Positions 1 to 64,000 of a DNA stretch of 64,000 nucleotides are shown one piece after another. This DNA comes from Ezakiella sp. (GTDB lineage: Bacteria; Bacillota; Clostridia; Tissierellales; Peptoniphilaceae). The DNA lies in the NCBI GenBank assembly GCA_022766605.1, contig JALEOH010000008.1:1-64000 (forward strand), read 5' to 3'. The notes under the pieces were generated by a model. It worked only from the letters and a program-made list of their open reading frames with translations. It was not told where the DNA came from and searched no databases. Within the stretch, counting starts at the first letter, position 1, and the number at the start of each line of letters is the position of its first letter. A program made the position numbers and the translations under genes.

Positions 1-242
1 ATATTTGGATAAAGTGCATCAGCTGAACCATGGGCTGGCTCATCTATTCCAAAAGTCTCTGGTATGCTTGGACCTGTTAAGTCGCAATCTAATATTCCAA
101 CCTTTAGTCCACGCTTATTTAAATGAGTTGCGATTAAGCTAGAGGTTAAGCTCTTTCCAACTCCACCTTTACCGCTCATAACCGCCAATACATATTTGAC
201 TTTGCTATTTTCATTTAATTGCCATTTTTCAATTCCTGCCAT
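1..242 (-). CDS. mrp: Mrp/NBP35-family P-loop ATPase (partial, N-terminal part)
   Basis: Reading the minus strand from an ATG at 242 gives a protein beginning MAGIEKWQ. It contains the deviant Walker A SGKGGVGKS and then LDCDLTGPSIP, the nucleotide-binding signature of Mrp/ApbC/NBP35 ATPases. Known members carry or insert Fe-S clusters in the cytosol; that role is inferred here. The frame leaves the window at position 1, so the C-terminal CxxC is not visible. An ATG at 248 abuts the GGAGG (249-253), whereas the ATG at 242 is 6 nt from it, so 242 is chosen. The start overlaps the end of ispF by 14 nt, suggesting coupled translation. Confidence 0.85.
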   Translation of the reverse strand, partial: MAGIEKWQLNENSKVKYVLAVMSGKGGVGKSLTSSLIATHLNKRGLKVGILDCDLTGPSIPETFGIDEPAHGSADALYPN

Positions 243-720
243 AATCATCCTCCAATAATGCTATTGCATAACTCTCTATTGCAAGACCGCTACCCGTTGA
301 ATCCATCTTTTCCTTTGTAGTTGCCTTAATTGCAATTTTATCTTCTTCTATATCAAGCACCTCTGCTATATTCTTTATCATGCTTGGAATATAATCCTTG
401 AGCTTTGGACGCTCTGCAACTATTATAGTATCGATATTTGCTATTTTTTTATTTTTTTCTTTAATCATTTTATCTACTCGACTTAATAATTCCAGACTTG
501 ATATATCCTTAAATTCATCGCTAGTATCGGGAAAATAATATCCAATATCCCTAAGCCCAGAAGCGCCCAGTAGAGCGTCCATTATTGCATGCACTAGCAC
601 ATCTGCGTCGGAATGACCGAGTAGACCATATTCATCTCTTATTTTTACTCCACCAATGATCAGTGGACGTTCTTTTTTTATTATATGAATATCATATCCC
701 TGCCCAATCCTAAAGCTCAT
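229..720 (-). CDS. ispF: 2-C-methyl-D-erythritol 2,4-cyclodiphosphate synthase
   Basis: IspF makes the cyclic diphosphate intermediate of the MEP isoprenoid pathway in the cytosol. The 163-residue protein has the usual family length. It opens with SFRIGQGYDIH, and D10, H12 and H44 are the expected metal ligands; HSDAD sits at residues 36-40, and a TTKEKMDSTGSGLAIES-type C-terminal motif is present. The frame is open 13 codons further upstream, but the ATG at 720 has a good AAGGAG site and starts at the conserved N terminus. It overlaps ispD by 11 nt and mrp by 14 nt. It is the fourth gene of carD-yacL-ispD-ispF-mrp. Confidence 0.95.
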   Translation of the reverse strand: MSFRIGQGYDIHIIKKERPLIIGGVKIRDEYGLLGHSDADVLVHAIMDALLGASGLRDIGYYFPDTSDEFKDISSLELLSRVDKMIKEKNKKIANIDTIIVAERPKLKDYIPSMIKNIAEVLDIEEDKIAIKATTKEKMDSTGSGLAIESYAIALLEDDYGRN

Positions 721-1435
721 CTTTATCTCCTTCGCTGGACTTTGCAAACAACTCTGCAATGATTAAATCTTCGGGAGTTGTTATTTTTATATTGTCATAG
801 CTTCCCATGACCATGGTTACTGGTATGCCTATCTTTTCAACTAAGCTTGAATCGTCGGTCGCCTCAATTCCTTCTCTAGCAGCATATACATAAGCTCTTC
901 TTAGATCTTCTGCCATAAATACTTGTGGAGATTGGGCCTGCCACAAAAGCGATCTCTTTGGGGTTAAATGTACAATCTCGCTTCCGTCGTCTATAGTCAT
1001 CTTAATAGTATCTTTAACCGGAACCCCAACGCAAACAGCCCTTTTTACCATCAACTCTTCGAGCGAAGACTCAATTGTTTCAATGTGAATAAAAGGCCTT
1101 GCTCCATCATGAGTCAAAAGCACATCTACATCATCGGGTAGTCTATTGAGTCCATTTTTAATGGACTTTTGCCTGGTGTTTCCTCCCGCAATTACGTCTT
1201 TAACTTTAAAAAAATCAGACTCACCAATTATATGCTCCCACACATAATCTACTTCTTCTTCACGGGCAATTACATATATATCATCGATATAATCGCAATC
1301 TTCAAATTTTTGTATGGCATGAGCAAGTACTGGCTTGCCATCGATTTTAATAAATGTCTTATTGATATCCGATTTCATTCTATTGCTCATTCCAGCAGCT
1401 GCAATCAGGACTGCCACTTTCATATTGTCTATCAT
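710..1435 (-). CDS. ispD: 2-C-methyl-D-erythritol 4-phosphate cytidylyltransferase
   Basis: IspD transfers CMP from CTP to MEP in the MEP isoprenoid pathway. The 241-residue protein has the nucleotidyltransferase signature AAAGMSNRMKSDINK near the N terminus, THDGARPF in the middle and ATDDSSLVE before the C terminus, all as in IspD. The first ATG (1435) lies 7 nt after the yacL stop, and a second ATG four codons in (1423) is also possible; neither has a strong Shine-Dalgarno, so coupling to yacL is likely. Its 3' end overlaps ispF, the next enzyme but one in the pathway. Confidence 0.95.
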   Translation of the reverse strand: MIDNMKVAVLIAAAGMSNRMKSDINKTFIKIDGKPVLAHAIQKFEDCDYIDDIYVIAREEEVDYVWEHIIGESDFFKVKDVIAGGNTRQKSIKNGLNRLPDDVDVLLTHDGARPFIHIETIESSLEELMVKRAVCVGVPVKDTIKMTIDDGSEIVHLTPKRSLLWQAQSPQVFMAEDLRRAYVYAAREGIEATDDSSLVEKIGIPVTMVMGSYDNIKITTPEDLIIAELFAKSSEGDKDEL

Positions 1436-1442
1436 AATTTAT

Positions 1443-2546
1443 CTAATTTTCATCCTGTGTTAACTTTGCAAATATCATTCTGCCTGCTGAGGTCTGTAAT
1501 ACCGAGGTGACAATTACATCTAAAACCTTATTTACATGCTCTTTGCCATTTTCAACTACAACCATGGTGCCATCGTTTAAAAAGCCCACTCCTTGACCTA
1601 ACTCTTTGCCCTCTTGAGTTATGCTAATATTTAAACTCTCGCCAGGCAAGACCACTGGTCTTAATGCGCCACTTAAATCATTGATATTTAGCACAGTTAT
1701 ATTTCTTACAGTTGCTACTTTATTTAAATTGTAGTCATTGGTCATTACAACTCCATGATTTTTATTAGCAACCTCCAACAGTGCGATATCCACTGACATT
1801 TTCTTATCCTTATCTAAATCTACTACGCGAACTTGACTTGGAAATTCCTCACGCAAATCTCCAAGTATATCAAGTCCATGACGTCCGCGTTGTCTTTTTT
1901 GTGAATCAGAAGAATCAGCAATAAATTGCAATTCTTCAAGCACAAATGACGGTATTAATAGATTGCCATCGATAAATCCCGTCCTCATAATGTCCAGTAT
2001 TCTTCCATCTATTATTACTGAAGTATCCAGATATTTATCAGGAGCAAAATGACCTTCGCTCTTTTTATCATCTTTATTCTTTACAACCTCGACTCCTTTT
2101 AATTTGATATTTCCAATTAGCTTTCTAACATCATCTATCCTTCTAATGGCGATGGTCGTTGTAATTAGAGTAATAACTATATATGTTAAGACCGAAAGCA
2201 CTCCAGACAAAACTGGAATTTGAATCTTTGAAATAAGCGTTACAAGTAGCGCCGATATTAAAAGACCGATCACCAGTCCAATCGTCCCCATAATAACATC
2301 AAGTGCATTTAACTTTCTTACGGCTATATCAACCGAGTCGGCAAGCTTCTTAACTCTATCTATAAAAAAATTGGATGATAAATAAAATATAATAGAAAAA
2401 ATTGCAATTGAGCCTACATAGGCTAATACTCTATAGATAGTTTTAGAAAAAGTTATATCAACTATTGAAATTAAAATAAAGGCTATCGCATATCCGATAG
2501 CTCCTCCAATTATGGTTAAAAACCACCGTATTATCTTGTTTACCAT
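1443..2546 (-). CDS. yacL: Membrane-anchored PIN/TRAM domain protein (YacL family)
   Basis: The 367-residue protein has four hydrophobic segments in its first 150 residues, then a PIN nuclease-like domain with acidic residues in DTSVIIDGR, LEELQ and TNDYN. A C-terminal TRAM-type RNA-binding domain follows (PVVLPGESLNISI through GFLNDGTMVVVENG). YacL-type proteins are widespread in Firmicutes, often next to ispD, and are proposed ribonucleases at the membrane; the activity here is inferred. It lies between carD and ispD with short gaps, in the same order as in many Firmicutes. Confidence 0.9.
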   Translation of the reverse strand: MVNKIIRWFLTIIGGAIGYAIAFILISIVDITFSKTIYRVLAYVGSIAIFSIIFYLSSNFFIDRVKKLADSVDIAVRKLNALDVIMGTIGLVIGLLISALLVTLISKIQIPVLSGVLSVLTYIVITLITTTIAIRRIDDVRKLIGNIKLKGVEVVKNKDDKKSEGHFAPDKYLDTSVIIDGRILDIMRTGFIDGNLLIPSFVLEELQFIADSSDSQKRQRGRHGLDILGDLREEFPSQVRVVDLDKDKKMSVDIALLEVANKNHGVVMTNDYNLNKVATVRNITVLNINDLSGALRPVVLPGESLNISITQEGKELGQGVGFLNDGTMVVVENGKEHVNKVLDVIVTSVLQTSAGRMIFAKLTQDEN

Positions 2547-2576
2547 TTTACCTCCTTCTCTTATGGATGAGGAGAG

Positions 2577-3065
2577 CTACTCTTCTTCCATAAATATATA
2601 TTTATTGATCTTATTGGTCGCCATCTCTTGGTCGACGTCATAAGCAAGCATCATCTCGCTTACCAAAAGATCCATAGCTCCATTTAGCATTTTACGATCT
2701 CCACCTGAAAGTGTTCTTTCTTTACTTAAAATTTTAAGATCGCGAACTACCTCAGCAAGATCGGTTATCTCGCCTGTCTTCATCTTCTCAAAATTGTCCC
2801 TATGCCTATGATTCCAGTTTTTATTGATATCTTCTCCCTCGGCTTTTAGAGTATTCAATATATCGTCTAAATCTTTTCTATCGATAATTGGTCTTAAACC
2901 CAGTTTTTCTGCGCTATCAACTGGAACTGAAATGATCATATCTCCAACGGGAACTTTAATTATATAATAATCCTTTGCTTCATTTAATATTGTCTTTTGT
3001 TCGATAGCAGTAATAGTACCTGCGCCATGCATGGGGTAACTAACTTTATCGCCAATCTTATACAT
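2577..3065 (-). CDS. CarD family transcriptional regulator
   Basis: The 162-residue protein has the CarD/CdnL/TRCF N-terminal domain (YKIGDKVSYPMHGAGTITAI), which in known members binds the RNA polymerase beta subunit, followed by a helical domain resembling the DNA-contacting C-terminal part of CarD. The frame extends 12 codons further upstream, but the ATG at 3065 sits just after a G-rich Shine-Dalgarno (GGGGGTGG) and starts at the conserved domain. It is the first gene of the carD-yacL-ispD-ispF-mrp group, with its own consensus promoter at 3104-3132. Confidence 0.92.
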   Translation of the reverse strand: MYKIGDKVSYPMHGAGTITAIEQKTILNEAKDYYIIKVPVGDMIISVPVDSAEKLGLRPIIDRKDLDDILNTLKAEGEDINKNWNHRHRDNFEKMKTGEITDLAEVVRDLKILSKERTLSGGDRKMLNGAMDLLVSEMMLAYDVDQEMATNKINKYIFMEEE

Positions 3066-3103
3066 ATTCCACCCCCAGTAACTTTTATACCCAAAGTTCA
3101 ATC

Positions 3104-3132
3104 ATTATAATCAAATTAATAGCATCTATCAA
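3104..3132 (-). promoter_or_regulatory. Sigma-A promoter for the carD operon
   Basis: On the minus strand TTGATA (3127-3132) and TATAAT (3104-3109) are separated by exactly 17 nt, about 40 nt upstream of the carD start. The -35 box abuts the end of the PAP2 gene. Confidence 0.75.
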
Positions 3133-3738
3133 TTAAGCTAATCGTGGAAAAGTTTTATAAGACAATTTATAAATCAATATGCTGACTATATATCCACTTA
3201 AGAGTCCACCGACTATATCGCTAAAATAATGCACACCAAGAAGGATTCTACTTAATGCAATTGAAAAAGCAAGCAGGCTTCCCAAAAATAAAGTAATGCG
3301 CGAAGCTCTTTTAGTATAGTTATTTTTTACCATAAAATAAATCATGGATATAAAACTGGACACCGCATTGGAGTGTCCGCTTGGATAAGAGTAACCTATC
3401 TCCTCTACAAGTCTATAAAATGGCCTTGGCCTTAGATAGATCTCCTTTATTAAAAGATTTATCAATGCCGTAATAATCATAGTTAGTATAAGTACTAGCG
3501 CTTCCTTTCTTTTATTTAAAAACAATAAAATCGCCGAGGCTATCGCTACTATAATAATAGTTCCACTTGTGCTAAAGAGATTTGAAAAAGTTTCTACTAT
3601 ATCTACTTTATTTACATCATCTAAATTATTTAATAAAAAATGTTCACTTACATAGTGATCTACGCCTTCTGTCAAGGAAAAGAAAACCGCAAGGCTTACT
3701 ACAATAAATAATATTATAGCTAGTCTTAACTTTTTCAT
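3133..3738 (-). CDS. PAP2-family membrane phosphatase
   Basis: This 201-residue protein has about five transmembrane segments and the three PAP2 motifs: KEIYLRPRP (residues about 107-115), SYPSGHS and SRILLGVHYFSDIVGG. Such enzymes remove phosphate from lipid phosphates, including undecaprenyl diphosphate, at the outer face of the membrane. Substrate choice cannot be read from the sequence. The start overlaps the stop of the HAD gene by 4 nt (ATGA), so the two are probably co-translated. Confidence 0.88.
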   Translation of the reverse strand: MKKLRLAIILFIVVSLAVFFSLTEGVDHYVSEHFLLNNLDDVNKVDIVETFSNLFSTSGTIIIVAIASAILLFLNKRKEALVLILTMIITALINLLIKEIYLRPRPFYRLVEEIGYSYPSGHSNAVSSFISMIYFMVKNNYTKRASRITLFLGSLLAFSIALSRILLGVHYFSDIVGGLLSGYIVSILIYKLSYKTFPRLA

Positions 3739-4475
3739 TTCATTATATCCTTTAATACCAATTTTATTATCTCATGCGCACTCTTAGCCCTAACTACATC
3801 TAAATCGACCTCATTGTTAGAAAAATAAATTGCATTCATTCCAACGCTCATAGCGCCGAAATAGTCGTTGTTAATATTGTCTCCAATCATAAAGCTCTCA
3901 TCTGCCGTTGCTCCAGTAGCTTTGATTATTTCATTATAAAAGCTTGGGTTGGGCTTGCCCTTCTTATATTCCCCTGAGATAAATATATCGTCAAAATGAT
4001 TATATAGCATATTTGCTTCTATTTTATTTTTTTGTACCTCAAGTATACCATTGGTAATTAAGCCTACCTTTGCAAACAGCTTAATATAGCTAATGGATTC
4101 TATCATACCCGGCATCACTTTATTATAATCATATCTAGATTCATAGAGAGTTGATTCTAATTTGTCTTTGTCGATGTTTTTATCGGGATATGCATCAGAT
4201 AATTCGCGGAAAACCGCCTCCTTATATCCAAGAAGATCTCCATATTCATATTCATCGATAAAATAATAGTCTATTGGATCGATCCCAACAGAGTTATTGA
4301 TCTCATAGTCCATAAATCGATACATATGTTTTTTTAATATCGTACGAAATATCATGCGGAATTTTTTTTCAGATGCTCCAATATTAAGAGCTCGTCTTAA
4401 TTTTTTGTATATAGCAAGATTGACCGCATTGGTATCTATTATAGTATCATCTAGGTCAAAAAAAATATATTTCAC
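3735..4475 (-). CDS. HAD-superfamily hydrolase (YjjG/YfnB-like)
   Basis: The 246-residue protein has the four HAD motifs: FFDLDDTIID (nucleophile D7, D9), GLITNG, the lysine in KKGKPNPSFY, and MIGDNINNDYFGA. Subfamily I cap and overall layout resemble YjjG/YfnB nucleotide phosphatases; the substrate is not determinable. The start is GTG at 4475 with AAGGAG about 10 nt upstream. An out-of-frame ATG lies nearby and was not used. It is followed by the PAP2 gene with a 4-nt overlap. Confidence 0.85.
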   Translation of the reverse strand: MKYIFFDLDDTIIDTNAVNLAIYKKLRRALNIGASEKKFRMIFRTILKKHMYRFMDYEINNSVGIDPIDYYFIDEYEYGDLLGYKEAVFRELSDAYPDKNIDKDKLESTLYESRYDYNKVMPGMIESISYIKLFAKVGLITNGILEVQKNKIEANMLYNHFDDIFISGEYKKGKPNPSFYNEIIKATGATADESFMIGDNINNDYFGAMSVGMNAIYFSNNEVDLDVVRAKSAHEIIKLVLKDIMK

Positions 4476-4504
4476 TTATCATCCACTCCTTGTCTTATTA
4501 ATTT

Positions 4505-4533
4505 ATTATAGCAAAATTTAAAAGTAAATTCAA
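4505..4533 (-). promoter_or_regulatory. Sigma-A promoter for HAD-PAP2 genes
   Basis: Minus strand TTGAAT (4528-4533), 17-nt spacer, TATAAT (4505-4510). It is divergent from the tyrS promoter, and the two -35 boxes lie only a few bases apart. Confidence 0.7.
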
Positions 4534-4536
4534 ATA

Positions 4537-4565
4537 TTGACAATAAAAAAATAATCTGCTATAAT
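4537..4565 (+). promoter_or_regulatory. Sigma-A promoter for tyrS
   Basis: Perfect TTGACA (4537-4542) and TATAAT (4560-4565) with a 17-nt spacer. The predicted start of transcription, near 4572, is right at the base of the first leader helix. Confidence 0.85.
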
Positions 4566-4570
4566 TTAAT

Positions 4571-4706
4571 CAATCGTTGATACGGACGATGTTTTTCCAC
4601 TGAGAAATACAGTGGCGCATGCTTTCGCGTTACAGGCATATTAAGATGGATTTCCCATGAAGATCGGTGGTACCGCGTTTACGACGCCTGATTATGGGAT
4701 TTTTTT
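4571..4706 (+). promoter_or_regulatory. T-box riboswitch leader of tyrS (compact Stem I)
   Basis: The T-box core GGTGGTACCGCG lies at 4666-4677. A terminator stem (CCCAT 4654-4658 with ATGGG 4694-4698) is followed by seven T residues, as in transcriptional T-boxes that read tRNA charging. Upstream, a short helix ATCGT/ACGAT (4573-4577, 4586-4590) holds TAC, the tyrosine codon, at 4581-4583, which fits a specifier. A second hairpin pairs 4597-4602 with 4610-4615. The leader from promoter to T-box is only about 95 nt, with no room for the usual long Stem I. T-box identity is clear; the exact specifier helix is inference. Confidence 0.82.
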
Positions 4707-4734
4707 ATTACCAAAAATTATAGGAGATGATAAA

Positions 4735-5949
4735 ATGAAATTAGTTGATGAATTAAAAGAGCGTGGACTCATCTATCAGATGACCTATCCTGAAGAACTA
4801 GAACAAAAATTAAATGAAGAAAGCATTACTTTTTATGTAGGCTTTGACTGTACCGCAGATTCACTTACCGCTGGACATTATCTTGTAATCACACTTATGA
4901 AAAGGCTTCAAATGGCTGGGCATAAACCAATATGCTTAATCGGTGGAGGCACTACTTTAATCGGAGATCCAAGTGGTAGAAATGATATGAGATCACTTAT
5001 GGGTACAGATTTTATCGATCATAATGCAGAAAGATTTAAATCTCAACTATCCAGATTTTTAAATATCGATGGAGTCAATGGCTTTTTTGCAAATAATGGC
5101 GACTGGCTAAGAAATCTCAATTTTTTGGATTTCAATCGTGAAATAGGAGTACATTTTTTAGTCAATAATATGCTGAATTTAGATTCATATAAGAATAGAC
5201 TTAAAGACGGACTGACTTTCTTTGAATTTTCATATATGCTCTTGCAATCATATGACTTCTTGAAACTCTATCGCGACTACGGCTGTACTCTGCAAGTCGG
5301 TGGTAGCGATCAGTGGAGCAATATACTCGGCGGTTATGACCTCGTTCGTAAAATTGAAAATGCCAATGTATATGCTATGACCATACCTCTACTTGTAAAT
5401 GCCGATGGAGTAAAGATGGGAAAATCAATGGGCAATGCAATATGGCTCGACGAAGAGAAGACCTCAGTATATGATTTATATCAATATTTTAGAAATGTCG
5501 ATGATCGCGATGTAGAAAAATTCTTAAAACAACTCACATTCTTGAGTCTTGATAATATAGATGATATAATTAAAAATGAGGATATCAATCGTCAAAAAGA
5601 AATACTAGCATTTGAAATTACCAAAGATATTCACGGTGAAGAAAAAGCTCGCACAGCAATGGAAACTGCAAGAAACCTATTTAGCGGTGAAATGGATCTT
5701 CTGAATATGCCCTCATTTGAAATCGACAAAGAATTGATTAAAGATGGTATCGGCATATTAAATCTACTCGTAGAAACAGGACTTTGCTCCTCAAATAGCG
5801 AAGCTAGAAATCTTGTAAAAGGTGGCGGAGTAACCATCGACGATGAAAAGATAGATGACCCTCGTGCTACACTTAATGCTAATCGCTTCGAAAAAGATAT
5901 TGTAATTAAAAAAGGCAAAAAGACTTTCTTAAAAGTAAGTGTAAAATAA
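4735..5949 (+). CDS. tyrS: Tyrosyl-tRNA synthetase
   Basis: This class I synthetase charges tRNA-Tyr. The 404-residue protein shows YVGFDCTADSLTAGHYL (HIGH-type region), GGSDQWSNI (tyrosine pocket) and VKMGKSMGN (KMSKS loop), followed by a C-terminal S4 RNA-binding domain. The frame is open from 4657, but those codons lie inside the T-box terminator; the ATG at 4735 follows AGGAG by about 8 nt and starts at the conserved N terminus. It is a single-gene unit controlled by the T-box leader. Confidence 0.97.
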   Translation: MKLVDELKERGLIYQMTYPEELEQKLNEESITFYVGFDCTADSLTAGHYLVITLMKRLQMAGHKPICLIGGGTTLIGDPSGRNDMRSLMGTDFIDHNAERFKSQLSRFLNIDGVNGFFANNGDWLRNLNFLDFNREIGVHFLVNNMLNLDSYKNRLKDGLTFFEFSYMLLQSYDFLKLYRDYGCTLQVGGSDQWSNILGGYDLVRKIENANVYAMTIPLLVNADGVKMGKSMGNAIWLDEEKTSVYDLYQYFRNVDDRDVEKFLKQLTFLSLDNIDDIIKNEDINRQKEILAFEITKDIHGEEKARTAMETARNLFSGEMDLLNMPSFEIDKELIKDGIGILNLLVETGLCSSNSEARNLVKGGGVTIDDEKIDDPRATLNANRFEKDIVIKKGKKTFLKVSVK

Positions 5950-5971
5950 AAAACGAGCGGAGATCCCGCTC
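5948..5971. terminator. Terminator between tyrS and engB
   Basis: Stem GAGCGG (5955-5960) / CCGCTC (5966-5971). On the minus strand it is followed by T6, so it terminates lon-engB well; on the plus strand the T tract is weak. Confidence 0.7.
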
Positions 5972-5980
5972 ATTTACATA

Positions 5981-6574
5981 TTAACTACTAGCTATTATAC
6001 TCTCTATTATTTGACGAATTTCATCTAATCCATCTTTTTTTGTCGAGGAAAACGGGATTATATCGTGATTTGCTCCAAGTTTATCGCGAATAATCTTAAT
6101 ATGCTTTTGATATTGTCCGCGCGATATCTTATCTGCTTTTGTGGCAATAATAATCGAGCTTAGACCTGTGTGAAGTATATATTCATACATGTCAAGATCA
6201 AGTGCGCTAGGCTCATGTCTTATATCTACAAGTTGAAATACCGCTACTAATTTTTCTCTTGTTTCAAGATAAGTGTTGATATATTTTGCCCACGCTTCCA
6301 TCTCGCTCTTAGCAGCGGCTGCATATCCATAACCAGGTAAGTCGACCATTCTAAGCTCGTCATTAATATTGTAAAAATTAATTGTGCGAGTCTTCCCAGG
6401 CTTTGATGAGGTGCGAGCCAAGTTTCTTCTATTCATAAGTGCATTTAAAAACGAACTCTTTCCGACATTGCTGCGTCCAGCAAGTGCAATTTCGGGCATA
6501 TTTGCCTCTGGATAGCCTTCAGGCTTGACTGCTACTGCCTCAAGCTCTGCTTTTATTATCTTATTTAATGGCAT
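5981..6574 (-). CDS. ysxC: Ribosome biogenesis GTPase YsxC/EngB
   Basis: YsxC/EngB assists assembly of the large ribosomal subunit. The 197-residue protein has G1 GRSNVGKSS, G2 KPGKTRTINFY, G3 DLPGYG, G4 TKAD and a G5-like FSSTKK, in the order and length typical of the family. It overlaps the 3' end of lon by 14 nt; the lon-ysxC order is common in Firmicutes. Confidence 0.95.
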   Translation of the reverse strand: MPLNKIIKAELEAVAVKPEGYPEANMPEIALAGRSNVGKSSFLNALMNRRNLARTSSKPGKTRTINFYNINDELRMVDLPGYGYAAAAKSEMEAWAKYINTYLETREKLVAVFQLVDIRHEPSALDLDMYEYILHTGLSSIIIATKADKISRGQYQKHIKIIRDKLGANHDIIPFSSTKKDGLDEIRQIIESIIASS

Positions 6575-8903
6575 TTTTTAACACCTCTCCTATGTCTTTT
6601 ACCAAAATTATATTAAGCTCATCAATTATTTCACCTATTTTGTCGAGATCTTTTTTATTTTCTTCAGGCAATATAACCGTAGTTACGCCCATTCTTTTTG
6701 CAGCAAGTAATTTTTCTTTTACTCCTCCAATTGGAAGTACTCTGCCTGTAAGAGTGATTTCGCCTGTCATTGCGACTTTTCTATCGACCATCTTACCACT
6801 TAATGCAGAATAAACTGCCGTTGCCATAGTAACTCCAGCACTCGGGCCATCCTTTGGCACTGCTCCTTCTGGTACGTGAATATGAATATCCTTATTATAA
6901 TAAAACTCGGGATCAATCCCTAGCGACTTTGCATTCTTTCTTAAATATCCTATGGCAGCTACTGCGGATTCTTTCATGACCTCGCCTAACTTGCCAGTTA
7001 AGGTGAGCCTTCCCTTGCCATCTGTCACTATTGCCTCGACTTGTAGAGTAACTCCGCCAACGCTAGTCCACGCAAGACCATTAACCACACCAACTCTATC
7101 TTTTTTGTCAAGTATATCACGACTATAAATTCTTGCTCCAAGATACTCTTCGACTTCCTTTATCCCAATTGAGATTTTATTTGACAAGTCTAGCTCGCCT
7201 TTTGCAAACTTTACGGCTGCTTTTCTAATGATTTTTGCAAGCATTCTCTCAAGCTCTCGCACGCCCGATTCACGAGTATAGTACTCTATTATATGCCTAA
7301 TCGCAGCAGGCGTAAATTTTATTTGGCTAGCCTTTAGACCTGCATTTTTAATTTGCTTAGAAACTAAATATCTATTAGCTATATTTTCCTTTTCAATATC
7401 GGTATAACCACTAATTCTAATAATTTCCATACGATCTAATAGCGCATCAGGAATATTAAGTGAATTTGCAGTTGTGATAAATAATACTTGACTTAAATCA
7501 AAGGGAAGATCCAAGTAATGATCGGTAAAGTCCTTGTTTTGTTCGGGGTCAAGCACTTCTAAAAGCGCACTTGCAGGATCTCCTCTAAAATCACTTGCAA
7601 GTTTATCTATTTCATCTAGTAAAAATACCGGATTATTAACTCCTGCTTTTTTAATTCCCGCAATAATTCTTCCGGGCATGGCGCCTATATATGTCCTCCT
7701 ATGCCCTCTTATCTCAGCTTCATCACGCATTCCACCAAGGCTCATTCTTACAAATTCCCTATTAAGCGAGTGAGCGATAGATTTTGCAATGCTAGTCTTG
7801 CCGACTCCCGGAGGGCCAACTAGCAGCAATATATTGCCCTTGGATTCGGGATTTAATTTCTTAACTGCAAGATATTCCACTATGCGCTCTTTAATATCCT
7901 CTAGTCCATAGTGATCTTTATCGAGTATATCGGCGGTTTCGCTAAGACTAATATCACTATCGCTACTCTCATTCCATGGAAGCTCTAGTATCCAGTCTAG
8001 ATAATTTCTAATAACTCCAGACTCACCTGGTCCATATGGATTTTGAGAAAGACGAGATAGTTCTTTTAATGCTTTTTCACGAACTTCATTTGGCAAATCT
8101 TTTTCATCTATTCTCTCGCCTAGCTCCATCAATTCGCTTTCGCTATCGCCCTCTTCGCCAAGTTCTTTTTTTATCGCCTTTATTTGTTCGCGCAAAAAAT
8201 AATCCTTTTGGAATTTATTCATTTGATTTCTAACTCTGACGCTTATTTTTTCTTCAATCTTAAGCATGTCAAGCTCTCGATTAATAAGACCGAGCATGTA
8301 TTCGAGCCTTTTTTTAATATCGAGTTCTTTTATAATATCCTGATATTCTTCTTCATCAAGCAGAAGCAAAGAACTAACGGCATCCGAGAGCCTACCAGGA
8401 TCTTCCATTTCATAAAGTGTCATAATGGCATTATCTGACAATTTAGGATGCAAGCTAACATATTCCTCAGTCTTGCTTTTAACAAGCCTAACAAGAGCTT
8501 TTAGCTCGTCGTTGATTTCATCTACATATTCTCCATAGCGATATTCATCAACCTCGCCCTCAAAATATTCTCTATCTTCAATAAAGCTCTCAATATGCCC
8601 ACGATAAAGACCTTCGATTAAAATTCTAAGTCCGCCATTTGGAAGCCTCATCATCTGCTTGATACTTGCAACGGTACCCCAATGATAAAAATCATCAAGA
8701 CTTGGATTCTCCACAGTGGCATCCTTTTGAGTAACTAGTAATATATTCGATTCACTCATGCTCGCAAGCTCAATTGCTTTAATGGACTTTAATCGACCCA
8801 CATCAAAATGTATAATCATATTTGGAAATATCGACAATCCCCTAAGAGGAACTATCGGCATGCTAACTCTGTTCTTATCGTAATTATCTAAAAAACTTTT
8901 CAA
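6561..8903 (-). CDS. lon: ATP-dependent protease Lon
   Basis: Lon degrades damaged and regulatory proteins in the cytosol. The 780-residue protein has the N-terminal LAN substrate-binding domain (VPLRGLSIFPNM), a AAA+ module with GPPGVGKTS (Walker A) and FLLDEIDK (Walker B), and a C-terminal Ser-Lys peptidase with PKDGPSAGVT (catalytic Ser) and LLAAKRMG (catalytic Lys). The chosen start is TTG at 8903, six nt after a strong GGAGG; the first in-frame ATG is 14 codons later and would have no good ribosome site. Transcription probably starts at the promoter at 8933-8961. Confidence 0.95.
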   Translation of the reverse strand: MKSFLDNYDKNRVSMPIVPLRGLSIFPNMIIHFDVGRLKSIKAIELASMSESNILLVTQKDATVENPSLDDFYHWGTVASIKQMMRLPNGGLRILIEGLYRGHIESFIEDREYFEGEVDEYRYGEYVDEINDELKALVRLVKSKTEEYVSLHPKLSDNAIMTLYEMEDPGRLSDAVSSLLLLDEEEYQDIIKELDIKKRLEYMLGLINRELDMLKIEEKISVRVRNQMNKFQKDYFLREQIKAIKKELGEEGDSESELMELGERIDEKDLPNEVREKALKELSRLSQNPYGPGESGVIRNYLDWILELPWNESSDSDISLSETADILDKDHYGLEDIKERIVEYLAVKKLNPESKGNILLLVGPPGVGKTSIAKSIAHSLNREFVRMSLGGMRDEAEIRGHRRTYIGAMPGRIIAGIKKAGVNNPVFLLDEIDKLASDFRGDPASALLEVLDPEQNKDFTDHYLDLPFDLSQVLFITTANSLNIPDALLDRMEIIRISGYTDIEKENIANRYLVSKQIKNAGLKASQIKFTPAAIRHIIEYYTRESGVRELERMLAKIIRKAAVKFAKGELDLSNKISIGIKEVEEYLGARIYSRDILDKKDRVGVVNGLAWTSVGGVTLQVEAIVTDGKGRLTLTGKLGEVMKESAVAAIGYLRKNAKSLGIDPEFYYNKDIHIHVPEGAVPKDGPSAGVTMATAVYSALSGKMVDRKVAMTGEITLTGRVLPIGGVKEKLLAAKRMGVTTVILPEENKKDLDKIGEIIDELNIILVKDIGEVLKNAIK

Positions 8904-8932
8904 AAATATCCTCCATAAATTTCATTGTTACT

Positions 8933-8961
8933 ATTATACAATAAGTCTTCATTCTTTTCAA
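8933..8961 (-). promoter_or_regulatory. Sigma-A promoter for lon
   Basis: Minus strand TTGAAA (8956-8961), 17-nt spacer, TATAAT (8933-8938), about 30 nt upstream of the TTG start. No CtsR-type repeat is visible here. Confidence 0.75.
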
Positions 8962-8993
8962 ATTAAAAGACCCACCACTATAAGTGAGCTTTA

Positions 8994-9620
8994 TCATTCA
9001 ATGAATTTAATAGTTAGTTTTTCATCATATGGACGATTATTAGAAAACTCAAATTGATCTTCATCGCTCCACGATGAATAATGACTATTTAAATCTCTAA
9101 AAAAAATCAACTTCACCCTTCCCCTCAAATTCAAAAATTGTAACCTCGAAAATTGGATCGCCAACTAATTCCGGCAATTTAGAATTTTCATCTATAAAAA
9201 ATCATAAGCATCGGGGCTAATGTGCCTAATATTAGTTATATTCTTTTCATCTGTTAGCCACAAGTCATCCATATCTGGAAAAATCACCCTTACAGTTCCA
9301 GCTGGAAACTCTATATAATATTTATTTGATTCAATCTCTATGTCTTCAAACGGAAAATTTTTACCATTTATATTAACCTCAAACTGTGGATAGTAATGTC
9401 CACCTTCAGTTTTTATCACTGACGGTAATTCGCCTGGTTTAATACCATCTGCTTTATGTGGCTTAAGCCACACTTTAAGATGTGGATAAAACAAAATTAG
9501 CGCCACTATGATGACAAGAACTATGCTTATAATCAATTGCCAATTATCTTTCAATTTATTATTTTTTTCTTGACACGCTCCTTTAGATATTAATATTTTA
9601 CCCAATTTAAAAAGGCTCAA
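8994..9620 (-). pseudogene. Single-pass membrane protein of unknown function, frame-disrupted
   Basis: The open frame at 9192-9620 encodes a protein with one membrane segment (NWQLIISIVLVIIVALILF) and a soluble domain, then stops. Adding one T at a run of six T continues the protein as IDENSKLPELVGDPIFEV through GKGEVDF. There, removing one T from a run of eight T returns it to the first frame (FRDLNSHYSSWSDEDQFEF and onward) and a stop at 8994. The two changes compensate, so the ancestral gene probably had seven T at each site. It could be a decaying gene, a phase-variable one or homopolymer sequencing error. The start is uncertain: only TTG codons are available, and the upstream terminator overlaps the 5' end. 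I do not recognise the family. Confidence 0.5.
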
Positions 9621-9636
9621 ATTTAATTGAGCCTTT
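9609..9636 (-). terminator. Terminator of the formate dehydrogenase operon
   Basis: On the minus strand AAAGGCTCAA pairs with TTTGAGCCTTT across a 6-nt loop (9611-9636), followed by T residues. It lies directly after the NuoF-like gene. Confidence 0.75.
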
Positions 9637-9641
9637 AGCGA

Positions 9642-11240
9642 TTATTCTCTTATAATTGCATGTACTGGGCAGACGCTTTCGCAGTTGCCACATTTTATAC
9701 ATGCATTTTGATCTATTATATGCTTTTCTTTTCTCTCTCCACTTATACAATTTACCGGGCAATTCTTTGCGCAGACAGTGCATCCAATGCACTTGTCGGT
9801 TATGAAGAAATTTAGCAAATCCTTACAGTGATGAGCTGGGCATTTCTTTTCATTTACATGTGCGAGATATTCATCTTTGAAATAGTGGATGGTGCTTACC
9901 ACGGGATTGCATGCTGATTGACCAAGTCCACAAAGTGAAGTCTTAGTTATTAGATCGCTTAAATCCATTAATTCATCGAGTATACTCTCATCCGCCTCGC
10001 CTTTTGTGACTTTAGTTAACATCTCAAGCACTCGCATAGTTCCTTCGCGACATGGTGTACATTTACCGCAGCTTTCATCTACGCTAAATTCCATGAAGAA
10101 GCGAGCGATATCTACCATACAGTCAGTCTCATCCATTACAACCATTCCGCCTGAACCCATTATTGAACCAATCTTCTTTAGTGTTGCAAAGTCAATTGGA
10201 AGATCAAAATATTCGGGTGGTATGCATCCTCCAGATGGACCTCCTGTTTGAACTGCTTTAATCTTCTTACCATCTGGTATGCCGCCTCCAATGTCAAAGA
10301 CTATTTCATTGATTGTTGTGCCCATCGGCACTTCTACCAGTCCCGAGTGAACTACCTTGCCTACTAAAGCAAATACTTTAGTGCCTGAAGAGTCTTCCGT
10401 GCCAATTGAGTGATAATATTCTGCTCCATGATCCAGTATAAATGGGATATTGGCAAAAGTCTCTACATTATTTAATACAGTTGGCTTTCCCCAAAGTCCC
10501 TTTACCGTTGTTCTAAATACTTTGGGACGTGGCATTCCGCGCCTTCCTTCGATGCTCTCCATAAGAGCTGTGCCCTCTCCACAAACAAATGCACCACTAC
10601 CAAGTCTAAGTGAAATATCAAACGAGAAACCGCTTCCCATTATATTGTCACCAAGTAGGCCCATTGCTTTGGCATCGGCTATTGCTTTTTCAAGTCTTTT
10701 AACCGCCTTTGGATACTCTGCACGAATATATATAAATCCTTCGTCTGCACCAATTGCACGCCCACATATTGCCATTCCCTCAAGCACTGAATGTGGGTCG
10801 CCCTCCATTATGGAGCGATCCATAAATGCACCTGGGTCACCTTCATCTGCATTCATTACTACATATTTTTTGCCAGGCCCCATATCATAAGCGCCTTGCC
10901 ATTTAACTCCGGTAGGGAAGCCTGCTCCTCCACGTCCACGAAGTCCAGAGCCTGTTACGCAGTCTATAATCTCCTGCCCATTCATGTCGAATATCGCCTT
11001 TCTCAAAGCCTCATATCCTCCAAGAGCAATATAGTCTTCAATCGAATCGGGATCTATTATGCCAAAATTTTTAAGGGCAATTCTCTTTTGATGCTTGTAA
11101 AATTCACCGGCAAGTTTTGGATAATCGGCTGTGTTATCGATATTTTCATCAGCGTCCAATCTTTTATTTAATTCAGGCAGATGCTTTTCTTTGATTTCGC
11201 GAATGATATCCGCCGTTTTTTTAGTTTCAACTACAGTCAT
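9642..11240 (-). CDS. NuoF/HydB-like NADH-binding flavoprotein subunit with C-terminal ferredoxin domain
   Basis: The 532-residue protein has the NuoF core: GLRGRGGAGFPTG and NADEGDPGAFMDR (FMN and NADH binding), then CGKCTPCREGT plus a later Cys for a [4Fe-4S] cluster. Its C terminus adds a two-cluster ferredoxin domain (CIGCTVCAKNCP and CIKCGNCESVCP). The N-terminal thioredoxin-like [2Fe-2S] domain of longer HydB proteins is absent. In this family it passes electrons between NAD(H) and the Fe-S chain. Placed after the FdhA and NuoE-like genes, it is the likely diaphorase of the formate dehydrogenase. Start ATG at 11240 with AGGAGG 4 nt upstream. Confidence 0.9.
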   Translation of the reverse strand: MTVVETKKTADIIREIKEKHLPELNKRLDADENIDNTADYPKLAGEFYKHQKRIALKNFGIIDPDSIEDYIALGGYEALRKAIFDMNGQEIIDCVTGSGLRGRGGAGFPTGVKWQGAYDMGPGKKYVVMNADEGDPGAFMDRSIMEGDPHSVLEGMAICGRAIGADEGFIYIRAEYPKAVKRLEKAIADAKAMGLLGDNIMGSGFSFDISLRLGSGAFVCGEGTALMESIEGRRGMPRPKVFRTTVKGLWGKPTVLNNVETFANIPFILDHGAEYYHSIGTEDSSGTKVFALVGKVVHSGLVEVPMGTTINEIVFDIGGGIPDGKKIKAVQTGGPSGGCIPPEYFDLPIDFATLKKIGSIMGSGGMVVMDETDCMVDIARFFMEFSVDESCGKCTPCREGTMRVLEMLTKVTKGEADESILDELMDLSDLITKTSLCGLGQSACNPVVSTIHYFKDEYLAHVNEKKCPAHHCKDLLNFFITDKCIGCTVCAKNCPVNCISGERKEKHIIDQNACIKCGNCESVCPVHAIIRE

Positions 11241-11248
11241 ATGCCCTC

Positions 11249-11740
11249 CTATTTCCCCCTCAATTCTTTAATAGTCTTTTTAACCATCTTCTTTTCATAG
11301 TGACCGATGTTTTCATCGTTGATAGTAACAACAGGCGCAACCGCGCAATCTCCTACGCATCTCGTTTCGATTATAGAAAACATCTTATCGGGAGTGGTTT
11401 CACCTTTTTTAATGCCTAGCTCGTCTTCAAATGCATGAATCAAATCCTCTGCTCCCTTAACATAGCAAGCTGTTCCCATGCAAATGGAAATTCTGTTCTT
11501 TCCCATCGGGATAAAGGTAAATTGCGCATAGAAAGTTGCTACTCCATATACGGTAGCTACTGGGAGCGATAGCTTCTTTGCAATCTCCTCAATTATCTCA
11601 CGAGGTAAATAGCCGAATAGATTTTGTGCTTTTTGAAGCACTGGCATCAAAGCTCCATCCATATTCTTTTTCTCTTCGATGAATTGATCAAACTCCTTTA
11701 ATTCATCGATATATTCATTTCTATCAAATACAAATTCCAT
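11249..11740 (-). CDS. NuoE/HydC-like thioredoxin-fold [2Fe-2S] subunit
   Basis: This 163-residue protein has the NuoE layout: an N-terminal helical part (QKAQNLFGYLPREIIEEIA) and a thioredoxin-like domain with four Cys, in ICMGTACYVKG and RCVGDCAVAP. It should carry one [2Fe-2S] cluster and pair with the NuoF-like flavoprotein. It starts 1 nt after the fdhA stop, with GGAGG overlapping the end of fdhA, so translation is coupled. Confidence 0.92.
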   Translation of the reverse strand: MEFVFDRNEYIDELKEFDQFIEEKKNMDGALMPVLQKAQNLFGYLPREIIEEIAKKLSLPVATVYGVATFYAQFTFIPMGKNRISICMGTACYVKGAEDLIHAFEDELGIKKGETTPDKMFSIIETRCVGDCAVAPVVTINDENIGHYEKKMVKKTIKELRGK

Positions 11741-11741
11741 A

Positions 11742-14474
11742 CTATGCCTCCACCACTTCGGTTAGCGGAACAAATCTCTTTATATCATCGTCCGCATCTT
11801 TTACCTTCTCAAGCTTAACTGCAGATATCTTATATTCGGCTGTTAAAGTTATTGGATCGAATTCATCATTAGTCAGCTCATTGACCGGACTTTCCTTAAA
11901 GTGGAAGGTCATAAACATATTTCCCGGTTGAACGCGATCAGTAATTGTAACTCGAGTAATTATGCTACCACGCCTTGAACTTACTCTTGCGTAGTCAAGT
12001 TCTTTTAGTCCAAGCTTTTTAGCATCTTCTGGATTTACTTCTGCTAGCTCATATGGATTGATCTCCTCAAGCTTAGGCGAGAATCTAGTGGTGATATTAT
12101 AGTGACCGAGTTTGCGTCCAGTATTTAATAATATTGGATATTCTTCATCGCATAATTCTGCTGGTTCCTCATATTCAACTGGAACCATACGAGCTTTGCC
12201 ACGTGGGAAGACTCCCTTGTGAAGATATTTAGTACCAGGGTGATCAAGTGTAGGACATGGCCATTGAAGTCCTTCATTGCCAAGTCTTTCATAAGTCATG
12301 CCGCGATATGAAGGCATTGCTGCTCTTATATCGTCAAAGATATCCTCTGCACTTCTCCATTCAAAACCCTTGGTCACTCCCATTTTATTTGCAATTAACT
12401 TAACTATTTCCCAATCTGGCTTACATAGTCCTGGAGCGTCAACTGCTTTTCTTACCCTTTGGACACGCCTTTCACTTGCAGTAAAAGTACCTTCCTTTTC
12501 GGCATAGCAAGCAGCAGGGAATATTACATCGGCATATTTTGCCGTCTCACTCATAAAGATTTCCAAGCTGACTCTAAAATCGAGGGCCTCAAAGGCACGT
12601 CTTACGTGATTGGCATTTGGGTCGGATAGTACAGGATCTTCTCCCATTACTATCATAGCTTTCAACTCGCCTTCAAGTGCTTTATCAAACATCTCAGGAA
12701 TCCTTAATCCAAGCTTTGGATTAAGACTTGTCTCCCATAGCTCTTCGAAATTTTCTCTCGCTTTATCATCTATTACAGATGGATAGCCTGGATAACTATT
12801 TGGAAGAGCCCCCATATCACAAGCGCCCTGAACATTATTTTGTCCACGAAGTGGATTAACCCCAGCGCTTTCAATGCCAACATGTCCTGTAATAAGTGCC
12901 AGATTAGCTAGATTCATAACATTCGAAGTGCCAGTAGTATGCTCAGTAATTCCAAGTGTGTAGAATATTCCAGCCTTTTCAGTTTCGGCATAAAGCTTAG
13001 CTACATTATATATCATCTCTTCAGATATGCCTGTTATTTCGCTAGTAGTCTTTAAATCGTAGGCTTTTACAGTTTCTTTAACTGCATCGAAGCCTTCAAC
13101 TCTTTGCTTTATATAGTCTTCATCTTCCCAACCATTTTCGATTATTACATTCATAATGCCATTTATTAGGGCGGCATCGGTGCCGGATTTGATTGGTAGA
13201 TAATAATGAGCCATGCCTGCAAGCTCGGTCTTTCTTGGGTCGACCACAATTGCCTTTGCTCCACGAATTATGGCTTGCTTCATTTTATTTCCGATGATCG
13301 GATGAGCCTCGGTTGTATTGGATCCAATTATCAAAAATACATCTTCATCCAATATTTCATTTACGCTATTAGTCATAGCGCCGCTTCCTAGTGTAGTTGC
13401 AAGACCTGCAACTGTTGGAGCATGTCAGGTCCTTGCGCAGTGGTCTACGTTATTGGAGCCAACCACCACTCTCATCCATTTTTGGAATGCAAAATTATCC
13501 TCATTGGTGCAACGAGCACTTGAAAGTCCAGCAATTGAATCTGGCCCATATTCTTTTTTAATCTCATTCAATCTCTTTGCAGTATAATTTAGAGCTTCTT
13601 CCCAAGTTGCCTTGCGAAATTCTCCATTTTCTTTTATAAGCGGAGTCGTAAGTCGCTCTTTAGAATGAATCATATCAGTGTGGAAGCGCCCTTTAACGCA
13701 CATTTGACTACCATTAATTGGTGCATCTTCAGCTGGAGTTACTCCAACCACTTTATTATCGACCACATTTAGGTCGAAATTACATCCCGTTCCACAAAAT
13801 GGACAGGTCGTCCTAACCTTCTTCATCTCCCATGGTCTATATCCAGCAAGTTGCTTATTCATTAGCGCTCCCGTTGGACAAACTGAGATACATTGACCAC
13901 ACATGCGGCATATGTCGCTATTTATACTTTGGTCAAATGCCGTCGTTACAGTTGAATAAAATCCACGACCCACAAAATCATAAGTTCCAGTAACTTGAAC
14001 TTCTTTACAAATTCTTACGCATTTACCACATTTAATGCATTTATTTTGATCGCGAATCATAATTGGATTGGCATCGTCTATCTTAAATTCACTAACCGCC
14101 CCATCTGAGAAAGGATTTTTTACTCCATATTTAAAACAATGATCTTGAAGATCACAATGGCCTACCTCACCACAAGTTAAGCAGTCAACTGGATGATTAG
14201 CCATCAACAGCTTTAAAAGACCCTTTCTGTATTTAATAAGCCTCTCGCTATTCGTAACAACTTCCATCCCCTCTTTACATAGAGTAGAACATGCTGTCTC
14301 GGGCTTACTCTTGCCATTTATTTCAACTACGCACATTCTGCATCCCGCAAATGGAGATAGATCCTTTAAATAGCAAAGCTGAGGAATTCTTATTCCAACA
14401 CTTGCCGCAGCATCGATTAAATTGGTCCCCTTCTCGACCGAAACATCGATGCCATCAATTTTTAAATTAATCAT
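11742..14474 (-). CDS. fdhA: Selenocysteine-containing formate dehydrogenase alpha subunit (NAD-linked type)
   Basis: The reading frame runs through one in-frame TGA (13425-13427) read as selenocysteine, giving 910 residues with Sec350. The context VDHCART-U-HAPTVAGLATT is the formate dehydrogenase active site, and a SECIS hairpin follows. Domains in order: plant-type [2Fe-2S] (C34, C45, C48, C62); His-Cys [4Fe-4S] (H94, C98, C101, C107); two-cluster ferredoxin (C146-C156, C189-C199); Mo/W-bis-MGD oxidoreductase starting with [4Fe-4S] C224, C227, C231; C-terminal dinucleotide-binding domain. Formate oxidation to CO2, or the reverse, is known for the family. A GTG at 14480 is in frame, but the ATG at 14474 has GAGGTG at proper distance and overlaps the preceding TAA. 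Genes for selenocysteine insertion are not in the window. Confidence 0.95.
13396..13427 (-). promoter_or_regulatory. UGA selenocysteine codon and bacterial SECIS hairpin in fdhA
   Basis: On the minus strand the TGA (13425-13427) is followed, after 12 nt, by GTTGCA-GGTCT-TGCAAC (13396-13412): a perfect 6-bp stem with a GGTCT loop. Bacterial SelB recognises a hairpin with a GGUC-type apical loop at this distance from UGA, as in E. coli fdhF. Confidence 0.93.
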
Positions 14475-14923
14475 TACCACACCTCATTAAATGCAATATT
14501 ATTGTAAATTTCTTCAAGACTAGCCTTTCTATTGGAACAGGCATTTGCCATGTCCCTTAACATGTCTTTATTACTCAAATCCTCTTCCTCTTCCATCAGC
14601 ACCTTATATGTATCCATAAGCTGTTGCTCCTTCTTCATGGCAAGAGCCACTGCATCCTTGAATTCCATATTGGGTGAAAATTCTATATCATCACTTACCA
14701 CTTCTTCTGTCACACCAAAATCGCGGTCGGTCTTTGCAACTTTAAGACTATAAGGTCTATCTTTATAACTATTTAAAAATCTCTCGTATTTCTTTTTAGA
14801 AATTATCATAGAGTTAAAAAAGTCCTTTAAGATATCGTCTTTACTCTTCTCCTTGGCATCTTCATAAAATTTTTTGATCGACTCTTCAATTTCAATCGCA
14901 AAATTTAAAATTTCCTTACTCAT
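14474..14923 (-). CDS. Ferritin-like/rubrerythrin-fold protein lacking histidines
   Basis: The 149-residue acidic helical protein resembles the ferritin-like superfamily (FAIEIEESIKKFYEDA, then FKDAVALAMKKEQQLMDTY), in two helical pairs. It has no histidine at all, so the ExxH ligands of di-iron rubrerythrins are missing and iron binding in the usual way is unlikely. It is the first gene of the formate dehydrogenase operon, and its stop overlaps the fdhA start (TAATG). A structural or assembly role for the enzyme is possible but only inferred from position. Confidence 0.65.
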   Translation of the reverse strand: MSKEILNFAIEIEESIKKFYEDAKEKSKDDILKDFFNSMIISKKKYERFLNSYKDRPYSLKVAKTDRDFGVTEEVVSDDIEFSPNMEFKDAVALAMKKEQQLMDTYKVLMEEEEDLSNKDMLRDMANACSNRKASLEEIYNNIAFNEVW

Positions 14924-14955
14924 TTACACCTCCATCTTTAATTCCATTCGTTTAA

Positions 14956-15005
14956 ATTATAACATATATTTTATTTAAAGTAAAGTAAAAGTGATTTCCA
15001 TCACA
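14956..15005 (-). promoter_or_regulatory. Promoter of the fdh operon with a CRP/FNR-type operator
   Basis: The -10 TATAAT lies at 14956-14961, with a weak TTTACT/TTACTT -35 16-17 nt upstream. Further upstream is the inverted repeat GTGAT-TTCC-ATCAC (14991-15004; TGTGA-N6-TCAC on the minus strand), matching the Crp/Fnr-family operator plan. Its centre lies near -48 relative to the predicted start, consistent with activation. Which Crp/Fnr protein binds is unknown. Confidence 0.65.
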
Positions 15006-15042
15006 TAATTCATTATGATAAATTATCTTAACATTTTTTTAC

Positions 15043-15085
15043 AAAAAAAAGCCTATATTACTAGGTCGAAGTTGACCATTAGGCT
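15043..15085 (-). terminator. Terminator at the 3' end of the OsmC-like gene
   Basis: AGCCTA (minus strand, 15080-15085) pairs with TAGGCT (15050-15055), followed by T8. The upstream arm lies inside the last codons of the OsmC-like gene, so the terminator overlaps coding sequence. Confidence 0.6.
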
Positions 15086-15535
15086 CGTAGTTTTCTTAAT
15101 TAAATTGTAAATTGGATTTTCATCAAGCAATTGTGTAAGCAATAAATTATTACTCTCTTCGTCACCATCAGCATAATAATATATTTTAATGTCGATATAG
15201 TCTATATAACTATTTTCATAATATCCACGCACATCAAGTGCATTTAGAGGATTATTTAATTTGAATTCGATCTTTCCTTCTATTTCTTCAATTATTACAT
15301 CTCTCTTCTTGGCTTTTTTTACACTCATAAGCATTATGCTCGATAAAAGAGATCCCATAAAATAATTTATTGCCGAGATATTTTCTGCCTCACTATCAAA
15401 ACTAATAGAGCTATCTACTACAAATGAAGAATTAGCTGTATATATATGAACATTTTTTAAATCATTCATAGTCGCTCTTAAAGAAAAAAGCGAATAATCA
15501 ATGCCCTCAAGTGCATTGCCATCTATCTTTGACAT
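15053..15535 (-). CDS. OsmC-like protein
   Basis: The 160-residue protein matches the OsmC fold: an N-terminal strand region, a central helix (ENISAINYFMGSLLSSIMLMS) at the place where OsmC proteins have their first Cys helix, then IEEIEGKIEFKL, DYIDIKIYYY and a C-terminal helix with PIYNLIKKTTSL. Both redox cysteines of classical OsmC/Ohr are absent, so peroxide reduction is unlikely. It is the last gene of the four-gene cassette and its start lies 13 nt inside the MetE-like gene, next to AAGGAAAG. OsmC assignment is moderately sure; the function is unknown. Confidence 0.6.
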   Translation of the reverse strand: MSKIDGNALEGIDYSLFSLRATMNDLKNVHIYTANSSFVVDSSISFDSEAENISAINYFMGSLLSSIMLMSVKKAKKRDVIIEEIEGKIEFKLNNPLNALDVRGYYENSYIDYIDIKIYYYADGDEESNNLLLTQLLDENPIYNLIKKTTSLMVNFDLVI

Positions 15536-16677
15536 ATTGCTTTCCTTGCCTCATAGATTGCATCAAGCTTGCTTTTGATATGATCATAAGTGTTGACAGG
15601 GCGATTGGCAAATGTTGCAAATCCACAGTCTGGATTTAGCATAATCATATCTAGACTTTGGTATTTTTCTGCTTCGCGAATTTTATTTACTATAAAATCA
15701 ACGGATTCTATCTCATCAAGTCGAGGATTTACTACGCCAAGGCCAAGGATAATCTCCTTCATCTTGGGCTCAGCATAAAAGGAAGCTATCTCTCCTGCTC
15801 TATCAGTGGAAAATTCGAGGAATAATATATCCGCATCTATGTTTGAAAATAATTTCAAAAGAGGAGTATATGGACCTTCAAGCAATATGGTTTCGTCCTT
15901 ACTCCAATTGCCTCTGCAAACATGGAGTGCTACCTTGGATTTAGCTTTATCGACCTTTGAGATGACGGATTTAATAAGATGTGTTGCAAACTCAAGCTCT
16001 TCAGTTGGATCTTTTCTTTCGGATAGTGCAGCACACATAAAGGTGCGTGGACGTCCATCGGTAAAAACCACCTCGGTTAATACCGGTTCATCAAATTGTA
16101 TTATATCGACTCCAAGCTCTTGCAATTCTTCTATCTCATCTTGATAGATTTTGATAACATCCTCTCCTAGCTCCTCTTTGGAATCATATCCATTTTTAGA
16201 TAGTTCCGGCAGCCACATCGACCTTGTTACGAGATAAGGCCCAGGGAGAGTTATCTTGATCTTCTTGTCGGTAAATTTTTTTATTCTCTTTAGCTCATCC
16301 ACCACAATTCCATCTCTTCTTGCAATCTTTCCCGTACATATTGCATTTTTAATTGCAATTGCAGGCACATCTAAAGTATTTAATATTTGTTCAAATGCCT
16401 TTTTATCTTCTACATAGTCGAGCATCTCGCTCATGGACATCTGCCTAACTCCATCAAGGGCATTTGAAATAAAACTTACATAGTTGTCGCGATGAAGCTC
16501 GCCCGAGGTTATATAATCAACCCCATGCTCCTCTTGAAGTTTTATTATCTCAGATGTTTTTTCATCTATCAATTTGTAGAATTCTGTGTCACTCATCTTG
16601 CCAGTACGGCTTAGACGAAGTGCACGAAGCACTTCATCTGTACGTGGCATAGAGCCCATTAAGGATATCTCAAGCAT
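15523..16677 (-). CDS. Short MetE-like cobalamin-independent methyltransferase (C-terminal catalytic domain only)
   Basis: The 384-residue protein is a single MetE/UROD-type TIM barrel. It has SGELHRDNYVSF, TLPGPYLVTRSMW, DIIQFDEPVLTE, LHVCRGN (zinc His and Cys) and LNPDCGFA (zinc Cys). Full MetE is about 750 residues with an N-terminal barrel that is missing here. Short MetE-like proteins methylate thiols from various methyl donors; the real donor and acceptor are unknown. The start overlaps the stop of the PhnD-like gene (TAATG), and the end overlaps the OsmC-like start, so it is part of a coupled cassette. A role in sulfur, selenium or methyl-group metabolism is inferred. Confidence 0.85.
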   Translation of the reverse strand: MLEISLMGSMPRTDEVLRALRLSRTGKMSDTEFYKLIDEKTSEIIKLQEEHGVDYITSGELHRDNYVSFISNALDGVRQMSMSEMLDYVEDKKAFEQILNTLDVPAIAIKNAICTGKIARRDGIVVDELKRIKKFTDKKIKITLPGPYLVTRSMWLPELSKNGYDSKEELGEDVIKIYQDEIEELQELGVDIIQFDEPVLTEVVFTDGRPRTFMCAALSERKDPTEELEFATHLIKSVISKVDKAKSKVALHVCRGNWSKDETILLEGPYTPLLKLFSNIDADILFLEFSTDRAGEIASFYAEPKMKEIILGLGVVNPRLDEIESVDFIVNKIREAEKYQSLDMIMLNPDCGFATFANRPVNTYDHIKSKLDAIYEARKAICQR

Positions 16678-17474
16678 TAAAGAAACCTCAAATACTCATT
16701 TGCGCTAGAGATTTGTTCATATCCACTTAGGCGACCTTTCTTCCATTCTTTCAAACCTTCAAGATCTAGTATTTCCTTATCCTCTGGCTTGTTATAGTCC
16801 ATTTGAAGCATTATATCTTCAAATTCTCTTATTACTTCATCATCTATTTCGGGACGATAGTCAAATATACAGTGATCAAAATGCTTAGTCTCTCCAATTG
16901 CACTTAATTTCTTATCATCAACTGTTCCATCTTTCTTCCAAGCTTCCCAATTTAAATCAAGCACAAAAGCAGCATCTACTTCGCCATTTGTTAGCGCTTT
17001 AGCTGCCTCCATTTCCCCGCCGATATGATCTCCATGAAGCCCAACTCCAATGTCGAATCTCTTTTCAGTATAGTCTTTGCCAAATTCAAGATTATTTTCG
17101 TGAAGATAGTTGATTGGAATTAGCCTTGCCTGTGGTGAGTCAAGTGCACCAAAGCCGATAGTCTTTCCTTTTAACTCACTTACATCAGTTATCTCTCCTC
17201 TTCTTACAATAAGCATAGTCTTTCTATCTTGATCGGTATCTCTCATAAGAGAATATTTATATTTGCCATCGGTTCTTAAGACCACGTCCAAATGTGCAAG
17301 TGGAGAGTTCCATGCCATATCGATTTCTCCAGCAACAAGAGCATCTACTTGCATTTTATAGTCCTTAAAGAAAACCGGCTCTATTTTCATTCCAGCCTTA
17401 TCAAAAAACTTTTCTATTAACTCCCAAACAACGGTTACGCGTGGATCATATATTACAGCACCAATCCTAAGCAT
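16677..17474 (-). CDS. PhnD/SsuA-like substrate-binding domain protein without signal peptide
   Basis: The 265-residue protein has the two-lobed periplasmic-binding fold of the PhnD family (LRIGAVIYDPRVTVVWELI, DALVAGEIDMAWNSPLAH, ELKGKTIGFGALDSPQARL, NGEVDAAFVLD). It has neither a signal peptide nor a lipobox: the fold begins at residue 2, and the upstream extension of the frame is not hydrophobic. It would therefore stay in the cytosol, and no ABC permease or ATPase gene is adjacent. ATG at 17474 overlaps the preceding stop (TAATG) and has AGGAG upstream. It may act as an enzyme, sensor or carrier of a small anion rather than as a transporter part. Confidence 0.8.
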   Translation of the reverse strand: MLRIGAVIYDPRVTVVWELIEKFFDKAGMKIEPVFFKDYKMQVDALVAGEIDMAWNSPLAHLDVVLRTDGKYKYSLMRDTDQDRKTMLIVRRGEITDVSELKGKTIGFGALDSPQARLIPINYLHENNLEFGKDYTEKRFDIGVGLHGDHIGGEMEAAKALTNGEVDAAFVLDLNWEAWKKDGTVDDKKLSAIGETKHFDHCIFDYRPEIDDEVIREFEDIMLQMDYNKPEDKEILDLEGLKEWKKGRLSGYEQISSANEYLRFL

Positions 17475-18598
17475 TAGATTAACTCCTGACCTGTTACAGC
17501 TTTTCCAAGCCATACTATGAGCACATCTACTGATGGCGCCATTATTTGACCAGCATATGAATCTCTCATATATCTTTCAATTGCATCAGCCTTGTTATAG
17601 CTCTTGCCTCCGCCAATTCTCATCGCCCACTTAGAGCATTCAATAGCACCTTCTGATGCATTTATACGCGATGCAAGTATCTTTGGAAGTGCATCCTCCT
17701 CCCCACAAGCTGCTGACCTTGCAGCCTCAAGTGTGAAATACTTTGCCGCATTTGCTCTATTATATAAATTTGCCAAGTGGATTTGGACGGTTTCTATATT
17801 TATTAAGCCTTGTCCATTTGGATAGACTCTTTCAATTGCATGCTTTCTTGCGGCCTCATATATTGCAAGAGATAGTCCCGAATAGACGCTTGCAAGTCCA
17901 ACTACAAAATATGGAGCGACTACAGCAAAAATTTGTTCAACTGCAGTTCCCGGTTCACCAACCATGTATTTATCTTCTAGCTTGCAATCAGTCAAAGTCA
18001 TTGGAGAGCTGACATTGCCGCGCATGCCAACGCCATTCCATTCATTTAGATCAAACTTAACTCCTTCTTTTTCAAGTGGAATCAGCCAGTTATCTGTCAG
18101 ACCTTCCTTGGTAGAAGGAGCTGATATCAAATAAAAACTAGCTTGCTCTGCAGATGTTACCATGGATTTTCTTCCATTTAATACAGTATAGCCATCCTTG
18201 TGGTCGGCTTTAATATTTGGAATATAAAAGTGAGTTCCAGTTCCAAATTCACTATATGCAAGTGCGCAGAATTTTCCTTCATTTACAATTTTTTCGCATA
18301 CTTCTTTTTTGAGCTCGTCGCTGCCATATGTCAAGACAACCATCAAGCATACATTATGCATCATATAGCAAAGCCCTGCCGATGCTGAACTTTCTGCAAA
18401 TGCCATGCATACTCTTGCATGCTCTTGAATCGTTGCTCCCTCTCCTCCAAATTCCTTTGGCACCATGAGCTTTAAAAATCCTTCTTCTCCCATCGCCTTA
18501 AAAGCTTCTACTGGGAATATCGCCTCGTCGTCCATCTTCTTTGCAATTGGCTCTATATGAGCTAATGCAAATTCCTTTGCCTTTTCGTAAATTGTCAT
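17474..18598 (-). CDS. Acyl-CoA dehydrogenase-fold flavoprotein (likely non-dehydrogenase)
   Basis: The 374-residue protein has the three ACAD domains: an N-terminal helical domain, a central beta domain (ALAYSEFGTGTHF, LNGRKSMVTSAEQASFYL) and a C-terminal four-helix bundle with RIGGGKSYNK. In true acyl-CoA dehydrogenases the last bundle carries EIYEGT with the catalytic Glu; here the same place reads GQIMAPSVD, so the base is missing. Similar MAP/MGP motifs occur in ACAD-fold monooxygenases of the DszC/SfnC type, which makes a flavin-dependent oxygenase or related reaction more likely than beta-oxidation. ATG at 18598 follows AAGGAGGT. It is the first gene of the cassette. Confidence 0.8.
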   Translation of the reverse strand: MTIYEKAKEFALAHIEPIAKKMDDEAIFPVEAFKAMGEEGFLKLMVPKEFGGEGATIQEHARVCMAFAESSASAGLCYMMHNVCLMVVLTYGSDELKKEVCEKIVNEGKFCALAYSEFGTGTHFYIPNIKADHKDGYTVLNGRKSMVTSAEQASFYLISAPSTKEGLTDNWLIPLEKEGVKFDLNEWNGVGMRGNVSSPMTLTDCKLEDKYMVGEPGTAVEQIFAVVAPYFVVGLASVYSGLSLAIYEAARKHAIERVYPNGQGLINIETVQIHLANLYNRANAAKYFTLEAARSAACGEEDALPKILASRINASEGAIECSKWAMRIGGGKSYNKADAIERYMRDSYAGQIMAPSVDVLIVWLGKAVTGQELI

Positions 18599-18859
18599 AG
18601 TGACCTCCTTATTATTTTGTGTTTGCTTATATAAATTCACACCAATCTAATTTAAATATATACTATAATTTCTCCAATGTCCAATAAAATTTCTTTATAT
18701 GATTTCGATTTGCTATAGATAAAATTTATAACCATATATTTATTAAATAATTTTACAATCATTTTACAGATCAATAATCATTACTTAACATATGAGCCTT
18801 ATAATCAAGACGTAAACTTTTCGTGCACATTGTGCAATATGAAATTTAAGGAGGATTAA
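18599..18859 (+). promoter_or_regulatory. Intergenic region with Pho box and promoter of alkaline phosphatase
   Basis: Direct repeats with an exact 11-bp period: TTTACA (18752-18757), TTTACA (18763-18768), ATAATC (18774-18779, weak) and TTAACA (18785-18790). A -10 TATAAT follows at 18800-18805, 9 nt after the last repeat, with no separate -35. This is the layout of PhoB/PhoP-dependent promoters. A further inverted repeat TGCACA-T-TGTGCA (18824-18836) lies just downstream of the predicted start of transcription. AAGGAGG (18850-18856) precedes the gene. Nothing else was recognised in this gap. Confidence 0.75.
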
Positions 18860-20494
18860 ATGAAAAGACTATCAATTTTACTTGTGATTGCAATGCTATT
18901 TACTTTTGCAATTCCAAGCTTTGCAGAAGAAGCAAAGACTGAAGAAAAAGCAGAAAATGCTATTATTAAAAATGTTATTATTATGATTCCAGATGGAATG
19001 GGAATAGAAGGATACACTCTTGCTAGATGGTTCGCTCCAGAAGGCAAATTCCACCTAGATGATATCGCAACTGGTTTTGTTAGAACCAATAATGCTGATA
19101 CTCCACTAGCTGACTCAGCACCAGCTGCAACAGCTATGGCTACCGGTTATAAGTCGAACACTCCATATATCGGGGTTTATCCTGCAAAGGCTGGTATGCC
19201 AGGAACAGAAGGATTTGATGAAGCAAAAGCAGATATGCCTCTTGCAACTCTACTTGAAGCAGCAGAAAGAACAGGTAGATCAACCGGTATCGTTTCGACC
19301 TCAAATGTTAACCACGCTACTCCAGCAGCTTTCAGTTCACACCATCCATCAAGAAAAGAATTAGATACACTTATCGAACAACAAATCTATCAAAATATGG
19401 AAGTTGTACTTGGTGCAGGGAGCAATTATCTAGAAGCTGATAAGCGTAAAGATGGAGAAGATCTACTAAGCGAAATAAAAGCTCTTGGATATGATTATTT
19501 CACAACAAGAGATGAACTTCTTGCAAGCAAAGGAGAAAAGATCTTTGGTATGTTCCAAGGTGGAGCAATGAACTACGACCTTGATCGTGATGAAAAGACA
19601 GAACCTTCACTTGAAGATATGACAAGAAAGGCAATAGAAGTTTTATCAAAAAATGAAGAAGGCTTCTTCCTAGTTGTTGAAGGCTCTGAAATCGACTGGG
19701 CAGCTCACGCAAATGATCCTGTTGGTCTAGTAACAGATATACTTGCATATGACAAGGCAGTTAAGGTTGCTCTTGATTTTGCAAAGACCAATAGCGACAC
19801 AGTTATTATCTCAGCTGCTGACCACTGCACAGGAGGCCCAACAATGGGTAACTTTGCAACAAGCGGTTCATATTACAAGACCCCACTAGAAAACTTCACA
19901 AAGATCATTAAAAACGCAAAGAAAACTGGCTTTGGTGCTGGCAATGAATTAAATGAAGACAGATCAAATATCGCTGAAATCATGAATAAATATTTTGGCA
20001 TTAACGATTTGACTGCAGAAGAAATAAAGCATATTAAAGAAACTGAAGATCCACAACAAGGCATTGGACAAGTAATTAGCGAACGTTCATTTATCGGTTG
20101 GACTTCAAATGGTCACGTTGGTGGAGACACTGGTCTATATTGCTATAGTTCAAATCCAGCAGTTGCTCCTCTTTCAGGAACTGTTTTCAACCATGAAATA
20201 GCAAAATATGTAGAAAAGATCATGGGCGTTGATCTCGATGCTCTTACAGAAAAGCTATTCATAGTTGCTAGACCTGCCCTTGAAGCTAAAGGAGCTAAGG
20301 TAGAATGGAAGAATGTTGGTGGTGACAAGCCAAACCACGAGCTAATTGCAACTAAAGATGGTAAGACTTATCGTTTCCCAGTAAATAAGAATTATGCTTA
20401 TGTTGGAGAAGAAAAAGTTACTTTCGATGGACTAACCGTATTTAACGGCAAGGCAGCTTATCTACCACAATCGGCAATCGATCTAGTAAAATAG
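18860..20494 (+). CDS. phoA: Secreted alkaline phosphatase
   Basis: The 544-residue protein starts with a signal peptide (about residues 1-22, ending PSFAEEA). The alkaline phosphatase core follows: metal Asp in IMIPDGMG (D45), phosphorylated Ser in ADSAPAATAMATG (S86), VEGSEIDWAAHAND, SAADHCTGG and GHVGGDTG with metal His. It releases phosphate from esters outside the cell. After the core, about 60 extra residues (NHELIATKDGKTYRF to the end) resemble the copper-amine-oxidase-N-like repeats of Firmicute secreted proteins. The upstream Pho box suggests induction by phosphate limitation. A strong terminator follows. Confidence 0.95.
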   Translation: MKRLSILLVIAMLFTFAIPSFAEEAKTEEKAENAIIKNVIIMIPDGMGIEGYTLARWFAPEGKFHLDDIATGFVRTNNADTPLADSAPAATAMATGYKSNTPYIGVYPAKAGMPGTEGFDEAKADMPLATLLEAAERTGRSTGIVSTSNVNHATPAAFSSHHPSRKELDTLIEQQIYQNMEVVLGAGSNYLEADKRKDGEDLLSEIKALGYDYFTTRDELLASKGEKIFGMFQGGAMNYDLDRDEKTEPSLEDMTRKAIEVLSKNEEGFFLVVEGSEIDWAAHANDPVGLVTDILAYDKAVKVALDFAKTNSDTVIISAADHCTGGPTMGNFATSGSYYKTPLENFTKIIKNAKKTGFGAGNELNEDRSNIAEIMNKYFGINDLTAEEIKHIKETEDPQQGIGQVISERSFIGWTSNGHVGGDTGLYCYSSNPAVAPLSGTVFNHEIAKYVEKIMGVDLDALTEKLFIVARPALEAKGAKVEWKNVGGDKPNHELIATKDGKTYRFPVNKNYAYVGEEKVTFDGLTVFNGKAAYLPQSAIDLVK

Positions 20495-20506
20495 TTAAGT
20501 TATTTC

Positions 20507-20528
20507 GAGGCCTTCGGGCCTCTTTTTT
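20507..20528 (+). terminator. Rho-independent terminator of phoA
   Basis: GAGGCC-TTCG-GGCCTC followed by T6: a tetraloop hairpin of textbook form. Confidence 0.93.
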
Positions 20529-20552
20529 ATAATTTTAATAAAAGGAGGATTT

Positions 20553-21071
20553 ATGGCAAAAGAAGTATTAATTAAGAAGAAGACATTTAAATGGATAGTA
20601 ATGGGGATAATAATGGCAATTATTGCTCTTGCATTTTGCTTTTTAATCATCGGAAGTTCCGGACTTGGCGACACAAGCTTCGAACCTTTTGGTCTTATAG
20701 TTGGATTATTATTTGCAATATTCTGTGGATATATTAGCTATCTTTTATTTAAAAAAGTAGCCGACAAGAGCCCTGCACTATTCGTAGATTCTAAGGGAAT
20801 AGTCGAAAACTCAAGTTCCATTAGCCTTGGATTCATTCCATGGGATAGAATCGACAATGTATATGTAAAAAGAGGCAGCCTTGGCAATTATCTTTGCTTT
20901 GAGATAATCGACCTAGAAGGATTTCTCGAAGAAAGAAATGTAAAAGGAGCTAAGAAAAAAGCAATACTTGCAAATAAAAAAATGGGCTATGAAGGCGCCC
21001 TAGTAGACCTCGGCTTTCTAAAAGAAAGCGATATAGAGGCAATTATCGATATATTTGACAATGCAAGATAG
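20553..21071 (+). CDS. Two-TM membrane protein with PH-like domain (STM3941-like)
   Basis: The 172-residue protein has two N-terminal membrane segments (IVMGIIMAIIALAFCFLII and FGLIVGLLFAIFCGYISYL). A cytosolic part follows with LFVDSKGIVENSSS and FIPWDRIDNVYVKR, the strand pattern of the small PH-like membrane proteins sometimes called STM3941 family. No catalytic motif is visible and its function is unknown. It starts 58 nt after phoA with AAAGGAGG. The phoA terminator lies between, so it may depend on readthrough or an unseen promoter. Confidence 0.7.
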   Translation: MAKEVLIKKKTFKWIVMGIIMAIIALAFCFLIIGSSGLGDTSFEPFGLIVGLLFAIFCGYISYLLFKKVADKSPALFVDSKGIVENSSSISLGFIPWDRIDNVYVKRGSLGNYLCFEIIDLEGFLEERNVKGAKKKAILANKKMGYEGALVDLGFLKESDIEAIIDIFDNAR

Positions 21072-21083
21072 TTTATGTATTGG

Positions 21084-21101
21084 CCCAAGTACTAACTTGG
21101 G
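21084..21101. terminator. Hairpin between convergent genes
   Basis: CCCAAGT-ACTA-ACTTGGG followed by CAATTTTA. A moderate terminator serving the plus-strand membrane protein and possibly the minus-strand ABC operon. Confidence 0.55.
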
Positions 21102-21107
21102 TCAATT

Positions 21108-22646
21108 TTACTTTAATTTAATTGAATTTATAATTGCCCTTGCTTCACTATCTGACATATCATAGTGTAAAAATAGCTCATAATAATCTTCGACCATATC
21201 TTCGAATTTATCCATACTCATAATATTATTGTCATTTACATAAGATGCAAAGACCAGCCCTAGTATCTGATTGGTTGAAACGGGCCTTCCCATCCAGCTA
21301 ATGCCAACATGTGGAATTTCATATACTTCATTATTCTTAACCGCCTTAAAATTTTTCCATATATTTAAATTTTTAATATTCTTAAATATTCCATTTTCAC
21401 CAAGTACAATTACATCTGGATTTGCAGCAATTAAATCTTCCATAGAAACCTCATTGCCACCATGATCTTTTTTGTTGGCAAGTTTAATTACATTTTTCAT
21501 ACCATTTAACTCTAAGGCTTGTTGCTGTGGATTTCCAGCAGGATTGGTATTTAATCCCTTATCGCCCTCTCCGTGATAGAAGCTCTTCTTGGTATTTTTA
21601 GTATTTGCAAGCTTAAATGCCTCATCGATATATTCTATAATATCCTCTACATGATCCTCTTTGCCAAGAAGTTTGCCTACTTTTTTATAGGCGTTTTTCA
21701 TATCCTTTAAATTGCCTTCAATAAATATAATTGGAATTCCAGTATCCTTTTGTATATTGTCAAGGTCTTCTACTATCGAGCCTTTTTTTTGACCAAAGTC
21801 GACAATTAGTTGTGGCTTGACCTTTACTAGTTCTTCTTTATTTAATGTATTCTTAGTGCCATAAAATGTTCCCCAAGCTACGATATCGTCTCTTACTTTA
21901 GGGAAGTATTTTGCTTCATCTGGTCTCTTATGGCTTGCCCAACCCACCAGTTTTTCAGGGGCAATTGAATAAAGAAAGAGCGATGCAGTGTTACCTCCAG
22001 CGCCTACTCTTTCGATATTTTTGGGTAGTGTTACTTTACGTCCAGCATCATCTGTAAAGACAAATGTTTCCCCAGACTTATTTAAAATTGCAATATCATC
22101 ATCGTCATCGATGTCATGGATATCATCTAATTCATCGATTGCTTCTTCTAACACTTCAAATGCAAACTTGCGTGTTGCATCGAGCTTGCCATCAAATGGG
22201 TCGTCATCATCGATGATATCATGCTTTTTAGCAAATGCTATATATCCATTTGGCCACTCGAGCTCTCCGGTATTTAAAATCGCTCTTAAGACAATGCTTA
22301 GCACTTCTTGCTTTGTTATATTGTCATTTGGATAGAATTTACCATCTCCACGACCTGAAATAAATCCTGCCTTTTGTGCTTTATTGACGAATTCCTCCGC
22401 CCATCCTTTTACATCAGAAAATCCAGCTCCAGCTTCTAGCTTCTTACCTGTTACAACCTCCTTAGCTGCAACTACGATTTTAACTAGCTCTGCTCTTGAA
22501 ATCTTATCATTTAACGCAAGATCTCCTCCATCTTTTCCTTGAACGATTTTATTTCTTAATAAAAAATCAAAATCATCTGCTTTAATTAGGCTAGTAAAGG
22601 ATAATACCATAAATACTGCCAATAGTAGTGAAATAACTCTCTTCAT
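21108..22646 (-). CDS. ABC-type iron/corrinoid substrate-binding protein fused to S-layer homology domains
   Basis: The 512-residue protein has a signal peptide (KRVISLLLAVFMVLSFTSLIKA) and no lipobox. About three SLH repeats follow (residues 25-175; motifs SRAE, FSDVKGWAEEFVNKA and GRGDGKFYPNDNITKQE). An acidic linker (DDIHDIDDDDDIA) leads to a Fe-siderophore/cobalamin-type binding domain (VTLPKNIERVGAGG, EELVKVKPQLIVDFG, LIAANPDVIVLG). The usual lipid anchor is thus replaced by wall-binding domains. An in-frame TTG at 22655 is too close to the AAAGGA; the ATG at 22646 is 10 nt from it. It is the last gene of the importer operon. The ligand is not determinable. Confidence 0.87.
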   Translation of the reverse strand: MKRVISLLLAVFMVLSFTSLIKADDFDFLLRNKIVQGKDGGDLALNDKISRAELVKIVVAAKEVVTGKKLEAGAGFSDVKGWAEEFVNKAQKAGFISGRGDGKFYPNDNITKQEVLSIVLRAILNTGELEWPNGYIAFAKKHDIIDDDDPFDGKLDATRKFAFEVLEEAIDELDDIHDIDDDDDIAILNKSGETFVFTDDAGRKVTLPKNIERVGAGGNTASLFLYSIAPEKLVGWASHKRPDEAKYFPKVRDDIVAWGTFYGTKNTLNKEELVKVKPQLIVDFGQKKGSIVEDLDNIQKDTGIPIIFIEGNLKDMKNAYKKVGKLLGKEDHVEDIIEYIDEAFKLANTKNTKKSFYHGEGDKGLNTNPAGNPQQQALELNGMKNVIKLANKKDHGGNEVSMEDLIAANPDVIVLGENGIFKNIKNLNIWKNFKAVKNNEVYEIPHVGISWMGRPVSTNQILGLVFASYVNDNNIMSMDKFEDMVEDYYELFLHYDMSDSEARAIINSIKLK

Positions 22647-22671
22647 AATTCTCAATTCCTTTCTTTTTATT

Positions 22672-23427
22672 TTACGGATAAATTATCTTTTTCCCGTCAA
22701 CAGTTGCAAAATTAATATCTCTATCAAAGACAAAACTCAAATTTTCCTCATTGATAACCTCACTACTCTTTCCACTTTTGTATATCATACCATCTTTTAA
22801 TATTATGGTATTATCAGTATAAAAAAGTGCAAAGGATGGATTGTGAGTAGAGAGTATAACAGTCTTGCCATCTTTTGATAGATTTTTTGCAATTTCCATT
22901 ACATTTAGCTGATTGCGATAATCAAGTGAACTAGTTGGCTCATCCATTATAATATATGGGGTATCCCTTACTAGACTTCTTGCAATTAGGATCATCTGCC
23001 TTTCGCCACCTGAAATCTCAGATAGCTTTCGATATTTAAGATGATTGATCCCTAGTCTATCAAATGCCTGATCCGCTCTAATAAGCTCTTCTTTACCTGG
23101 AGTTTTTATTAAACCAAGTTCTCCTGCTAAACCAAAAAGCACCACGTCCATAGCATAAAAGTTAAAAACTCCATCGATCGATTGCGGAATATAACTAAAT
23201 AAACTCGACCTCTTCTTGTCGTTTAAATCGCCTATATCATCTCCATCGATTAAAATATTTCCCATCTTTGGAGATAAACTACCCAATAGATTTTTAATAA
23301 GAGTGGTCTTGCCTGAGCCATTTTCTCCCATAATTGCCGTTAGCTTTCCATCTTCAATAGTTAGATCAATCGAATTAAGCACATTTTCCTTATGATAGCT
23401 AAATGTTAAATCCCTAATCTCAATCAT
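22672..23427 (-). CDS. ABC transporter ATP-binding protein (FecE/BtuD type)
   Basis: The 251-residue ATPase has Walker A GENGSGKTT, a Q-loop (YIPQSID), signature SGGERQ, Walker B YIIMDEPTSSLD and the switch His in LSTHNP. It matches the FhuC/FecE/BtuD group that powers uptake of iron chelates, heme or corrinoids. The ATG at 23427 overlaps the permease end by 8 nt and follows GGAGGAAGTT. The SLH-bearing binding protein starts 25 nt downstream. Confidence 0.92.
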   Translation of the reverse strand: MIEIRDLTFSYHKENVLNSIDLTIEDGKLTAIMGENGSGKTTLIKNLLGSLSPKMGNILIDGDDIGDLNDKKRSSLFSYIPQSIDGVFNFYAMDVVLFGLAGELGLIKTPGKEELIRADQAFDRLGINHLKYRKLSEISGGERQMILIARSLVRDTPYIIMDEPTSSLDYRNQLNVMEIAKNLSKDGKTVILSTHNPSFALFYTDNTIILKDGMIYKSGKSSEVINEENLSFVFDRDINFATVDGKKIIYP

Positions 23428-24448
23428 AACTTCCTCCATATGATGCTTTTCGTCTTGATAGCAACAATATTATAAATATTGGCACCCCAACTAGACTTGT
23501 AACTATACTAATTGGAAGCTCAAGTGTCGAGAGCGACCTTGCAATAGTATCTGATATAAGAAGAAAACTCGCACCAACTATCATGCTCATTGGAATGACA
23601 TATCTATTGTCATCTCCAACTATGCGCCTTGCCATATGTGGCACGACGAGGCCTATCCATCCAATAATGCCTACCGACGATACAGTTGATGCAATGATTA
23701 TACTAGTAGCTATAATAAGAATCAATCTCATACGATTGATATTGACCCCTATGCTCTTTGCCTCATCGCTACTTAGACTAAATAGATTTATTCTCCACCT
23801 TAGTAAAAATATCACTATTAGTGGCAAAATATTCATCAGTAAGAGATAAATACTATCGACATCTCTTATAGAAGCGAATGAACCCATAAGCCAAAAACTT
23901 ATTTGTGGAAGCATATTCTCACTATCTGCAACCAATTTAATATAGCTTATGCCACTTTGAAAAAGCGAGCCCATCAATATGCCGGCGAGAATTAATGAAA
24001 GTATTCTCGAGGATTTAAATCTAGTGGACAAAAAATAACTTGCAAATACCCCTGCCATCGCAAGAAAAAATGCAGTCGAGGTTATTCCCGCACTTGAATA
24101 TCCCATTAGTATTGCATATGCTGCACCAAAGCCAGCTGCTTGACTAGCTCCCAATACATCACTTGATGCCATTGGATTATTAAACATCGCCTGATAAACC
24201 GCGCCCGATGCAGATAGACCTGCACCTACTATCAATACTGCAATCACACGAGGAAGCCTCATGAAAAAGAGTATCGCATATTCTGGCAAAGTATCATCGG
24301 CAACTCCTCCAATCCTAGCTATGATTAAATCAAAAATATCTGAAAAGCTAAGACTAAATCTTCCAATGCCTATCGACAACAAAGCTATAAGAAACAATAA
24401 TAAAGCTGCTATTAAAATTTTACTCCTGTTCTTTTTATATATACCCAT
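23420..24448 (-). CDS. FecCD/BtuC-type ABC permease
   Basis: The 342-residue protein has about nine to ten hydrophobic segments and FecCD signatures: RLPRVIAVLIVGAGLSASGA, NNPMASSDVLGASQAAGFGA, and the coupling region GWIGLVVPHMARRIVG. It is the membrane channel of the importer. The ATG at 24448 has no Shine-Dalgarno and lies 6 nt after a consensus TATAAT, so its mRNA may begin at the start codon. A TTG at 24463 would fall upstream of the transcription start. Confidence 0.92.
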   Translation of the reverse strand: MGIYKKNRSKILIAALLLFLIALLSIGIGRFSLSFSDIFDLIIARIGGVADDTLPEYAILFFMRLPRVIAVLIVGAGLSASGAVYQAMFNNPMASSDVLGASQAAGFGAAYAILMGYSSAGITSTAFFLAMAGVFASYFLSTRFKSSRILSLILAGILMGSLFQSGISYIKLVADSENMLPQISFWLMGSFASIRDVDSIYLLLMNILPLIVIFLLRWRINLFSLSSDEAKSIGVNINRMRLILIIATSIIIASTVSSVGIIGWIGLVVPHMARRIVGDDNRYVIPMSMIVGASFLLISDTIARSLSTLELPISIVTSLVGVPIFIILLLSRRKASYGGSYD

Positions 24449-24454
24449 ATAGCT

Positions 24455-24483
24455 ATTATACAATTAATAAAACTAAAAGTAAA
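24455..24483 (-). promoter_or_regulatory. Promoter of the ABC importer operon, predicted leaderless
   Basis: Minus strand TTTACT (24478-24483), 17-nt spacer, TATAAT (24455-24460). Six bases separate the -10 from the permease ATG. No iron-box-like palindrome was recognised. Confidence 0.6.
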
Positions 24484-24782
24484 TAGTATTATTGGTTAAA
24501 ATATAAAAATTGTAATTATTTTTCTTATTAAGTAAAACAATTTAATAAACGCTATTTTTCTTCTATAGTATAAATCCATGCTTGCGATAAATCTTTACTA
24601 TTCCTTGATTAAGTTTTTGTATAATGACAATGTTGGGATAAGAGAGTCTTATTTCAACGTGGTTTATTTAATTTCAAATATGCTTTAAGAATAACAAGAA
24701 AAGAGGTGTATATGTAGAGCGTGTAAAACCCAAATTTACCAAAGAAAATATTTCAAATAAATAATTACTGTTTAAAAATAAT
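24484..24782 (+). other. Gene-free AT-rich stretch with promoter-like box, hairpin and start-stop remnant
   Basis: A TATAAT (24620-24625, poor -35) is followed near the predicted start of transcription by a 12-bp hairpin: GTTGGGATAAGA (24632-24643), loop GAG, TCTTATTTCAAC (24647-24658), with two G-U pairs. Further on GAGGTG (24703-24708) precedes ATG (24712) directly followed by TAG. Shifted by two bases, the following bases read ERVKPKFTKENISNK then stop, which could be a gene remnant. No intact gene was seen. Confidence 0.4.
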
Positions 24783-24818
24783 AAAAAGGCAGGTAAAATA
24801 TCCCGTCCCGCCTTTTTA
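24783..24818. terminator. Bidirectional terminator-like hairpin
   Basis: AAAAAGGCAGG and CCCGCCTTTTT pair with one mismatch around a 13-nt loop, with T-rich tracts on both strands. It may end the orphan plus-strand transcript and the RhuM remnant. Confidence 0.6.
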
Positions 24819-24834
24819 TTTTTTATTATTCTAT

Positions 24835-25038
24835 TTATTTAGCATTATCTTCAAGCTCTAAGAATTTATCGAAATCACTTTTATAGAGGCTATCTTGAAT
24901 TATCCTATATTTTTCGAATTCACTCTCTGCATGCCTTTTAACAAGAGCTGCAGTTACCTTTCCCGCATCTTTTAATATATCTTTATCCCACAGTTCCAAA
25001 AATCCATTGAATCTTCCCTCCCAATATTCCGCATTCAA
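24835..25038 (-). pseudogene. C-terminal fragment of a RhuM-family protein
   Basis: The 67-residue frame (EYWEGRFNGFLELWDKDIL, AGKVTAALVKRHAESEF, EKYRIIQDSLYKSDFDKFL) matches the C-terminal end of RhuM-type proteins, which are normally about 330 residues. The frame opens only with TTG, lacks a ribosome site, and a stop codon lies four codons upstream. It is therefore a decayed remnant. RhuM genes often sit in genomic islands or near restriction genes, but none is visible here. Confidence 0.6.
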
Positions 25039-25120
25039 TAGGATATGCCTTTAAATTTAAAGCTATTTTTAACAAGATGAACTACTAAAAAACGGTTTAT
25101 AAAACTCTATCATAGGCATA

Positions 25121-25142
25121 AAAAAACGCCCACTCGGGGCGA
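25121..25142 (-). terminator. Terminator of the cupin gene
   Basis: On the minus strand CGCCC pairs with GGGCG around CGAGT, followed by T7. A strong rho-independent terminator. Confidence 0.88.
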
Positions 25143-25145
25143 ATT

Positions 25146-25433
25146 TTATTTTAAATGTGATTTAATTACCATAAGGTCACTATCCTCAACTGCTTCTAAT
25201 GAATGAAGCTCCCCGGGTAGCATTCTTACTATTACTCCTGGATAGATCTCCTCTTTTGAATTTTCACCGCTAAATTTAATCTTGCCCTTATATGGCACGA
25301 CTACAACAGTGTGGTCCACCTTGTGTTCTCCAATGGATTCTCCTGCCTTTAATTGAAGATGAGTTACAGTTTGCTTTTCATCATCAAAGATATTTTCTGC
25401 TCTCTTGCCGTCATTTGCTTTGTAGATAATCAT
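25146..25433 (-). CDS. Small single-domain cupin protein
   Basis: The 95-residue protein is a minimal cupin barrel: THLQLKAGESIGEHKVDHTVVVVPYKG (first motif with two His), then IYPGVIVRMLPGELHSLEA (second motif with His). The His residues would bind one metal. Such small cupins are often binding or sensor proteins, and no substrate can be named. It lies 9 nt after clpB, so it may be co-transcribed with the chaperones, and it ends in a strong terminator. Confidence 0.82.
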   Translation of the reverse strand: MIIYKANDGKRAENIFDDEKQTVTHLQLKAGESIGEHKVDHTVVVVPYKGKIKFSGENSKEEIYPGVIVRMLPGELHSLEAVEDSDLMVIKSHLK

Positions 25434-25442
25434 ATTTCCTCC

Positions 25443-28013
25443 TTATTTTTTGAATATCAATTCACTATTTTCTACATCAATTGTGATATGGTCTCCGTCT
25501 AATACATTGCCCCTTATTATTTCACGAGCAAGTTTACTTTCAACCACGCTTCCGAGATATCTCTTTATTGGTCTTGCGCCAAATGCTGGATCATATGCCT
25601 CATTTATAATAAAATCGTGGGCATTATCGCTTAAGCTCAAGACAATATCTCTATCGGATAATCTATCATTTATCTCCTCAAGTGAAATATCTAGTATCTC
25701 TTTCATATTGTCTTTGGTAAGTGGCTTAAACATTATTATATCATCGATTCTATTTAAAAATTCTGGTCTAAATGCCGCTCTTAACTTTTCATCTACCTTA
25801 GATCTCGTTTTTGAATTTATCTCTCCATCGCTATCTATACCCTCTAATAGCTCTCTTGAACCAATATTAGAGGTCATAATTAAGATAGTATTTTTAAAAT
25901 CAACGACACGACCTCTATTATCCGTTAGTCTTCCATCGTCCAATACTTGTAAAAGTAGATTAAATACATCGGGATGAGCCTTTTCGATTTCATCAAATAA
26001 AACCACCGAATACGGGCGACGTCTAACAGCTTCTGTTAGCTGTCCTCCCTCTTCATATCCAACATATCCTGGTGGTGCACCGATAAGTCTTGAGACCGAG
26101 AATTTTTCCATATATTCACTCATGTCGATTCTTATCATATTCTTTTCATCATCAAATAGATATTCCGTGAGGGCTTTTGAAAGCTCAGTCTTGCCGACGC
26201 CTGTTGGTCCCAAAAATATAAAGCTTCCTAGAGGACGATCTTTGCTAGACAGTCCTGCACGACTTCTTAATATGGCATCGACTATTGCATCGACAGCTTC
26301 ATCTTGACCAACTACTCTTTTATGGAGTTCATCCGCCAAGTTTAAGAGCTTATCCCTGTCTGTTTGAGTAAGTTTACTTACTGGAATTCCCGTCCATTCA
26401 TTTACGACCTTTGCTATCTCTTCCTCAGTTACTTCACGACTTAGCATCTTGTCGCCCTCTTCTATTTCATTTAGTTTTTCAAGTTCGCTTTCCAGTTTTG
26501 GCAATTCGCCGTATTTTAATTGCGAACTCTTCTCAAGATCATAATTTCTCTCGGCAAGCTCTATATCGGTCTTTACTTGATCGATTTTCTTTTTGATATC
26601 GCTGATCTTCTCTAGGCTAGACTTTTCCTCTTCCCATTTTTCTCTTAATAATTCATATTCCTTTTTATTCTCTGCAAGTTCAAGCTCTAATGCATCCAGT
26701 CTTTTCTTACTTGCATCATCTGTTTCTTTTTTTAGCGCCTCGCGCTCTATTTCGAGTTGTAATATCTTTCTCTCAAGCTCGTCTATCTCAATTGGACTAG
26801 AGTCAATTTGTGTCTTTACCATTGCGCTTGCTTCATCCATAAGGTCAATTGCCTTATCTGGCAAAAATCTATCCGTTATATATCTTGCACTCATAGTTGC
26901 TGCCGCAATCACCGCAGAGTCGGATATTCTAATTCCATGATGGACTTCATACTTTTCTTTAATACCCCTTAATATCGAGATGGTATCTTGCACACTAGGC
27001 TCTCCTACATATACTTTTTGAAAGCGCCTTTCAAGCGCAGCATCTTTTTCTATATACTCTCTATATTCATCAAGCGTTGTTGCACCAATCATATGAAGGG
27101 CACCACGTGCTAAGAGTGGCTTTAATAGATTGCCCGCATCCATAGAGCCTTCAGTTTTACCTGCTCCAACTATGGTATGGACTTCATCTACAAATAAAAT
27201 TATTCTACCATCGGATTTTTCCACTTCATTTAAGACTGCCTTAAGCCTTTCTTCAAATTCCCCACGATACTTTGCTCCAGCAATCAAGGCTCCCATATCG
27301 AGTTCATAAATTATTTTATCCCTTAGTCCAGTTGGTACGTCATTTTTTACTATTCTTTGAGCAAGCCCCTCGACTATTGCGGTCTTGCCGACACCCGGCT
27401 CACCAATTAAAACCGGATTGTTCTTAGTGCGCCTACTTAAAATTCTAATTACATCTCTTATCTCTTCGTCACGGCCAATTACTGGATCCATCTTTCCAGT
27501 CTTGGCCTCTTCAACTAAATCCCTTCCAAATCGTGCAAGTGCATCCATGGTGGATTCGGGATTATCTGTATTTATATTTTGATTTCCTCTTATATCCATA
27601 AGCACCTCCAATACATTTTCTTTTTTTATATTATAAACTTTAAATATATTCTTTAATTCCCCTGGTTCATCTATCATAGCAAGCAAAATATGCTCAAGCG
27701 ATAGATAACTGTCTTTAAAATCAGCTCTTTTGGAATCGGCATTTGCAAGAACATCGGACAAAGACTGCGACATATATGCTCCGCTTCCAGTTGATTTGGG
27801 ATATTTTTCTATAATTTTATCAACTTCATTTTTTATACTATTAATATCTAAATTTAATCTTCCAAATATAAGCCCCACAACCGAGTCGCTCTCAAGCATG
27901 GCACGAAATAAATGAGCAGATGTAATCTCGGGATTGCCATTTGCCTTTTGTATCTCCACTGCACGATTGAGCGCTTCAATCGTCTTAATGGTCATATTTT
28001 CTCCCATATTCAT
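25443..28013 (-). CDS. clpB: Chaperone disaggregase ClpB
   Basis: ClpB extracts proteins from aggregates with DnaK/DnaJ. The 856-residue protein has the Clp N domain, AAA module 1 ([21 protein letters not shown]), the long coiled-coil middle domain (about residues 400-520, rich in Glu/Lys) and AAA module 2 ([20 protein letters not shown]), plus the D2-small domain. Length is typical. The ATG at 28013 follows GAGGTG by about 6 nt. It is 16 nt after the dnaJ-like gene, so the two form a heat-shock operon behind a CtsR-like box. Confidence 0.97.
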
Positions 28014-28029
28014 ATAATCACCTCACTTG

Positions 28030-28950
28030 TTAATTAATAGATAATTCTCCTATTTTCTTTAATAAATCCTCTTGTTCACTATTATAAGCTCCATTTACAA
28101 TTTTAATTTCAACAAATAAATCTCCCTTTTCCTTTTTAATATTTACAAAGCCCTTGCCTGACAATCTGATCTTCTTTCCAGTTTCAATTCTGGCTGGAAT
28201 TTTTAATTTGATCTTAGTTCCAAAAACCTCAATTTCTTTTTCACATCCGAAATATGCCTCCCAAGGATATAGCTCTAGTTTTTTGGTTAGATTAAGACCA
28301 TCCATCTCGTAGTCGCCCGTTAAAATTCTTATGCTAAAAAGTATATCGGCATCAAGACCCCACTTATCGCCACGAACTTTTATCTTCTTGTCCTCAGTTA
28401 TGCCACGTGGCACTTTTACCTCTATTGACTTGACTTCGCCTCCAACTTGCACGTTTAAATGCTTAGTAGTCCCGCTCATCGCCTCCTCAATACTTAGCTC
28501 AAGCTCCATCTCGTAGTTTGGTTTATAACTACTAGTACGGCCTTTACCACTAAATATATCCTCAAAGCCACTTCCCCTGCTTCTATATTCATAAGTCGTA
28601 CCACCATTAAAGCCGCTACCACCACCGAAGAACATATTAAAGAAATCTGAAAAATCGGCATTTCCCGATGAATGAGTATAGCCAGAAAAGCCAAAATTGC
28701 TCGGGTCAAAATTTTGTCCTCCAGTAAAGCTTGCCCCGCTACCAAAGTTATCATAAGTCTTTCTCTTTTTTTCATCGCTTAAAACTTCATATGCTTCATT
28801 TATCTCTTTAAACTTCTTTTCAGCCTCTTTATCATTTGGATTTAAATCGGGATGATATTTTTTAGCGAGGACTCTAAATTTTTTCTTGATCTCATCGCTA
28901 CTTGCATTTTTTTCTACTCCTAATGTTTTATAATAATCTTTATACTCCAT
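28030..28950 (-). CDS. DnaJ-like co-chaperone without zinc finger (CbpA type)
   Basis: The 306-residue protein has a J domain with HPD at residues 33-35, a Gly/Phe-rich stretch (about 70-130) and the two beta-barrel C-terminal substrate domains. The CxxCxGxG zinc repeats of DnaJ are missing, so it is a type B (CbpA-like) co-chaperone. It stimulates a DnaK-type Hsp70, which is not in the window. It leads the operon with clpB. Confidence 0.93.
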
Positions 28951-28987
28951 AATCTCACTTCCTCTCCAAATAACAAGGTCAATTGTG

Positions 28988-29004
28988 TCTGACCTTCTTT
29001 GACT
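28988..29004 (-). promoter_or_regulatory. CtsR-like heptad repeat upstream of dnaJ-clpB
   Basis: Minus strand AGTCAAA-GAA-GGTCAGA matches the CtsR operator plan (RGTCAAA-NAN-RGTCAAA) with one mismatch. It lies just downstream of a TATATT/TATTAT -10 region, so binding would block transcription. CtsR itself is not encoded here. Confidence 0.65.
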
Positions 29005-29054
29005 ATTAATAATATACCCAGTCTAATTCATTTAAAACAAAAATAAATGCAAAT

Positions 29055-29091
29055 AAAAAATCCGACCATAAAATATTCGTCGGATTTTTTT
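29055..29091. terminator. Bidirectional terminator after the arcA-linked TIM-barrel gene
   Basis: ATCCGAC (29060-29066) pairs with GTCGGAT (29079-29085), with A6 before and T7 after, so it works on both strands. Confidence 0.8.
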
Positions 29092-29093
29092 AT

Positions 29094-29990
29094 TTATCTT
29101 TTGATAGAGGCAGCCATTTGATGAATTGTGTGCCTAGTGCCTCTTATAGTCACTCCTAATTCATAGATATTTTCAGCAAGTGCAACTCCACCAATTCCTG
29201 CATCTCCAATGTGGTGGATATCCACTCCATTTATTTTATTTCTAAGAGCGATCTCACGAATTGTTTCACGACTTGCGGATTCTTGACTTGTGCCAATGGT
29301 TGCCATTACAAGTGTATCTTTCTTATGCGCAAGCCTTACCACTTCTCTTATATCCTCGTCTGTTACGCCAGGCACAGTACCAACCGATGGCACTAGTATT
29401 ATATCTGCTCCAGCTTCGATAAATTGTTCGATCGATTTAATATCTACTATTGGCTCGTCTACTCCAGAGGCGTGCATCTTGCCTGCAATGATAAGACCAC
29501 TAAACTCGCTCTTTGCAATTCTAATTGCATCTAATATTGCATTATTGCTAACACCAGTGCTTGGATTTCCTGTGAAGCATACAAAGTCAAAGCCATATTC
29601 ATCTAGTTTAGCGAGATTTTCTCTTGTAGCTGTGCGACCACTGCTTATCTCGAGCCTTTCTTCCATCATATTTGCACTATTATCTACCGGCTCTAGATTG
29701 ACTCCAATAGGCCTACTTACAAGCTCTTTTAATCTCTTAACTACATCTTTGCCCTCTCCCAAATTAAAGATAAATGGTCGATCGACATCGAATATATTTA
29801 GTAAAATTAAATCGGCACCAAAGGCCTTTGCCACTTCTGCATTGGTAAGCCCATATATCGGTGGCTGAAAGGCAACTATGCATTCGCTTAAAACGATTCT
29901 TCCCTCGCTTGATTTAATAGATTCTAAAAGTTCTCTACTATTTAAATTCACAATTTCGCTTGCATCTAGCGAAAAAAATCTTTTAATCAC
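29094..29990 (-). CDS. TIM-barrel protein of the PEP-mutase-like/DUF7916 type
   Basis: The 298-residue protein reads as a TIM barrel: GRIVLSECIVAFQPPIYGLT, NAEVAKAFGADLILLN, SRPIGVNLEPVD, DFVCFTGNPSTGVSN, GADIILVPSVGTVPGVTDED and ATIGTSQESA. These features recall a family often labelled haloacid dehalogenase-like or PEP phosphonomutase-like, although it lacks HAD motifs. The true reaction is unknown to me. The start is GTG at 29990, 7 nt after GGAGG, and only 12 nt after the arcA stop, suggesting a link with arginine deiminase. Confidence 0.65.
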   Translation of the reverse strand: MIKRFFSLDASEIVNLNSRELLESIKSSEGRIVLSECIVAFQPPIYGLTNAEVAKAFGADLILLNIFDVDRPFIFNLGEGKDVVKRLKELVSRPIGVNLEPVDNSANMMEERLEISSGRTATRENLAKLDEYGFDFVCFTGNPSTGVSNNAILDAIRIAKSEFSGLIIAGKMHASGVDEPIVDIKSIEQFIEAGADIILVPSVGTVPGVTDEDIREVVRLAHKKDTLVMATIGTSQESASRETIREIALRNKINGVDIHHIGDAGIGGVALAENIYELGVTIRGTRHTIHQMAASIKR

Positions 29991-30002
29991 AATATGCCTC
30001 CG

Positions 30003-31202
30003 TTATTTTTCACGTATAACTGGCATGCTCATGCAACGTGGACCGCCACGACCCCTTGAGAGTTCGCCTGAGACCATAACATGAAGCTTAATGCCCGCCT
30101 TATCTAGCACTTCATTGGTTACATTATTTCTATCATATACTATAACCTCGCCTGGCTTAATTGCAAGAGTATTGGAGCCATCACTCCACTGTTCACGTGC
30201 AGCATCGATTGGATTACCACCTGCGCAGCGGATTAGTCGAACTCTATCCATATTAAGAGCGCCAGCTAATATATGCTCTAGATCTCCTTCTAGTCTTCTA
30301 ACCTCTACCTCATCATTCTTAAGGCTTAGCTCATATACCTCAAGTGGACCTTCAATTTCAGGATGGACTGTAAAAGCATCCACGTCTATCATGGTAAAAA
30401 CGGTATCAAGATGCATAAATGCACGCTTCTTTGGTATTACAAAGGCAAGTACTTTTTTAAATTCACCAGCCTTTAAAATATTTTCTGCAAGTATCTCGAC
30501 GGCCTTTGCATCAGTTCTTTGAGAGATTCCAATAGCAAGAGTATCCTCGTTTAATATAAGCTCGTCTCCTCCTTCAATAGAAAATTTTTCTTCTCTATTA
30601 TATACAAACTTTGTGCCGATAAAATCGGGATGATAGTTGAAAATATATTTACCATAAATGGTCTCGCGATTTCTAATATCGCTCCACATTTTATTTAAAC
30701 TGACTCTTGAGCCCATTAAACTAAATGGATCGCGAGTAAAATATAAATTCGGCATAGGCTTAGTAATAAAATAATCATTACGTGCAACAAAATCGGATAG
30801 TCTATTCTTTTTATTTGCTCCCATCTCTTCGCGTCTTATGCCTTCCATTGTCTTTAAGACGAGCTCGCTTGGCGAAAGTTCCTTTAAAAGATCAGATAGA
30901 TATGCTCTTTCGTCCTCACGAACAACATGTGCCTCGTCGATAAATTCATTTATAAAATTAAGCCTTATCTTCTCGTCGGCAAGAGCTTCTGCTGCAAGCT
31001 CTTCCAAGTAGAGCACTTTAACTCCATTTTCTCTAAATATATCTGCAAATTGATCATGCTCTTCAATTGCCTTGTCAAGATATGGAATCTCGTCAAACAA
31101 AAGCTCCTCAAGCATGTCGGGCATTAGATTTAATAACTCCTTGCCCGGCCTGTGCAAAATTACTTCCTTAAGTGGTTTAGTCTCTGAAAATACTCTTATC
31201 AT
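30003..31202 (-). CDS. arcA: Arginine deiminase
   Basis: ArcA converts arginine to citrulline and ammonia, the first step of the ATP-yielding arginine deiminase pathway. The 399-residue protein has FTRDPF, EGGDELIL, HLDTVFTMID (catalytic His), RCAGGNPIDAAREQWSDGSN and the catalytic Cys390 in GGPRCMSMP. The frame opens four codons earlier, but the ATG at 31202 has GGAGGTAATA at the right distance. arcB, arcC and arcD are not adjacent; instead a TIM-barrel gene follows. Confidence 0.96.
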   Translation of the reverse strand: MIRVFSETKPLKEVILHRPGKELLNLMPDMLEELLFDEIPYLDKAIEEHDQFADIFRENGVKVLYLEELAAEALADEKIRLNFINEFIDEAHVVREDERAYLSDLLKELSPSELVLKTMEGIRREEMGANKKNRLSDFVARNDYFITKPMPNLYFTRDPFSLMGSRVSLNKMWSDIRNRETIYGKYIFNYHPDFIGTKFVYNREEKFSIEGGDELILNEDTLAIGISQRTDAKAVEILAENILKAGEFKKVLAFVIPKKRAFMHLDTVFTMIDVDAFTVHPEIEGPLEVYELSLKNDEVEVRRLEGDLEHILAGALNMDRVRLIRCAGGNPIDAAREQWSDGSNTLAIKPGEVIVYDRNNVTNEVLDKAGIKLHVMVSGELSRGRGGPRCMSMPVIREK

Positions 31203-31216
31203 TATTACCTCCATTA

Positions 31217-31262
31217 TAGTTTGCTATATATTCTATCATATTTTATGATTAGTTGCTATATA
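31217..31262. promoter_or_regulatory. Repeat cluster upstream of arcA
   Basis: TAGTTTGCTATATA (31217-31230) and TAGTTGCTATATA (31250-31262) are near-identical direct repeats. They flank the inverted repeat ATCATA-TTT-TATGAT (31235-31249). This is a possible operator or promoter region for arcA; the binding protein is unknown. Confidence 0.4.
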
Positions 31263-31271
31263 AATTCCAAA

Positions 31272-32099
31272 TTACTTGCTATTTTCTCTTATGTGAAAAA
31301 AATACAATTGTTGAGCAAGTCCTGCTAAATTTCCATATTTTTTTGTGGCAAAATCAGCCATCTTGACTCTATTTTTCTCATCATAAAATTGTTCTTTAAA
31401 GACCTTCGCCATCCAAGTATCAAGTGGAAAAGTATCTCTCCTATTCATTCCATATAATAATATGCAGTCGGCAACCTTTGGTCCTACGCCCGAGAGTTTT
31501 ACCAGCTCATTATGAGCCTCTTTAGTATTTAGCAATTTTATTTTTTCTAAGAAATCGGGATTATCCGATAAAAATCTCGAAGTGTTATAGATGTACTTGT
31601 CGCGGTAACCAAGCCCCATTTCTCGAAGTTCCTCGAGTTCTAGTTTGGCAATATCCTTTGAGCTTGGAAATAGATAATATTCTCCAAATTCATCACTAGC
31701 TTTAAGATTGGTCTTGATCAAGAGATTTGAAATTATCTTTTTAATTCTCTTGATATTGTTGTTTTGACTTATTATAAAACTATAGACTATTTCCTCCAAG
31801 TCCTGCTTTAATATCCTAATTCCATCTGAAAAAGAAAGTATATCCTTGGGAAAGCCCATCTCTTTTAGCATATTAAAATCATTTTCATAATCATAATAAT
31901 AGTCCAAATAATTTAAAATCAAATCGTGATCGGAGGAAGTTATATAAATAAATTCCCCATCCTCCGATATCTTTGCTCTCTTGTCCTTAGTCTGGATAAG
32001 ATATCCATCTTCATATTCTTTATACATAAAGACCTGACCGCTTTCACAAATATCTTTTATATTAAAATGAGCTGGCTTGTCATATTTAATCGTCTTCAT
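31272..32099 (-). CDS. 8-oxoguanine DNA glycosylase (OGG1-like, HhH-GPD)
   Basis: The 275-residue protein has an OGG-type N-terminal domain followed by an HhH-GPD module: the hairpin LSGVGPKVADCILLYG with the catalytic Lys, and TFPLDTWM with the catalytic Asp. It removes oxidised guanine from DNA. The frame extends eight codons upstream, but the ATG at 32099 follows GGGAG by 6 nt. It overlaps the 3' end of rex by 14 nt, so its expression is coupled to the redox repressor. Confidence 0.88.
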   Translation of the reverse strand: MKTIKYDKPAHFNIKDICESGQVFMYKEYEDGYLIQTKDKRAKISEDGEFIYITSSDHDLILNYLDYYYDYENDFNMLKEMGFPKDILSFSDGIRILKQDLEEIVYSFIISQNNNIKRIKKIISNLLIKTNLKASDEFGEYYLFPSSKDIAKLELEELREMGLGYRDKYIYNTSRFLSDNPDFLEKIKLLNTKEAHNELVKLSGVGPKVADCILLYGMNRRDTFPLDTWMAKVFKEQFYDEKNRVKMADFATKKYGNLAGLAQQLYFFHIRENSK

Positions 32100-32757
32100 A
32101 TTCATCTCCCAAATTCTTTTCATCTATATTGTCTTTGTCGCCTATGAGTGCACAAAGAGTATATAGGCTTTCGTTTAATCTTACATTTTCAACTACAAGA
32201 TCATCAATGTCGGTTAGTTGCTTGGATGTAAAATTCCACAAGCCCTTTACTCCACGCACTGCACAAACTCTTGCAAGTTGCCTAGCCCTTGAATGATGAA
32301 TTGCAAGTATTGCAATGTCGACTTCATGATCAAGTAGATATCGATTAAGAGTATTGATATTAAATATCTCAATGCCCGATGCAATCTTTCCTATTTTATT
32401 TGGATTTCTATCAAATGCAGCAATTATTTTGAAGCTACCGGTTTTAAATCCCTTGTAGTTAATAAGAGCGCGACCAATATTACCCATGCCAAGTATAATC
32501 ATCTTTTTAGGCTTATCGAGTGATAGCTCTCTTCTTAAAAGCTTTGCAAGCTCAATTAAATCATAGCCATATCCACTTTGACCAAGATTGCTTAAAAGCT
32601 GAAGATCGCGTCTTATTTGCGAGGCGGCAATTCCTGTGATATCACTTAATGCAGCGCTCGTTACGCGGCTATCTCCAAGCGATATTAGATCAAGCACCGC
32701 CTCATAATAGCTAGCAATGCGTCTTATGTATCCAATTGTCTTAGTATTTTCGCTCAT
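32086..32757 (-). CDS. rex: Redox-sensing transcriptional repressor Rex
   Basis: Rex senses the NADH/NAD ratio and represses fermentation and respiration genes. The 223-residue protein has an N-terminal winged helix (SDITGIAASQIRRDLQLL, YGYDLIELAKLL) and a Rossmann domain (ILGMGNIGRALINYKGF), plus the C-terminal swapped helix. It has its own promoter at 32777-32805. Possible targets in the window include formate dehydrogenase, but no full Rex box was found. Confidence 0.95.
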   Translation of the reverse strand: MSENTKTIGYIRRIASYYEAVLDLISLGDSRVTSAALSDITGIAASQIRRDLQLLSNLGQSGYGYDLIELAKLLRRELSLDKPKKMIILGMGNIGRALINYKGFKTGSFKIIAAFDRNPNKIGKIASGIEIFNINTLNRYLLDHEVDIAILAIHHSRARQLARVCAVRGVKGLWNFTSKQLTDIDDLVVENVRLNESLYTLCALIGDKDNIDEKNLGDEYEDD

Positions 32758-32776
32758 AATATCCCCTTCCTATAAG

Positions 32777-32805
32777 AGAATATCAAATATAATTAAAAAA
32801 GTCAA
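32777..32805 (-). promoter_or_regulatory. Promoter of rex
   Basis: Minus strand TTGACT (32800-32805), 17-nt spacer, TATTCT (32777-32782). Confidence 0.65.
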
Positions 32806-32815
32806 TCTTATAATT

Positions 32816-32847
32816 GTTAAACTAAAAATTGTGTTAAACCAAAAATT
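32816..32847. repeat. Tandem 15-bp repeat between rex and the ABC-F gene
   Basis: GTTAAACTAAAAATT (32816-32830) and GTTAAACCAAAAATT (32833-32847) differ by one base, with a 17-bp period. A degenerate inverted copy (AATTTAGTTTCAC) follows at about 32862-32874. They lie between the divergent promoters and could be an operator shared by both. Confidence 0.55.
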
Positions 32848-32874
32848 ACCATCATGTCCATAATTTAGTTTCAC

Positions 32875-32903
32875 TTGAAAAATTAGCTATTATTTAGTAA
32901 AAT
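32875..32903 (+). promoter_or_regulatory. Promoter of the ABC-F gene
   Basis: TTGAAA (32875-32880), 17-nt spacer, TAAAAT (32898-32903). The leader is very short, since GGAGG (32910-32914) begins only a few bases after the predicted start of transcription. Confidence 0.65.
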
Positions 32904-32918
32904 AATCTTGGAGGAAAT

Positions 32919-34811
32919 ATGTTAGTACAAGCAAAGGATTTAGAATTTTCATATAATATCAATCAAATATTTAAAGATGTATCTTTTGTAATAAATGAGG
33001 GAGATAAGATTGGGATGGTTGGCGACAATGGCAGTGGCAAGTCGACTCTTGCAAAATGCATCGCAGGCTTACTTACTCCAACTGGACAAATCTTTTATAA
33101 TCCTGATATTAAAATCTCATATTTAAAACAACAGATCTCTACTGACGAAGTTCGTTCGGTCTTTGAGGTCGCCCTTTCAAAGTATGATAATATAATTCAA
33201 ATGGAAAAGGATATGAGGCAACTTGAAAATGATATGGCAGATGCTGCAAATGATCCTGATAGACTTAATGTCATTATGAATGAATATCAAATAATTCAAG
33301 ATGAATTCGATAAGCTAAATGGATACGCATATCTTTCTGAAATAAAGGGATATCTTGCAATGGTTGGCATGAATGAAGATTTTTACGATAGGACTGTTAT
33401 GAGTCTAAGTGGTGGTGAAAAAGCTCGCCTTGAGCTTGCTCTTATATTTATGGAGAAGGCGGATCTTTTGATACTAGACGAACCCACAAACCACATGGAC
33501 GTCGATATGATAAATTATCTTGAGCGAATGCTAATCGACTTTAGAGGATCTGTCTTATTTATTTCACACGACAGACTGCTTTTACAAAATGTCGCCAATA
33601 AAATTTTCGACGTTGAAAATGGTGGTCTATCCGTTTATGATATGGGCTATGATAAATATCGCAATATTAAAAGAGCGAAAATTGAAGAGCAACAACGACA
33701 TTATGAAAGCTTTAAGGAAGAGGAGGCTAGGCTTAAAGAAATTATAAGACGATATCGCTCATTTGCTCGCGAAAAATCCTACAAGCAAGCTAAGAGCCGT
33801 GAAAAGATGCTTGAGCGAATGAAAGCCGAGACTCCGCCTCCCAAAAGTCAAGAGATTAAATTTAAATTCCCCGAGTCCACAAGGACTGGGCGCGATGTGC
33901 TAACCGTACTTGATTTAAAGAAGAGTTTTGAGGATAAAATTCTTTTTCAAAACGTAAATTTCGAGGTTAAACTAGAAGATAGATTGTCCATTATTGGACC
34001 AAATGGTTGTGGCAAGACGACACTTTTTAATATACTTCGTGGTAATAGCGACTTCGATGGAGAATATCTTTGGGGTGCAGGTGTTAAGCTTGGATATTTC
34101 AATCAAGAACTCAAGGTCTTAGATGAAGAAAATACACTAATAGATGAAATCAGTGACGAATATCCAAAGTTAAATATATATGAAATAAGGACTCTACTTG
34201 GAAACTTTTTGTTTTCTGGCGAAGATGCCTTTAAGGTCATGAAGGATCTCTCGGGTGGTGAAAGAGCCCGCATCTCGCTTTTGAAGCTTATCTTAAGTGG
34301 TGCAAATGTATTATTATTAGACGAGCCTACCAATCACTTGGATCTTACAAGTAAGGAGATATTAGAAGAGGCACTGCTTGCATTTAAAGGCACGATAATC
34401 TTTGTCTCACATGACCGCTTTTTCATAAAGCGAATTGCCAATAAGATATATGATATGGCGCCGAGTGAAAGGAAGATGTATATAGGAGATTATGATTATT
34501 ATCTTTCCAAAAAGGAAGAGCAAAATCGTCCAGTATATGTCGAGGTCAACAAGACTGAAATTGCAAAGGAAAAGAAAAAGACACGAGAGGAAATAAGAAA
34601 ATCTCAAGCTCAAAGACGCAAAATAGAAGCACTTGAGGATGAGATAACAACTCTCGAAGATAGAATTTCTAAGATAGAAGAGATCATGCTAGAAAGTAGC
34701 ACATATGACGACCATGAATATGTGCTTGAATTAAATAAAGAGCATCTTGAGCTTAGAGATAAAATTGATTCACTTATGGAAGAGTGGGAGAAACTCTCCA
34801 CACGTGGGTAA
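32919..34811 (+). CDS. ABC-F family ATPase
   Basis: The 630-residue soluble protein has two ABC modules (GDNGSGKST ... LSGGEKARLELALIF ... LLILDEPTNHMD; GPNGCGKTT ... LSGGERARISLLKLIL ... LLLDEPTNHLD). They are joined by a charged linker (YRSFAREKSYKQAKSREKML), and there is a C-terminal coiled coil (about residues 545-625). It lacks membrane segments. ABC-F proteins act on the ribosome, some protecting it from antibiotics; this layout fits the YdiF/Uup-like group. Which role applies cannot be told from sequence alone. Confidence 0.93.
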   Translation: MLVQAKDLEFSYNINQIFKDVSFVINEGDKIGMVGDNGSGKSTLAKCIAGLLTPTGQIFYNPDIKISYLKQQISTDEVRSVFEVALSKYDNIIQMEKDMRQLENDMADAANDPDRLNVIMNEYQIIQDEFDKLNGYAYLSEIKGYLAMVGMNEDFYDRTVMSLSGGEKARLELALIFMEKADLLILDEPTNHMDVDMINYLERMLIDFRGSVLFISHDRLLLQNVANKIFDVENGGLSVYDMGYDKYRNIKRAKIEEQQRHYESFKEEEARLKEIIRRYRSFAREKSYKQAKSREKMLERMKAETPPPKSQEIKFKFPESTRTGRDVLTVLDLKKSFEDKILFQNVNFEVKLEDRLSIIGPNGCGKTTLFNILRGNSDFDGEYLWGAGVKLGYFNQELKVLDEENTLIDEISDEYPKLNIYEIRTLLGNFLFSGEDAFKVMKDLSGGERARISLLKLILSGANVLLLDEPTNHLDLTSKEILEEALLAFKGTIIFVSHDRFFIKRIANKIYDMAPSERKMYIGDYDYYLSKKEEQNRPVYVEVNKTEIAKEKKKTREEIRKSQAQRRKIEALEDEITTLEDRISKIEEIMLESSTYDDHEYVLELNKEHLELRDKIDSLMEEWEKLSTRG

Positions 34812-34844
34812 AATATTATTGCAATTATTGCAATTAGGAGGAAT

Positions 34845-35516
34845 ATGAATATTAGTTTATTAAGCGGATTTTTGGCGGGGCTTGGCTCTTTTATAGCTCC
34901 TTGTACGCTGCCAATGATCCCAGTATATTTGATGTATCTAACAGGAAGCATGGATTATGACTCCATTTCGAATAATCAAAAAAAGACCTTGATAAGAAGC
35001 GTCGCCTTCGTACTTGGCTTTACTATTGTTTTTGTTGCACTTGGAGTTAGTTCAACTGCCATCGGTAGAATATTATTTATGAAAAGAGATCTACTAAGAA
35101 AGATCGGTGCAATCTTGATAATATTTTTTGGCATTGTAATGCTTGGCTTTATTAAACTTCCAAACTTTGGTGGAAGCGGCAAGATGAAAGATTCAACCGG
35201 ATTTTTATCAAGCGTGCTAATGGGCATGGCTTTTTCAATTGGATTTAGCCCCTGCTCTGGCCCAATACTAGGTGGCATACTCGTACTTGCCTCCACTAAG
35301 GGCAGCATAGTTGAAGGAGCCTTGTTATTATTAAGCTATTCATTAGGCCTTGGGATTCCATTTATCATATCTGGTTTTTTTGCAAGTAGCATAATGAATT
35401 TTATCAACAAAAATAAAAAACTCATGAATATACTGCCAAAGATCACCGGAGTGATCATGATAGCATTTGGAGTTTTAATGTATTTTAACAAACTGGCATT
35501 TTTGTCAGGACTATAG
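34845..35516 (+). CDS. ccdA: CcdA-type thiol-disulfide transmembrane protein
   Basis: The 223-residue protein has six membrane segments and the two conserved Cys of CcdA, in SFIAPCTLPMIPVY and GFSPCSGPILGG. It moves reducing power across the membrane to an extracytoplasmic thioredoxin-like protein. The TlpA-like lipoprotein gene starts 8 nt downstream and is the obvious partner. Confidence 0.92.
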   Translation: MNISLLSGFLAGLGSFIAPCTLPMIPVYLMYLTGSMDYDSISNNQKKTLIRSVAFVLGFTIVFVALGVSSTAIGRILFMKRDLLRKIGAILIIFFGIVMLGFIKLPNFGGSGKMKDSTGFLSSVLMGMAFSIGFSPCSGPILGGILVLASTKGSIVEGALLLLSYSLGLGIPFIISGFFASSIMNFINKNKKLMNILPKITGVIMIAFGVLMYFNKLAFLSGL

Positions 35517-35524
35517 GAGGAAAT

Positions 35525-36313
35525 ATGAAAAGAACAATTTTAATCATTGCGCTTGTAATGGCTCTTGCCATCGGTTGCAACACTAAAGACACAAATGAAA
35601 AAGAAATTAAAGAAGAAAACAATACTGTAGAAGAAACAGTAAAAGAAGAGAAGAAGGAAGAAGCTAAAGAAGAAGTTAAAGAGGACTCAAAAGAAGAAGT
35701 CAAAGATGATACTAAGGACGAAAAAGAGGAAAACTCGCGTGAAAATGCCGATCCAAAGGCATATATAGCGACCTCTCGTGCAACTTTTAGCGATAAGGCA
35801 GAAGAAATGCCTCATGCTGATAAAGTTGAAATCGGAGGAGACACCGTTGATTTTACAGTAGTAACAGTCGATGGAGAAAACGAGCCCGTCGCACTTGACC
35901 AATTTCAAGCCAAGGATGAGCTAATCCAACTAAATTTCTTCACTACTAGCTGCACTTATTGCATCGCTGAGATGCCCGAGCTAGTTGAACTAAACAAACG
36001 CGATGATATAAATGTAATTGCAATTGGAGTAGGAGAGGCTCCCGATAAACTAAATAAATTTATCGAAAATATGAAATACGACCTGCCGATGTTTTCCGAC
36101 GAAAATGGAGATGCAGCTCGTGCATATATGGTAGCAAGTGTTCCAAATAACTATTATATAAAAGACGGCAAAATCGTTGGACAGCTAATTGGAGCATGGA
36201 ATAGCAAAGTATTAAACTTCGTCGCAGATGAACTAAATGCTGGCAATGATATGCCTGATATGGCAAAACTTCAAGCAGTATATACTGAAGGAGAAAAAGA
36301 AAATAAAAAATAA
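35525..36313 (+). CDS. TlpA/ResA-like thioredoxin-fold lipoprotein
   Basis: The 262-residue protein has a lipoprotein signal ending LAIGC (Cys18) and a very charged Glu/Lys linker (about residues 24-80). A thioredoxin fold follows with active-site CTYC in NFFTTSCTYCIAEMP, a following LVELNKRDDINVIAIG, and the cis-Pro region VASVPNNYYI. It works outside the membrane, reduced by CcdA. Cytochrome c genes are not seen, so targets may be other extracellular proteins, possibly methionine sulfoxide repair. The linker is probably a wall-spanning spacer. Confidence 0.9.
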   Translation: MKRTILIIALVMALAIGCNTKDTNEKEIKEENNTVEETVKEEKKEEAKEEVKEDSKEEVKDDTKDEKEENSRENADPKAYIATSRATFSDKAEEMPHADKVEIGGDTVDFTVVTVDGENEPVALDQFQAKDELIQLNFFTTSCTYCIAEMPELVELNKRDDINVIAIGVGEAPDKLNKFIENMKYDLPMFSDENGDAARAYMVASVPNNYYIKDGKIVGQLIGAWNSKVLNFVADELNAGNDMPDMAKLQAVYTEGEKENKK

Positions 36314-36317
36314 ATAT

Positions 36318-36334
36318 CGACCATTTTATGGTCG
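36318..36334 (+). terminator. Weak hairpin after the TlpA-like gene
   Basis: CGACCA-TTTTA-TGGTCG stem with a later T run (not adjacent). It may be a weak terminator. Confidence 0.35.
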
Positions 36335-36374
36335 AATACATAAAAATTTTTAGTGCGGCAATATTAATAAATGC

Positions 36375-36403
36375 TTGCAATATTTTGATCTTTATGGTAC
36401 AAT
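36375..36403 (+). promoter_or_regulatory. Promoter of rpsF-ssb-rpsR
   Basis: TTGCAA (36375-36380), 17-nt spacer, TACAAT (36398-36403). Confidence 0.7.
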
Positions 36404-36461
36404 AATTGACGGAGATTATTCTCCTTGCAAGAAATTGCCAAAGGCCATAAGGAGGTGTAAT
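36404..36461 (+). promoter_or_regulatory. rpsF leader with a 5' hairpin
   Basis: The leader contains GGAGA-TTAT-TCTCC, then GCC-AAA-GGC and the AAGGAGG ribosome site. Many bacteria carry an S6:S18-binding leader here. The position fits, but I could not confirm the full motif. Confidence 0.4.
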
Positions 36462-36746
36462 ATGAGAAACTATGAAACAGTGCTTATCTTTCGTCCAGAT
36501 ATTGAAGATGAAAAGCGTGAGGCACTAGTCGAAAGGTTCAAAGGAATCATTACAGCTAATGGAGAGGACTTTAGAGTCGACAATTGGGGCTTAAGAAAGC
36601 TAGCCTATCTAATCGACGATTATCCAGAAGGATATTATGCAATCCTCGACTATAAAGCAGATCCAACTGTAATAGCTGAACTTACTCGCGTTGCCAAGAT
36701 TTCAGATATCTTGCTTCGCTATATGACAATTGTTAATGAAGACTAG
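36462..36746 (+). CDS. rpsF: 30S ribosomal protein S6
   Basis: The 94-residue protein has the S6 fold: MRNYETVLIFRPD, DNWGLRKLAYLI and EGYYAILDYKA. It binds 16S rRNA together with S18. The open frame reaches 36375, but those codons lie within the promoter; the ATG at 36462 has AAGGAGG 6 nt upstream. The rpsF-ssb-rpsR order is the standard bacterial one. Confidence 0.97.
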   Translation: MRNYETVLIFRPDIEDEKREALVERFKGIITANGEDFRVDNWGLRKLAYLIDDYPEGYYAILDYKADPTVIAELTRVAKISDILLRYMTIVNED

Positions 36747-36755
36747 AGGTAATAT

Positions 36756-37217
36756 ATGAATAGTGTAATTTTAATTGGAAGATTAACCAAAACACCAGAA
36801 CTTAGATATACTACAAACCAAAATATTCCAGTTTGTACTTTTGCCCTTGCAGTTGATAAGGGACTATCTAAGGATAAGAAACAAGAAATGGAATCCAAAG
36901 GACAACCAACAGCCGATTTTCCAAATGTAGTTTGCTTTGGAAAGACAGCTCAAAATGTTGCCACCTATTTAGAAAAGGGACTTCTAGTCGCAGTTAGAGG
37001 AAGAATCCAAACAAGGACCTACGACGATGCTCAAGGTCAAAAAAGATATATCACAGAAGTACTTGCCGATCAAGTTGAATTTATTCAATGGAAAGATCGT
37101 GACGCCCAACAAGGCGGATATCAAGGCCATAATGACTTTGGTGGTGACAACTACGATAATTATGAAAGTGATTTTTCTGGATTCGAACCCAGACACGATG
37201 ACAATATCCCTTTCTAG
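36756..37217 (+). CDS. ssb: Single-stranded DNA-binding protein
   Basis: The 153-residue protein has the OB fold (MNSVILIGRLTKTPELRY, FALAVDK, AVRGRIQTRTYDD), a Gly/Asp-rich tail and the acidic tip DDNIPF that recruits partner proteins in replication and repair. It sits 9 nt after rpsF. An insert (KGLSKDKKQEMESKGQPT) lengthens the usual strand 3 region slightly. Confidence 0.96.
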   Translation: MNSVILIGRLTKTPELRYTTNQNIPVCTFALAVDKGLSKDKKQEMESKGQPTADFPNVVCFGKTAQNVATYLEKGLLVAVRGRIQTRTYDDAQGQKRYITEVLADQVEFIQWKDRDAQQGGYQGHNDFGGDNYDNYESDFSGFEPRHDDNIPF

Positions 37218-37240
37218 TATAATTGAAAGGAGAAAATATT

Positions 37241-37465
37241 ATGCAAAGAAGATTTCGTCCAAGAAAGAGAGTATGCCAAGGTTGTGTCGATAAGACAGAA
37301 AACTTTGACTATAAGGACGTAGCTAAACTTAAGAGATATATTTCTGAACGTGGAAAGATTTTACCACGCAGAGTTACAGGAGCATGTGCTCTTCACCAAA
37401 GAAAGATCTCACTTGCAATTAAACGCGCAAGACAAGTTGCATTGCTACCATATGTACAAGACTAA
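37241..37465 (+). CDS. rpsR: 30S ribosomal protein S18
   Basis: The 74-residue protein shows [30 protein letters not shown] and [16 protein letters not shown]. Cys residues (CQGC, CALH) mark the zinc-binding form of S18. An upstream in-frame ATG (37223) lies before the AAGGAG, so the ATG at 37241 is used. It ends the rpsF operon and is followed by a strong terminator. Confidence 0.97.
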
Positions 37466-37467
37466 TT

Positions 37468-37490
37468 AAAGACCCATTTGCGGGTCTTTT
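37468..37490 (+). terminator. Terminator of the rpsF operon
   Basis: AAAGACCC-ATTTG-CGGGTCTTTT, strong stem followed by T residues. Confidence 0.88.
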
Positions 37491-37513
37491 TATTTTCTTT
37501 AAAAATCTGGATA

Positions 37514-37522
37514 TGCTATAAT
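37514..37522 (+). promoter_or_regulatory. Extended -10 promoter, predicted leaderless
   Basis: TGCTATAAT with no good -35. The ATG of the next gene lies 6 nt after TATAAT (37517-37522) and there is no Shine-Dalgarno, so the mRNA may start at the ATG. Confidence 0.5.
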
Positions 37523-37528
37523 AAAACT

Positions 37529-38131
37529 ATGAAGTTGTCGACAAAAATATTAATATTAATATTGATTCTAATGCTGCCCCTATGCGCTTGCAATGAAAAA
37601 AGATCCAATAAAATCTCACTTGATTTTGACGGAGACGATGTAGTTGATGAAGTAATGCTCGATGGTAGCAAATTAATTATAAATTATAAGGTACATGATC
37701 TAGCTCACCTTGATCCCAAGTGGATAGATAGCTGCGACCTAGATGGAGATGGACGCTTAGAGCTATTTATCGCAGTAAAAAAATCAACCCCTTTTCATCG
37801 CGATATCAAACTGCGCCCCTTCTTTTTTAATATAAAAGATGCTAAGCTATATAAAAAATGGACTGGCTCCAAATTCCGTGAGGATTTTAAAGATATAAAA
37901 TTCATGAGATATAATAACAGAGATCTAGTTGTCGTCCACGAACTATTGGAAGATAGTGAAAGAATATCCATCTATTATTGGTTTGGCTTTGGATTTAGAT
38001 ATCTATGCGAGAGCAAGAGTTATGATAGTATTAAATCATTTGAAATTAAAGACGATATAATATATTTAATTGGGAAAAAGGGTAATAAAAAGATAAGGGA
38101 GCATCTTTCGCTCACGGATTTTAAGCAATAA
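37529..38131 (+). CDS. Lipoprotein of unknown function with Asp-rich repeat
   Basis: The 200-residue protein has a lipoprotein signal (LMLPLCAC, Cys21). It then has LDFDGDDVVDEVML and CDLDGDGRLELFIAV, which recall calcium-binding FG-GAP/dockerin-like loops in extracellular proteins. No enzyme motif was recognised. The frame is open back to 37478, but the ATG at 37529 begins the signal sequence. The DUF3160-type lipoprotein starts 24 nt downstream, so the two may act together. Confidence 0.65.
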   Translation: MKLSTKILILILILMLPLCACNEKRSNKISLDFDGDDVVDEVMLDGSKLIINYKVHDLAHLDPKWIDSCDLDGDGRLELFIAVKKSTPFHRDIKLRPFFFNIKDAKLYKKWTGSKFREDFKDIKFMRYNNRDLVVVHELLEDSERISIYYWFGFGFRYLCESKSYDSIKSFEIKDDIIYLIGKKGNKKIREHLSLTDFKQ

Positions 38132-38155
38132 AATAGATTCTAGTAGGAGGTAATT

Positions 38156-40441
38156 ATGAAAAGATATTTGGCAATTATAATTGCAATTTTAATGACAATT
38201 GGTATCTTCACATCATGCGCTAGGCGCATCGACGATCCAATCTTTGAAAAAAACAATACAAACGATAAAAACGATAAAAAAGTCGTGGATAGCGGAAATA
38301 CAATGGACGAAAAAAAAGATGATGATAATACTATTTATAGCGATTTTGATGAGTCCATTTCAGCAAGCATTGAGCTCGATAAGAAGGCAGCAATCCCCAC
38401 TCGCGAAGACAGGGAGGTTAAATATGCTCTTCCAGATTATGATTTTAAACTCGATGATATTGTAAATATTCATCGCTTTAAAAATATTTCACCTGAGCAA
38501 AAGGAAAAACTGGAGAAAAATGGATTCGTGGTAAGCCCGCAGACCATAGATGAATATAATTGGATCAATATGCAGATGTATAATCAATATGAGACCAATG
38601 AATATGGTGATATTCCAAGCTTTATCACCACTGATTCCGCTCTAAATCTATTTCACGATTACTATATGAATACTCAAAGAAAGATAGAGACTGAGCACTT
38701 GGCAGACGATCTTTCAAGTGTTACAAAATATCTATATAAAGAATTTAAAGATCTTTATGACAAATCCAAAGACGAGAATGTAAAAAAAGCGCTGCTCTTC
38801 TTCGCAGTTCCAAATGCCCTTTTAAATGATGAAATAGACAGTGCTCTTGGCAAAGAAGTCCAAGCGGAAATTGATAAAATAGACGCAGCCGCTGGATTAG
38901 AAGAAAATCTCATCACCAATAAAGAAGTCAATTATAAGCAATTTATACCTCGCTCCTATTATGATGGAGATGAAGTTTTAGAAAAATATTTTAAGGCCAT
39001 GATATGGTACGGTACTTTAGGATTTCCATTTGTCGAAGATAAAAAAATAAATCTCGACAATGTAAAGATAAGCCTTATGATCGCAAGAACTCTTCTCAAG
39101 TCAGATGATATTTTAGAAAAGTATTTCAATGTCTACAGTATTACCGAAGCCATGATAGGCTCAAGTGACGACCTTGGAATTATGGACATGGCTCTTCTTT
39201 CAAATGAACTCTATGGAGAATTTAATCTAGCAAAGATATTTGAACTTAAAGACGATAAAAAACTCGAAGATGCAATTGAAAAATTGCCAGAGCCTAAGAT
39301 CAATATCAAGCAAATTGATGAAACCATGGCCCTTAATAAACAATTTAGATTTATGGGACAGAGATTTACCATCGATTCATATATATTGCAAACTCTAATC
39401 GAGCCGATAATTCGTCCAGTTCCATCCTCACTAGACGTACTTGGTACACTTGGCAACGATAAGGCTGAAGAATATGCGATCGATTATAAACTAGGCGATA
39501 TGGATAAAGATGATTATAAAAGAAAAGTAGATGAGCTAAGCGATGAGTTAGACGATGCACTCGATATCGACTCACATGATAGCGTATATCAGGCATGGCT
39601 CTCTGTAATTAGTCAAGCTTCAGACAATGATCTCGATCAAAAGCCAAAATTCATGGATAACGATGCTTGGGAAGATAAGGAGATAATAACAGCTCTTGGC
39701 AATTATACCGAGCTTAAACACGACACCGTACTTTATTCCAAGCAAGCAGGCGCTGAAATGGGTGGCCCAATGGAATCAGAAAATGAACTACTTGCATATG
39801 TCGAGCCGAACTATAAACTTTATGATAAGCTAGCATATCTTTGCGAATACATCGATTCAATTGTTAAGGCATATGGATATGAGCCATTATTCGACTTATC
39901 GGACGACGAATATTCAAGATTTACAAGTTTTAAAGAATTCTATGAATTCTTAAGAGATATGTCAATTAAAGAGCTTGAAAATATTCCTTTCACAGAGGAA
40001 GAAGGACAAACTCTAAGATATATTGGAGGAGTTATGGAAAGCTTTTATTTCCTATCGCAATACGACCCCGATATATATGAGGCAGAACCATCTTCAATCG
40101 TAACTGATATATCTCAAATACTTGACACTGGTGAATCCCTATCTATTGGAACAGGACTGGTGGATAATATATATGTAATAGTAAATTATGCTGGCAAGAA
40201 ATATTTGACTGTTGGTTCGGTCTATAGCTTCCACGAATTTTTAAGCGATGAACCACTTACCGATACTAAGTGGCGCGAGATGCTTGGCATATATAAAGAA
40301 GAGATGAATGGCGATGGAGGATATAGCATGTATTATTTCAAACCAGAACTCACAAAAGTTGGATATGATACTATGCTACCATTTGTTAAAAATTATAGAA
40401 CCGTTGATAATGCTATAAAATTCACTGCAATCGATTACTAG
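38156..40441 (+). CDS. DUF3160-family lipoprotein
   Basis: The 761-residue protein has a lipoprotein signal (GIFTSC, Cys21), an acidic low-complexity linker (about residues 25-65) and a large domain with the DUF3160 signature (IPSFITTDSALNLFHDYY) followed by long helices. It is probably an extracellular, membrane-anchored protein. The molecular role of the family is unknown. GGAGGTAATT precedes the ATG. Confidence 0.8.
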   Translation: MKRYLAIIIAILMTIGIFTSCARRIDDPIFEKNNTNDKNDKKVVDSGNTMDEKKDDDNTIYSDFDESISASIELDKKAAIPTREDREVKYALPDYDFKLDDIVNIHRFKNISPEQKEKLEKNGFVVSPQTIDEYNWINMQMYNQYETNEYGDIPSFITTDSALNLFHDYYMNTQRKIETEHLADDLSSVTKYLYKEFKDLYDKSKDENVKKALLFFAVPNALLNDEIDSALGKEVQAEIDKIDAAAGLEENLITNKEVNYKQFIPRSYYDGDEVLEKYFKAMIWYGTLGFPFVEDKKINLDNVKISLMIARTLLKSDDILEKYFNVYSITEAMIGSSDDLGIMDMALLSNELYGEFNLAKIFELKDDKKLEDAIEKLPEPKINIKQIDETMALNKQFRFMGQRFTIDSYILQTLIEPIIRPVPSSLDVLGTLGNDKAEEYAIDYKLGDMDKDDYKRKVDELSDELDDALDIDSHDSVYQAWLSVISQASDNDLDQKPKFMDNDAWEDKEIITALGNYTELKHDTVLYSKQAGAEMGGPMESENELLAYVEPNYKLYDKLAYLCEYIDSIVKAYGYEPLFDLSDDEYSRFTSFKEFYEFLRDMSIKELENIPFTEEEGQTLRYIGGVMESFYFLSQYDPDIYEAEPSSIVTDISQILDTGESLSIGTGLVDNIYVIVNYAGKKYLTVGSVYSFHEFLSDEPLTDTKWREMLGIYKEEMNGDGGYSMYYFKPELTKVGYDTMLPFVKNYRTVDNAIKFTAIDY

Positions 40442-40450
40442 AGTTCAATT

Positions 40451-40483
40451 CAAGCCACTAATATCAAGTGGCTTGATTTTTTT
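40451..40483 (+). terminator. Terminator after the DUF3160 gene
   Basis: CAAGCCACT pairs with AGTGGCTTG, followed by T7 after one A. The T run overlaps the -35 region of the murC promoter. Confidence 0.85.
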
Positions 40484-40501
40484 ATGGACTTGTTATATAC
40501 T
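40473..40501 (+). promoter_or_regulatory. Promoter of murC
   Basis: TTGATT (40473-40478), 17-nt spacer, TATACT (40496-40501). The -35 is embedded in the preceding terminator. Confidence 0.6.
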
Positions 40502-40529
40502 ATTATAGAAGAATTTATCAGAGGTAGTT

Positions 40530-41900
40530 ATGAATATTGATTTAGATAATATAAAAGAATTGCATTTTATTGGCATTGGTGGCATCGGCATGAGTTCGAT
40601 GGCATTTGTTTTATTGGAGAGAGGTTATAAAATCACAGGTAGCGATCAAAAAATCACTCCTATTTGCGAACGTTTAATCGAAAAAGGTGCCATAATAAAT
40701 GCTCCACAAAATAAAAATAATATAAATAATCCCGATTTAATTGTATATACTGATGCAATCGGGGAAAATAATGAAGAATATATAGCAGCTAAAGAGTCTA
40801 ATATCCCAATGGTCGACCGTGCAACCTTTCTTGGATTATTAATGAAAAAATATCAAAATTCCATTGCCATTACCGGTACTCATGGAAAGACCACGACCAC
40901 TTCAATGCTAGCAACTATATACAAGCATAGCGCTCTTAAGCCAACTATATTAATAGGTGGCAATCTCGATGAAATCGGTGGCAATGCCCTTGTAGGCGAG
41001 CACGATATATTTATTGCAGAAAGTTGCGAGTACAAGGGCAATATATTAAAATATTTTCCAACCACGGCAGTTGTATTAAATATCGACGAGGATCACTTGG
41101 ACTATTATAAGAGTATATATCATATAGAGGAAACTTTTATGAAATTTGTCTCAAATTTAAAAGAGGATTCTACACTTATAATTAATAATGATGAAAATAA
41201 TTTAATGCAGATCAAAGAATCCGCCCCAGGCAAAGTCATAACCTTTTCGATATATCGTGAAAGCGACTTTAGAGCAACCGATATCAAATACGATAGCGAG
41301 GGCTATGTAAGTTATAATTTATTATTCCAAGATAAATTATATCCAGTTAGTCTAAATGTAATGGGACTTCACAATGTATTAAACTCCCTAGCAGCAATTG
41401 CAACCGCCTATAGTACAGGGCTTACAATTGAAGAGATAATAAAAAATATCGGCTATTACCATCCTGTCCATCAAAGACTTGAGCTACTTGGCAAAAAGAA
41501 TGGAGTAACTGTCATGGATGACTACGCTCATCACCCAACCGAAATAATGGCAAGCTTAAATGCAGTAAAAAATATGCCCAATAAAAGAATATATTGCGTA
41601 TTCCAACCACACACTTATACCAGAACAAAGATCTTATTAAATGGCTTTGCAGACGCCTTTAGACTTGCCGATAAAGTAGTTGTTATCGACATCTACGCCG
41701 CTAGAGAAAAAGACAATCACGAAGTTCATTCACGCGACCTAGTTGAAGCAATGGTAGATAGAGGAGTGGATTGCCACTACTTCCCTGGCTTTGACGAAGC
41801 TCTCGTATTTCTAAAAGAGGAACTAAGGCCAGATGATCTATTTATCACAATGGGAGCAGGAGATGTAAATAAACTTGCCCACATGTATTTAGAAGATTAA
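40530..41900 (+). CDS. murC: UDP-N-acetylmuramate-L-alanine ligase
   Basis: MurC adds L-Ala to UDP-MurNAc, the first step of peptidoglycan stem peptide synthesis. The 456-residue protein has the N-terminal Rossmann domain (HFIGIGGIGMSSMAFVL), ATP-binding ITGTHGKTTTTSM, AESCEYKGN and DDYAHHPTEI, and a C-terminal FQPHTYTRT. AGAGGT precedes the ATG. It stands alone between two terminators. Confidence 0.97.
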   Translation: MNIDLDNIKELHFIGIGGIGMSSMAFVLLERGYKITGSDQKITPICERLIEKGAIINAPQNKNNINNPDLIVYTDAIGENNEEYIAAKESNIPMVDRATFLGLLMKKYQNSIAITGTHGKTTTTSMLATIYKHSALKPTILIGGNLDEIGGNALVGEHDIFIAESCEYKGNILKYFPTTAVVLNIDEDHLDYYKSIYHIEETFMKFVSNLKEDSTLIINNDENNLMQIKESAPGKVITFSIYRESDFRATDIKYDSEGYVSYNLLFQDKLYPVSLNVMGLHNVLNSLAAIATAYSTGLTIEEIIKNIGYYHPVHQRLELLGKKNGVTVMDDYAHHPTEIMASLNAVKNMPNKRIYCVFQPHTYTRTKILLNGFADAFRLADKVVVIDIYAAREKDNHEVHSRDLVEAMVDRGVDCHYFPGFDEALVFLKEELRPDDLFITMGAGDVNKLAHMYLED

Positions 41901-41922
41901 TTATCGAGGATGCCCTCGATAA
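41901..41922. terminator. Hairpin after murC
   Basis: TTATCGAGG-ATGC-CCTCGATAA, a perfect 9-bp stem right after the stop codon. The following T run is not adjacent, so it may serve for mRNA stability or weak termination. Confidence 0.5.
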
Positions 41923-42028
41923 CTACATATATACGACTTTTTTAATATAGCTCTTTTATAATAAAATAGTTCTTTTAATGTGAAAAGTGTATTGCAAATG
42001 TTTCATATTTGCTATGTAATATATATGA
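41923..42028 (+). other. AT-rich gap with inverted repeat upstream of TA remnants
   Basis: The gap holds the inverted repeat GCAAAT (41994-41999) / ATTTGC (42007-42012). This might be an old promoter-operator of the decayed toxin-antitoxin pair. No gene was seen. Confidence 0.35.
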
Positions 42029-42136
42029 AAAGAAACGGAAGCAGCTATAGATGAAGCGCGTAAAATAATTAATGGAGATATCAGCGCTGATAGCTATAAT
42101 TCGGTAAATGATCTTTTTAATGATATTTCCGATTAA
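42029..42136 (+). pseudogene. C-terminal remnant of a DinJ/RelB-type antitoxin
   Basis: The reading frame after a stop at 42026 gives KETEAAIDEARKIINGDI, then DSYNSVNDLFNDISD and stop. This is the typical C-terminal, toxin-binding tail of DinJ/RelB antitoxins. The N-terminal ribbon-helix-helix half is missing, so it cannot be functional. It is followed 17 nt later by the broken YafQ toxin gene. Confidence 0.65.
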
Positions 42137-42153
42137 TAAAGATTAAAATCATC

Positions 42154-42407
42154 ATGCTAAGACTGTCAATAACCTCGCAATTTCGCAAAGATTTAAAGCG
42201 AAAAAATCGTGGATATGACATCGATAAATTAAAATATATATTAAATAAATTAATTAATAATGATATACTCGAACTAAAGTATAAAGATCATGCTCTTTTT
42301 GGAGATTGTATTGCTTTTAGAAAATGTCATATAAAACCAGATTAGTTGCTAATATATAGCTAATCTTAACAGCAACTAGAACCGGCACTCGCTCTGATTT
42401 ATTTTAA
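42154..42407 (+). pseudogene. Broken YafQ-family toxin gene
   Basis: The open frame (63 codons) encodes RLSITSQFRKDLKRKNRG, KDHALFGDC and AFRKCHIKPD, the main body of YafQ/RelE-like mRNA interferases. It stops by TAG exactly where family members have Trp after HIKPD. Beyond, LLIYS reads on in the same frame, and after further stops and a frame change LTATRTGTRSDLF is followed by stop (42405-42407), which is the normal YafQ C terminus. A nonsense change and an internal deletion therefore inactivated it. Confidence 0.75.
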
Positions 42408-42416
42408 ATATACATC

Positions 42417-42447
42417 AAAAAAGCTAGCGATTAATGCTAGCTTTTTT
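42417..42447. terminator. Bidirectional terminator downstream of alaS
   Basis: AGCTAGC (42422-42428) pairs with GCTAGCT (42435-42441), with A6 before and T7 after. Confidence 0.85.
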
Positions 42448-45077
42448 TATAGATATTCTTCTATATTATTAAATATATTGTCGACTTTGTCGATGTCCTT
42501 TGCTCCTGCCATTGCCATGTCAGGCTTGCCGCCTCCATTTCCTCCAAGAGCCATTGCAATTTTCTTTACTGCTGCTCCTGAATTAAATCCAGAAGCTACT
42601 ATATCCTTTGACGCTGCAACCAATATATTTAGCTTACTATTATTTATAGTCGCAAAGACAAGTATTATATCGCTATATTTATTTCTTAGATCATCTGCCA
42701 TGGTCTTTAGGTCAGCGACCTCGACATCATGCAATACTTTTGCAAGTAATTTATTGCCATTAAATTCTTTTATATCGTCTTCGATAGAGTTTACTAGATT
42801 ACCTGCAAGCTCTCCTTTTAGATCATTAATTTCTTTTTTAAGATCTTTATTTTCCTTTAAGACATCCTCTGCTCTTTTAATTATATCCTCTTTATTGACT
42901 TTAAGAGTACTTGCAATGCTTTCGATTAGCTCTACTTGCTCTAATACATAATTATATGCCCCATGGCCCGTCACCGCCTCTATGCGTCTTACACCTGCAG
43001 CAACTCCAGCTTCCATTGTGATTTTAAATAAGCCAATCTCGGCTGTATTCTTTACATGAGTGCCACCGCAGAGTTCCTTGGAAAACTCACTCATTTTAAG
43101 CACACGAACAACCTCTCCATACTTGCTTTCAAATAAGCCCATTACTCCTTCTGCCTTCGCTTCAGCAAGGGATTTAATCTCCGTTACAACTGGGATTGAT
43201 TCCAATACTTTTTCGTTTACTATGCGCTCAACCTCTGCTATCTCGTCTCTAGTCATCGCTTGATAATGGCTAAAGTCAAATCTCAAATGTGCATCATCTA
43301 CCAAAGAGCCTGCTTGATGAACATGAGTACCTAAAACTTGTCTTAGTGCAGCATGAACCAAGTGCGTTGCGGAGTGATTGCGTCTGATATCATTTCTTCT
43401 CGTTGAATTTATCTTTGCGTGAACCCTATCGCCCGCCTTTGCCTCGCCTTCCTCTACTTCTGCTATATGAAGATAGACGGATTCCTTGGTCTTTTTGGTA
43501 TCTATTATATTTAATTTAAAGCCATCTCCTAGGATTACGCCAGTGTCACCGATTTGACCGCCGCCTTCGCCATAAAATGGAGTATCTTTTAGTATGACTA
43601 TTGCTTGATCACCTTTTTTTATCGAATTGACTTTTTTATCCTCGACAAATATATCAGTGATAATAGTATCCATCTCGTCTTTTGTATAGCCACAAAATTC
43701 ATTTTCCAATCCATTAAATAACGAGTCGTCGCCACCTTTTCTCCAGCCTGAATCCGATTTATCAAGGGCTTCTCTTGCACGATTTTTTTGATCGTCCATA
43801 GCTGATTTAAATTCTTCTTTATTATAGCTTAGGCCATTATCTAAGAGTATTTCTTCTGTCAAGTCTTCTGGAAATCCATAAGTGTCATATAATTCAAATA
43901 CATCTACGCCACTCATAGACTTTACACCACTTGATTTTAACTCGGACATCTTTTTATTTAATAGCTCGGTTCCTTGAACTATAGTCCTTTGAAAACGCTC
44001 TTCTTCTGTATTTAAAACTTCGAGAATTATCCTCTTATTGTCCTTTAACTCTTGGTAATGATCTCCCCACGATTCTATTACACGACTTACGGGAGCTTCC
44101 AAGAATGGTTTGTCAATTCCAAGAAGCATGCCATGCCTTGCAGCACGACGAATTAACTTTCTTAATACATATCCACGCCCTTCATTTGATGGAACAACTC
44201 CATCTGATATTAAAAAGGTCATTGCCCTTGCGTGATCTGCTATTATTCTCAAGTGAATGTCGTCCTCGTGATTATCTCCATAGTTCTTTTTGCATATTGC
44301 TTCAACTACTTTTATTATAGCTCTGATTGCTGCAATATCATAAACCGAATCGACATTCTCCATTACACAGGCAATTCTCTCAAGCCCCATACCAGTATCG
44401 ATATTGGGGTGGCTTAGTGGATGATAAACTCCATTTTCGTCTTTATCAAATTGCGTAAAAACTAAATTCCACACTTCTAGGAAACGATCACAATCGCAGC
44501 CTGGCTTACAATCATCTTTGCCACAACCAAACTCCACTCCCTTATCATAATGGATCTCAGAACATGGACCCGATGGGCCTACCTCAAGTTCCCAGAAATT
44601 ATCTTCTTTTCCAAGGCGAACTATTCTTTCTTCAGGAATTCCAATCTCATCTTTCCAAATATTATATGCCTCGTCATCATCGAGATAAACACTTACCCAA
44701 AGCTTTTCTTTGGGTAGATGCATTACCTCTGTCAAAAATTCCCATGCCCAACTAATTGCCTCGTGCTTAAAATAATCTCCAAAAGAGAAATTGCCGAGCA
44801 TCTCAAAAAATGTAAGATGCCTTAGTGTCTTACCAACATTATCTATATCTCCTGTACGGACGCATTTTTGAGAGGTAGTCATTCTCTTTGCAGGTGGAGT
44901 TGCCTCGCCTGTAAAGAATTTTTTAAGAGGAGCCATGCCAGCCCCAATTAAAAGCAAACTCTTGTCATCTCTTGGAATAAGAGAAAACGACGGCTCTCTT
45001 AAATGCTCTTTCTTTTCAAAAAAATCTAGAAACTTCTCTCTTATCTCATGAAGTCCTATCTTTTCAAACTCACTCAT
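42447..45077 (-). CDS. alaS: Alanyl-tRNA synthetase
   Basis: This class II synthetase charges tRNA-Ala. The 876-residue protein has the catalytic core (FFEMLGNFSFGDYFKHEAI, NEGRGYVLRKLIRRA), the editing domain with zinc ligands HSATH and CGGTH, and the C-terminal oligomerisation/C-Ala region. Length is typical. It lies 18 nt after the AI-2E-type transporter gene and is probably co-transcribed. No T-box was seen here. Confidence 0.97.
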   Translation of the reverse strand: MSEFEKIGLHEIREKFLDFFEKKEHLREPSFSLIPRDDKSLLLIGAGMAPLKKFFTGEATPPAKRMTTSQKCVRTGDIDNVGKTLRHLTFFEMLGNFSFGDYFKHEAISWAWEFLTEVMHLPKEKLWVSVYLDDDEAYNIWKDEIGIPEERIVRLGKEDNFWELEVGPSGPCSEIHYDKGVEFGCGKDDCKPGCDCDRFLEVWNLVFTQFDKDENGVYHPLSHPNIDTGMGLERIACVMENVDSVYDIAAIRAIIKVVEAICKKNYGDNHEDDIHLRIIADHARAMTFLISDGVVPSNEGRGYVLRKLIRRAARHGMLLGIDKPFLEAPVSRVIESWGDHYQELKDNKRIILEVLNTEEERFQRTIVQGTELLNKKMSELKSSGVKSMSGVDVFELYDTYGFPEDLTEEILLDNGLSYNKEEFKSAMDDQKNRAREALDKSDSGWRKGGDDSLFNGLENEFCGYTKDEMDTIITDIFVEDKKVNSIKKGDQAIVILKDTPFYGEGGGQIGDTGVILGDGFKLNIIDTKKTKESVYLHIAEVEEGEAKAGDRVHAKINSTRRNDIRRNHSATHLVHAALRQVLGTHVHQAGSLVDDAHLRFDFSHYQAMTRDEIAEVERIVNEKVLESIPVVTEIKSLAEAKAEGVMGLFESKYGEVVRVLKMSEFSKELCGGTHVKNTAEIGLFKITMEAGVAAGVRRIEAVTGHGAYNYVLEQVELIESIASTLKVNKEDIIKRAEDVLKENKDLKKEINDLKGELAGNLVNSIEDDIKEFNGNKLLAKVLHDVEVADLKTMADDLRNKYSDIILVFATINNSKLNILVAASKDIVASGFNSGAAVKKIAMALGGNGGGKPDMAMAGAKDIDKVDNIFNNIEEYL

Positions 45078-45095
45078 TCTTATCTCCTTAAATTT

Positions 45096-46310
45096 TTATA
45101 TATCTATTTTTGCTTCTTTATCTTTCACGAAAAGCTCATTATATATTACTTGTCCAACTATTACTATTGGGAGAGCAAATATCATGCCGACAAATCCAAA
45201 TAAGAATCCTCCTATTAATATAGAAACTAGCACTACAAACGGATGCATGCCTAGTTGATCTGAGAAGATCTTTGGAGCAAGTATATTATTTTGTGTCCAA
45301 TTGCCCATTACAAGTATGACTATTACCCAAAGAGCCTTTATCGGCTTATCTATTAGAGCAAAGATAAATGCAGGAAGCCCTCCAATAAATGGTCCAATAT
45401 ATGGTATGATATCTGCAAATATCGTTATTATACCAATTACAAGTGCAAAGTCGACTCCAACTATTGCAAGCCAAACTCCAGTAAATACACCTATATAAAT
45501 CGATGAGAATAGCTTGCCTTTTACATATTGTCTAACTTGACCATTGACATTTCTACCTACCTCTACGAATTTATCCCGATGTTTTCTTGGGATAAGTGAG
45601 AGGAATGCCTTTTGAAATGCTTCTTTATCTTTTAATAGATAAAAGACAAAGATAGGAATTAGTATTGCCATCATGGTCTTACTGATGGTTGTTCTAATGC
45701 CACTCATCCAACCTTGATAGTTATTTTTAATACCCGAGAATATACTCTCGACTATATTTTTAATATCTATATTTGCTATATTAAATAGATCGCGTCCAAA
45801 ATATTCTTTACTTAAATTGCTAATGACTTTTTGAGCTTGTTCTAAATAGCTCGGAAAGCTTGTAATCAATTTCTTAAATTCACCAGCAGTTCTTGGAACT
45901 ATGCTTACTAATAATAATACAATTACAAGTAATATTATTACAAATAAAAGCAATATCGCTCGCGTTCTATTCATGTATTTTTGTTTTTCAAGCCAGTTAA
46001 CGGCTGGATTTAATACATAGGCAAGCACGACTGCTGTTAAAAATGAATTTAGTAAATATCTAATGCTTGGAATATTTTTAAATACTAAATAAACTATACA
46101 TGCTAGTGCGATATAGATCAGCCACTTGCCAATTTTTTTAAGATCTATATTTATTCTCTTCTTTTCGTCAACATGGCGATTGCCAATATTTATTATATAG
46201 TAAATTCCAGCTAATATTATTGCAACTAGTGCAATATATAGTAGCCTATTTAAAATTATATCTATATTCCACTTGGGCAGTCCCTGTTTAATTGCCTCTA
46301 TATTCTGCAT
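45096..46310 (-). CDS. AI-2E/PerM-family membrane transporter
   Basis: The 404-residue protein has about eight membrane segments and the AI-2E family pattern: NPAVNWLEKQKYMNRTRAIL, a central soluble part, then VDFALVIGIITIFADIIPYI and GPFIGGLPAFIFALI. Known members export small molecules or ions (AI-2, Na+). The ligand here is unknown. It often precedes alaS in Firmicutes. A perfect TTGACA-17-TATAAT promoter lies upstream. Confidence 0.88.
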   Translation of the reverse strand: MQNIEAIKQGLPKWNIDIILNRLLYIALVAIILAGIYYIINIGNRHVDEKKRINIDLKKIGKWLIYIALACIVYLVFKNIPSIRYLLNSFLTAVVLAYVLNPAVNWLEKQKYMNRTRAILLLFVIILLVIVLLLVSIVPRTAGEFKKLITSFPSYLEQAQKVISNLSKEYFGRDLFNIANIDIKNIVESIFSGIKNNYQGWMSGIRTTISKTMMAILIPIFVFYLLKDKEAFQKAFLSLIPRKHRDKFVEVGRNVNGQVRQYVKGKLFSSIYIGVFTGVWLAIVGVDFALVIGIITIFADIIPYIGPFIGGLPAFIFALIDKPIKALWVIVILVMGNWTQNNILAPKIFSDQLGMHPFVVLVSILIGGFLFGFVGMIFALPIVIVGQVIYNELFVKDKEAKIDI

Positions 46311-46327
46311 TATTCCCTCCTTGTTTC

Positions 46328-46356
46328 ATTATACTCTAATTTATTTTTAGTGTCAA
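46328..46356 (-). promoter_or_regulatory. Promoter of the AI-2E transporter-alaS operon
   Basis: Minus strand TTGACA (46351-46356), 17-nt spacer, TATAAT (46328-46333), with AGGAGG shortly downstream. Confidence 0.85.
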
Positions 46357-46384
46357 CGATAATCGCTGATTTATCATGATTAAA

Positions 46385-46813
46385 CTATTTTTTTCGATTT
46401 TTTTCATCATTTAATTGATCAACTCTTCCAGCAAGTAACATCAAAATATTCCACGACAAAAGTGCAATTACAATTAGCGTAATAAAATCATAAAAATAGC
46501 TTAAACTCTTAGCCTTATAGACGAATAGTGATAAAGCTACTCCTATTGCCAATAATATAATAGTCCATATGAACCAATTGTTAATTATCTTTTTTCTTGT
46601 ATCGGGATTTAACATCGAATTATTTTTGTATTTAAATCCATCTCCTCCAGTTACTCTAATTACAATTGCAGAAATAAAAGCAAGAGCATATGTCGGAAGT
46701 ATGATCTTTCTTCCATATTGATCGATATTATCATCTCTTGGAATAACTAGAGTAAATATTGCATATATTATAAATAAAGCTATTATTATCTTATTTGCAT
46801 TTAGATTTTTCAT
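46385..46813 (-). CDS. Four-TM membrane protein of unknown function
   Basis: The 142-residue protein has about four hydrophobic segments (IIIALFIIYAIFTLVI, ILPTYALAFISAIVI, NWFIWTIILLAIGVALSLFV, FITLIVIALLSWNILMLLA) and a basic tail. No motif was recognised. It lies 7 nt after msrAB at the end of the DUF2254-kinase-regulator-msrAB run. Confidence 0.65.
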   Translation of the reverse strand: MKNLNANKIIIALFIIYAIFTLVIPRDDNIDQYGRKIILPTYALAFISAIVIRVTGGDGFKYKNNSMLNPDTRKKIINNWFIWTIILLAIGVALSLFVYKAKSLSYFYDFITLIVIALLSWNILMLLAGRVDQLNDEKNRKK

Positions 46814-46820
46814 ACCTCAC

Positions 46821-47768
46821 CTACACTAATGGCAAATAATCGCCATAGCCTTCCTCAACCATTTTATCATATGGAATAAATCTAAGTGCGGCACCATTGA
46901 TGCAATATCTTAGTCCGCCCCTATCTATTGGTCCATCTTGAAAGACATGCCCCAAGTGATTGTCGCCTGATTTACTTCTAACCTCAGTTCTTCTCATATT
47001 AAAGCTGTTATCCTTGTGATATTTTACATTGTCTTTTAATATTGGCCTTGTAAAACTCGGCCAACCGCAACCAGCATCAAACTTTTCATTAGATGTAAAT
47101 AGCGGCTCTCCTGTAATTTTGTCTACATATATTCCACGTCTATTTTCATCGTTAAATTCACTAGTGCCTGGTCTTTCTGTGTGGGAGTTGCGCATTATGT
47201 CATAACTTAATTCATCCAATATATTTTTTAGCTCCTCGTCACTTGGATTGTTGTATTTTTCATCAAATAAAGGCTCATCAGCCATATATAGATTGACATG
47301 GCAATAGCCTGAGGGATTTTTTATTAAATAGTCTTGATGATATTCCTCGGCCACTATAAAATGGCGAAGCTCTTCTACCTCAACTGCCAAAGTCCCAAGT
47401 CTCTCTTGATAATAGCCATATATTTTTAAAATCGTCGCTAGATCCTCACTAGATGTATAATATATCCCCGTTCTATATTGACGACCTTCGTCATTTCCTT
47501 GCTTATTAACCGAAGTTGGATCGATTATTCTAAAATAATGAAGCAGTATTTCTGCAAGACTAATCTTAGAGAAGTCATAGTCTATTTTGACAGTCTCGGC
47601 GTGGTCTGTAATTTTTAGAAAACTATAGCCCGTCTCCTCGCTCTTGCCATTTGCATATCCATTGATCGCCTCAACAACCCCATCAATTCTATCAAAATAA
47701 GCTTCAACTCCCCAAAAGCATCCTCCCGCCAAATAGATGCTTTTAATATTTTCATTCTCCATTTGCAT
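46821..47768 (-). CDS. msrAB: Fused methionine sulfoxide reductase MsrA-MsrB
   Basis: The 315-residue protein joins MsrA (GGCFWG with Cys17, EEYHQDYL) to MsrB (GCGWPSF, SGDNHLGHVFQDGP, RYCINGAALRF with catalytic Cys). Each half repairs one stereoisomer of methionine sulfoxide. There is no signal peptide, so it works in the cytosol. An upstream TTG is in frame, but the ATG at 47768 overlaps the regulator stop (TGATG) and has GGAG at a good distance. Coupling to a two-component system suggests stress-regulated expression. Confidence 0.95.
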   Translation of the reverse strand: MQMENENIKSIYLAGGCFWGVEAYFDRIDGVVEAINGYANGKSEETGYSFLKITDHAETVKIDYDFSKISLAEILLHYFRIIDPTSVNKQGNDEGRQYRTGIYYTSSEDLATILKIYGYYQERLGTLAVEVEELRHFIVAEEYHQDYLIKNPSGYCHVNLYMADEPLFDEKYNNPSDEELKNILDELSYDIMRNSHTERPGTSEFNDENRRGIYVDKITGEPLFTSNEKFDAGCGWPSFTRPILKDNVKYHKDNSFNMRRTEVRSKSGDNHLGHVFQDGPIDRGGLRYCINGAALRFIPYDKMVEEGYGDYLPLV

Positions 47769-48391
47769 CAAAACTCTCCTTTCAAATATTTAATCACAAG
47801 TTGCGTCCTGTCGCGACATTCCATTTTTTCTAAAATAATACTCAAATAATTTCTAACCGTCCCTTCCGATAAAAATAATTTATTTGCAATCTCTTTATTG
47901 TTTAATCCATCCGAGACGAGTTCTATTATTTCCCTTTCTCTATCTGTTATATCGCTTGGAAGCTTTGCTTTATATTCGGATTTAATCGCAGTTGTTAGCA
48001 CGTCGCGGTCAAGGACTATATTGTCATTCATAACCGCCTCGAGGCTGCTTTTTAAATCGCCAAAATTCTGCTTTAGTATATATCCCTTTGCACCAAGCTT
48101 AATGGCCTCTTTTATATAGTCCTCTTCATTAAAAGTCGTAAGAAGTAATATCTTTGCATCGGGAAATTCAGATATTATCTTTTTCGTTGCCCATATCCCT
48201 GCTGCACTATATTCTTCGACTTCTTCCATTCTTATATCCATCAAAACCACATCGGGCATGAGCTCCTTATATCTCTCATATGCCTCGATACCACTACTTG
48301 CACTGCCTACAACCTCGACTCCAACTGATTTTAATATCATCTCAATCGAGCTTAGTACAATTGCATCATCATCTACTATTAAAACTCTCAT
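47768..48391 (-). CDS. NarL/LuxR-family response regulator
   Basis: The 207-residue protein has a receiver domain with the phosphorylated Asp52 in DVVLMDIRM and Lys in ILKQN, followed by a LuxR-type helix-turn-helix (LTDREREI-type DITDREREIIELVSDG, NNKEIANKLFLSEGTVRNYL). Its start overlaps the stop of the kinase gene by 4 nt. Likely targets are its own operon and the divergent ABC exporter, by neighbourhood only. Confidence 0.94.
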   Translation of the reverse strand: MRVLIVDDDAIVLSSIEMILKSVGVEVVGSASSGIEAYERYKELMPDVVLMDIRMEEVEEYSAAGIWATKKIISEFPDAKILLLTTFNEEDYIKEAIKLGAKGYILKQNFGDLKSSLEAVMNDNIVLDRDVLTTAIKSEYKAKLPSDITDREREIIELVSDGLNNKEIANKLFLSEGTVRNYLSIILEKMECRDRTQLVIKYLKGEF

Positions 48392-49380
48392 CTCATCAAC
48401 CTCAAATATATCTTAAATCCATCTCCATCATCGATATTGAGCCTGCCATTGTATTTACTTGCAATCTCTCTCATCGACCTAATTCCAATGCCGTCTTTTC
48501 CATGTTTTTTTACAGCCCCATTATCCATAACCTCTATAATATCAAAAGTTTTGTGGCTCTTAATATTTATAGTTACTCTATTGCCATTTGAATGCTTAAT
48601 GATATTTGTAATGGCCTCGCGAACCAAAAATAATACATCTAGTTTTCTCTCTCCACGAATTAAATTGGCATTTATATTTAAATTTACCTCAAAGCCCTTC
48701 TTCTTTAAATCCTCTACTAGCTCTTCTATTTTTGCATCAAGATCAATCGAATCGTCTTTCATATTGTGCAGAGTTGATCTTATTTCATTCATTCCATCGG
48801 TTAAAGTGGATTTAATATTAAAAATCATCTCCTTCTCATTAATGCTAGCGATGGTCTCAAGAGCTCCCACCTGCAAGAGTGCACTTGTAATAGTGTGTCC
48901 AATTATATGATGCAGCTCGGTAGATATTCGGCTTCTCTCATTTAAAATTAACTCGCTTCGTTTTTTTTCTTCATTTAAAGACTTTAGCCTCATCTCCAAA
49001 TTCCTTTTTAATCTATCCTCATCATATATCTTTAAGATATCCTCATATTTTTTGCATGTTTCAAGATAAAGACTGATTAAATAATTTATTGCGAATGCAC
49101 TTAACAATACAATTGCCTCTATTCCATTATTTAAAAATGGCAAGAGTATTAAACTCATCAAGCTTTCTTTAAAGCCAATGCCAATTATTACAAAGGCAGC
49201 AAGTATTATATATTCCCGCTTGAACAATAAAAACACTATAAATAATGCTCCAATAATCTCCTTATGCCTTATTTTTATTATGGAGAAAATAAAATATGGC
49301 AATATAAATATCAGTGCATCATAGCCCAAATATATATATGAAATTATTGAGAAGATCAAAGAGAAGATTAGCCTAGTCAT
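48388..49380 (-). CDS. Sensor histidine kinase (HisKA_3 type)
   Basis: The 330-residue protein has several N-terminal membrane segments without a large extracellular loop, as in DesK/LiaS-like intramembrane sensors. A HisKA_3 dimerisation domain (RISTELHHIIGHTIT with the phospho-His) and an ATPase domain (REAITNIIKHSNGN, GIGIRSMREIA) follow. It pairs with the overlapping response regulator. The start directly follows the DUF2254 stop, so all four genes are probably one transcript. Confidence 0.92.
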   Translation of the reverse strand: MTRLIFSLIFSIISYIYLGYDALIFILPYFIFSIIKIRHKEIIGALFIVFLLFKREYIILAAFVIIGIGFKESLMSLILLPFLNNGIEAIVLLSAFAINYLISLYLETCKKYEDILKIYDEDRLKRNLEMRLKSLNEEKKRSELILNERSRISTELHHIIGHTITSALLQVGALETIASINEKEMIFNIKSTLTDGMNEIRSTLHNMKDDSIDLDAKIEELVEDLKKKGFEVNLNINANLIRGERKLDVLFLVREAITNIIKHSNGNRVTINIKSHKTFDIIEVMDNGAVKKHGKDGIGIRSMREIASKYNGRLNIDDGDGFKIYLRLMR

Positions 49381-50649
49381 TTATCTAAATTTCGCCATTA
49401 TATTTGAGAGCATATCCTTGTCTAAAGAAGTTTTGATATCCTTAATTGCCATTTCATACAATTCACCTGCATATTTTTTTACTACTTCTTTATTTTTGGT
49501 AGTGCTTGCAGCATATATCATCAAAAAACCCTTTAATATTGCAGCAATTACAGCTGGGTTGTCACCAGCTTGATATATTAGCTGATAAAAGGCAAAGTGT
49601 AGATTTTCTTTAAAATTATATCCTCTATACATTATCTCGGCATCCTCATTACATGCAAGGCTTGTATAATGTTCAGGCAGTCCTGCTATCTTACTTAGTA
49701 GTATTGACAGCTTCATCGCACAAAGAACTGCGGTATTGGGGTCTTTTTGACCAGATCCAAGAGCGCTTACTGCAATCTCCACAATTTTTTGTATATTAAA
49801 TCTAAAATCATATTCATCCGATTGTTCAGCACTTAATGTAAATTGCTTTGATAGATCGACGCATATGCTACTACTATTTGCCTCTTCAAGTGGATCTTTT
49901 GATAAAAATATTCCAAGGGTTGTACCCTCTACAATATATTCTCCAATCTTCGCTTTTATTATAAATTTAGCGCCGATATCCCCAATTTTTTTAATCATTG
50001 CTTCCGAATTTATTGCATTTAAATATCCGCTGTCAGTTGCAATTATCTCGCATCTATTGCTATATTTTTCGTATTTACTATTCTCGGTCTCGTTGTATTT
50101 ATCAATTTGCTCATCGATTACAGTTTGAGCTTGAACAAATAAAGACTCGACTATCTTGGTCGTCTGAATTGAGTCTATTATTCCAAGCACAAAGCGAACA
50201 AATTGTATCATGCAAAATATTGCATATAAAATTCCGATTGAGCCTGCAATTACCATGTGGTCGATAAATTGATCTCTAATTAAAAATAATCCACATATAC
50301 AATAGAAGAAGCCACCGACATATACTCCCAAGAGTTTCATCGTAAAGGTATTATTTATAAAATTTTCAATATAGCTATTTGAAAAACTCGAAGTATAATA
50401 AGTGCATACTGTCAATATAGTGGAGAATGTAAATGTACAGATTGTTAAGAGCGATCCTGAAAGAGTCGTGAGTATCGAGCCTGACAAGTCCGCCTCCATC
50501 AAAAAATATTTAGGCAATAGATCGTGAATCCAAGTATATCTAATATCTATTAACCACACTCCAAGTAGTAGGGCAATAGAAAATAGTATATATTGAATGA
50601 TATATACTTTGCCATGATTGTTATAAAACCAGATTTTAAATTTTTGCAT
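49381..50649 (-). CDS. DUF2254-family membrane protein
   Basis: The 422-residue protein has four membrane segments in its first 160 residues. The conserved part contains GSLLTICTFTFSTILTVCTYYTSSFS, here split as SILTTLSGSLLTICTFTFST and ILTVCTYYTSSFSNSYIENF. A soluble C-terminal half follows. DUF2254 proteins are widespread and uncharacterised. The ATG at 50649 follows GGAGGGGATT; the frame is open four codons earlier. It leads the operon with kinase, regulator and msrAB and may act as an accessory sensor. Confidence 0.8.
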   Translation of the reverse strand: MQKFKIWFYNNHGKVYIIQYILFSIALLLGVWLIDIRYTWIHDLLPKYFLMEADLSGSILTTLSGSLLTICTFTFSTILTVCTYYTSSFSNSYIENFINNTFTMKLLGVYVGGFFYCICGLFLIRDQFIDHMVIAGSIGILYAIFCMIQFVRFVLGIIDSIQTTKIVESLFVQAQTVIDEQIDKYNETENSKYEKYSNRCEIIATDSGYLNAINSEAMIKKIGDIGAKFIIKAKIGEYIVEGTTLGIFLSKDPLEEANSSSICVDLSKQFTLSAEQSDEYDFRFNIQKIVEIAVSALGSGQKDPNTAVLCAMKLSILLSKIAGLPEHYTSLACNEDAEIMYRGYNFKENLHFAFYQLIYQAGDNPAVIAAILKGFLMIYAASTTKNKEVVKKYAGELYEMAIKDIKTSLDKDMLSNIMAKFR

Positions 50650-50751
50650 AATCCCCTCCATTTATTATTATTCTTACCCAAAATTTAATAAATTACATTT
50701 GTCATATGAAAATAATTACAGCATTCACTTATATTTTTTGATTTTGTACTC

Positions 50752-50775
50752 TATAATAAAAGCATGGAGGTAATT
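50752..50775 (+). promoter_or_regulatory. -10 element and very short leader of the ABC exporter operon
   Basis: TATAAT (50752-50757) lies only about 18 nt before the used ATG. GGAGG at 50765-50769 sets the start at 50776 rather than 50764. A -35 was not recognised, consistent with activator dependence. Confidence 0.5.
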
Positions 50776-51711
50776 ATGAGTGAAATAGTAAATATTGAGC
50801 ATTTAGTAAAGAGATTTAAAGAATTGACCGCCCTTGACGATTTTAATTTAAAAATTAACAAGGGTGAAAGATTGGCGCTACTTGGCCCCAATGGAAGTGG
50901 TAAGACCACTGCAATTAATTGTATGCTCGGTCTACTTAAAATTGATCATGGTAAAATCGAATTGTTTGGAGAGCAAATGAGCCCAAGTAAGCTTGATATC
51001 AAAGCAAAGATTGGTCTTGTTCCACAAGAGCCAACTGTGTTTAACGAGCTTAATGTCTATGAAAATATAGATTATTTCTGTGGGCTATATGAACAAAACT
51101 CCATCAAAAGAAAGGAATTAGTAAATGAGGCGATTAAATTCGTCCACTTGGAAGATTATAAGAAATTCCGCCCCAAAAAACTTTCGGGAGGATTATTAAG
51201 AAGACTTAATATCGCATGTGGCATGGCACATAAGCCGGAATTTTTGATATTAGATGAGCCAACCGTTGCAGTCGATGCTCAAACTAGAAAATTCATGCTA
51301 GATGAGATTAAAAAGCTTGGAGAAAATGGTACGACAATACTTTATACAACCCACTATCTTGAAGAGGTTGAAGAAGTTGCAGAGACCATAGTTATCATAG
51401 AAAAAGGTCAAGCCATTGCAAAGGGAACGAGCGATGAATTAAAGAGTATGATTTCTACAACTGAAAAGATAGTAATCAACTTAGATGATGAGGGAGATAG
51501 ATTAAATGAATTAAAAAAACTCCCCAATATCTACTCTATTGACTTCAATGCTGGAAGCTATCATTTAGCATTTAACAAAGGTCACGATAATATTCATACT
51601 CTTATCAATTATTTAAGCGATAATGACCTTAGCTTTAGTTCAATCTATTCAGAGCGCCCAAGCTTAAATGATGTCTTCCTAGAGTTAACAGGAAAGGACT
51701 TGCGAGAATGA
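50776..51711 (+). CDS. ABC-2 exporter ATP-binding protein
   Basis: The 311-residue ATPase has Walker A GPNGSGKTT, Q-loop LVPQEPTVF, signature LSGGLLRRLNIACG, Walker B FLILDEPTVAVD and His in YTTHYLEE, followed by a C-terminal regulatory domain. It belongs to the drug/lipid exporter (CcmA/NatA) type. The second ATG (50776) is the start because GGAGGTAATT precedes it. It overlaps the first permease by 4 nt. Confidence 0.93.
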   Translation: MSEIVNIEHLVKRFKELTALDDFNLKINKGERLALLGPNGSGKTTAINCMLGLLKIDHGKIELFGEQMSPSKLDIKAKIGLVPQEPTVFNELNVYENIDYFCGLYEQNSIKRKELVNEAIKFVHLEDYKKFRPKKLSGGLLRRLNIACGMAHKPEFLILDEPTVAVDAQTRKFMLDEIKKLGENGTTILYTTHYLEEVEEVAETIVIIEKGQAIAKGTSDELKSMISTTEKIVINLDDEGDRLNELKKLPNIYSIDFNAGSYHLAFNKGHDNIHTLINYLSDNDLSFSSIYSERPSLNDVFLELTGKDLRE

Positions 51712-52748
51712 AATACTATCTACTGCAATTATTTAGAGATAGGGTCTCGATGTTTTGGATATTTATATTCCCGATTCTACTCTCGACCTTTATCTTAAAA
51801 TCAATTGGAAATATGAATTTGAAGGAGGATATCACTATGATGATCTCTCCTGACAATCCCGATAAGATCATATATGAAGAAGTTTTTAAAGAAAATACTG
51901 ATCCCGATAGACTTACCTTTAAACTTGTAGAAGGAGAGGACTATGTAGATGCACTTGATAAAAAAGAAATCGTTGCCTATCTCGATAAAGATAGCAATCT
52001 AATAGTTAGTTCCAACAGTTTTCACGAGTCTATATTAAAAAATTTCGTCGATACTATAAAGAGGATTAAAGTGGATCCATATGCAACAATTGACGCCCTG
52101 TCAAGCAATAATATAAAATCCTCTAGCGATGAAGGTGCAGATAACAGCGGATTTGTCTTTGCACTTCTAGCAATGATTAGCTTTTACGGTAGCTATCATG
52201 GACAAACAATAGTAAATAATATTCAAGCAAATCTCACCCCGCATGCTATTAGATTTGCAATTAGCCCATCAAATAAATGGAAATATCTGATCAATGGATT
52301 CTTATCTGCCGTGCTTGTAAATTCTATGATATTTACAACCACATTATTGTATTTAAAATTTATTTTAAATACAGATGCAATAACCAATTTGCCACTTACG
52401 ATAATCGCCTTTTTAATCGCAACCATATTTAGCATATGCTTTGGACTAACCCATGCATATCTAATAAATATTCCAGAAGGGCTAAAAAATTCCATCAACA
52501 CCATTGTAATGCTCGTTCTATCCGCTGGAGCTGGATTATATGGCACCCATTTTAGAGGAAGTCTTGCAAAAGGACTTGGTAAAATTGCCGAATTCAATCC
52601 ACTAAAGATCATATCCGACACTTTCTTTAAGATCAATATGCAAGCCTCGCCAACTATTGGCGCTGCAATATGGCTCATTCCCGTGTCGATAATAATCTTT
52701 ATAATCTGCGGATTAAAGATAAGGAGGACTCAATATGACAGTCTTTAA
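51708..52748 (+). CDS. ABC-2 type permease, first subunit
   Basis: The 346-residue protein has one N-terminal membrane segment, a large extracytoplasmic domain (about residues 35-145) and five further segments in the C-terminal half, as in YhgE/NatB-like ABC-2 permeases. It begins within the ATPase stop (ATGA). The substrate is unknown; drugs, peptides or lipids are typical. Confidence 0.87.
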   Translation: MKYYLLQLFRDRVSMFWIFIFPILLSTFILKSIGNMNLKEDITMMISPDNPDKIIYEEVFKENTDPDRLTFKLVEGEDYVDALDKKEIVAYLDKDSNLIVSSNSFHESILKNFVDTIKRIKVDPYATIDALSSNNIKSSSDEGADNSGFVFALLAMISFYGSYHGQTIVNNIQANLTPHAIRFAISPSNKWKYLINGFLSAVLVNSMIFTTTLLYLKFILNTDAITNLPLTIIAFLIATIFSICFGLTHAYLINIPEGLKNSINTIVMLVLSAGAGLYGTHFRGSLAKGLGKIAEFNPLKIISDTFFKINMQASPTIGAAIWLIPVSIIIFIICGLKIRRTQYDSL

Positions 52749-53820
52749 AAATTTCATGAAACTAGCTTGGAACTACCGACTAGTCACCATTGCATATTTT
52801 TTAATATTTGCCATGATGTGCCTTCCAGGCTTTTTAAACACCTCCAAGGACAAAGATCTTAGCTTCAAGCCAATTAAGAGGGATATATTAATCGACAATC
52901 GTTCAAATAGTGAAGCGTCAAAGATATTTGAAGAATATTTTAGCAATAATAATCTCACCTTTAAAGAGATGACTGAAGAAGATAAAAAGATGGAAGTGGT
53001 TCTTAGCACTTATGATATTGCTCTTACCATTCCTGAGGACTTCGACCAAAGAGTCTTAAATAAAGATGAAGATGCAGTTTCATTCTATTCAAAGACTGAG
53101 AGCAATATAAATTATGTGAAATTCGACATAAATACCATCATAGGCTATTTGAGAAATTATGATCTCGATGTAGATAAGACTCTTGATATGCTTAATGTCG
53201 AAGCCAATACCAAAATGAGCAAAATCGATAGAAATAAATTTGCAATAGAGTCCATGCTAAATGGCTCAACCTATATATTGATGATAATTATAATGTTCTC
53301 AATCGGAGCAATATTAAAAAGCTATCAAAATCCGCTCATAATGAGAAGAATAAATATAAGTAGCTATGGCGTACCAAGATTTACAATGGAGCTTATATTA
53401 GGGGAATTTGTAGCGTCGATTACATTTTTAGTACTGCTTTTTGCAATGGTCTTTGGACTTGCACCATCTACTATCAATATATTCGTAAAAAGCCTACTCA
53501 CCTTTATAGTATTTATATTTGCCATTCTTGGCTTAACAAATATAATAGTCGAGGTTGCACCAACCAATCAAGCACTTACTGCAATAGTAAATGCGGTATC
53601 GCTTGGACTCGCCTTTACCTCAGGAGTATTTATCCCCAAACAATTCACGGCAAAGGCCGCCCTCAATTTCGGTAAATTCTTCCCAGTCTATTATGTGGCA
53701 GAAAACAATGCAATAGGAGAGATGAATCTAGAATATTTTAAAAATCTAGCTATAATTGCACTAATGGCGCTTGCCTATTATGCAATACTAATGGTGATTA
53801 AAAGAGAGAGAAATAGATAA
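52735..53820 (+). CDS. ABC-2 type permease, second subunit
   Basis: The 361-residue protein has the same topology as the previous gene (one membrane segment, extracytoplasmic domain, five segments with GVFIPKQF near the end). It overlaps it by 14 nt, so the exporter is probably a heterodimer. A terminator follows. Confidence 0.87.
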   Translation: MTVFKNFMKLAWNYRLVTIAYFLIFAMMCLPGFLNTSKDKDLSFKPIKRDILIDNRSNSEASKIFEEYFSNNNLTFKEMTEEDKKMEVVLSTYDIALTIPEDFDQRVLNKDEDAVSFYSKTESNINYVKFDINTIIGYLRNYDLDVDKTLDMLNVEANTKMSKIDRNKFAIESMLNGSTYILMIIIMFSIGAILKSYQNPLIMRRINISSYGVPRFTMELILGEFVASITFLVLLFAMVFGLAPSTINIFVKSLLTFIVFIFAILGLTNIIVEVAPTNQALTAIVNAVSLGLAFTSGVFIPKQFTAKAALNFGKFFPVYYVAENNAIGEMNLEYFKNLAIIALMALAYYAILMVIKRERNR

Positions 53821-53830
53821 TTATAAATAT

Positions 53831-53856
53831 AAAAAGCCCTTCTGTGGGCTTTTTTT
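53831..53856. terminator. Bidirectional terminator between the exporter and the Crp/Fnr gene
   Basis: AAAAAGCCC and GGGCTTTTTTT form a strong stem around TTCTGT, with T runs on both strands. Confidence 0.87.
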
Positions 53857-54520
53857 AATGCAGTATTTTCGCATCTAAAATCTTAAAATAATTTTTCCTA
53901 TAGTCTATTAATCCATCCTTTTTCATCTTACTAAGTTCACTTGAAAGCGCACTGCGATCGACATCCAAATAATCGGATAATTCCTCGCGATTGTATTTTA
54001 TCTTAAATTCAAGTGAATGATTAATTGTTGCCTCAAATGATAGATAATTTATTACGCGACCTCTAATTGTCTTCGATGAATTTTGAAATATCCTCCTCGA
54101 TAGATTGACATTTTTCTTAGATGAAATCTCCAATAGATTTTTAATCAGCTTAAGGGATATATGATCATATTCACTCGATTTAAATAAATCTTTTATATCT
54201 ATAAATAATACTTCTGAATCTTCGATGCTTACAACATCTACCATACAAGGCACTTCATGCAAGCAAGCATAGCTTTCAGAAAATATCTCGCCTGATTTTA
54301 GTGAATTTAATAAGAGCTTATTACCCCAAAGATCATAATGTTCGATGCTAACCTCTCCTTTGATTAAAAGAGCAACCCTCTTTACTATATCGCCGGCATT
54401 TATTATATACTCGCCCTTTTTAAATGAATCAATACTCATATCCACCTTGCTCGACAGTTTTCTCAATTCATCCTCGGAGATATCCTTAAATAGATGAATA
54501 TTTTTTATATTTATTTTCAT
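53855..54520 (-). CDS. Crp/Fnr-family transcriptional regulator (HcpR-like by context)
   Basis: The 221-residue protein has a cyclic-nucleotide-type sensor barrel (ISEDELRKLSSKVDM, YIINAGDIVKRVALLIKGEV, SGEIFSESYACLHEVPC) and a C-terminal winged helix (YNREELSDYLDVDRSALSSELSKMKKDGLI). The four Cys of an FNR [4Fe-4S] cluster are not present as a cluster motif. It is divergent from hcp, as HcpR regulators are, so a nitrosative-stress role is likely. ATG follows AAAGGAG. Confidence 0.88.
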   Translation of the reverse strand: MKINIKNIHLFKDISEDELRKLSSKVDMSIDSFKKGEYIINAGDIVKRVALLIKGEVSIEHYDLWGNKLLLNSLKSGEIFSESYACLHEVPCMVDVVSIEDSEVLFIDIKDLFKSSEYDHISLKLIKNLLEISSKKNVNLSRRIFQNSSKTIRGRVINYLSFEATINHSLEFKIKYNREELSDYLDVDRSALSSELSKMKKDGLIDYRKNYFKILDAKILH

Positions 54521-54532
54521 TTTGACTCCTTT

Positions 54533-54592
54533 CGTTGTTATAACAACGGATAATTGTATTTTAATTATAATATAATTAGGATATCAAATCAA
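54533..54592. promoter_or_regulatory. Divergent hcp/regulator promoter region with a perfect 16-bp palindrome
   Basis: CGTTGTTATAACAACG (54533-54548) is a perfect palindrome. For hcp, TATAAT lies at 54571-54576 without a good -35, and the palindrome centre is about 42 bp upstream of the expected start of transcription, the class II activator position. For the regulator, TTGATT (54587-54592, minus) and TATAAT (54564-54569) with 17-nt spacing place the palindrome just downstream of the start, where binding would repress. Confidence 0.75.
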
Positions 54593-54612
54593 TATAAAGA
54601 TGGAGGTTTTTT

Positions 54613-56247
54613 ATGGAAGATAGAATGTTTTGTTATCAATGTCAAGAGACGGCAAATTGTACTGGATGCACCAAGGTTGGAGTTTGTGGCAAAAAACCAG
54701 AGGTCGCAATCATGCAAGACCTTCTAGTCTATGTTACCAAGGCTTTGAGCCTAGTTGTATCGAGACTAAGAAAAGAAGGCGTAGAAATTGCAAAAGAAAT
54801 CAATCACAGAGTGACATATAATCTATTTGTCACCATCACCAATGCCAATTTTGACCTTGGGGCTATTAAAAAAGAAGTTACCGCAACTTTAAAGCTTAAA
54901 AAAGAATTGATGGAATCGCTAAAAGATAGATCAAATTTAACCGAAGCAGAACTATGGGATGGCGACGAATCTCAATATGAAACAAAGGCCAAGGAGGTGG
55001 GAATTCTTTCCACTAAAGACGAGGACATTCGTTCCCTAAGAGAGCTTATAACTTATGGCTTAAAAGGCTTGAGTGCCTATAGCAAGCATGCAAATGCGCT
55101 CTTAAAAGACGACGAAGAAGTCGATATATTTATTCAAGAAGCTCTTGCAAGTACACTTTCCGACAGTCTAAGCGTAAACGATTTAGTAGCTCTTACACTA
55201 AAAACTGGCGAGGCTGGAGTTAAGGGCATGGCTCTACTTGATAATGCCAATACTTCAAGCTATGGCAATCCTGAAATTACAGAGGTCAATATTGGAGTTA
55301 GAAATAATCCTGCTATCTTAATTTCAGGTCATGACCTAAGGGATCTTTATATGCTTCTTGAGCAAACAAAAGGCACTGGAGTTGATGTATATACTCACAG
55401 CGAGATGCTACCTGCCCATTATTATCCCGCATTCAAAAAATATGACAATTTCGTTGGCAATTATGGAAATGCTTGGTGGCAACAAAAAGATGAATTCGAT
55501 AGCTTTAATGGCCCCATACTAATGACTACAAACTGCATAGTCCCACCTAAGCCAAGCTACAAGGATAGACTATTTACAACTGGTGCCGCAGGATATGAAG
55601 GATGCAAGCATATAAAGGGCGATATTGGAGAAGAGAAGGACTTTAGCGAGATCATTGAACTGGCAAAGACTTGCGAGCCACCAAAGGAAATAGAAACAGG
55701 CTCAATCATCGGCGGTTTTGCTCATAGCCAGGTAATGGCTCTTGCCGATAAGATAATCGAAGCAATAAAAGCTGGCGATATCAAAAAATTCGTAGTAATG
55801 GGCGGATGTGATGGACGTCAAAGAGGCAGAAATTACTACACAGAATTTGCAAAAGCCCTTCCAAAAGATACAGTAATATTAACAGCAGGTTGCGCCAAAT
55901 ATAGATATAACAAGCTTGAGCTTGGAGATATAAATGGCATTCCACGCGTGCTAGATGCTGGTCAATGCAACGACAGCTACTCTCTTGCACTCATTGCTCT
56001 TAATCTCAAAGAAGCATTTGGACTTGACGATATAAATGAGCTTCCAATAGTCTATAATATTGCATGGTATGAACAAAAAGCTGTAATAGTTTTACTTGCA
56101 CTACTGAGCCTTGGAGTTAAAAATATTCACTTAGGGCCAACACTTCCTGCATTTATCTCAGAAAATGTATTAAAAGTCCTCGTTGAAAACTTTAACATTG
56201 CACCAATTGGCGAAGTTGAAAGTGATATGGAAAAATTAATTGGATAA
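54613..56247 (+). CDS. hcp: Hybrid-cluster protein (hydroxylamine/NO reductase)
   Basis: Hcp carries a [4Fe-4S] and a hybrid Fe-S-O cluster and removes NO or hydroxylamine in anaerobes. The 544-residue protein begins with the Cys motif [15 protein letters not shown] and has [38 protein letters not shown] and [10 protein letters not shown], all as in Hcp. ATG at 54613 is preceded by GGAGG. The hemerythrin-like gene overlaps its end by 8 nt. Confidence 0.97.
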
Positions 56248-56782
56248 TTATAGCATAAAAGTCCTATTGGAAGAGCATGAAAATATAAAAACTCTTCTTG
56301 GAAAAATGGTTGACATTGCTCAGAAATTGATGAATAAAGAAGATGTCGATTTAAGTAAAATAGAAATGACAATCGATATAATTAAAAATTATGCAGACTT
56401 TCTTCATCACAAAAAAGAAGAGGAAATTCTTTTTAAAAGCATGATCGACAATCTTGGAGATGTCGCCGATAAATTGATCACTCATGGCATGCTAGTTGAG
56501 CATTCCCTTGCAAGATATGAAGTATTGTCCATCAACAATTCTCTTTTGCAATTTAAAAATAATAGCGATGACCACAACAGACTAAGATTGATCGGGCATA
56601 TTATGGCTTATGTCGACCTGCTATATAGACATATAGAAAAAGAAAACAATGTAGTCTATATATTTGCAAAAAATAATCTCGATCAAAATGAATTGGATAG
56701 ACTTGGTAAACTCACGCTCGATTTTGAAAAAGAGCATGAACTAATCCGAGATGAATATATCGAAAAACTAAATGAACTATAA
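56240..56782 (+). CDS. Hemerythrin-like (HHE) di-iron protein
   Basis: The 180-residue helical protein has the HHE pattern: [33 protein letters not shown] and [15 protein letters not shown], with a later His in EKEHELI. It should bind a di-iron site for O2 or NO. The start is TTG at 56240, inside the hcp end with only a weak Shine-Dalgarno; no ATG upstream keeps the first conserved His. It is followed by a strong terminator. Confidence 0.82.
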
Positions 56783-56791
56783 AAACCAAAA

Positions 56792-56819
56792 ACTACCGGC
56801 GAGACCGGTAGTTTTTTTT
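56792..56819 (+). terminator. Terminator of hcp-hemerythrin operon
   Basis: ACTACCGG-CGAGA-CCGGTAGT followed by T8. Confidence 0.93.
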
Positions 56820-56943
56820 CTTAACAATATTTCCCGCACAAGCAAACTACCTCTTAATTAGTCCCTAGTGACTTTTAGAGTTGGCATTCATTAATGCTCT
56901 TGATAGAAAGAGTATAGTTGAAATATTAAAAAATATTGTTAAG
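56820..56943. repeat. Segment bounded by 13-bp perfect inverted repeats
   Basis: CTTAACAATATTT (56820-56832) and AAATATTGTTAAG (56931-56943) are perfect inverted copies enclosing 98 nt. Inside, GCATT-CATT-AATGC (56885-56898) forms a small hairpin. Beyond the right copy, GCATTGC and GCAATGC form another. No gene is present. It could be a small mobile repeat (MITE-like) or chance in AT-rich DNA. Confidence 0.45.
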
Positions 56944-57015
56944 CATTGCTTTTTTAGAAATCTTGCAATGCTCACCCTCAACCTTTTGTATAACTCCCGC
57001 TTTTCATTTTTAGAT

Positions 57016-57513
57016 CTATTTTAATTTATAAATATCGCAAGCATGGTCTTGTTTTATCATAACAGGAGAGCCATATTCATCTAATCCACTATCCACGAAT
57101 CCATTGGAAAGCCAAAATCTGCGAGAATCTTCTTTCGCATAATTAAGCGCATAGTATGCTGCACCATCACTTTTGGTATATTCTTCAAATTTTTTAAAAC
57201 ATCTATGCCCCATGCCATCTCCTCTAAATTCAGGAAATATCCAAAAATCCAAAATAAAACACTTCCTATCCTCGCTTTTATAAATACAATATTGGGACGC
57301 ACCAATGCGAACACCATCCTGCACAAAATATACCATATGAAGTGTATCTGGGCTTCTTAACATATAACTCTCCAATATATCTCTATATTCAGGACTTTGA
57401 TAATATTCTTTTTCTTCTTTAGTTAATATCATTCCATCATCTACTAAATATTTAAATTGAATATTCCAAAACTCATCTACCCGCTCTACCGGAATCTCCT
57501 CTATTTTTAACAT
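57016..57513 (-). CDS. GNAT-family N-acetyltransferase
   Basis: The 165-residue protein has a GNAT fold: MVYFVQDGVRIGASQYCIY, CFILDFWIFPEFRGDGMGHR (acetyl-CoA loop) and AAYYALNYAKEDSRRFWLSNGF. The substrate cannot be told. The frame is open 20 codons further, but the ATG at 57513 follows GGAGGTTGGTCTT and begins the domain. It lies 49 nt after the GT5-like gene in the rsmI-nurA-herA run. Confidence 0.82.
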   Translation of the reverse strand: MLKIEEIPVERVDEFWNIQFKYLVDDGMILTKEEKEYYQSPEYRDILESYMLRSPDTLHMVYFVQDGVRIGASQYCIYKSEDRKCFILDFWIFPEFRGDGMGHRCFKKFEEYTKSDGAAYYALNYAKEDSRRFWLSNGFVDSGLDEYGSPVMIKQDHACDIYKLK

Positions 57514-57562
57514 AAGACCAACCTCCATAATTATTATATAATTTGCCCAATAAGATTGCAGT

Positions 57563-59041
57563 CTATTTACCAATTTCGACTAGTTCTTTAAATACTTGTA
57601 GATAGATGTCAGCTGTTTCTTGCCACGAGAAGTCTTTTTTCATTCCATTTAACTGCATGCGATTTAATATGTCTTTCTTGTTATAATAGATGTCCTTGGC
57701 TTTTAATATTGCGTTTCTAAAATCGCGCGAGGTTTGATTGGTGAAAACTATGCCCTCGCCTTTTTTGGTGAATTTATTATATTCTCGCACAGAGTCTTTA
57801 AGAGTTCCCGTTTCACGGACGATTGGGACGGCGCCATATCTCATTGCAATTAGTTGATTGATGCTTGCTATTTCACTTCGAGATGGCATTAGATGAAAAT
57901 CGCAGCCTGCAAAGGTTCTTACCGCTTCTTTTTCGTTCATATATAATTTGACCGATAGATGCTCGGGATATTTTAATTGATAATCGATTAGCTCATCTTC
58001 AAGATTTGGCTCGCCCGTTCCCATGACTATTAGATTTATATTATTTTCTAATATAAATTCCATGTTGTCTACTAGTAGATCGATGCCCTTTCTAGTGTAG
58101 AGCTTACCTACTACGCACATTAGTATTCTGTCGGCACCGGTGAGATTATAATAATTCATCAGACCCATTTTATTTACTGCTCGATCTTCTAAGTTGTCGA
58201 TGTCGAAGTTTTGAAATATGGACATGTCACGCGATGGATCATATCTCATGTAGTCTATGCCATCTAATATGCCAATCATCTTGTATGAATTGGCTCGAAA
58301 TATTTTATCTAGTCTTTCTGCTGAATAGGGGCTTTGACATTCTTCTTTAAATGATGGAGATGGAAAAGTAATATAATCGCTTGATTCAATTCCACTTTTC
58401 AAGAAATTGACCGATGGATAAAATTTATATTCATCATCCATTATCATGCTACTTGGCAATTCGCAGGCGACGGAATCCTCTGCCGGATATATCCCTTGAT
58501 TTCTTATATTGTGCAATGTTAGGACAGTCTTTATCTTTTGAAAGCGCTCATCTGATATGGCTCTTTTTTTTACATAGCTTGGAATAAGCGAGGTGGTAAA
58601 GTCCTGCACATTTATTATATCTGGAGCAAGATCAAGCTCGTCTATTAGCTTTATTACCGCCTTATTAAAAAATATAAATCTTTCGCAGTCGTCCTCTTCC
58701 CCAATTATTCTATTGCGATTGAAATAAGTTTCGCTATCGATAAAATAGTGCATTACTCCCTCTACGTCGAGTGATAATATCGAGGCGGTGTGGATAGAAA
58801 AATTCATATCGACAGTGAAATTGGTGATATATCTAAGGCTTGATTCATATTTGGTTTTGATGGAACGAAATAGCGGCATTACTACCAAGACTTCATGATG
58901 ACGATTGAGATAGCTTCTTGAAGTATTGTAGACAAATTCAGAAGTATTGGTTACTTTGATAAATGGAACTGTCTCAGTTGAGACTATCATTATCTTTAAT
59001 TTTTGTTCGGCTCTGCCTGCTTTTTTCTCTATTTCTTGCAT
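57563..59041 (-). CDS. Divergent glycogen/starch synthase-like glycosyltransferase (GT5)
   Basis: The 492-residue protein has the two Rossmann domains of GlgA: DIINVQDFTTSLIPSYV, TLHNIRNQGIYP, GILDGIDYMRYDP, VGKLYTRKGIDLLVDNM and MPSRSEIASINQLIAMRYG. The N-terminal KVGGL loop, which contacts ADP-glucose in GlgA, is replaced by IKVTNTSEFV, and the acceptor-side SRFEPCGL motif by SRSEIASI. It may therefore use another donor or be regulatory. No other glg gene is present. It overlaps herA by 13 nt. Confidence 0.8.
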   Translation of the reverse strand: MQEIEKKAGRAEQKLKIMIVSTETVPFIKVTNTSEFVYNTSRSYLNRHHEVLVVMPLFRSIKTKYESSLRYITNFTVDMNFSIHTASILSLDVEGVMHYFIDSETYFNRNRIIGEEDDCERFIFFNKAVIKLIDELDLAPDIINVQDFTTSLIPSYVKKRAISDERFQKIKTVLTLHNIRNQGIYPAEDSVACELPSSMIMDDEYKFYPSVNFLKSGIESSDYITFPSPSFKEECQSPYSAERLDKIFRANSYKMIGILDGIDYMRYDPSRDMSIFQNFDIDNLEDRAVNKMGLMNYYNLTGADRILMCVVGKLYTRKGIDLLVDNMEFILENNINLIVMGTGEPNLEDELIDYQLKYPEHLSVKLYMNEKEAVRTFAGCDFHLMPSRSEIASINQLIAMRYGAVPIVRETGTLKDSVREYNKFTKKGEGIVFTNQTSRDFRNAILKAKDIYYNKKDILNRMQLNGMKKDFSWQETADIYLQVFKELVEIGK

Positions 59042-60861
59042 ATATATCTTCTCCCCAATACAGTGTCTTCTACATCTATCATGTTTGATTTAACCATGTC
59101 ATCTAATACGCCATTTAACTCCGTAACTGAATAACTTACGCCTTCAAGCTCGATATCGCTTAATATGCGTGGATAGTCCATTTCGCCAATTGGAAAATAC
59201 TTTTGCAGTATTTCTAGCATTTTATCATTGGTTCTTTTTTTATTTTCAATAAGTTCATCAAATGGGTTTTCGCTCTTAGGCTGATGGCTTATTGCCGATC
59301 TTATTCTTAAAAACATCGTACGACCCATGATTGCACTTGAATAAAAGACATCCCCACTTTTTAGATATGGAAGTCTTGCTGCCTCTTCACTTGAGATGTC
59401 CGTCTCCTCTCTTATCGTTTTTATATCTGTATCACGAGTGGTTCTAAATAAAAATTTGCTATTTAATTGAGCTGTAGAGGTGTCGTCTAGTATGCTTGGT
59501 CTTTGCGTTGCCAGTATTAAAAATACTCCATATTTTCTGCCCTCTTGAGCTATTTCCCTTATAATGGATTTTGCGGGACTTTTATCTCCTTGATCGCCTC
59601 GTGGAGCAAAATTATGCGCTTCGTCAATTATTATTACAAATGGCGGAAAATAGTTGCTATTTGATCCAGTTGCTGTTTTATTATCGAGATAATTTCTCCT
59701 TAGCTCATACATTTTTTTAATTATATAACTCATATAGACAGTCAGTTCACGTTTGTTGCCTTCAATTACTACGGTCTTGCCCGCTTTAATAGCATTGAAA
59801 TCGTCGCCTTTTTTTGCATCAAATATTCCAAGTTTGTTTAGCTGATTAAATCTCCAGCTGATGCCCTTTAATACACTTAAATTTGCTGTTCTTAAATATC
59901 TTTCATATAGCTTTGCCTTATCGACTCTATTTTTTATTGAAGAATCGATTGGTGCACCTGAATTGGCAAGCTTTAAAAGGCTTTCAGCATCGCCTTCATT
60001 TAATATGTCGATGATGTCATTTAATTTATTAATAAAGGACTCTTTCGATTCATTTTTAACTAGCATATCTTCAACCGCCGACTTCATAGCCTCGGTCATT
60101 CCACTTCTTGATTCGATTAAATAATTTAGATCAAGCGGGCTTAGCTCTTTAAAATCAATTCCGATATTTACGCCAACTTGAAAGACATTGTATTTATTGT
60201 CAAATCTATTATCATCCGATACAAAAGTCATCTCGTTATGTGGATCGGCTATTATAGTCGGAATGCCAAGCCTCATCAATTCCTCTATCATGACGCGAAG
60301 TCCATAGCTTTTACCGCTGCCACTTCCTCCAAATATGCCAATGTGTGGATAGTCTTTCATCTTCCAGAGGTCAAATAAAAGCGGCAGTTCGTCTTGAGCT
60401 ATCTCTTCTCCAGCTTGATATACAGTAAATAAATCTTTTAGATTATCATCTGCTCCATCATAAAGATCGTCAGTGTTTTTTATTGCACCGAGAACTAGGC
60501 CTTTTTCGGGTGTGGTAGTTATTAATATATTCTTTACCTCATCAAAGGTCGGCGTAACTACCTCACTACCCGTTTCTATTGGATAAGATGCCTCATTTAA
60601 TAGTCTAACCTTTGCAAAATATATCTTCTCGCTGTCGATATCATATCCCAAGAGCTTCATACTCTCTAGCACTCTCTTATCTGCCATGTCGCTATTGGGA
60701 TCAAGTGGCATAAATCGATTATAAGTATGAGTCTCGGTAGTCTCGCAAATTAAATCTCCCTGCAAAGGGTCTAATATCTTTAAATATTCATTTATTCTAA
60801 TAGGCCTAGTATTGTCAATTATATATGCCTCGCTTTGACTTGTTAATCCAACTACTTTCAT
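59029..60861 (-). CDS. HerA-family hexameric DNA translocase ATPase
   Basis: HerA pumps double-stranded DNA and works with the NurA nuclease in end resection. The 610-residue protein has an N-terminal HAS-like barrel, Walker A GGSGSGKS (residues 178-185), Walker B FVIIIDEAHNFAP, arginine-rich QEGRKYGVFLILATQRPS and the C-terminal FLFRTTRDTD. Two GTG codons lie upstream, but the ATG at 60861 follows GAGGTG and overlaps the nurA stop (TGATG). Confidence 0.9.
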   Translation of the reverse strand: MKVVGLTSQSEAYIIDNTRPIRINEYLKILDPLQGDLICETTETHTYNRFMPLDPNSDMADKRVLESMKLLGYDIDSEKIYFAKVRLLNEASYPIETGSEVVTPTFDEVKNILITTTPEKGLVLGAIKNTDDLYDGADDNLKDLFTVYQAGEEIAQDELPLLFDLWKMKDYPHIGIFGGSGSGKSYGLRVMIEELMRLGIPTIIADPHNEMTFVSDDNRFDNKYNVFQVGVNIGIDFKELSPLDLNYLIESRSGMTEAMKSAVEDMLVKNESKESFINKLNDIIDILNEGDAESLLKLANSGAPIDSSIKNRVDKAKLYERYLRTANLSVLKGISWRFNQLNKLGIFDAKKGDDFNAIKAGKTVVIEGNKRELTVYMSYIIKKMYELRRNYLDNKTATGSNSNYFPPFVIIIDEAHNFAPRGDQGDKSPAKSIIREIAQEGRKYGVFLILATQRPSILDDTSTAQLNSKFLFRTTRDTDIKTIREETDISSEEAARLPYLKSGDVFYSSAIMGRTMFLRIRSAISHQPKSENPFDELIENKKRTNDKMLEILQKYFPIGEMDYPRILSDIELEGVSYSVTELNGVLDDMVKSNMIDVEDTVLGRRYICKK

Positions 60862-61760
60862 CACATCCACCTCTTCTTTCTTGCCTCATCTAAATAAACT
60901 CTTCTTAAATCCTCATCGATATATGTCAAGATAAATCGTTCCATATCCTTATCGCTTAGTTTAGTATATTTATCTACCATGTCTAATATCATTGGAATGC
61001 CCCGACTTGACTCGGGGGTAAGCGCAAGCACCAAGTCTATCATCGAATAAATTCTCCCCTCATCTAGTATCGGATAATCAATTGCAATGACTTCAGGCGT
61101 CCATGCTGGGCGAAAATAGGCGGTGCCTATATTCTCATTTTTAAGATAGTCCTTGCCAAGTATAAAGGCCTCATTTTTCTTTAACAATCCAAAGAATATC
61201 TCACGGTCATAACAGCTCTCCCCAATGCCCTCTGCTGCCTGCTTGCTCTTTATATCTTCAATTACTCCGATTAATAGTGCATCTCGAATTTTGCACTCTT
61301 CTATTAAATCCAAAAAAGCATATTCATCTGCTACAAGAAATCTTATAAAGCCTCCATCAAGGAGCAATGCTTTGCTATTATATTTTTTTATGCCCTCATA
61401 TGCCGTTTCTATCTCTAGCTTTGCAAGCTCTACAATTGGAGAGATGTCGTCGCCAACAAGCGGACTAATTAGCCTATAATTGTCAAAGCGCTCGCGAAGT
61501 AAATCGGGCAAATAGCATGCTGATAATAGCGACAAATTATTGGGCTCAGCTCCTCCAAATGAATTTACCGAGCCATCAACCGCACCAACCGAGCCTGGCA
61601 TGTATTTTAGTAACTCTTCCTTTTTTAAATGCCTTGCATTATAAAATTCACCAATATCCTTTAATCTATCACGCAAAGAACTTCGGTCAATCGCATTGAA
61701 ATTCTCCCTTAATTTATCATTGAATTCTTTAAAAATATCTTCTCTATTGGAATTATTCAT
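60861..61760 (-). CDS. NurA-domain nuclease
   Basis: The 299-residue protein has the NurA layout: SVGAVDGSVNSFGG (metal Asp), SKALLLDGGFIRFL (second acidic site), and the C-terminal IPMILDMVDKYTKLSD with another Asp. NurA is an Mn-dependent 5'-3' nuclease that resects DNA ends with HerA. The ATG at 61760 has TGGAG upstream and overlaps rsmI by 8 nt. Adjacency to herA makes the call firm, although this sequence is divergent. Confidence 0.85.
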   Translation of the reverse strand: MNNSNREDIFKEFNDKLRENFNAIDRSSLRDRLKDIGEFYNARHLKKEELLKYMPGSVGAVDGSVNSFGGAEPNNLSLLSACYLPDLLRERFDNYRLISPLVGDDISPIVELAKLEIETAYEGIKKYNSKALLLDGGFIRFLVADEYAFLDLIEECKIRDALLIGVIEDIKSKQAAEGIGESCYDREIFFGLLKKNEAFILGKDYLKNENIGTAYFRPAWTPEVIAIDYPILDEGRIYSMIDLVLALTPESSRGIPMILDMVDKYTKLSDKDMERFILTYIDEDLRRVYLDEARKKRWM

Positions 61761-62556
61761 GCTTATTCTCCACAAGATATTGATAGACTTCATTGCGCTT
61801 AAATTCACGATCCAATTTTAAAACTTCCTTTAATATATCTTTATTGCTCATGCCCATGCTTCTAAAATGATCAACATGGAGTCTAAAATCTTTTTTTATC
61901 TCCTTCGCTCCCTCAACAACTATAACTAATTCTCCTCTAAAATCCATATCAACTGCCGTCTTGATATCTGTCGATATATGCTCCTCGTAGATTTTTGAGA
62001 TCTCGCGGGCTATGGATATATTTCTATTGCCAAATACATCTAGCATATCCTTAAGAGTCTCATTTATATGATGAGGTGACTCATAAAAAATAATGGTGGA
62101 TTTAACTTCCTTTAGATCTTCCAAAGTCCTTAATCTCTCTCCCTTTTTTTGTGATAAAAAGCCTACAAATAAAAATCTGCTGGTATCAAGTCCCGATGAT
62201 ACAAGAGCTGGGACAAATGCCGTAGCACCTGGAAGAGTTATTATCTTTTTATTCAAAGACCTTGCCTCTTCTACAAGTAAAGAGCAAGGATCGCTAATTC
62301 CCGGCGTGCCAGCATCGCTAATTATTGCAATATCCTTTTTATCTAGCAATGCTATTATTTCATCGATGCGAGAGCGTTCGTTGAATTTGTGAAAGCTCTT
62401 TAGACTTGCTCTAATATCATATTCATTCATAAGTATTTTAGAATGCCTTGTATCTTCGCAATAGATTGTATCCACGCTCTTTAAGACTTCAAGTGATCTA
62501 ATTGTAATATCTTTTAAATTGCCAATTGGCGTTGGCACTATATATAAAATCCCCAT
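61753..62556 (-). CDS. rsmI: 16S rRNA 2'-O-ribose C1402 methyltransferase
   Basis: RsmI methylates C1402 in the decoding centre. The 267-residue protein has the tetrapyrrole-methylase-type fold: LYIVPTPIGNLKDITIRSLE, YCEDTRHS, ISDAGTPGISDP, LPGATAFVPALVSSG and FYESPHHI. It leads the operon with nurA and herA, and has a good promoter (62572-62600). Confidence 0.95.
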   Translation of the reverse strand: MGILYIVPTPIGNLKDITIRSLEVLKSVDTIYCEDTRHSKILMNEYDIRASLKSFHKFNERSRIDEIIALLDKKDIAIISDAGTPGISDPCSLLVEEARSLNKKIITLPGATAFVPALVSSGLDTSRFLFVGFLSQKKGERLRTLEDLKEVKSTIIFYESPHHINETLKDMLDVFGNRNISIAREISKIYEEHISTDIKTAVDMDFRGELVIVVEGAKEIKKDFRLHVDHFRSMGMSNKDILKEVLKLDREFKRNEVYQYLVENKHE

Positions 62557-62571
62557 AATTCACCTAAAATT

Positions 62572-62600
62572 ATTATACCCGATTTAAGTATATGATTCAA
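62572..62600 (-). promoter_or_regulatory. Promoter of rsmI-nurA-herA
   Basis: Minus strand TTGAAT (62595-62600), 17-nt spacer, TATAAT (62572-62577). Confidence 0.75.
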
Positions 62601-62609
62601 GCAACGAAC

Positions 62610-62638
62610 TTGTTTAATTTACTCTTTTCGGGTATAAT
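62610..62638 (+). promoter_or_regulatory. Promoter of the oligoendopeptidase gene
   Basis: TTGTTT (62610-62615), 17-nt spacer, TATAAT (62633-62638). It is divergent from the rsmI promoter, and both -10 boxes share CGGGTATAAT. Confidence 0.7.
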
Positions 62639-62657
62639 TTAATTGTTAGGAGGAATT

Positions 62658-64000
62658 ATGGATAATAACAATTTACAAGACAATGTAGTATTTAAGTTTA
62701 AAGACTTCGAATACAAAAGACCTGATATCGGTGAGATTAAGAAGGTCATATTAGAGCAAAGAGAAGCTCTTATTAATGCAAGCTCAACCGATGAAGCTTA
62801 CGATACTTACGCTCGTATTAGCTCTTCGTTTGATGAATTCGACTCTATGGCAACTATTTGTTCAATTAGAAATTCGATCAACACCAAAGATGAGTTCTAC
62901 GAAAAGGAAATTGAGTTTTTACAAGAAAATTCTCCCGTACTTGAGGAAGCACTTGTAGAATATAAAAAGGCTTTTGTTGAAAGCAAATTCAGAAGTGAAT
63001 TAGAGGATAGACTTGGCAAATATCTTTTCCAAAAATATGAAAACGATCTCTTGACCTTTAAGAGTGAAATAATGGAGGACTTAATCGAAGAATCAAAACT
63101 CTCAACCGAGTATCAAAAGCTAAGCGCCTCTTGTGAAATAGACTGGGATGGTGAAAAGCTAAATCTAACTCAAATAGGAAAATATACTCAAGATGCAGAT
63201 AGAGCCGTTCGTGAAAGAGCAACTAAAGAGGTTGCCAATTTCTTTAACACCAACTGCGACAAATACGATGAAATATATGACAAGCTCGTCCATGTAAGGG
63301 ATAAAATGGCCAAAAAACTTGGATATAAAAACTATGTAGAGCTTGGCTACAAGAGAATGGGACGTGTAGACTACGATGCTAATGATGTTAAAAGCTATCG
63401 CGATCAAATAGTCGAAGTCGTCGTGCCAATTGCAACTGAATTGAGAAAAAGGCAAGCAAAGCGCATCGGAATTGAGGATATGAAATTCTACGATGAGTCA
63501 CTCCAATTTAAGAGTGGCAATGCCAAGCCACATGGCGGACTTGAATTTTGCTTAAATAACGCCAAGAAGATGTATAGTGAATTATCGCCCGAGACCGATA
63601 ATTTCTTCAACTTTATGATAGAAAGAGATCTCTTCGACCTTGAGAGCAAGCCTGGCAAAGCTGGAGGAGGATATTGCACTTATATTCCAAAATATCAATC
63701 TCCATTTATCTTTGCTAATTTCAATGGCACAACCCATGACGTTGAGGTTTTAACTCACGAAGCAGGACATGCTTTCCAAGTATTTAACTCACGAGATTAT
63801 ATTTCCGAATATATTTGGCCAGGCATGGAATCAGCTGAAATTCACTCTATGAGCATGGAATTTTTCACTTGGCCATGGATGAATTTATTCTTTGAAAATG
63901 ATGAAGAAAAATTCAAGTTCTCTCATCTTCAAGGAGCTCTGCTATTTCTTCCATATGGAGCACTTGTCGACGAGTTCCAACATTATGTATATGAAAATGT
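62658..64000 (+). CDS. M3-family oligoendopeptidase (partial, 3' end missing)
   Basis: The visible 447 codons encode a PepF/oligoendopeptidase F-type metallopeptidase, with the zinc motif HEAGH (H367, E368, H371 in LTHEAGHAFQ), the downstream ESAEIHSMSMEFFTWPW and ANFNGTTHDVE. It cleaves short peptides in the cytosol. AGGAGG is 6 nt before the ATG. The frame runs out of the window at 64000. Confidence 0.92.
   Translation, partial: MDNNNLQDNVVFKFKDFEYKRPDIGEIKKVILEQREALINASSTDEAYDTYARISSSFDEFDSMATICSIRNSINTKDEFYEKEIEFLQENSPVLEEALVEYKKAFVESKFRSELEDRLGKYLFQKYENDLLTFKSEIMEDLIEESKLSTEYQKLSASCEIDWDGEKLNLTQIGKYTQDADRAVRERATKEVANFFNTNCDKYDEIYDKLVHVRDKMAKKLGYKNYVELGYKRMGRVDYDANDVKSYRDQIVEVVVPIATELRKRQAKRIGIEDMKFYDESLQFKSGNAKPHGGLEFCLNNAKKMYSELSPETDNFFNFMIERDLFDLESKPGKAGGGYCTYIPKYQSPFIFANFNGTTHDVEVLTHEAGHAFQVFNSRDYISEYIWPGMESAEIHSMSMEFFTWPWMNLFFENDEEKFKFSHLQGALLFLPYGALVDEFQHYVYEN

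Follow-up and report, generated by a model that had tools for sequence, protein, structure and literature searches.

The locus described here raises the question of what four overlapping genes beside a selenoenzyme operon do for their host. They lie on the minus strand of a window of 64,000 nucleotides, the whole stretch of DNA analysed, from Ezakiella sp. (contig JALEOH010000008.1). The first gene encodes a protein resembling acyl-CoA dehydrogenases (ACAD-like, 374 aa, 18598-17474) and is followed by genes for a PhnD-like protein (265 aa counted from its ATG, 17474-16677), a one-domain MetE-like protein (384 aa, 16677-15523) and an OsmC-like protein (160 aa, 15535-15053). The stop codon of the ACAD-like gene and the start codon of the PhnD-like gene share one base in a TAATG overlap (17472..17476), the same arrangement joins the PhnD-like and MetE-like genes (16675..16679), and the MetE-like and OsmC-like genes overlap by 13 nt (15523..15535). 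Together with the conserved adjacency of the four families described below, these overlaps bear out the view that the genes form one coupled unit.

Upstream of the first gene, TGGACA-17-TATATT (18655..18683, minus strand) is a weak match to a sigma-70-like promoter, a pattern that gives 16 hits in the region and 17.7 in shuffled versions of it. Where the OsmC-like gene ends, the minus strand folds as AGCCUA...UAGGCUUUUUUUU (-12 kcal/mol, z -1.8), a terminator-like hairpin with a T-run at approximately 15042..15086. The terminator that the sequence-only reading placed between the cassette and the selenoenzyme operon is thus partly backed, by folding, although a pattern scan for terminators found none at this position. 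The adjoining operon does encode a selenoenzyme, a Sec formate dehydrogenase with a single in-frame TGA at residue 352 (CARTUHAPTV). Riboswitch control of the cassette was considered and rejected: an Rfam gathering-level search of the window and eight Bacilli loci turned up no riboswitch, SAM or otherwise, close to the cassette, and the glmS match at locus L052 precedes a different gene.

The sequence-only reading had staked itself beforehand on the four families occurring together in other genomes, and they do. Among the loci of 80 named relatives of the PhnD-like gene, 69 hold all four side by side; these show at least four different gene orders and span about 12 phyla, from Bacillota to Planctomycetota. 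A fifth conserved partner was sought and rejected, no Pfam family being present in more than 3 of 104 flank proteins, a tally drawn from 148 proteins in which distant phyla are among the 44 left out. Clustering of neighbours over all loci gave, beyond the four, only an ABC ATPase cluster (11 loci) and an SDR cluster (8 loci); both are large common families found in varied places, and the clustering rests on crude gene calls in GC-rich loci. The ACAD-PhnD pair also occurs without the MetE and OsmC partners (L115-L118, L028-L030), and some of the machinery may therefore have a different job. As for the claim that the set fits no described pathway, the open-access literature searched holds no description of it. 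In the searched text of three publications about selenium in prokaryotes (PMC5322559, PMC9312934, PMC13188914), acyl-CoA dehydrogenase, methionine synthase, phosphonate and MetE do not occur; two of them each mention OsmC a single time, for an OsmC-like protein that contains selenocysteine.

The ACAD-like protein possesses the N-terminal, middle and C-terminal domains of an FAD-binding acyl-CoA dehydrogenase fold (PF02771, PF02770 and PF00441, all above the Pfam cut-off). In an alignment to SCAD it reads IMAPS where IYEGT is expected, and the position of the catalytic Glu is occupied by Ala in 79 and Gly in 3 of 82 sequences. This check covers the IYEGT position, isovaleryl-CoA dehydrogenase using an alternative one, and at the IYEGT position the dehydrogenase base is absent throughout, as anticipated. 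The OsmC-like protein of the window has no Pfam or NCBIfam match of its own, while its cassette homologues match PF02566 above cut-off in six of six scanned. Its AlphaFold model (pLDDT 87.5) gave 22 matches at E <= 0.001, all to OsmC/Ohr-type structures. The two catalytic cysteines of OsmC/Ohr peroxidases are missing: Cys columns in the alignment are filled in at most 22 of 72 sequences and 21 of the 72 have no Cys at all, in agreement with its description as a Cys-less OsmC protein.

The PhnD-like protein is assigned to its Pfam family above cut-off and its fold is nearest to binders of phosphite and methylphosphonate, with the arsenite and arsenate proteins AioX and ArrX also among the matches. 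Residues H201-C202, D149 and E154 are invariant. Its start, MLRIGAVIYD, contains no signal-like segment, none of the four genes encodes an ABC permease or ATPase, and the ABC ATPase genes near 11 loci hold no fixed position. As judged from fold and sequence, the protein is probably a cytosolic anion-binding protein, as had been suggested.

The MetE-like protein matches PF01717 above cut-off (107 bits, residues 7-358). A match to PF08267 is confined to residues 126-201, inside the same stretch, and the N-terminal folate-binding half is absent. In 73 aligned sequences, the predicted zinc ligands H252, C254, E288 and C351 and the homocysteine residues S9, E60 and D196 are invariant; H252-x-C254 was placed by motif and the others by alignment to solved MetE. 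The roles of these residues in core methionine synthases are given in the available part of PMC7857596. A one-domain MetE with an intact zinc site, as first described, is thus supported. A protein search returned 5416 clusters at E <= 1e-60 among 8000 candidates scored; among the 120 matches listed few bear names, the only one being cobalamin-independent methionine synthase II family protein.

This conservation would also be expected if the cassette were a further, fifth type of methionine synthase that works without folate. The MetE-like protein would then convert homocysteine to methionine with a methyl group that the other three proteins bring from a donor free of selenium, for instance a betaine or a sulfonium compound, as MesX serves MesD. 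By the profiles used, MetH and MetE are both absent from the window genome, which leaves room for a plain methionine-synthase role; counting this genome with the 47 sampled ones that hold the full set, 20 of 48 have neither enzyme above cut-off. However, the other 28 already hold one, and several of the 20 have a split or partial MetH. Strict-anaerobe carriers would not be expected to run an oxygen-dependent step of the MesD/MesX kind. Such a function would moreover leave the selenium genes unexplained, both those adjoining some cassettes and the SelD or SelA found in every full-set genome sampled. We consider this alternative rather unlikely.

The selenium genes were surveyed in 50 genomes, chosen out of the 80 loci for spread and long contigs before any SelD result; 47 contain the full set, and the loci L097, L098 and L116 are incomplete. 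SelD was above cut-off in 47 of the 50 genomes and 45 of the 47 full-set genomes, compared with 2 of 14 controls. The corresponding numbers were 42 and 39 for SelA, 15 and 15 for SelU, and 50 and 47, that is all of them, for SelD or SelA. Three genomes yielded no SelD above the cut-off, those of L080 and L108, which carry the full set, and that of L116, which has only the pair. Five genomes have SelU without SelA, and the cassette is present in Sec-only as well as in selenouridine-only genomes.

These frequencies have to be read against the SelD background, which was established for Bacillota groups, while 26 of the sampled genomes, many of them MAGs, fall outside the Bacillota-type group. Across Bacillota, SelD occurs in 198 of 299 genomes (66%), which weakens a naive reading of 47/50. 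Among Bacilli it occurs in 89 of 299 (30%; a background taken whole, whatever the cassette status of the 298 others) versus 12 of 12 cassette carriers; the latter are mutually related and, counted as five lineages, give P of about 0.002. Relatives of the window are uninformative on this point because 50 of 61 have SelD, with no difference between carriers (9/9) and non-carriers (41/52, P 0.19). Given backgrounds that range from 5% in Lactobacillaceae through 30% in Bacilli to 66% in Bacillota, the evidence linking the cassette to selenium by co-occurrence is good, although not proof.

The Lactobacillaceae bear on the possibility that the cassette serves a sulfur, phosphonate or arsenic pathway and that its selenium company reflects only a shared lifestyle. 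The resemblance of the PhnD-like fold to AioX and ArrX is in keeping with this, and so is the ACAD-PhnD pair of actinobacteria, flanked in two of three plasmid loci by radical SAM and redox genes. But only 11 of 201 Lactobacillaceae genomes have SelD, and the two that carry the cassette are both among those 11. Nor does any arsenic or phosphonate family recur in the scanned flanks, among the best 25 of 107 families. A pathway unrelated to selenium is thus improbable.

Selenium genes adjoin the cassette in six loci, most cassettes having no such neighbour. SelD lies 306 and 487 nt upstream of full sets in L087 and L092, and a selenium LysR gene above cut-off lies 23 nt from the full set in L046. 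In L098, the selenoneine synthase gene SenA follows the MetE-like gene by 62 nt with no ACAD-like gene in view; a selenium LysR above cut-off stands by L097, where no MetE-like gene is in view; and a SelD fragment lies 1.1 kb off in L104, on a short contig with no OsmC-like gene in view. As three of the six loci miss a gene in view, the full sets represent two independent lineages only. Other neighbours are of a different kind. In Companilactobacillus, the genes within 5 kb include MmuM (PF02574, at 273.8 bits) and one for an MmuP-like permease that scores 656 bits where the cut-off is 716; this pair agrees with the methyl-transfer chemistry proposed below. BCCT and OpuAC transporters adjoin some cassettes; betaine or S-methylmethionine-type transporters are found near two of four Haemophilus loci, in Companilactobacillus and at L098. 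Among known transporters, MetT is an NhaC-type methionine transporter and EgtU a fused OpuAC-type one. The BCCT and OpuAC neighbours may be a sign of betaines and not of selenium, and transporters of this sort count on the side of the methionine synthase discussed above.

The SelD genes beside L087 and L092, the SelD fragment near L104, the SenA gene at L098 and the closeness of the PhnD-like fold to phosphite and methylphosphonate binders could instead mean that the cassette consumes selenophosphate, the PhnD-like protein binding the SelD product and the four proteins building a new small selenium compound as a further selenium trait. However, SelD is seldom an orphan in the genomes sampled, since 44 of 50 have it together with SelA or SelU and only three have it with neither, and it is hard to see what the homocysteine site of the MetE-like protein would contribute to making such a compound. 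Supplying selenium is a better fit than using it in a new way, because the cassette accompanies the Sec and the selenouridine trait alike, and these share only selenophosphate. Consumption of selenophosphate is accordingly quite improbable.

Taken together, these features suggest, with a probability of roughly 0.4, that the four-gene cassette supplies selenide for selenophosphate synthesis by demethylating a small methylated selenium compound. Like MetE itself, the MetE-like zinc enzyme would hold homocysteine in its thiolate form, and its methyl donor would be methylselenol, dimethylselenide, selenomethionine or a selenonium compound. The products would be methionine and a demethylated selenium product, formed without folate or corrinoid, and selenide would pass to SelD. 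The roles of the other proteins are more speculative. The PhnD-like protein, with its invariant His-Cys and a fold known to bind phosphite, methylphosphonate, arsenate and arsenite, might hold a small anion of selenium such as methylseleninate, selenide or selenophosphate. A redox or elimination step on this anion, without acyl-CoA chemistry, might fall to the ACAD-like flavoprotein, and the Cys-less OsmC-fold protein might be a partner for binding or transfer and not a peroxidase. The sequence-only reading had left the substrate among organosulfur, organoselenium and methylated compounds; co-occurrence and neighbourhood favour organoselenium, while the exact substrate and reaction stay proposals.

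To our knowledge, bacterial release of selenium from methylated and other organic forms is poorly known beyond corrinoid clusters proposed for anaerobes, and a role in freeing selenium from methylated compounds is one previously assigned to none of the four families. More tentatively, the cassette could represent a whole branch of selenium metabolism that has so far gone unrecognised: a machine of four proteins, free of corrinoid and spread by transfer over a dozen phyla that include human commensals, in which homocysteine accepts the methyl group and a cytosolic protein of phosphonate-binder fold carries selenium to SelD. If true, it would explain the selenium supply of commensals (Anaerococcus, Ezakiella, Gemella, Haemophilus), some lactobacilli and soil bacilli, provide functions for four families now named after something else, and tie methionine regeneration to selenium in a small, portable gene set.

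Several known systems resemble parts of the cassette. The Rv1679/Rv1680 families (NCBIfam NF049984 and NF049985, by title) are likewise an adjacent ACAD-like and PhnD-like pair in actinobacteria. However, the window proteins score far under their cut-offs (233 of 600 bits for NF049984, Rv1679_FadE16, the best NCBIfam match of the ACAD-like protein, and 196 of 400), and the three plasmid loci of this type have no MetE or OsmC partner. We know of no SelD in M. tuberculosis. The available part of PMC8562490 counts Rv1680, solely on structural grounds, among putative components of a phosphonate transporter. The cassette differs from PtxB, PhnD and HtxB systems in having no ABC transporter genes and no signal-like start on its binding protein, which carries His-Cys in place of the Gln-Tyr of PtxB types and the Asp-Tyr of PhnD1. 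With OsmC/Ohr peroxidases the OsmC-like protein has the fold in common but not the conserved cysteine.

The core methionine synthases MesA-MesD, according to the available portion of PMC7857596, also consist of the catalytic MetE domain alone with the same zinc and homocysteine residues, and MesD too requires a partner protein. Compared by domain and residues rather than by identity, the cassette is set apart from them by its other partner proteins and its selenium company; the available text of that paper does not mention acyl-CoA dehydrogenase, OsmC or PhnD. A functional parallel is with the type 1 mlp clusters and sdm genes. In the portion of PMC10418091 available, these corrinoid clusters are proposed to salvage methyl-selenium, demethylating it via zinc methyltransferases and recycling both selenium and methyl, and 87% of type 1 mlp carrier species encode Sec machinery. 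Genomes with the full cassette show the same kind of genome-level selenium traits, with SelD, SelA and SelU at the frequencies given above. Type 1 mlp clusters, however, work with corrinoid proteins, reactivases and Mlp methyltransferases (PMC10418091, same portion), domains that Pfam does not find in the four proteins, whereas the ACAD-, PhnD- and OsmC-like proteins are extra in the cassette.

The four genes lie on the minus strand of the window and comprise an ACAD-like (acyl-CoA-dehydrogenase-like) gene (18598-17474), a PhnD-like gene (17474-16677), a MetE-like gene with the MetE catalytic domain (16677-15523) and an OsmC-like gene (15535-15053). The first three were assigned by Pfam. The window OsmC-like protein itself has no Pfam match; it was assigned through its homologues, 6/6 of those scanned having the OsmC family above cut-off, and through its structure model (pLDDT 87.5), which resembles OsmC/Ohr structures in structure comparison. 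Two TAATG overlaps and one 13 nt overlap, read from the sequence, confirmed the proposed tight coupling. The terminator claimed by the sequence-only reading stands in part: the OsmC-like gene ends in a hairpin followed up by a T-run, which the pattern scan missed. Below it lies the expected selenoenzyme gene, encoding a Sec formate dehydrogenase alpha subunit (11742-14480, minus) whose single in-frame TGA is read as Sec (U352, CARTUHAPTV). A run of further genes occupies 9642-11740 on the same strand, and a small rubrerythrin/ferritin-like ORF (14474-14923, minus; PF02915 barely above cut-off) separates the cassette from the formate dehydrogenase genes.

This four-gene set is a real and widely conserved unit. 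Near the window, the PhnD-like gene was found at 58% identity or more in 9/61 genomes, the window's own counted, and the eight relatives carrying it all have the same four-gene order. A named-genome scan gave at least 542 encoded relatives, 80 of which were kept for locus analysis; the anticipated co-occurrence was recovered in 69 of these, with all four families adjacent. These 69 loci cover 12 phyla by record titles, several represented by MAGs only. Their order is ACAD-PhnD-MetE-OsmC in 37, OsmC-ACAD-PhnD-MetE in 20, OsmC-PhnD-MetE-ACAD in five and ACAD-OsmC-PhnD-MetE in four, while three have a doubled or split gene. Such constant content with shuffled order is the pattern expected from a functional unit. 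Among the other 11 loci, four are on contigs shorter than 6 kb (L072, L103, L104, L117) and L075 is at a contig end; MetE is missing from L097, ACAD from L098 and OsmC from L113, and L115, L116 and L118 have the ACAD-PhnD pair only.

The cassette is uncommon: at E <= 1e-40, the PhnD-like gene occurs in only one of 299 evenly drawn Bacillota genomes, the centre genome. A tree built from 46 PhnD-like proteins has one clade of 29 (support 100/100) that unites Bacillota, Haemophilus, Campylobacterales and alphaproteobacterial, coriobacterial and Synergistaceae MAGs. This mixture of phyla indicates that the cassette has likely moved between lineages. Three copies of the ACAD-like gene precede the PhnD-like gene in a genome from the window's family (L034:9466-12873), and two copies do so in Gemella sanguinis (L054:7550-9972). 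The MetE-like gene of Companilactobacillus versmoldensis is split over two frames (L068:10811-11996), by a break or a sequencing error. In Ezakiella-type genomes a CMD (AhpD-like) gene immediately follows the OsmC-like gene (L102:12427-12759, L031:6273-6605).

Family searches on 50 of the 80 genomes, 47 with the full set, gave good support for a link to selenium. SelD (selenophosphate synthesis) was above cut-off in 47/50 (45/47 full-set), against 2/14 controls, and not in the genomes of L080, L108 and L116. SelA, the Sec marker, was found in 42/50 (39/47) and SelU, the selenouridine marker, in 15/50 (15/47), five genomes having SelU without SelA. All 50, and so all 47, have SelD or SelA; SelD with SelA or SelU occurs in 44/50 (42/47). 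Measured SelD backgrounds were 198/299 in Bacillota, 89/299 in Bacilli and 11/201 in Lactobacillaceae. Cassette Bacilli among the 50 have SelD in 12/12 (Fisher P 8e-7 uncorrected, about 0.002 counted as five lineages), and both cassette Lactobacillaceae fall within the 11 SelD genomes (P 0.003, the centre having been chosen for its cassette). Near the window SelD is present in 9/9 carriers versus 41/52 other genomes, a comparison that does not discriminate. In the window genome selD lies away from the cassette and is followed by ORFs resembling selA and selB, named by likeness to L120 and, for SelB, by motif.

Selenium genes also adjoin some of the loci. SelD lies 306 and 487 nt upstream of the full set in two Chloroflexota loci (L087, L092), and a selenium-associated LysR regulator, over cut-off, is 23 nt from it in L046; another family member, also over cut-off, adjoins L097. 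In L098, SenA (selenoneine synthase) starts 62 nt after MetE and a betaine-type ABC transporter gene is just upstream; this acidobacterial MAG has a fused betaine-type binding protein/permease, OsmC, PhnD, MetE and SenA in one run (L098:462-6366). L104, like L097 and L098 with one gene missing in view, has a SelD fragment 1.1 kb away, below the full-length cut-off, and L089 has a SelB-like gene farther off. Six selenium genes were seen within 1.2 kb of the 80 loci against 0.24 expected (rough Poisson P near 2e-7, or 5e-6 with L087 and L092 counted once), a post hoc estimate assuming five selenium genes per 4 Mb, with flanks partly scanned. Other neighbours, within 5 kb in Companilactobacillus, are genes for a homocysteine S-methyltransferase and, below its cut-off, an S-methylmethionine-permease-like protein; in 2/4 Haemophilus loci, a BCCT transporter gene comes after the set. 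These are consistent with methylated onium substrates, without singling out selenium.

The ACAD-PhnD pair stands alone in L028-L030 and L115-L118, showing that the pair can function independently of the MetE-like and OsmC-like proteins. L028, L029 and L030 are actinobacterial plasmid loci in which the pair lacks both MetE and OsmC partners. In the first two of these loci, L028 and L029, it is beside radical SAM genes and CMD genes, the latter a few kb away; L029 also has deiodinase-like, disulfide and CcdA genes, L030 a DoxX gene, and L028 SelD at about 6 kb. In L116 the gene after PhnD (10794-11975) overlaps it and has weak DUF455 likeness, below cut-off.

The protein features read from the sequence were upheld. 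The MetE-like zinc site (H252, C254, E288, C351) and homocysteine residues (S9, E60, D196) are invariant in 73 aligned sequences, with roles as given in PMC7857596. The dehydrogenase glutamate of the ACAD-like protein is replaced by Ala in 79/82 and Gly in 3/82. The PhnD-like model (pLDDT 95.5) has a predicted anion-binder fold, its best structure matches binding phosphite, methylphosphonate, phosphate, hypophosphite, arsenate and arsenite; its invariant H201-C202 aligns with Gln-Tyr in PtxB-type and Asp-Tyr in PhnD1-type proteins. The OsmC-like protein has no conserved cysteine column (fullest 22/72), and 21/72 proteins are Cys-free.

Since the cassette occurs in Sec-only and selenouridine-only genomes alike, it most likely acts upstream of selenophosphate. 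A synthesis that consumes selenophosphate is less probable, since few cassette genomes have an orphan SelD. The MetE-like protein, with its zinc and homocysteine site and no folate half, would transfer a methyl group to homocysteine from another, non-folate donor. It is possible that the cassette is a plain methionine synthase, as MetH or MetE over cut-off is absent from 20/48 full-set genomes, the window's own included; the other 28/48, however, have one. Action before selenophosphate combined with such a methyl transfer suggests that the set may demethylate methyl-selenium, giving methionine and selenide. This mechanism is putative, as are the roles of the ACAD-, PhnD- and OsmC-like proteins in it.

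As the sequence-only reading supposed, the literature searched holds no described pathway for the set, and no described system combining these four families was found in it. A published precedent for methyl-selenium salvage is the corrinoid type 1 mlp clusters, which comprise different proteins (PMC10418091). If the mechanism is true, the cassette does by other means what those corrinoid clusters are proposed to do.
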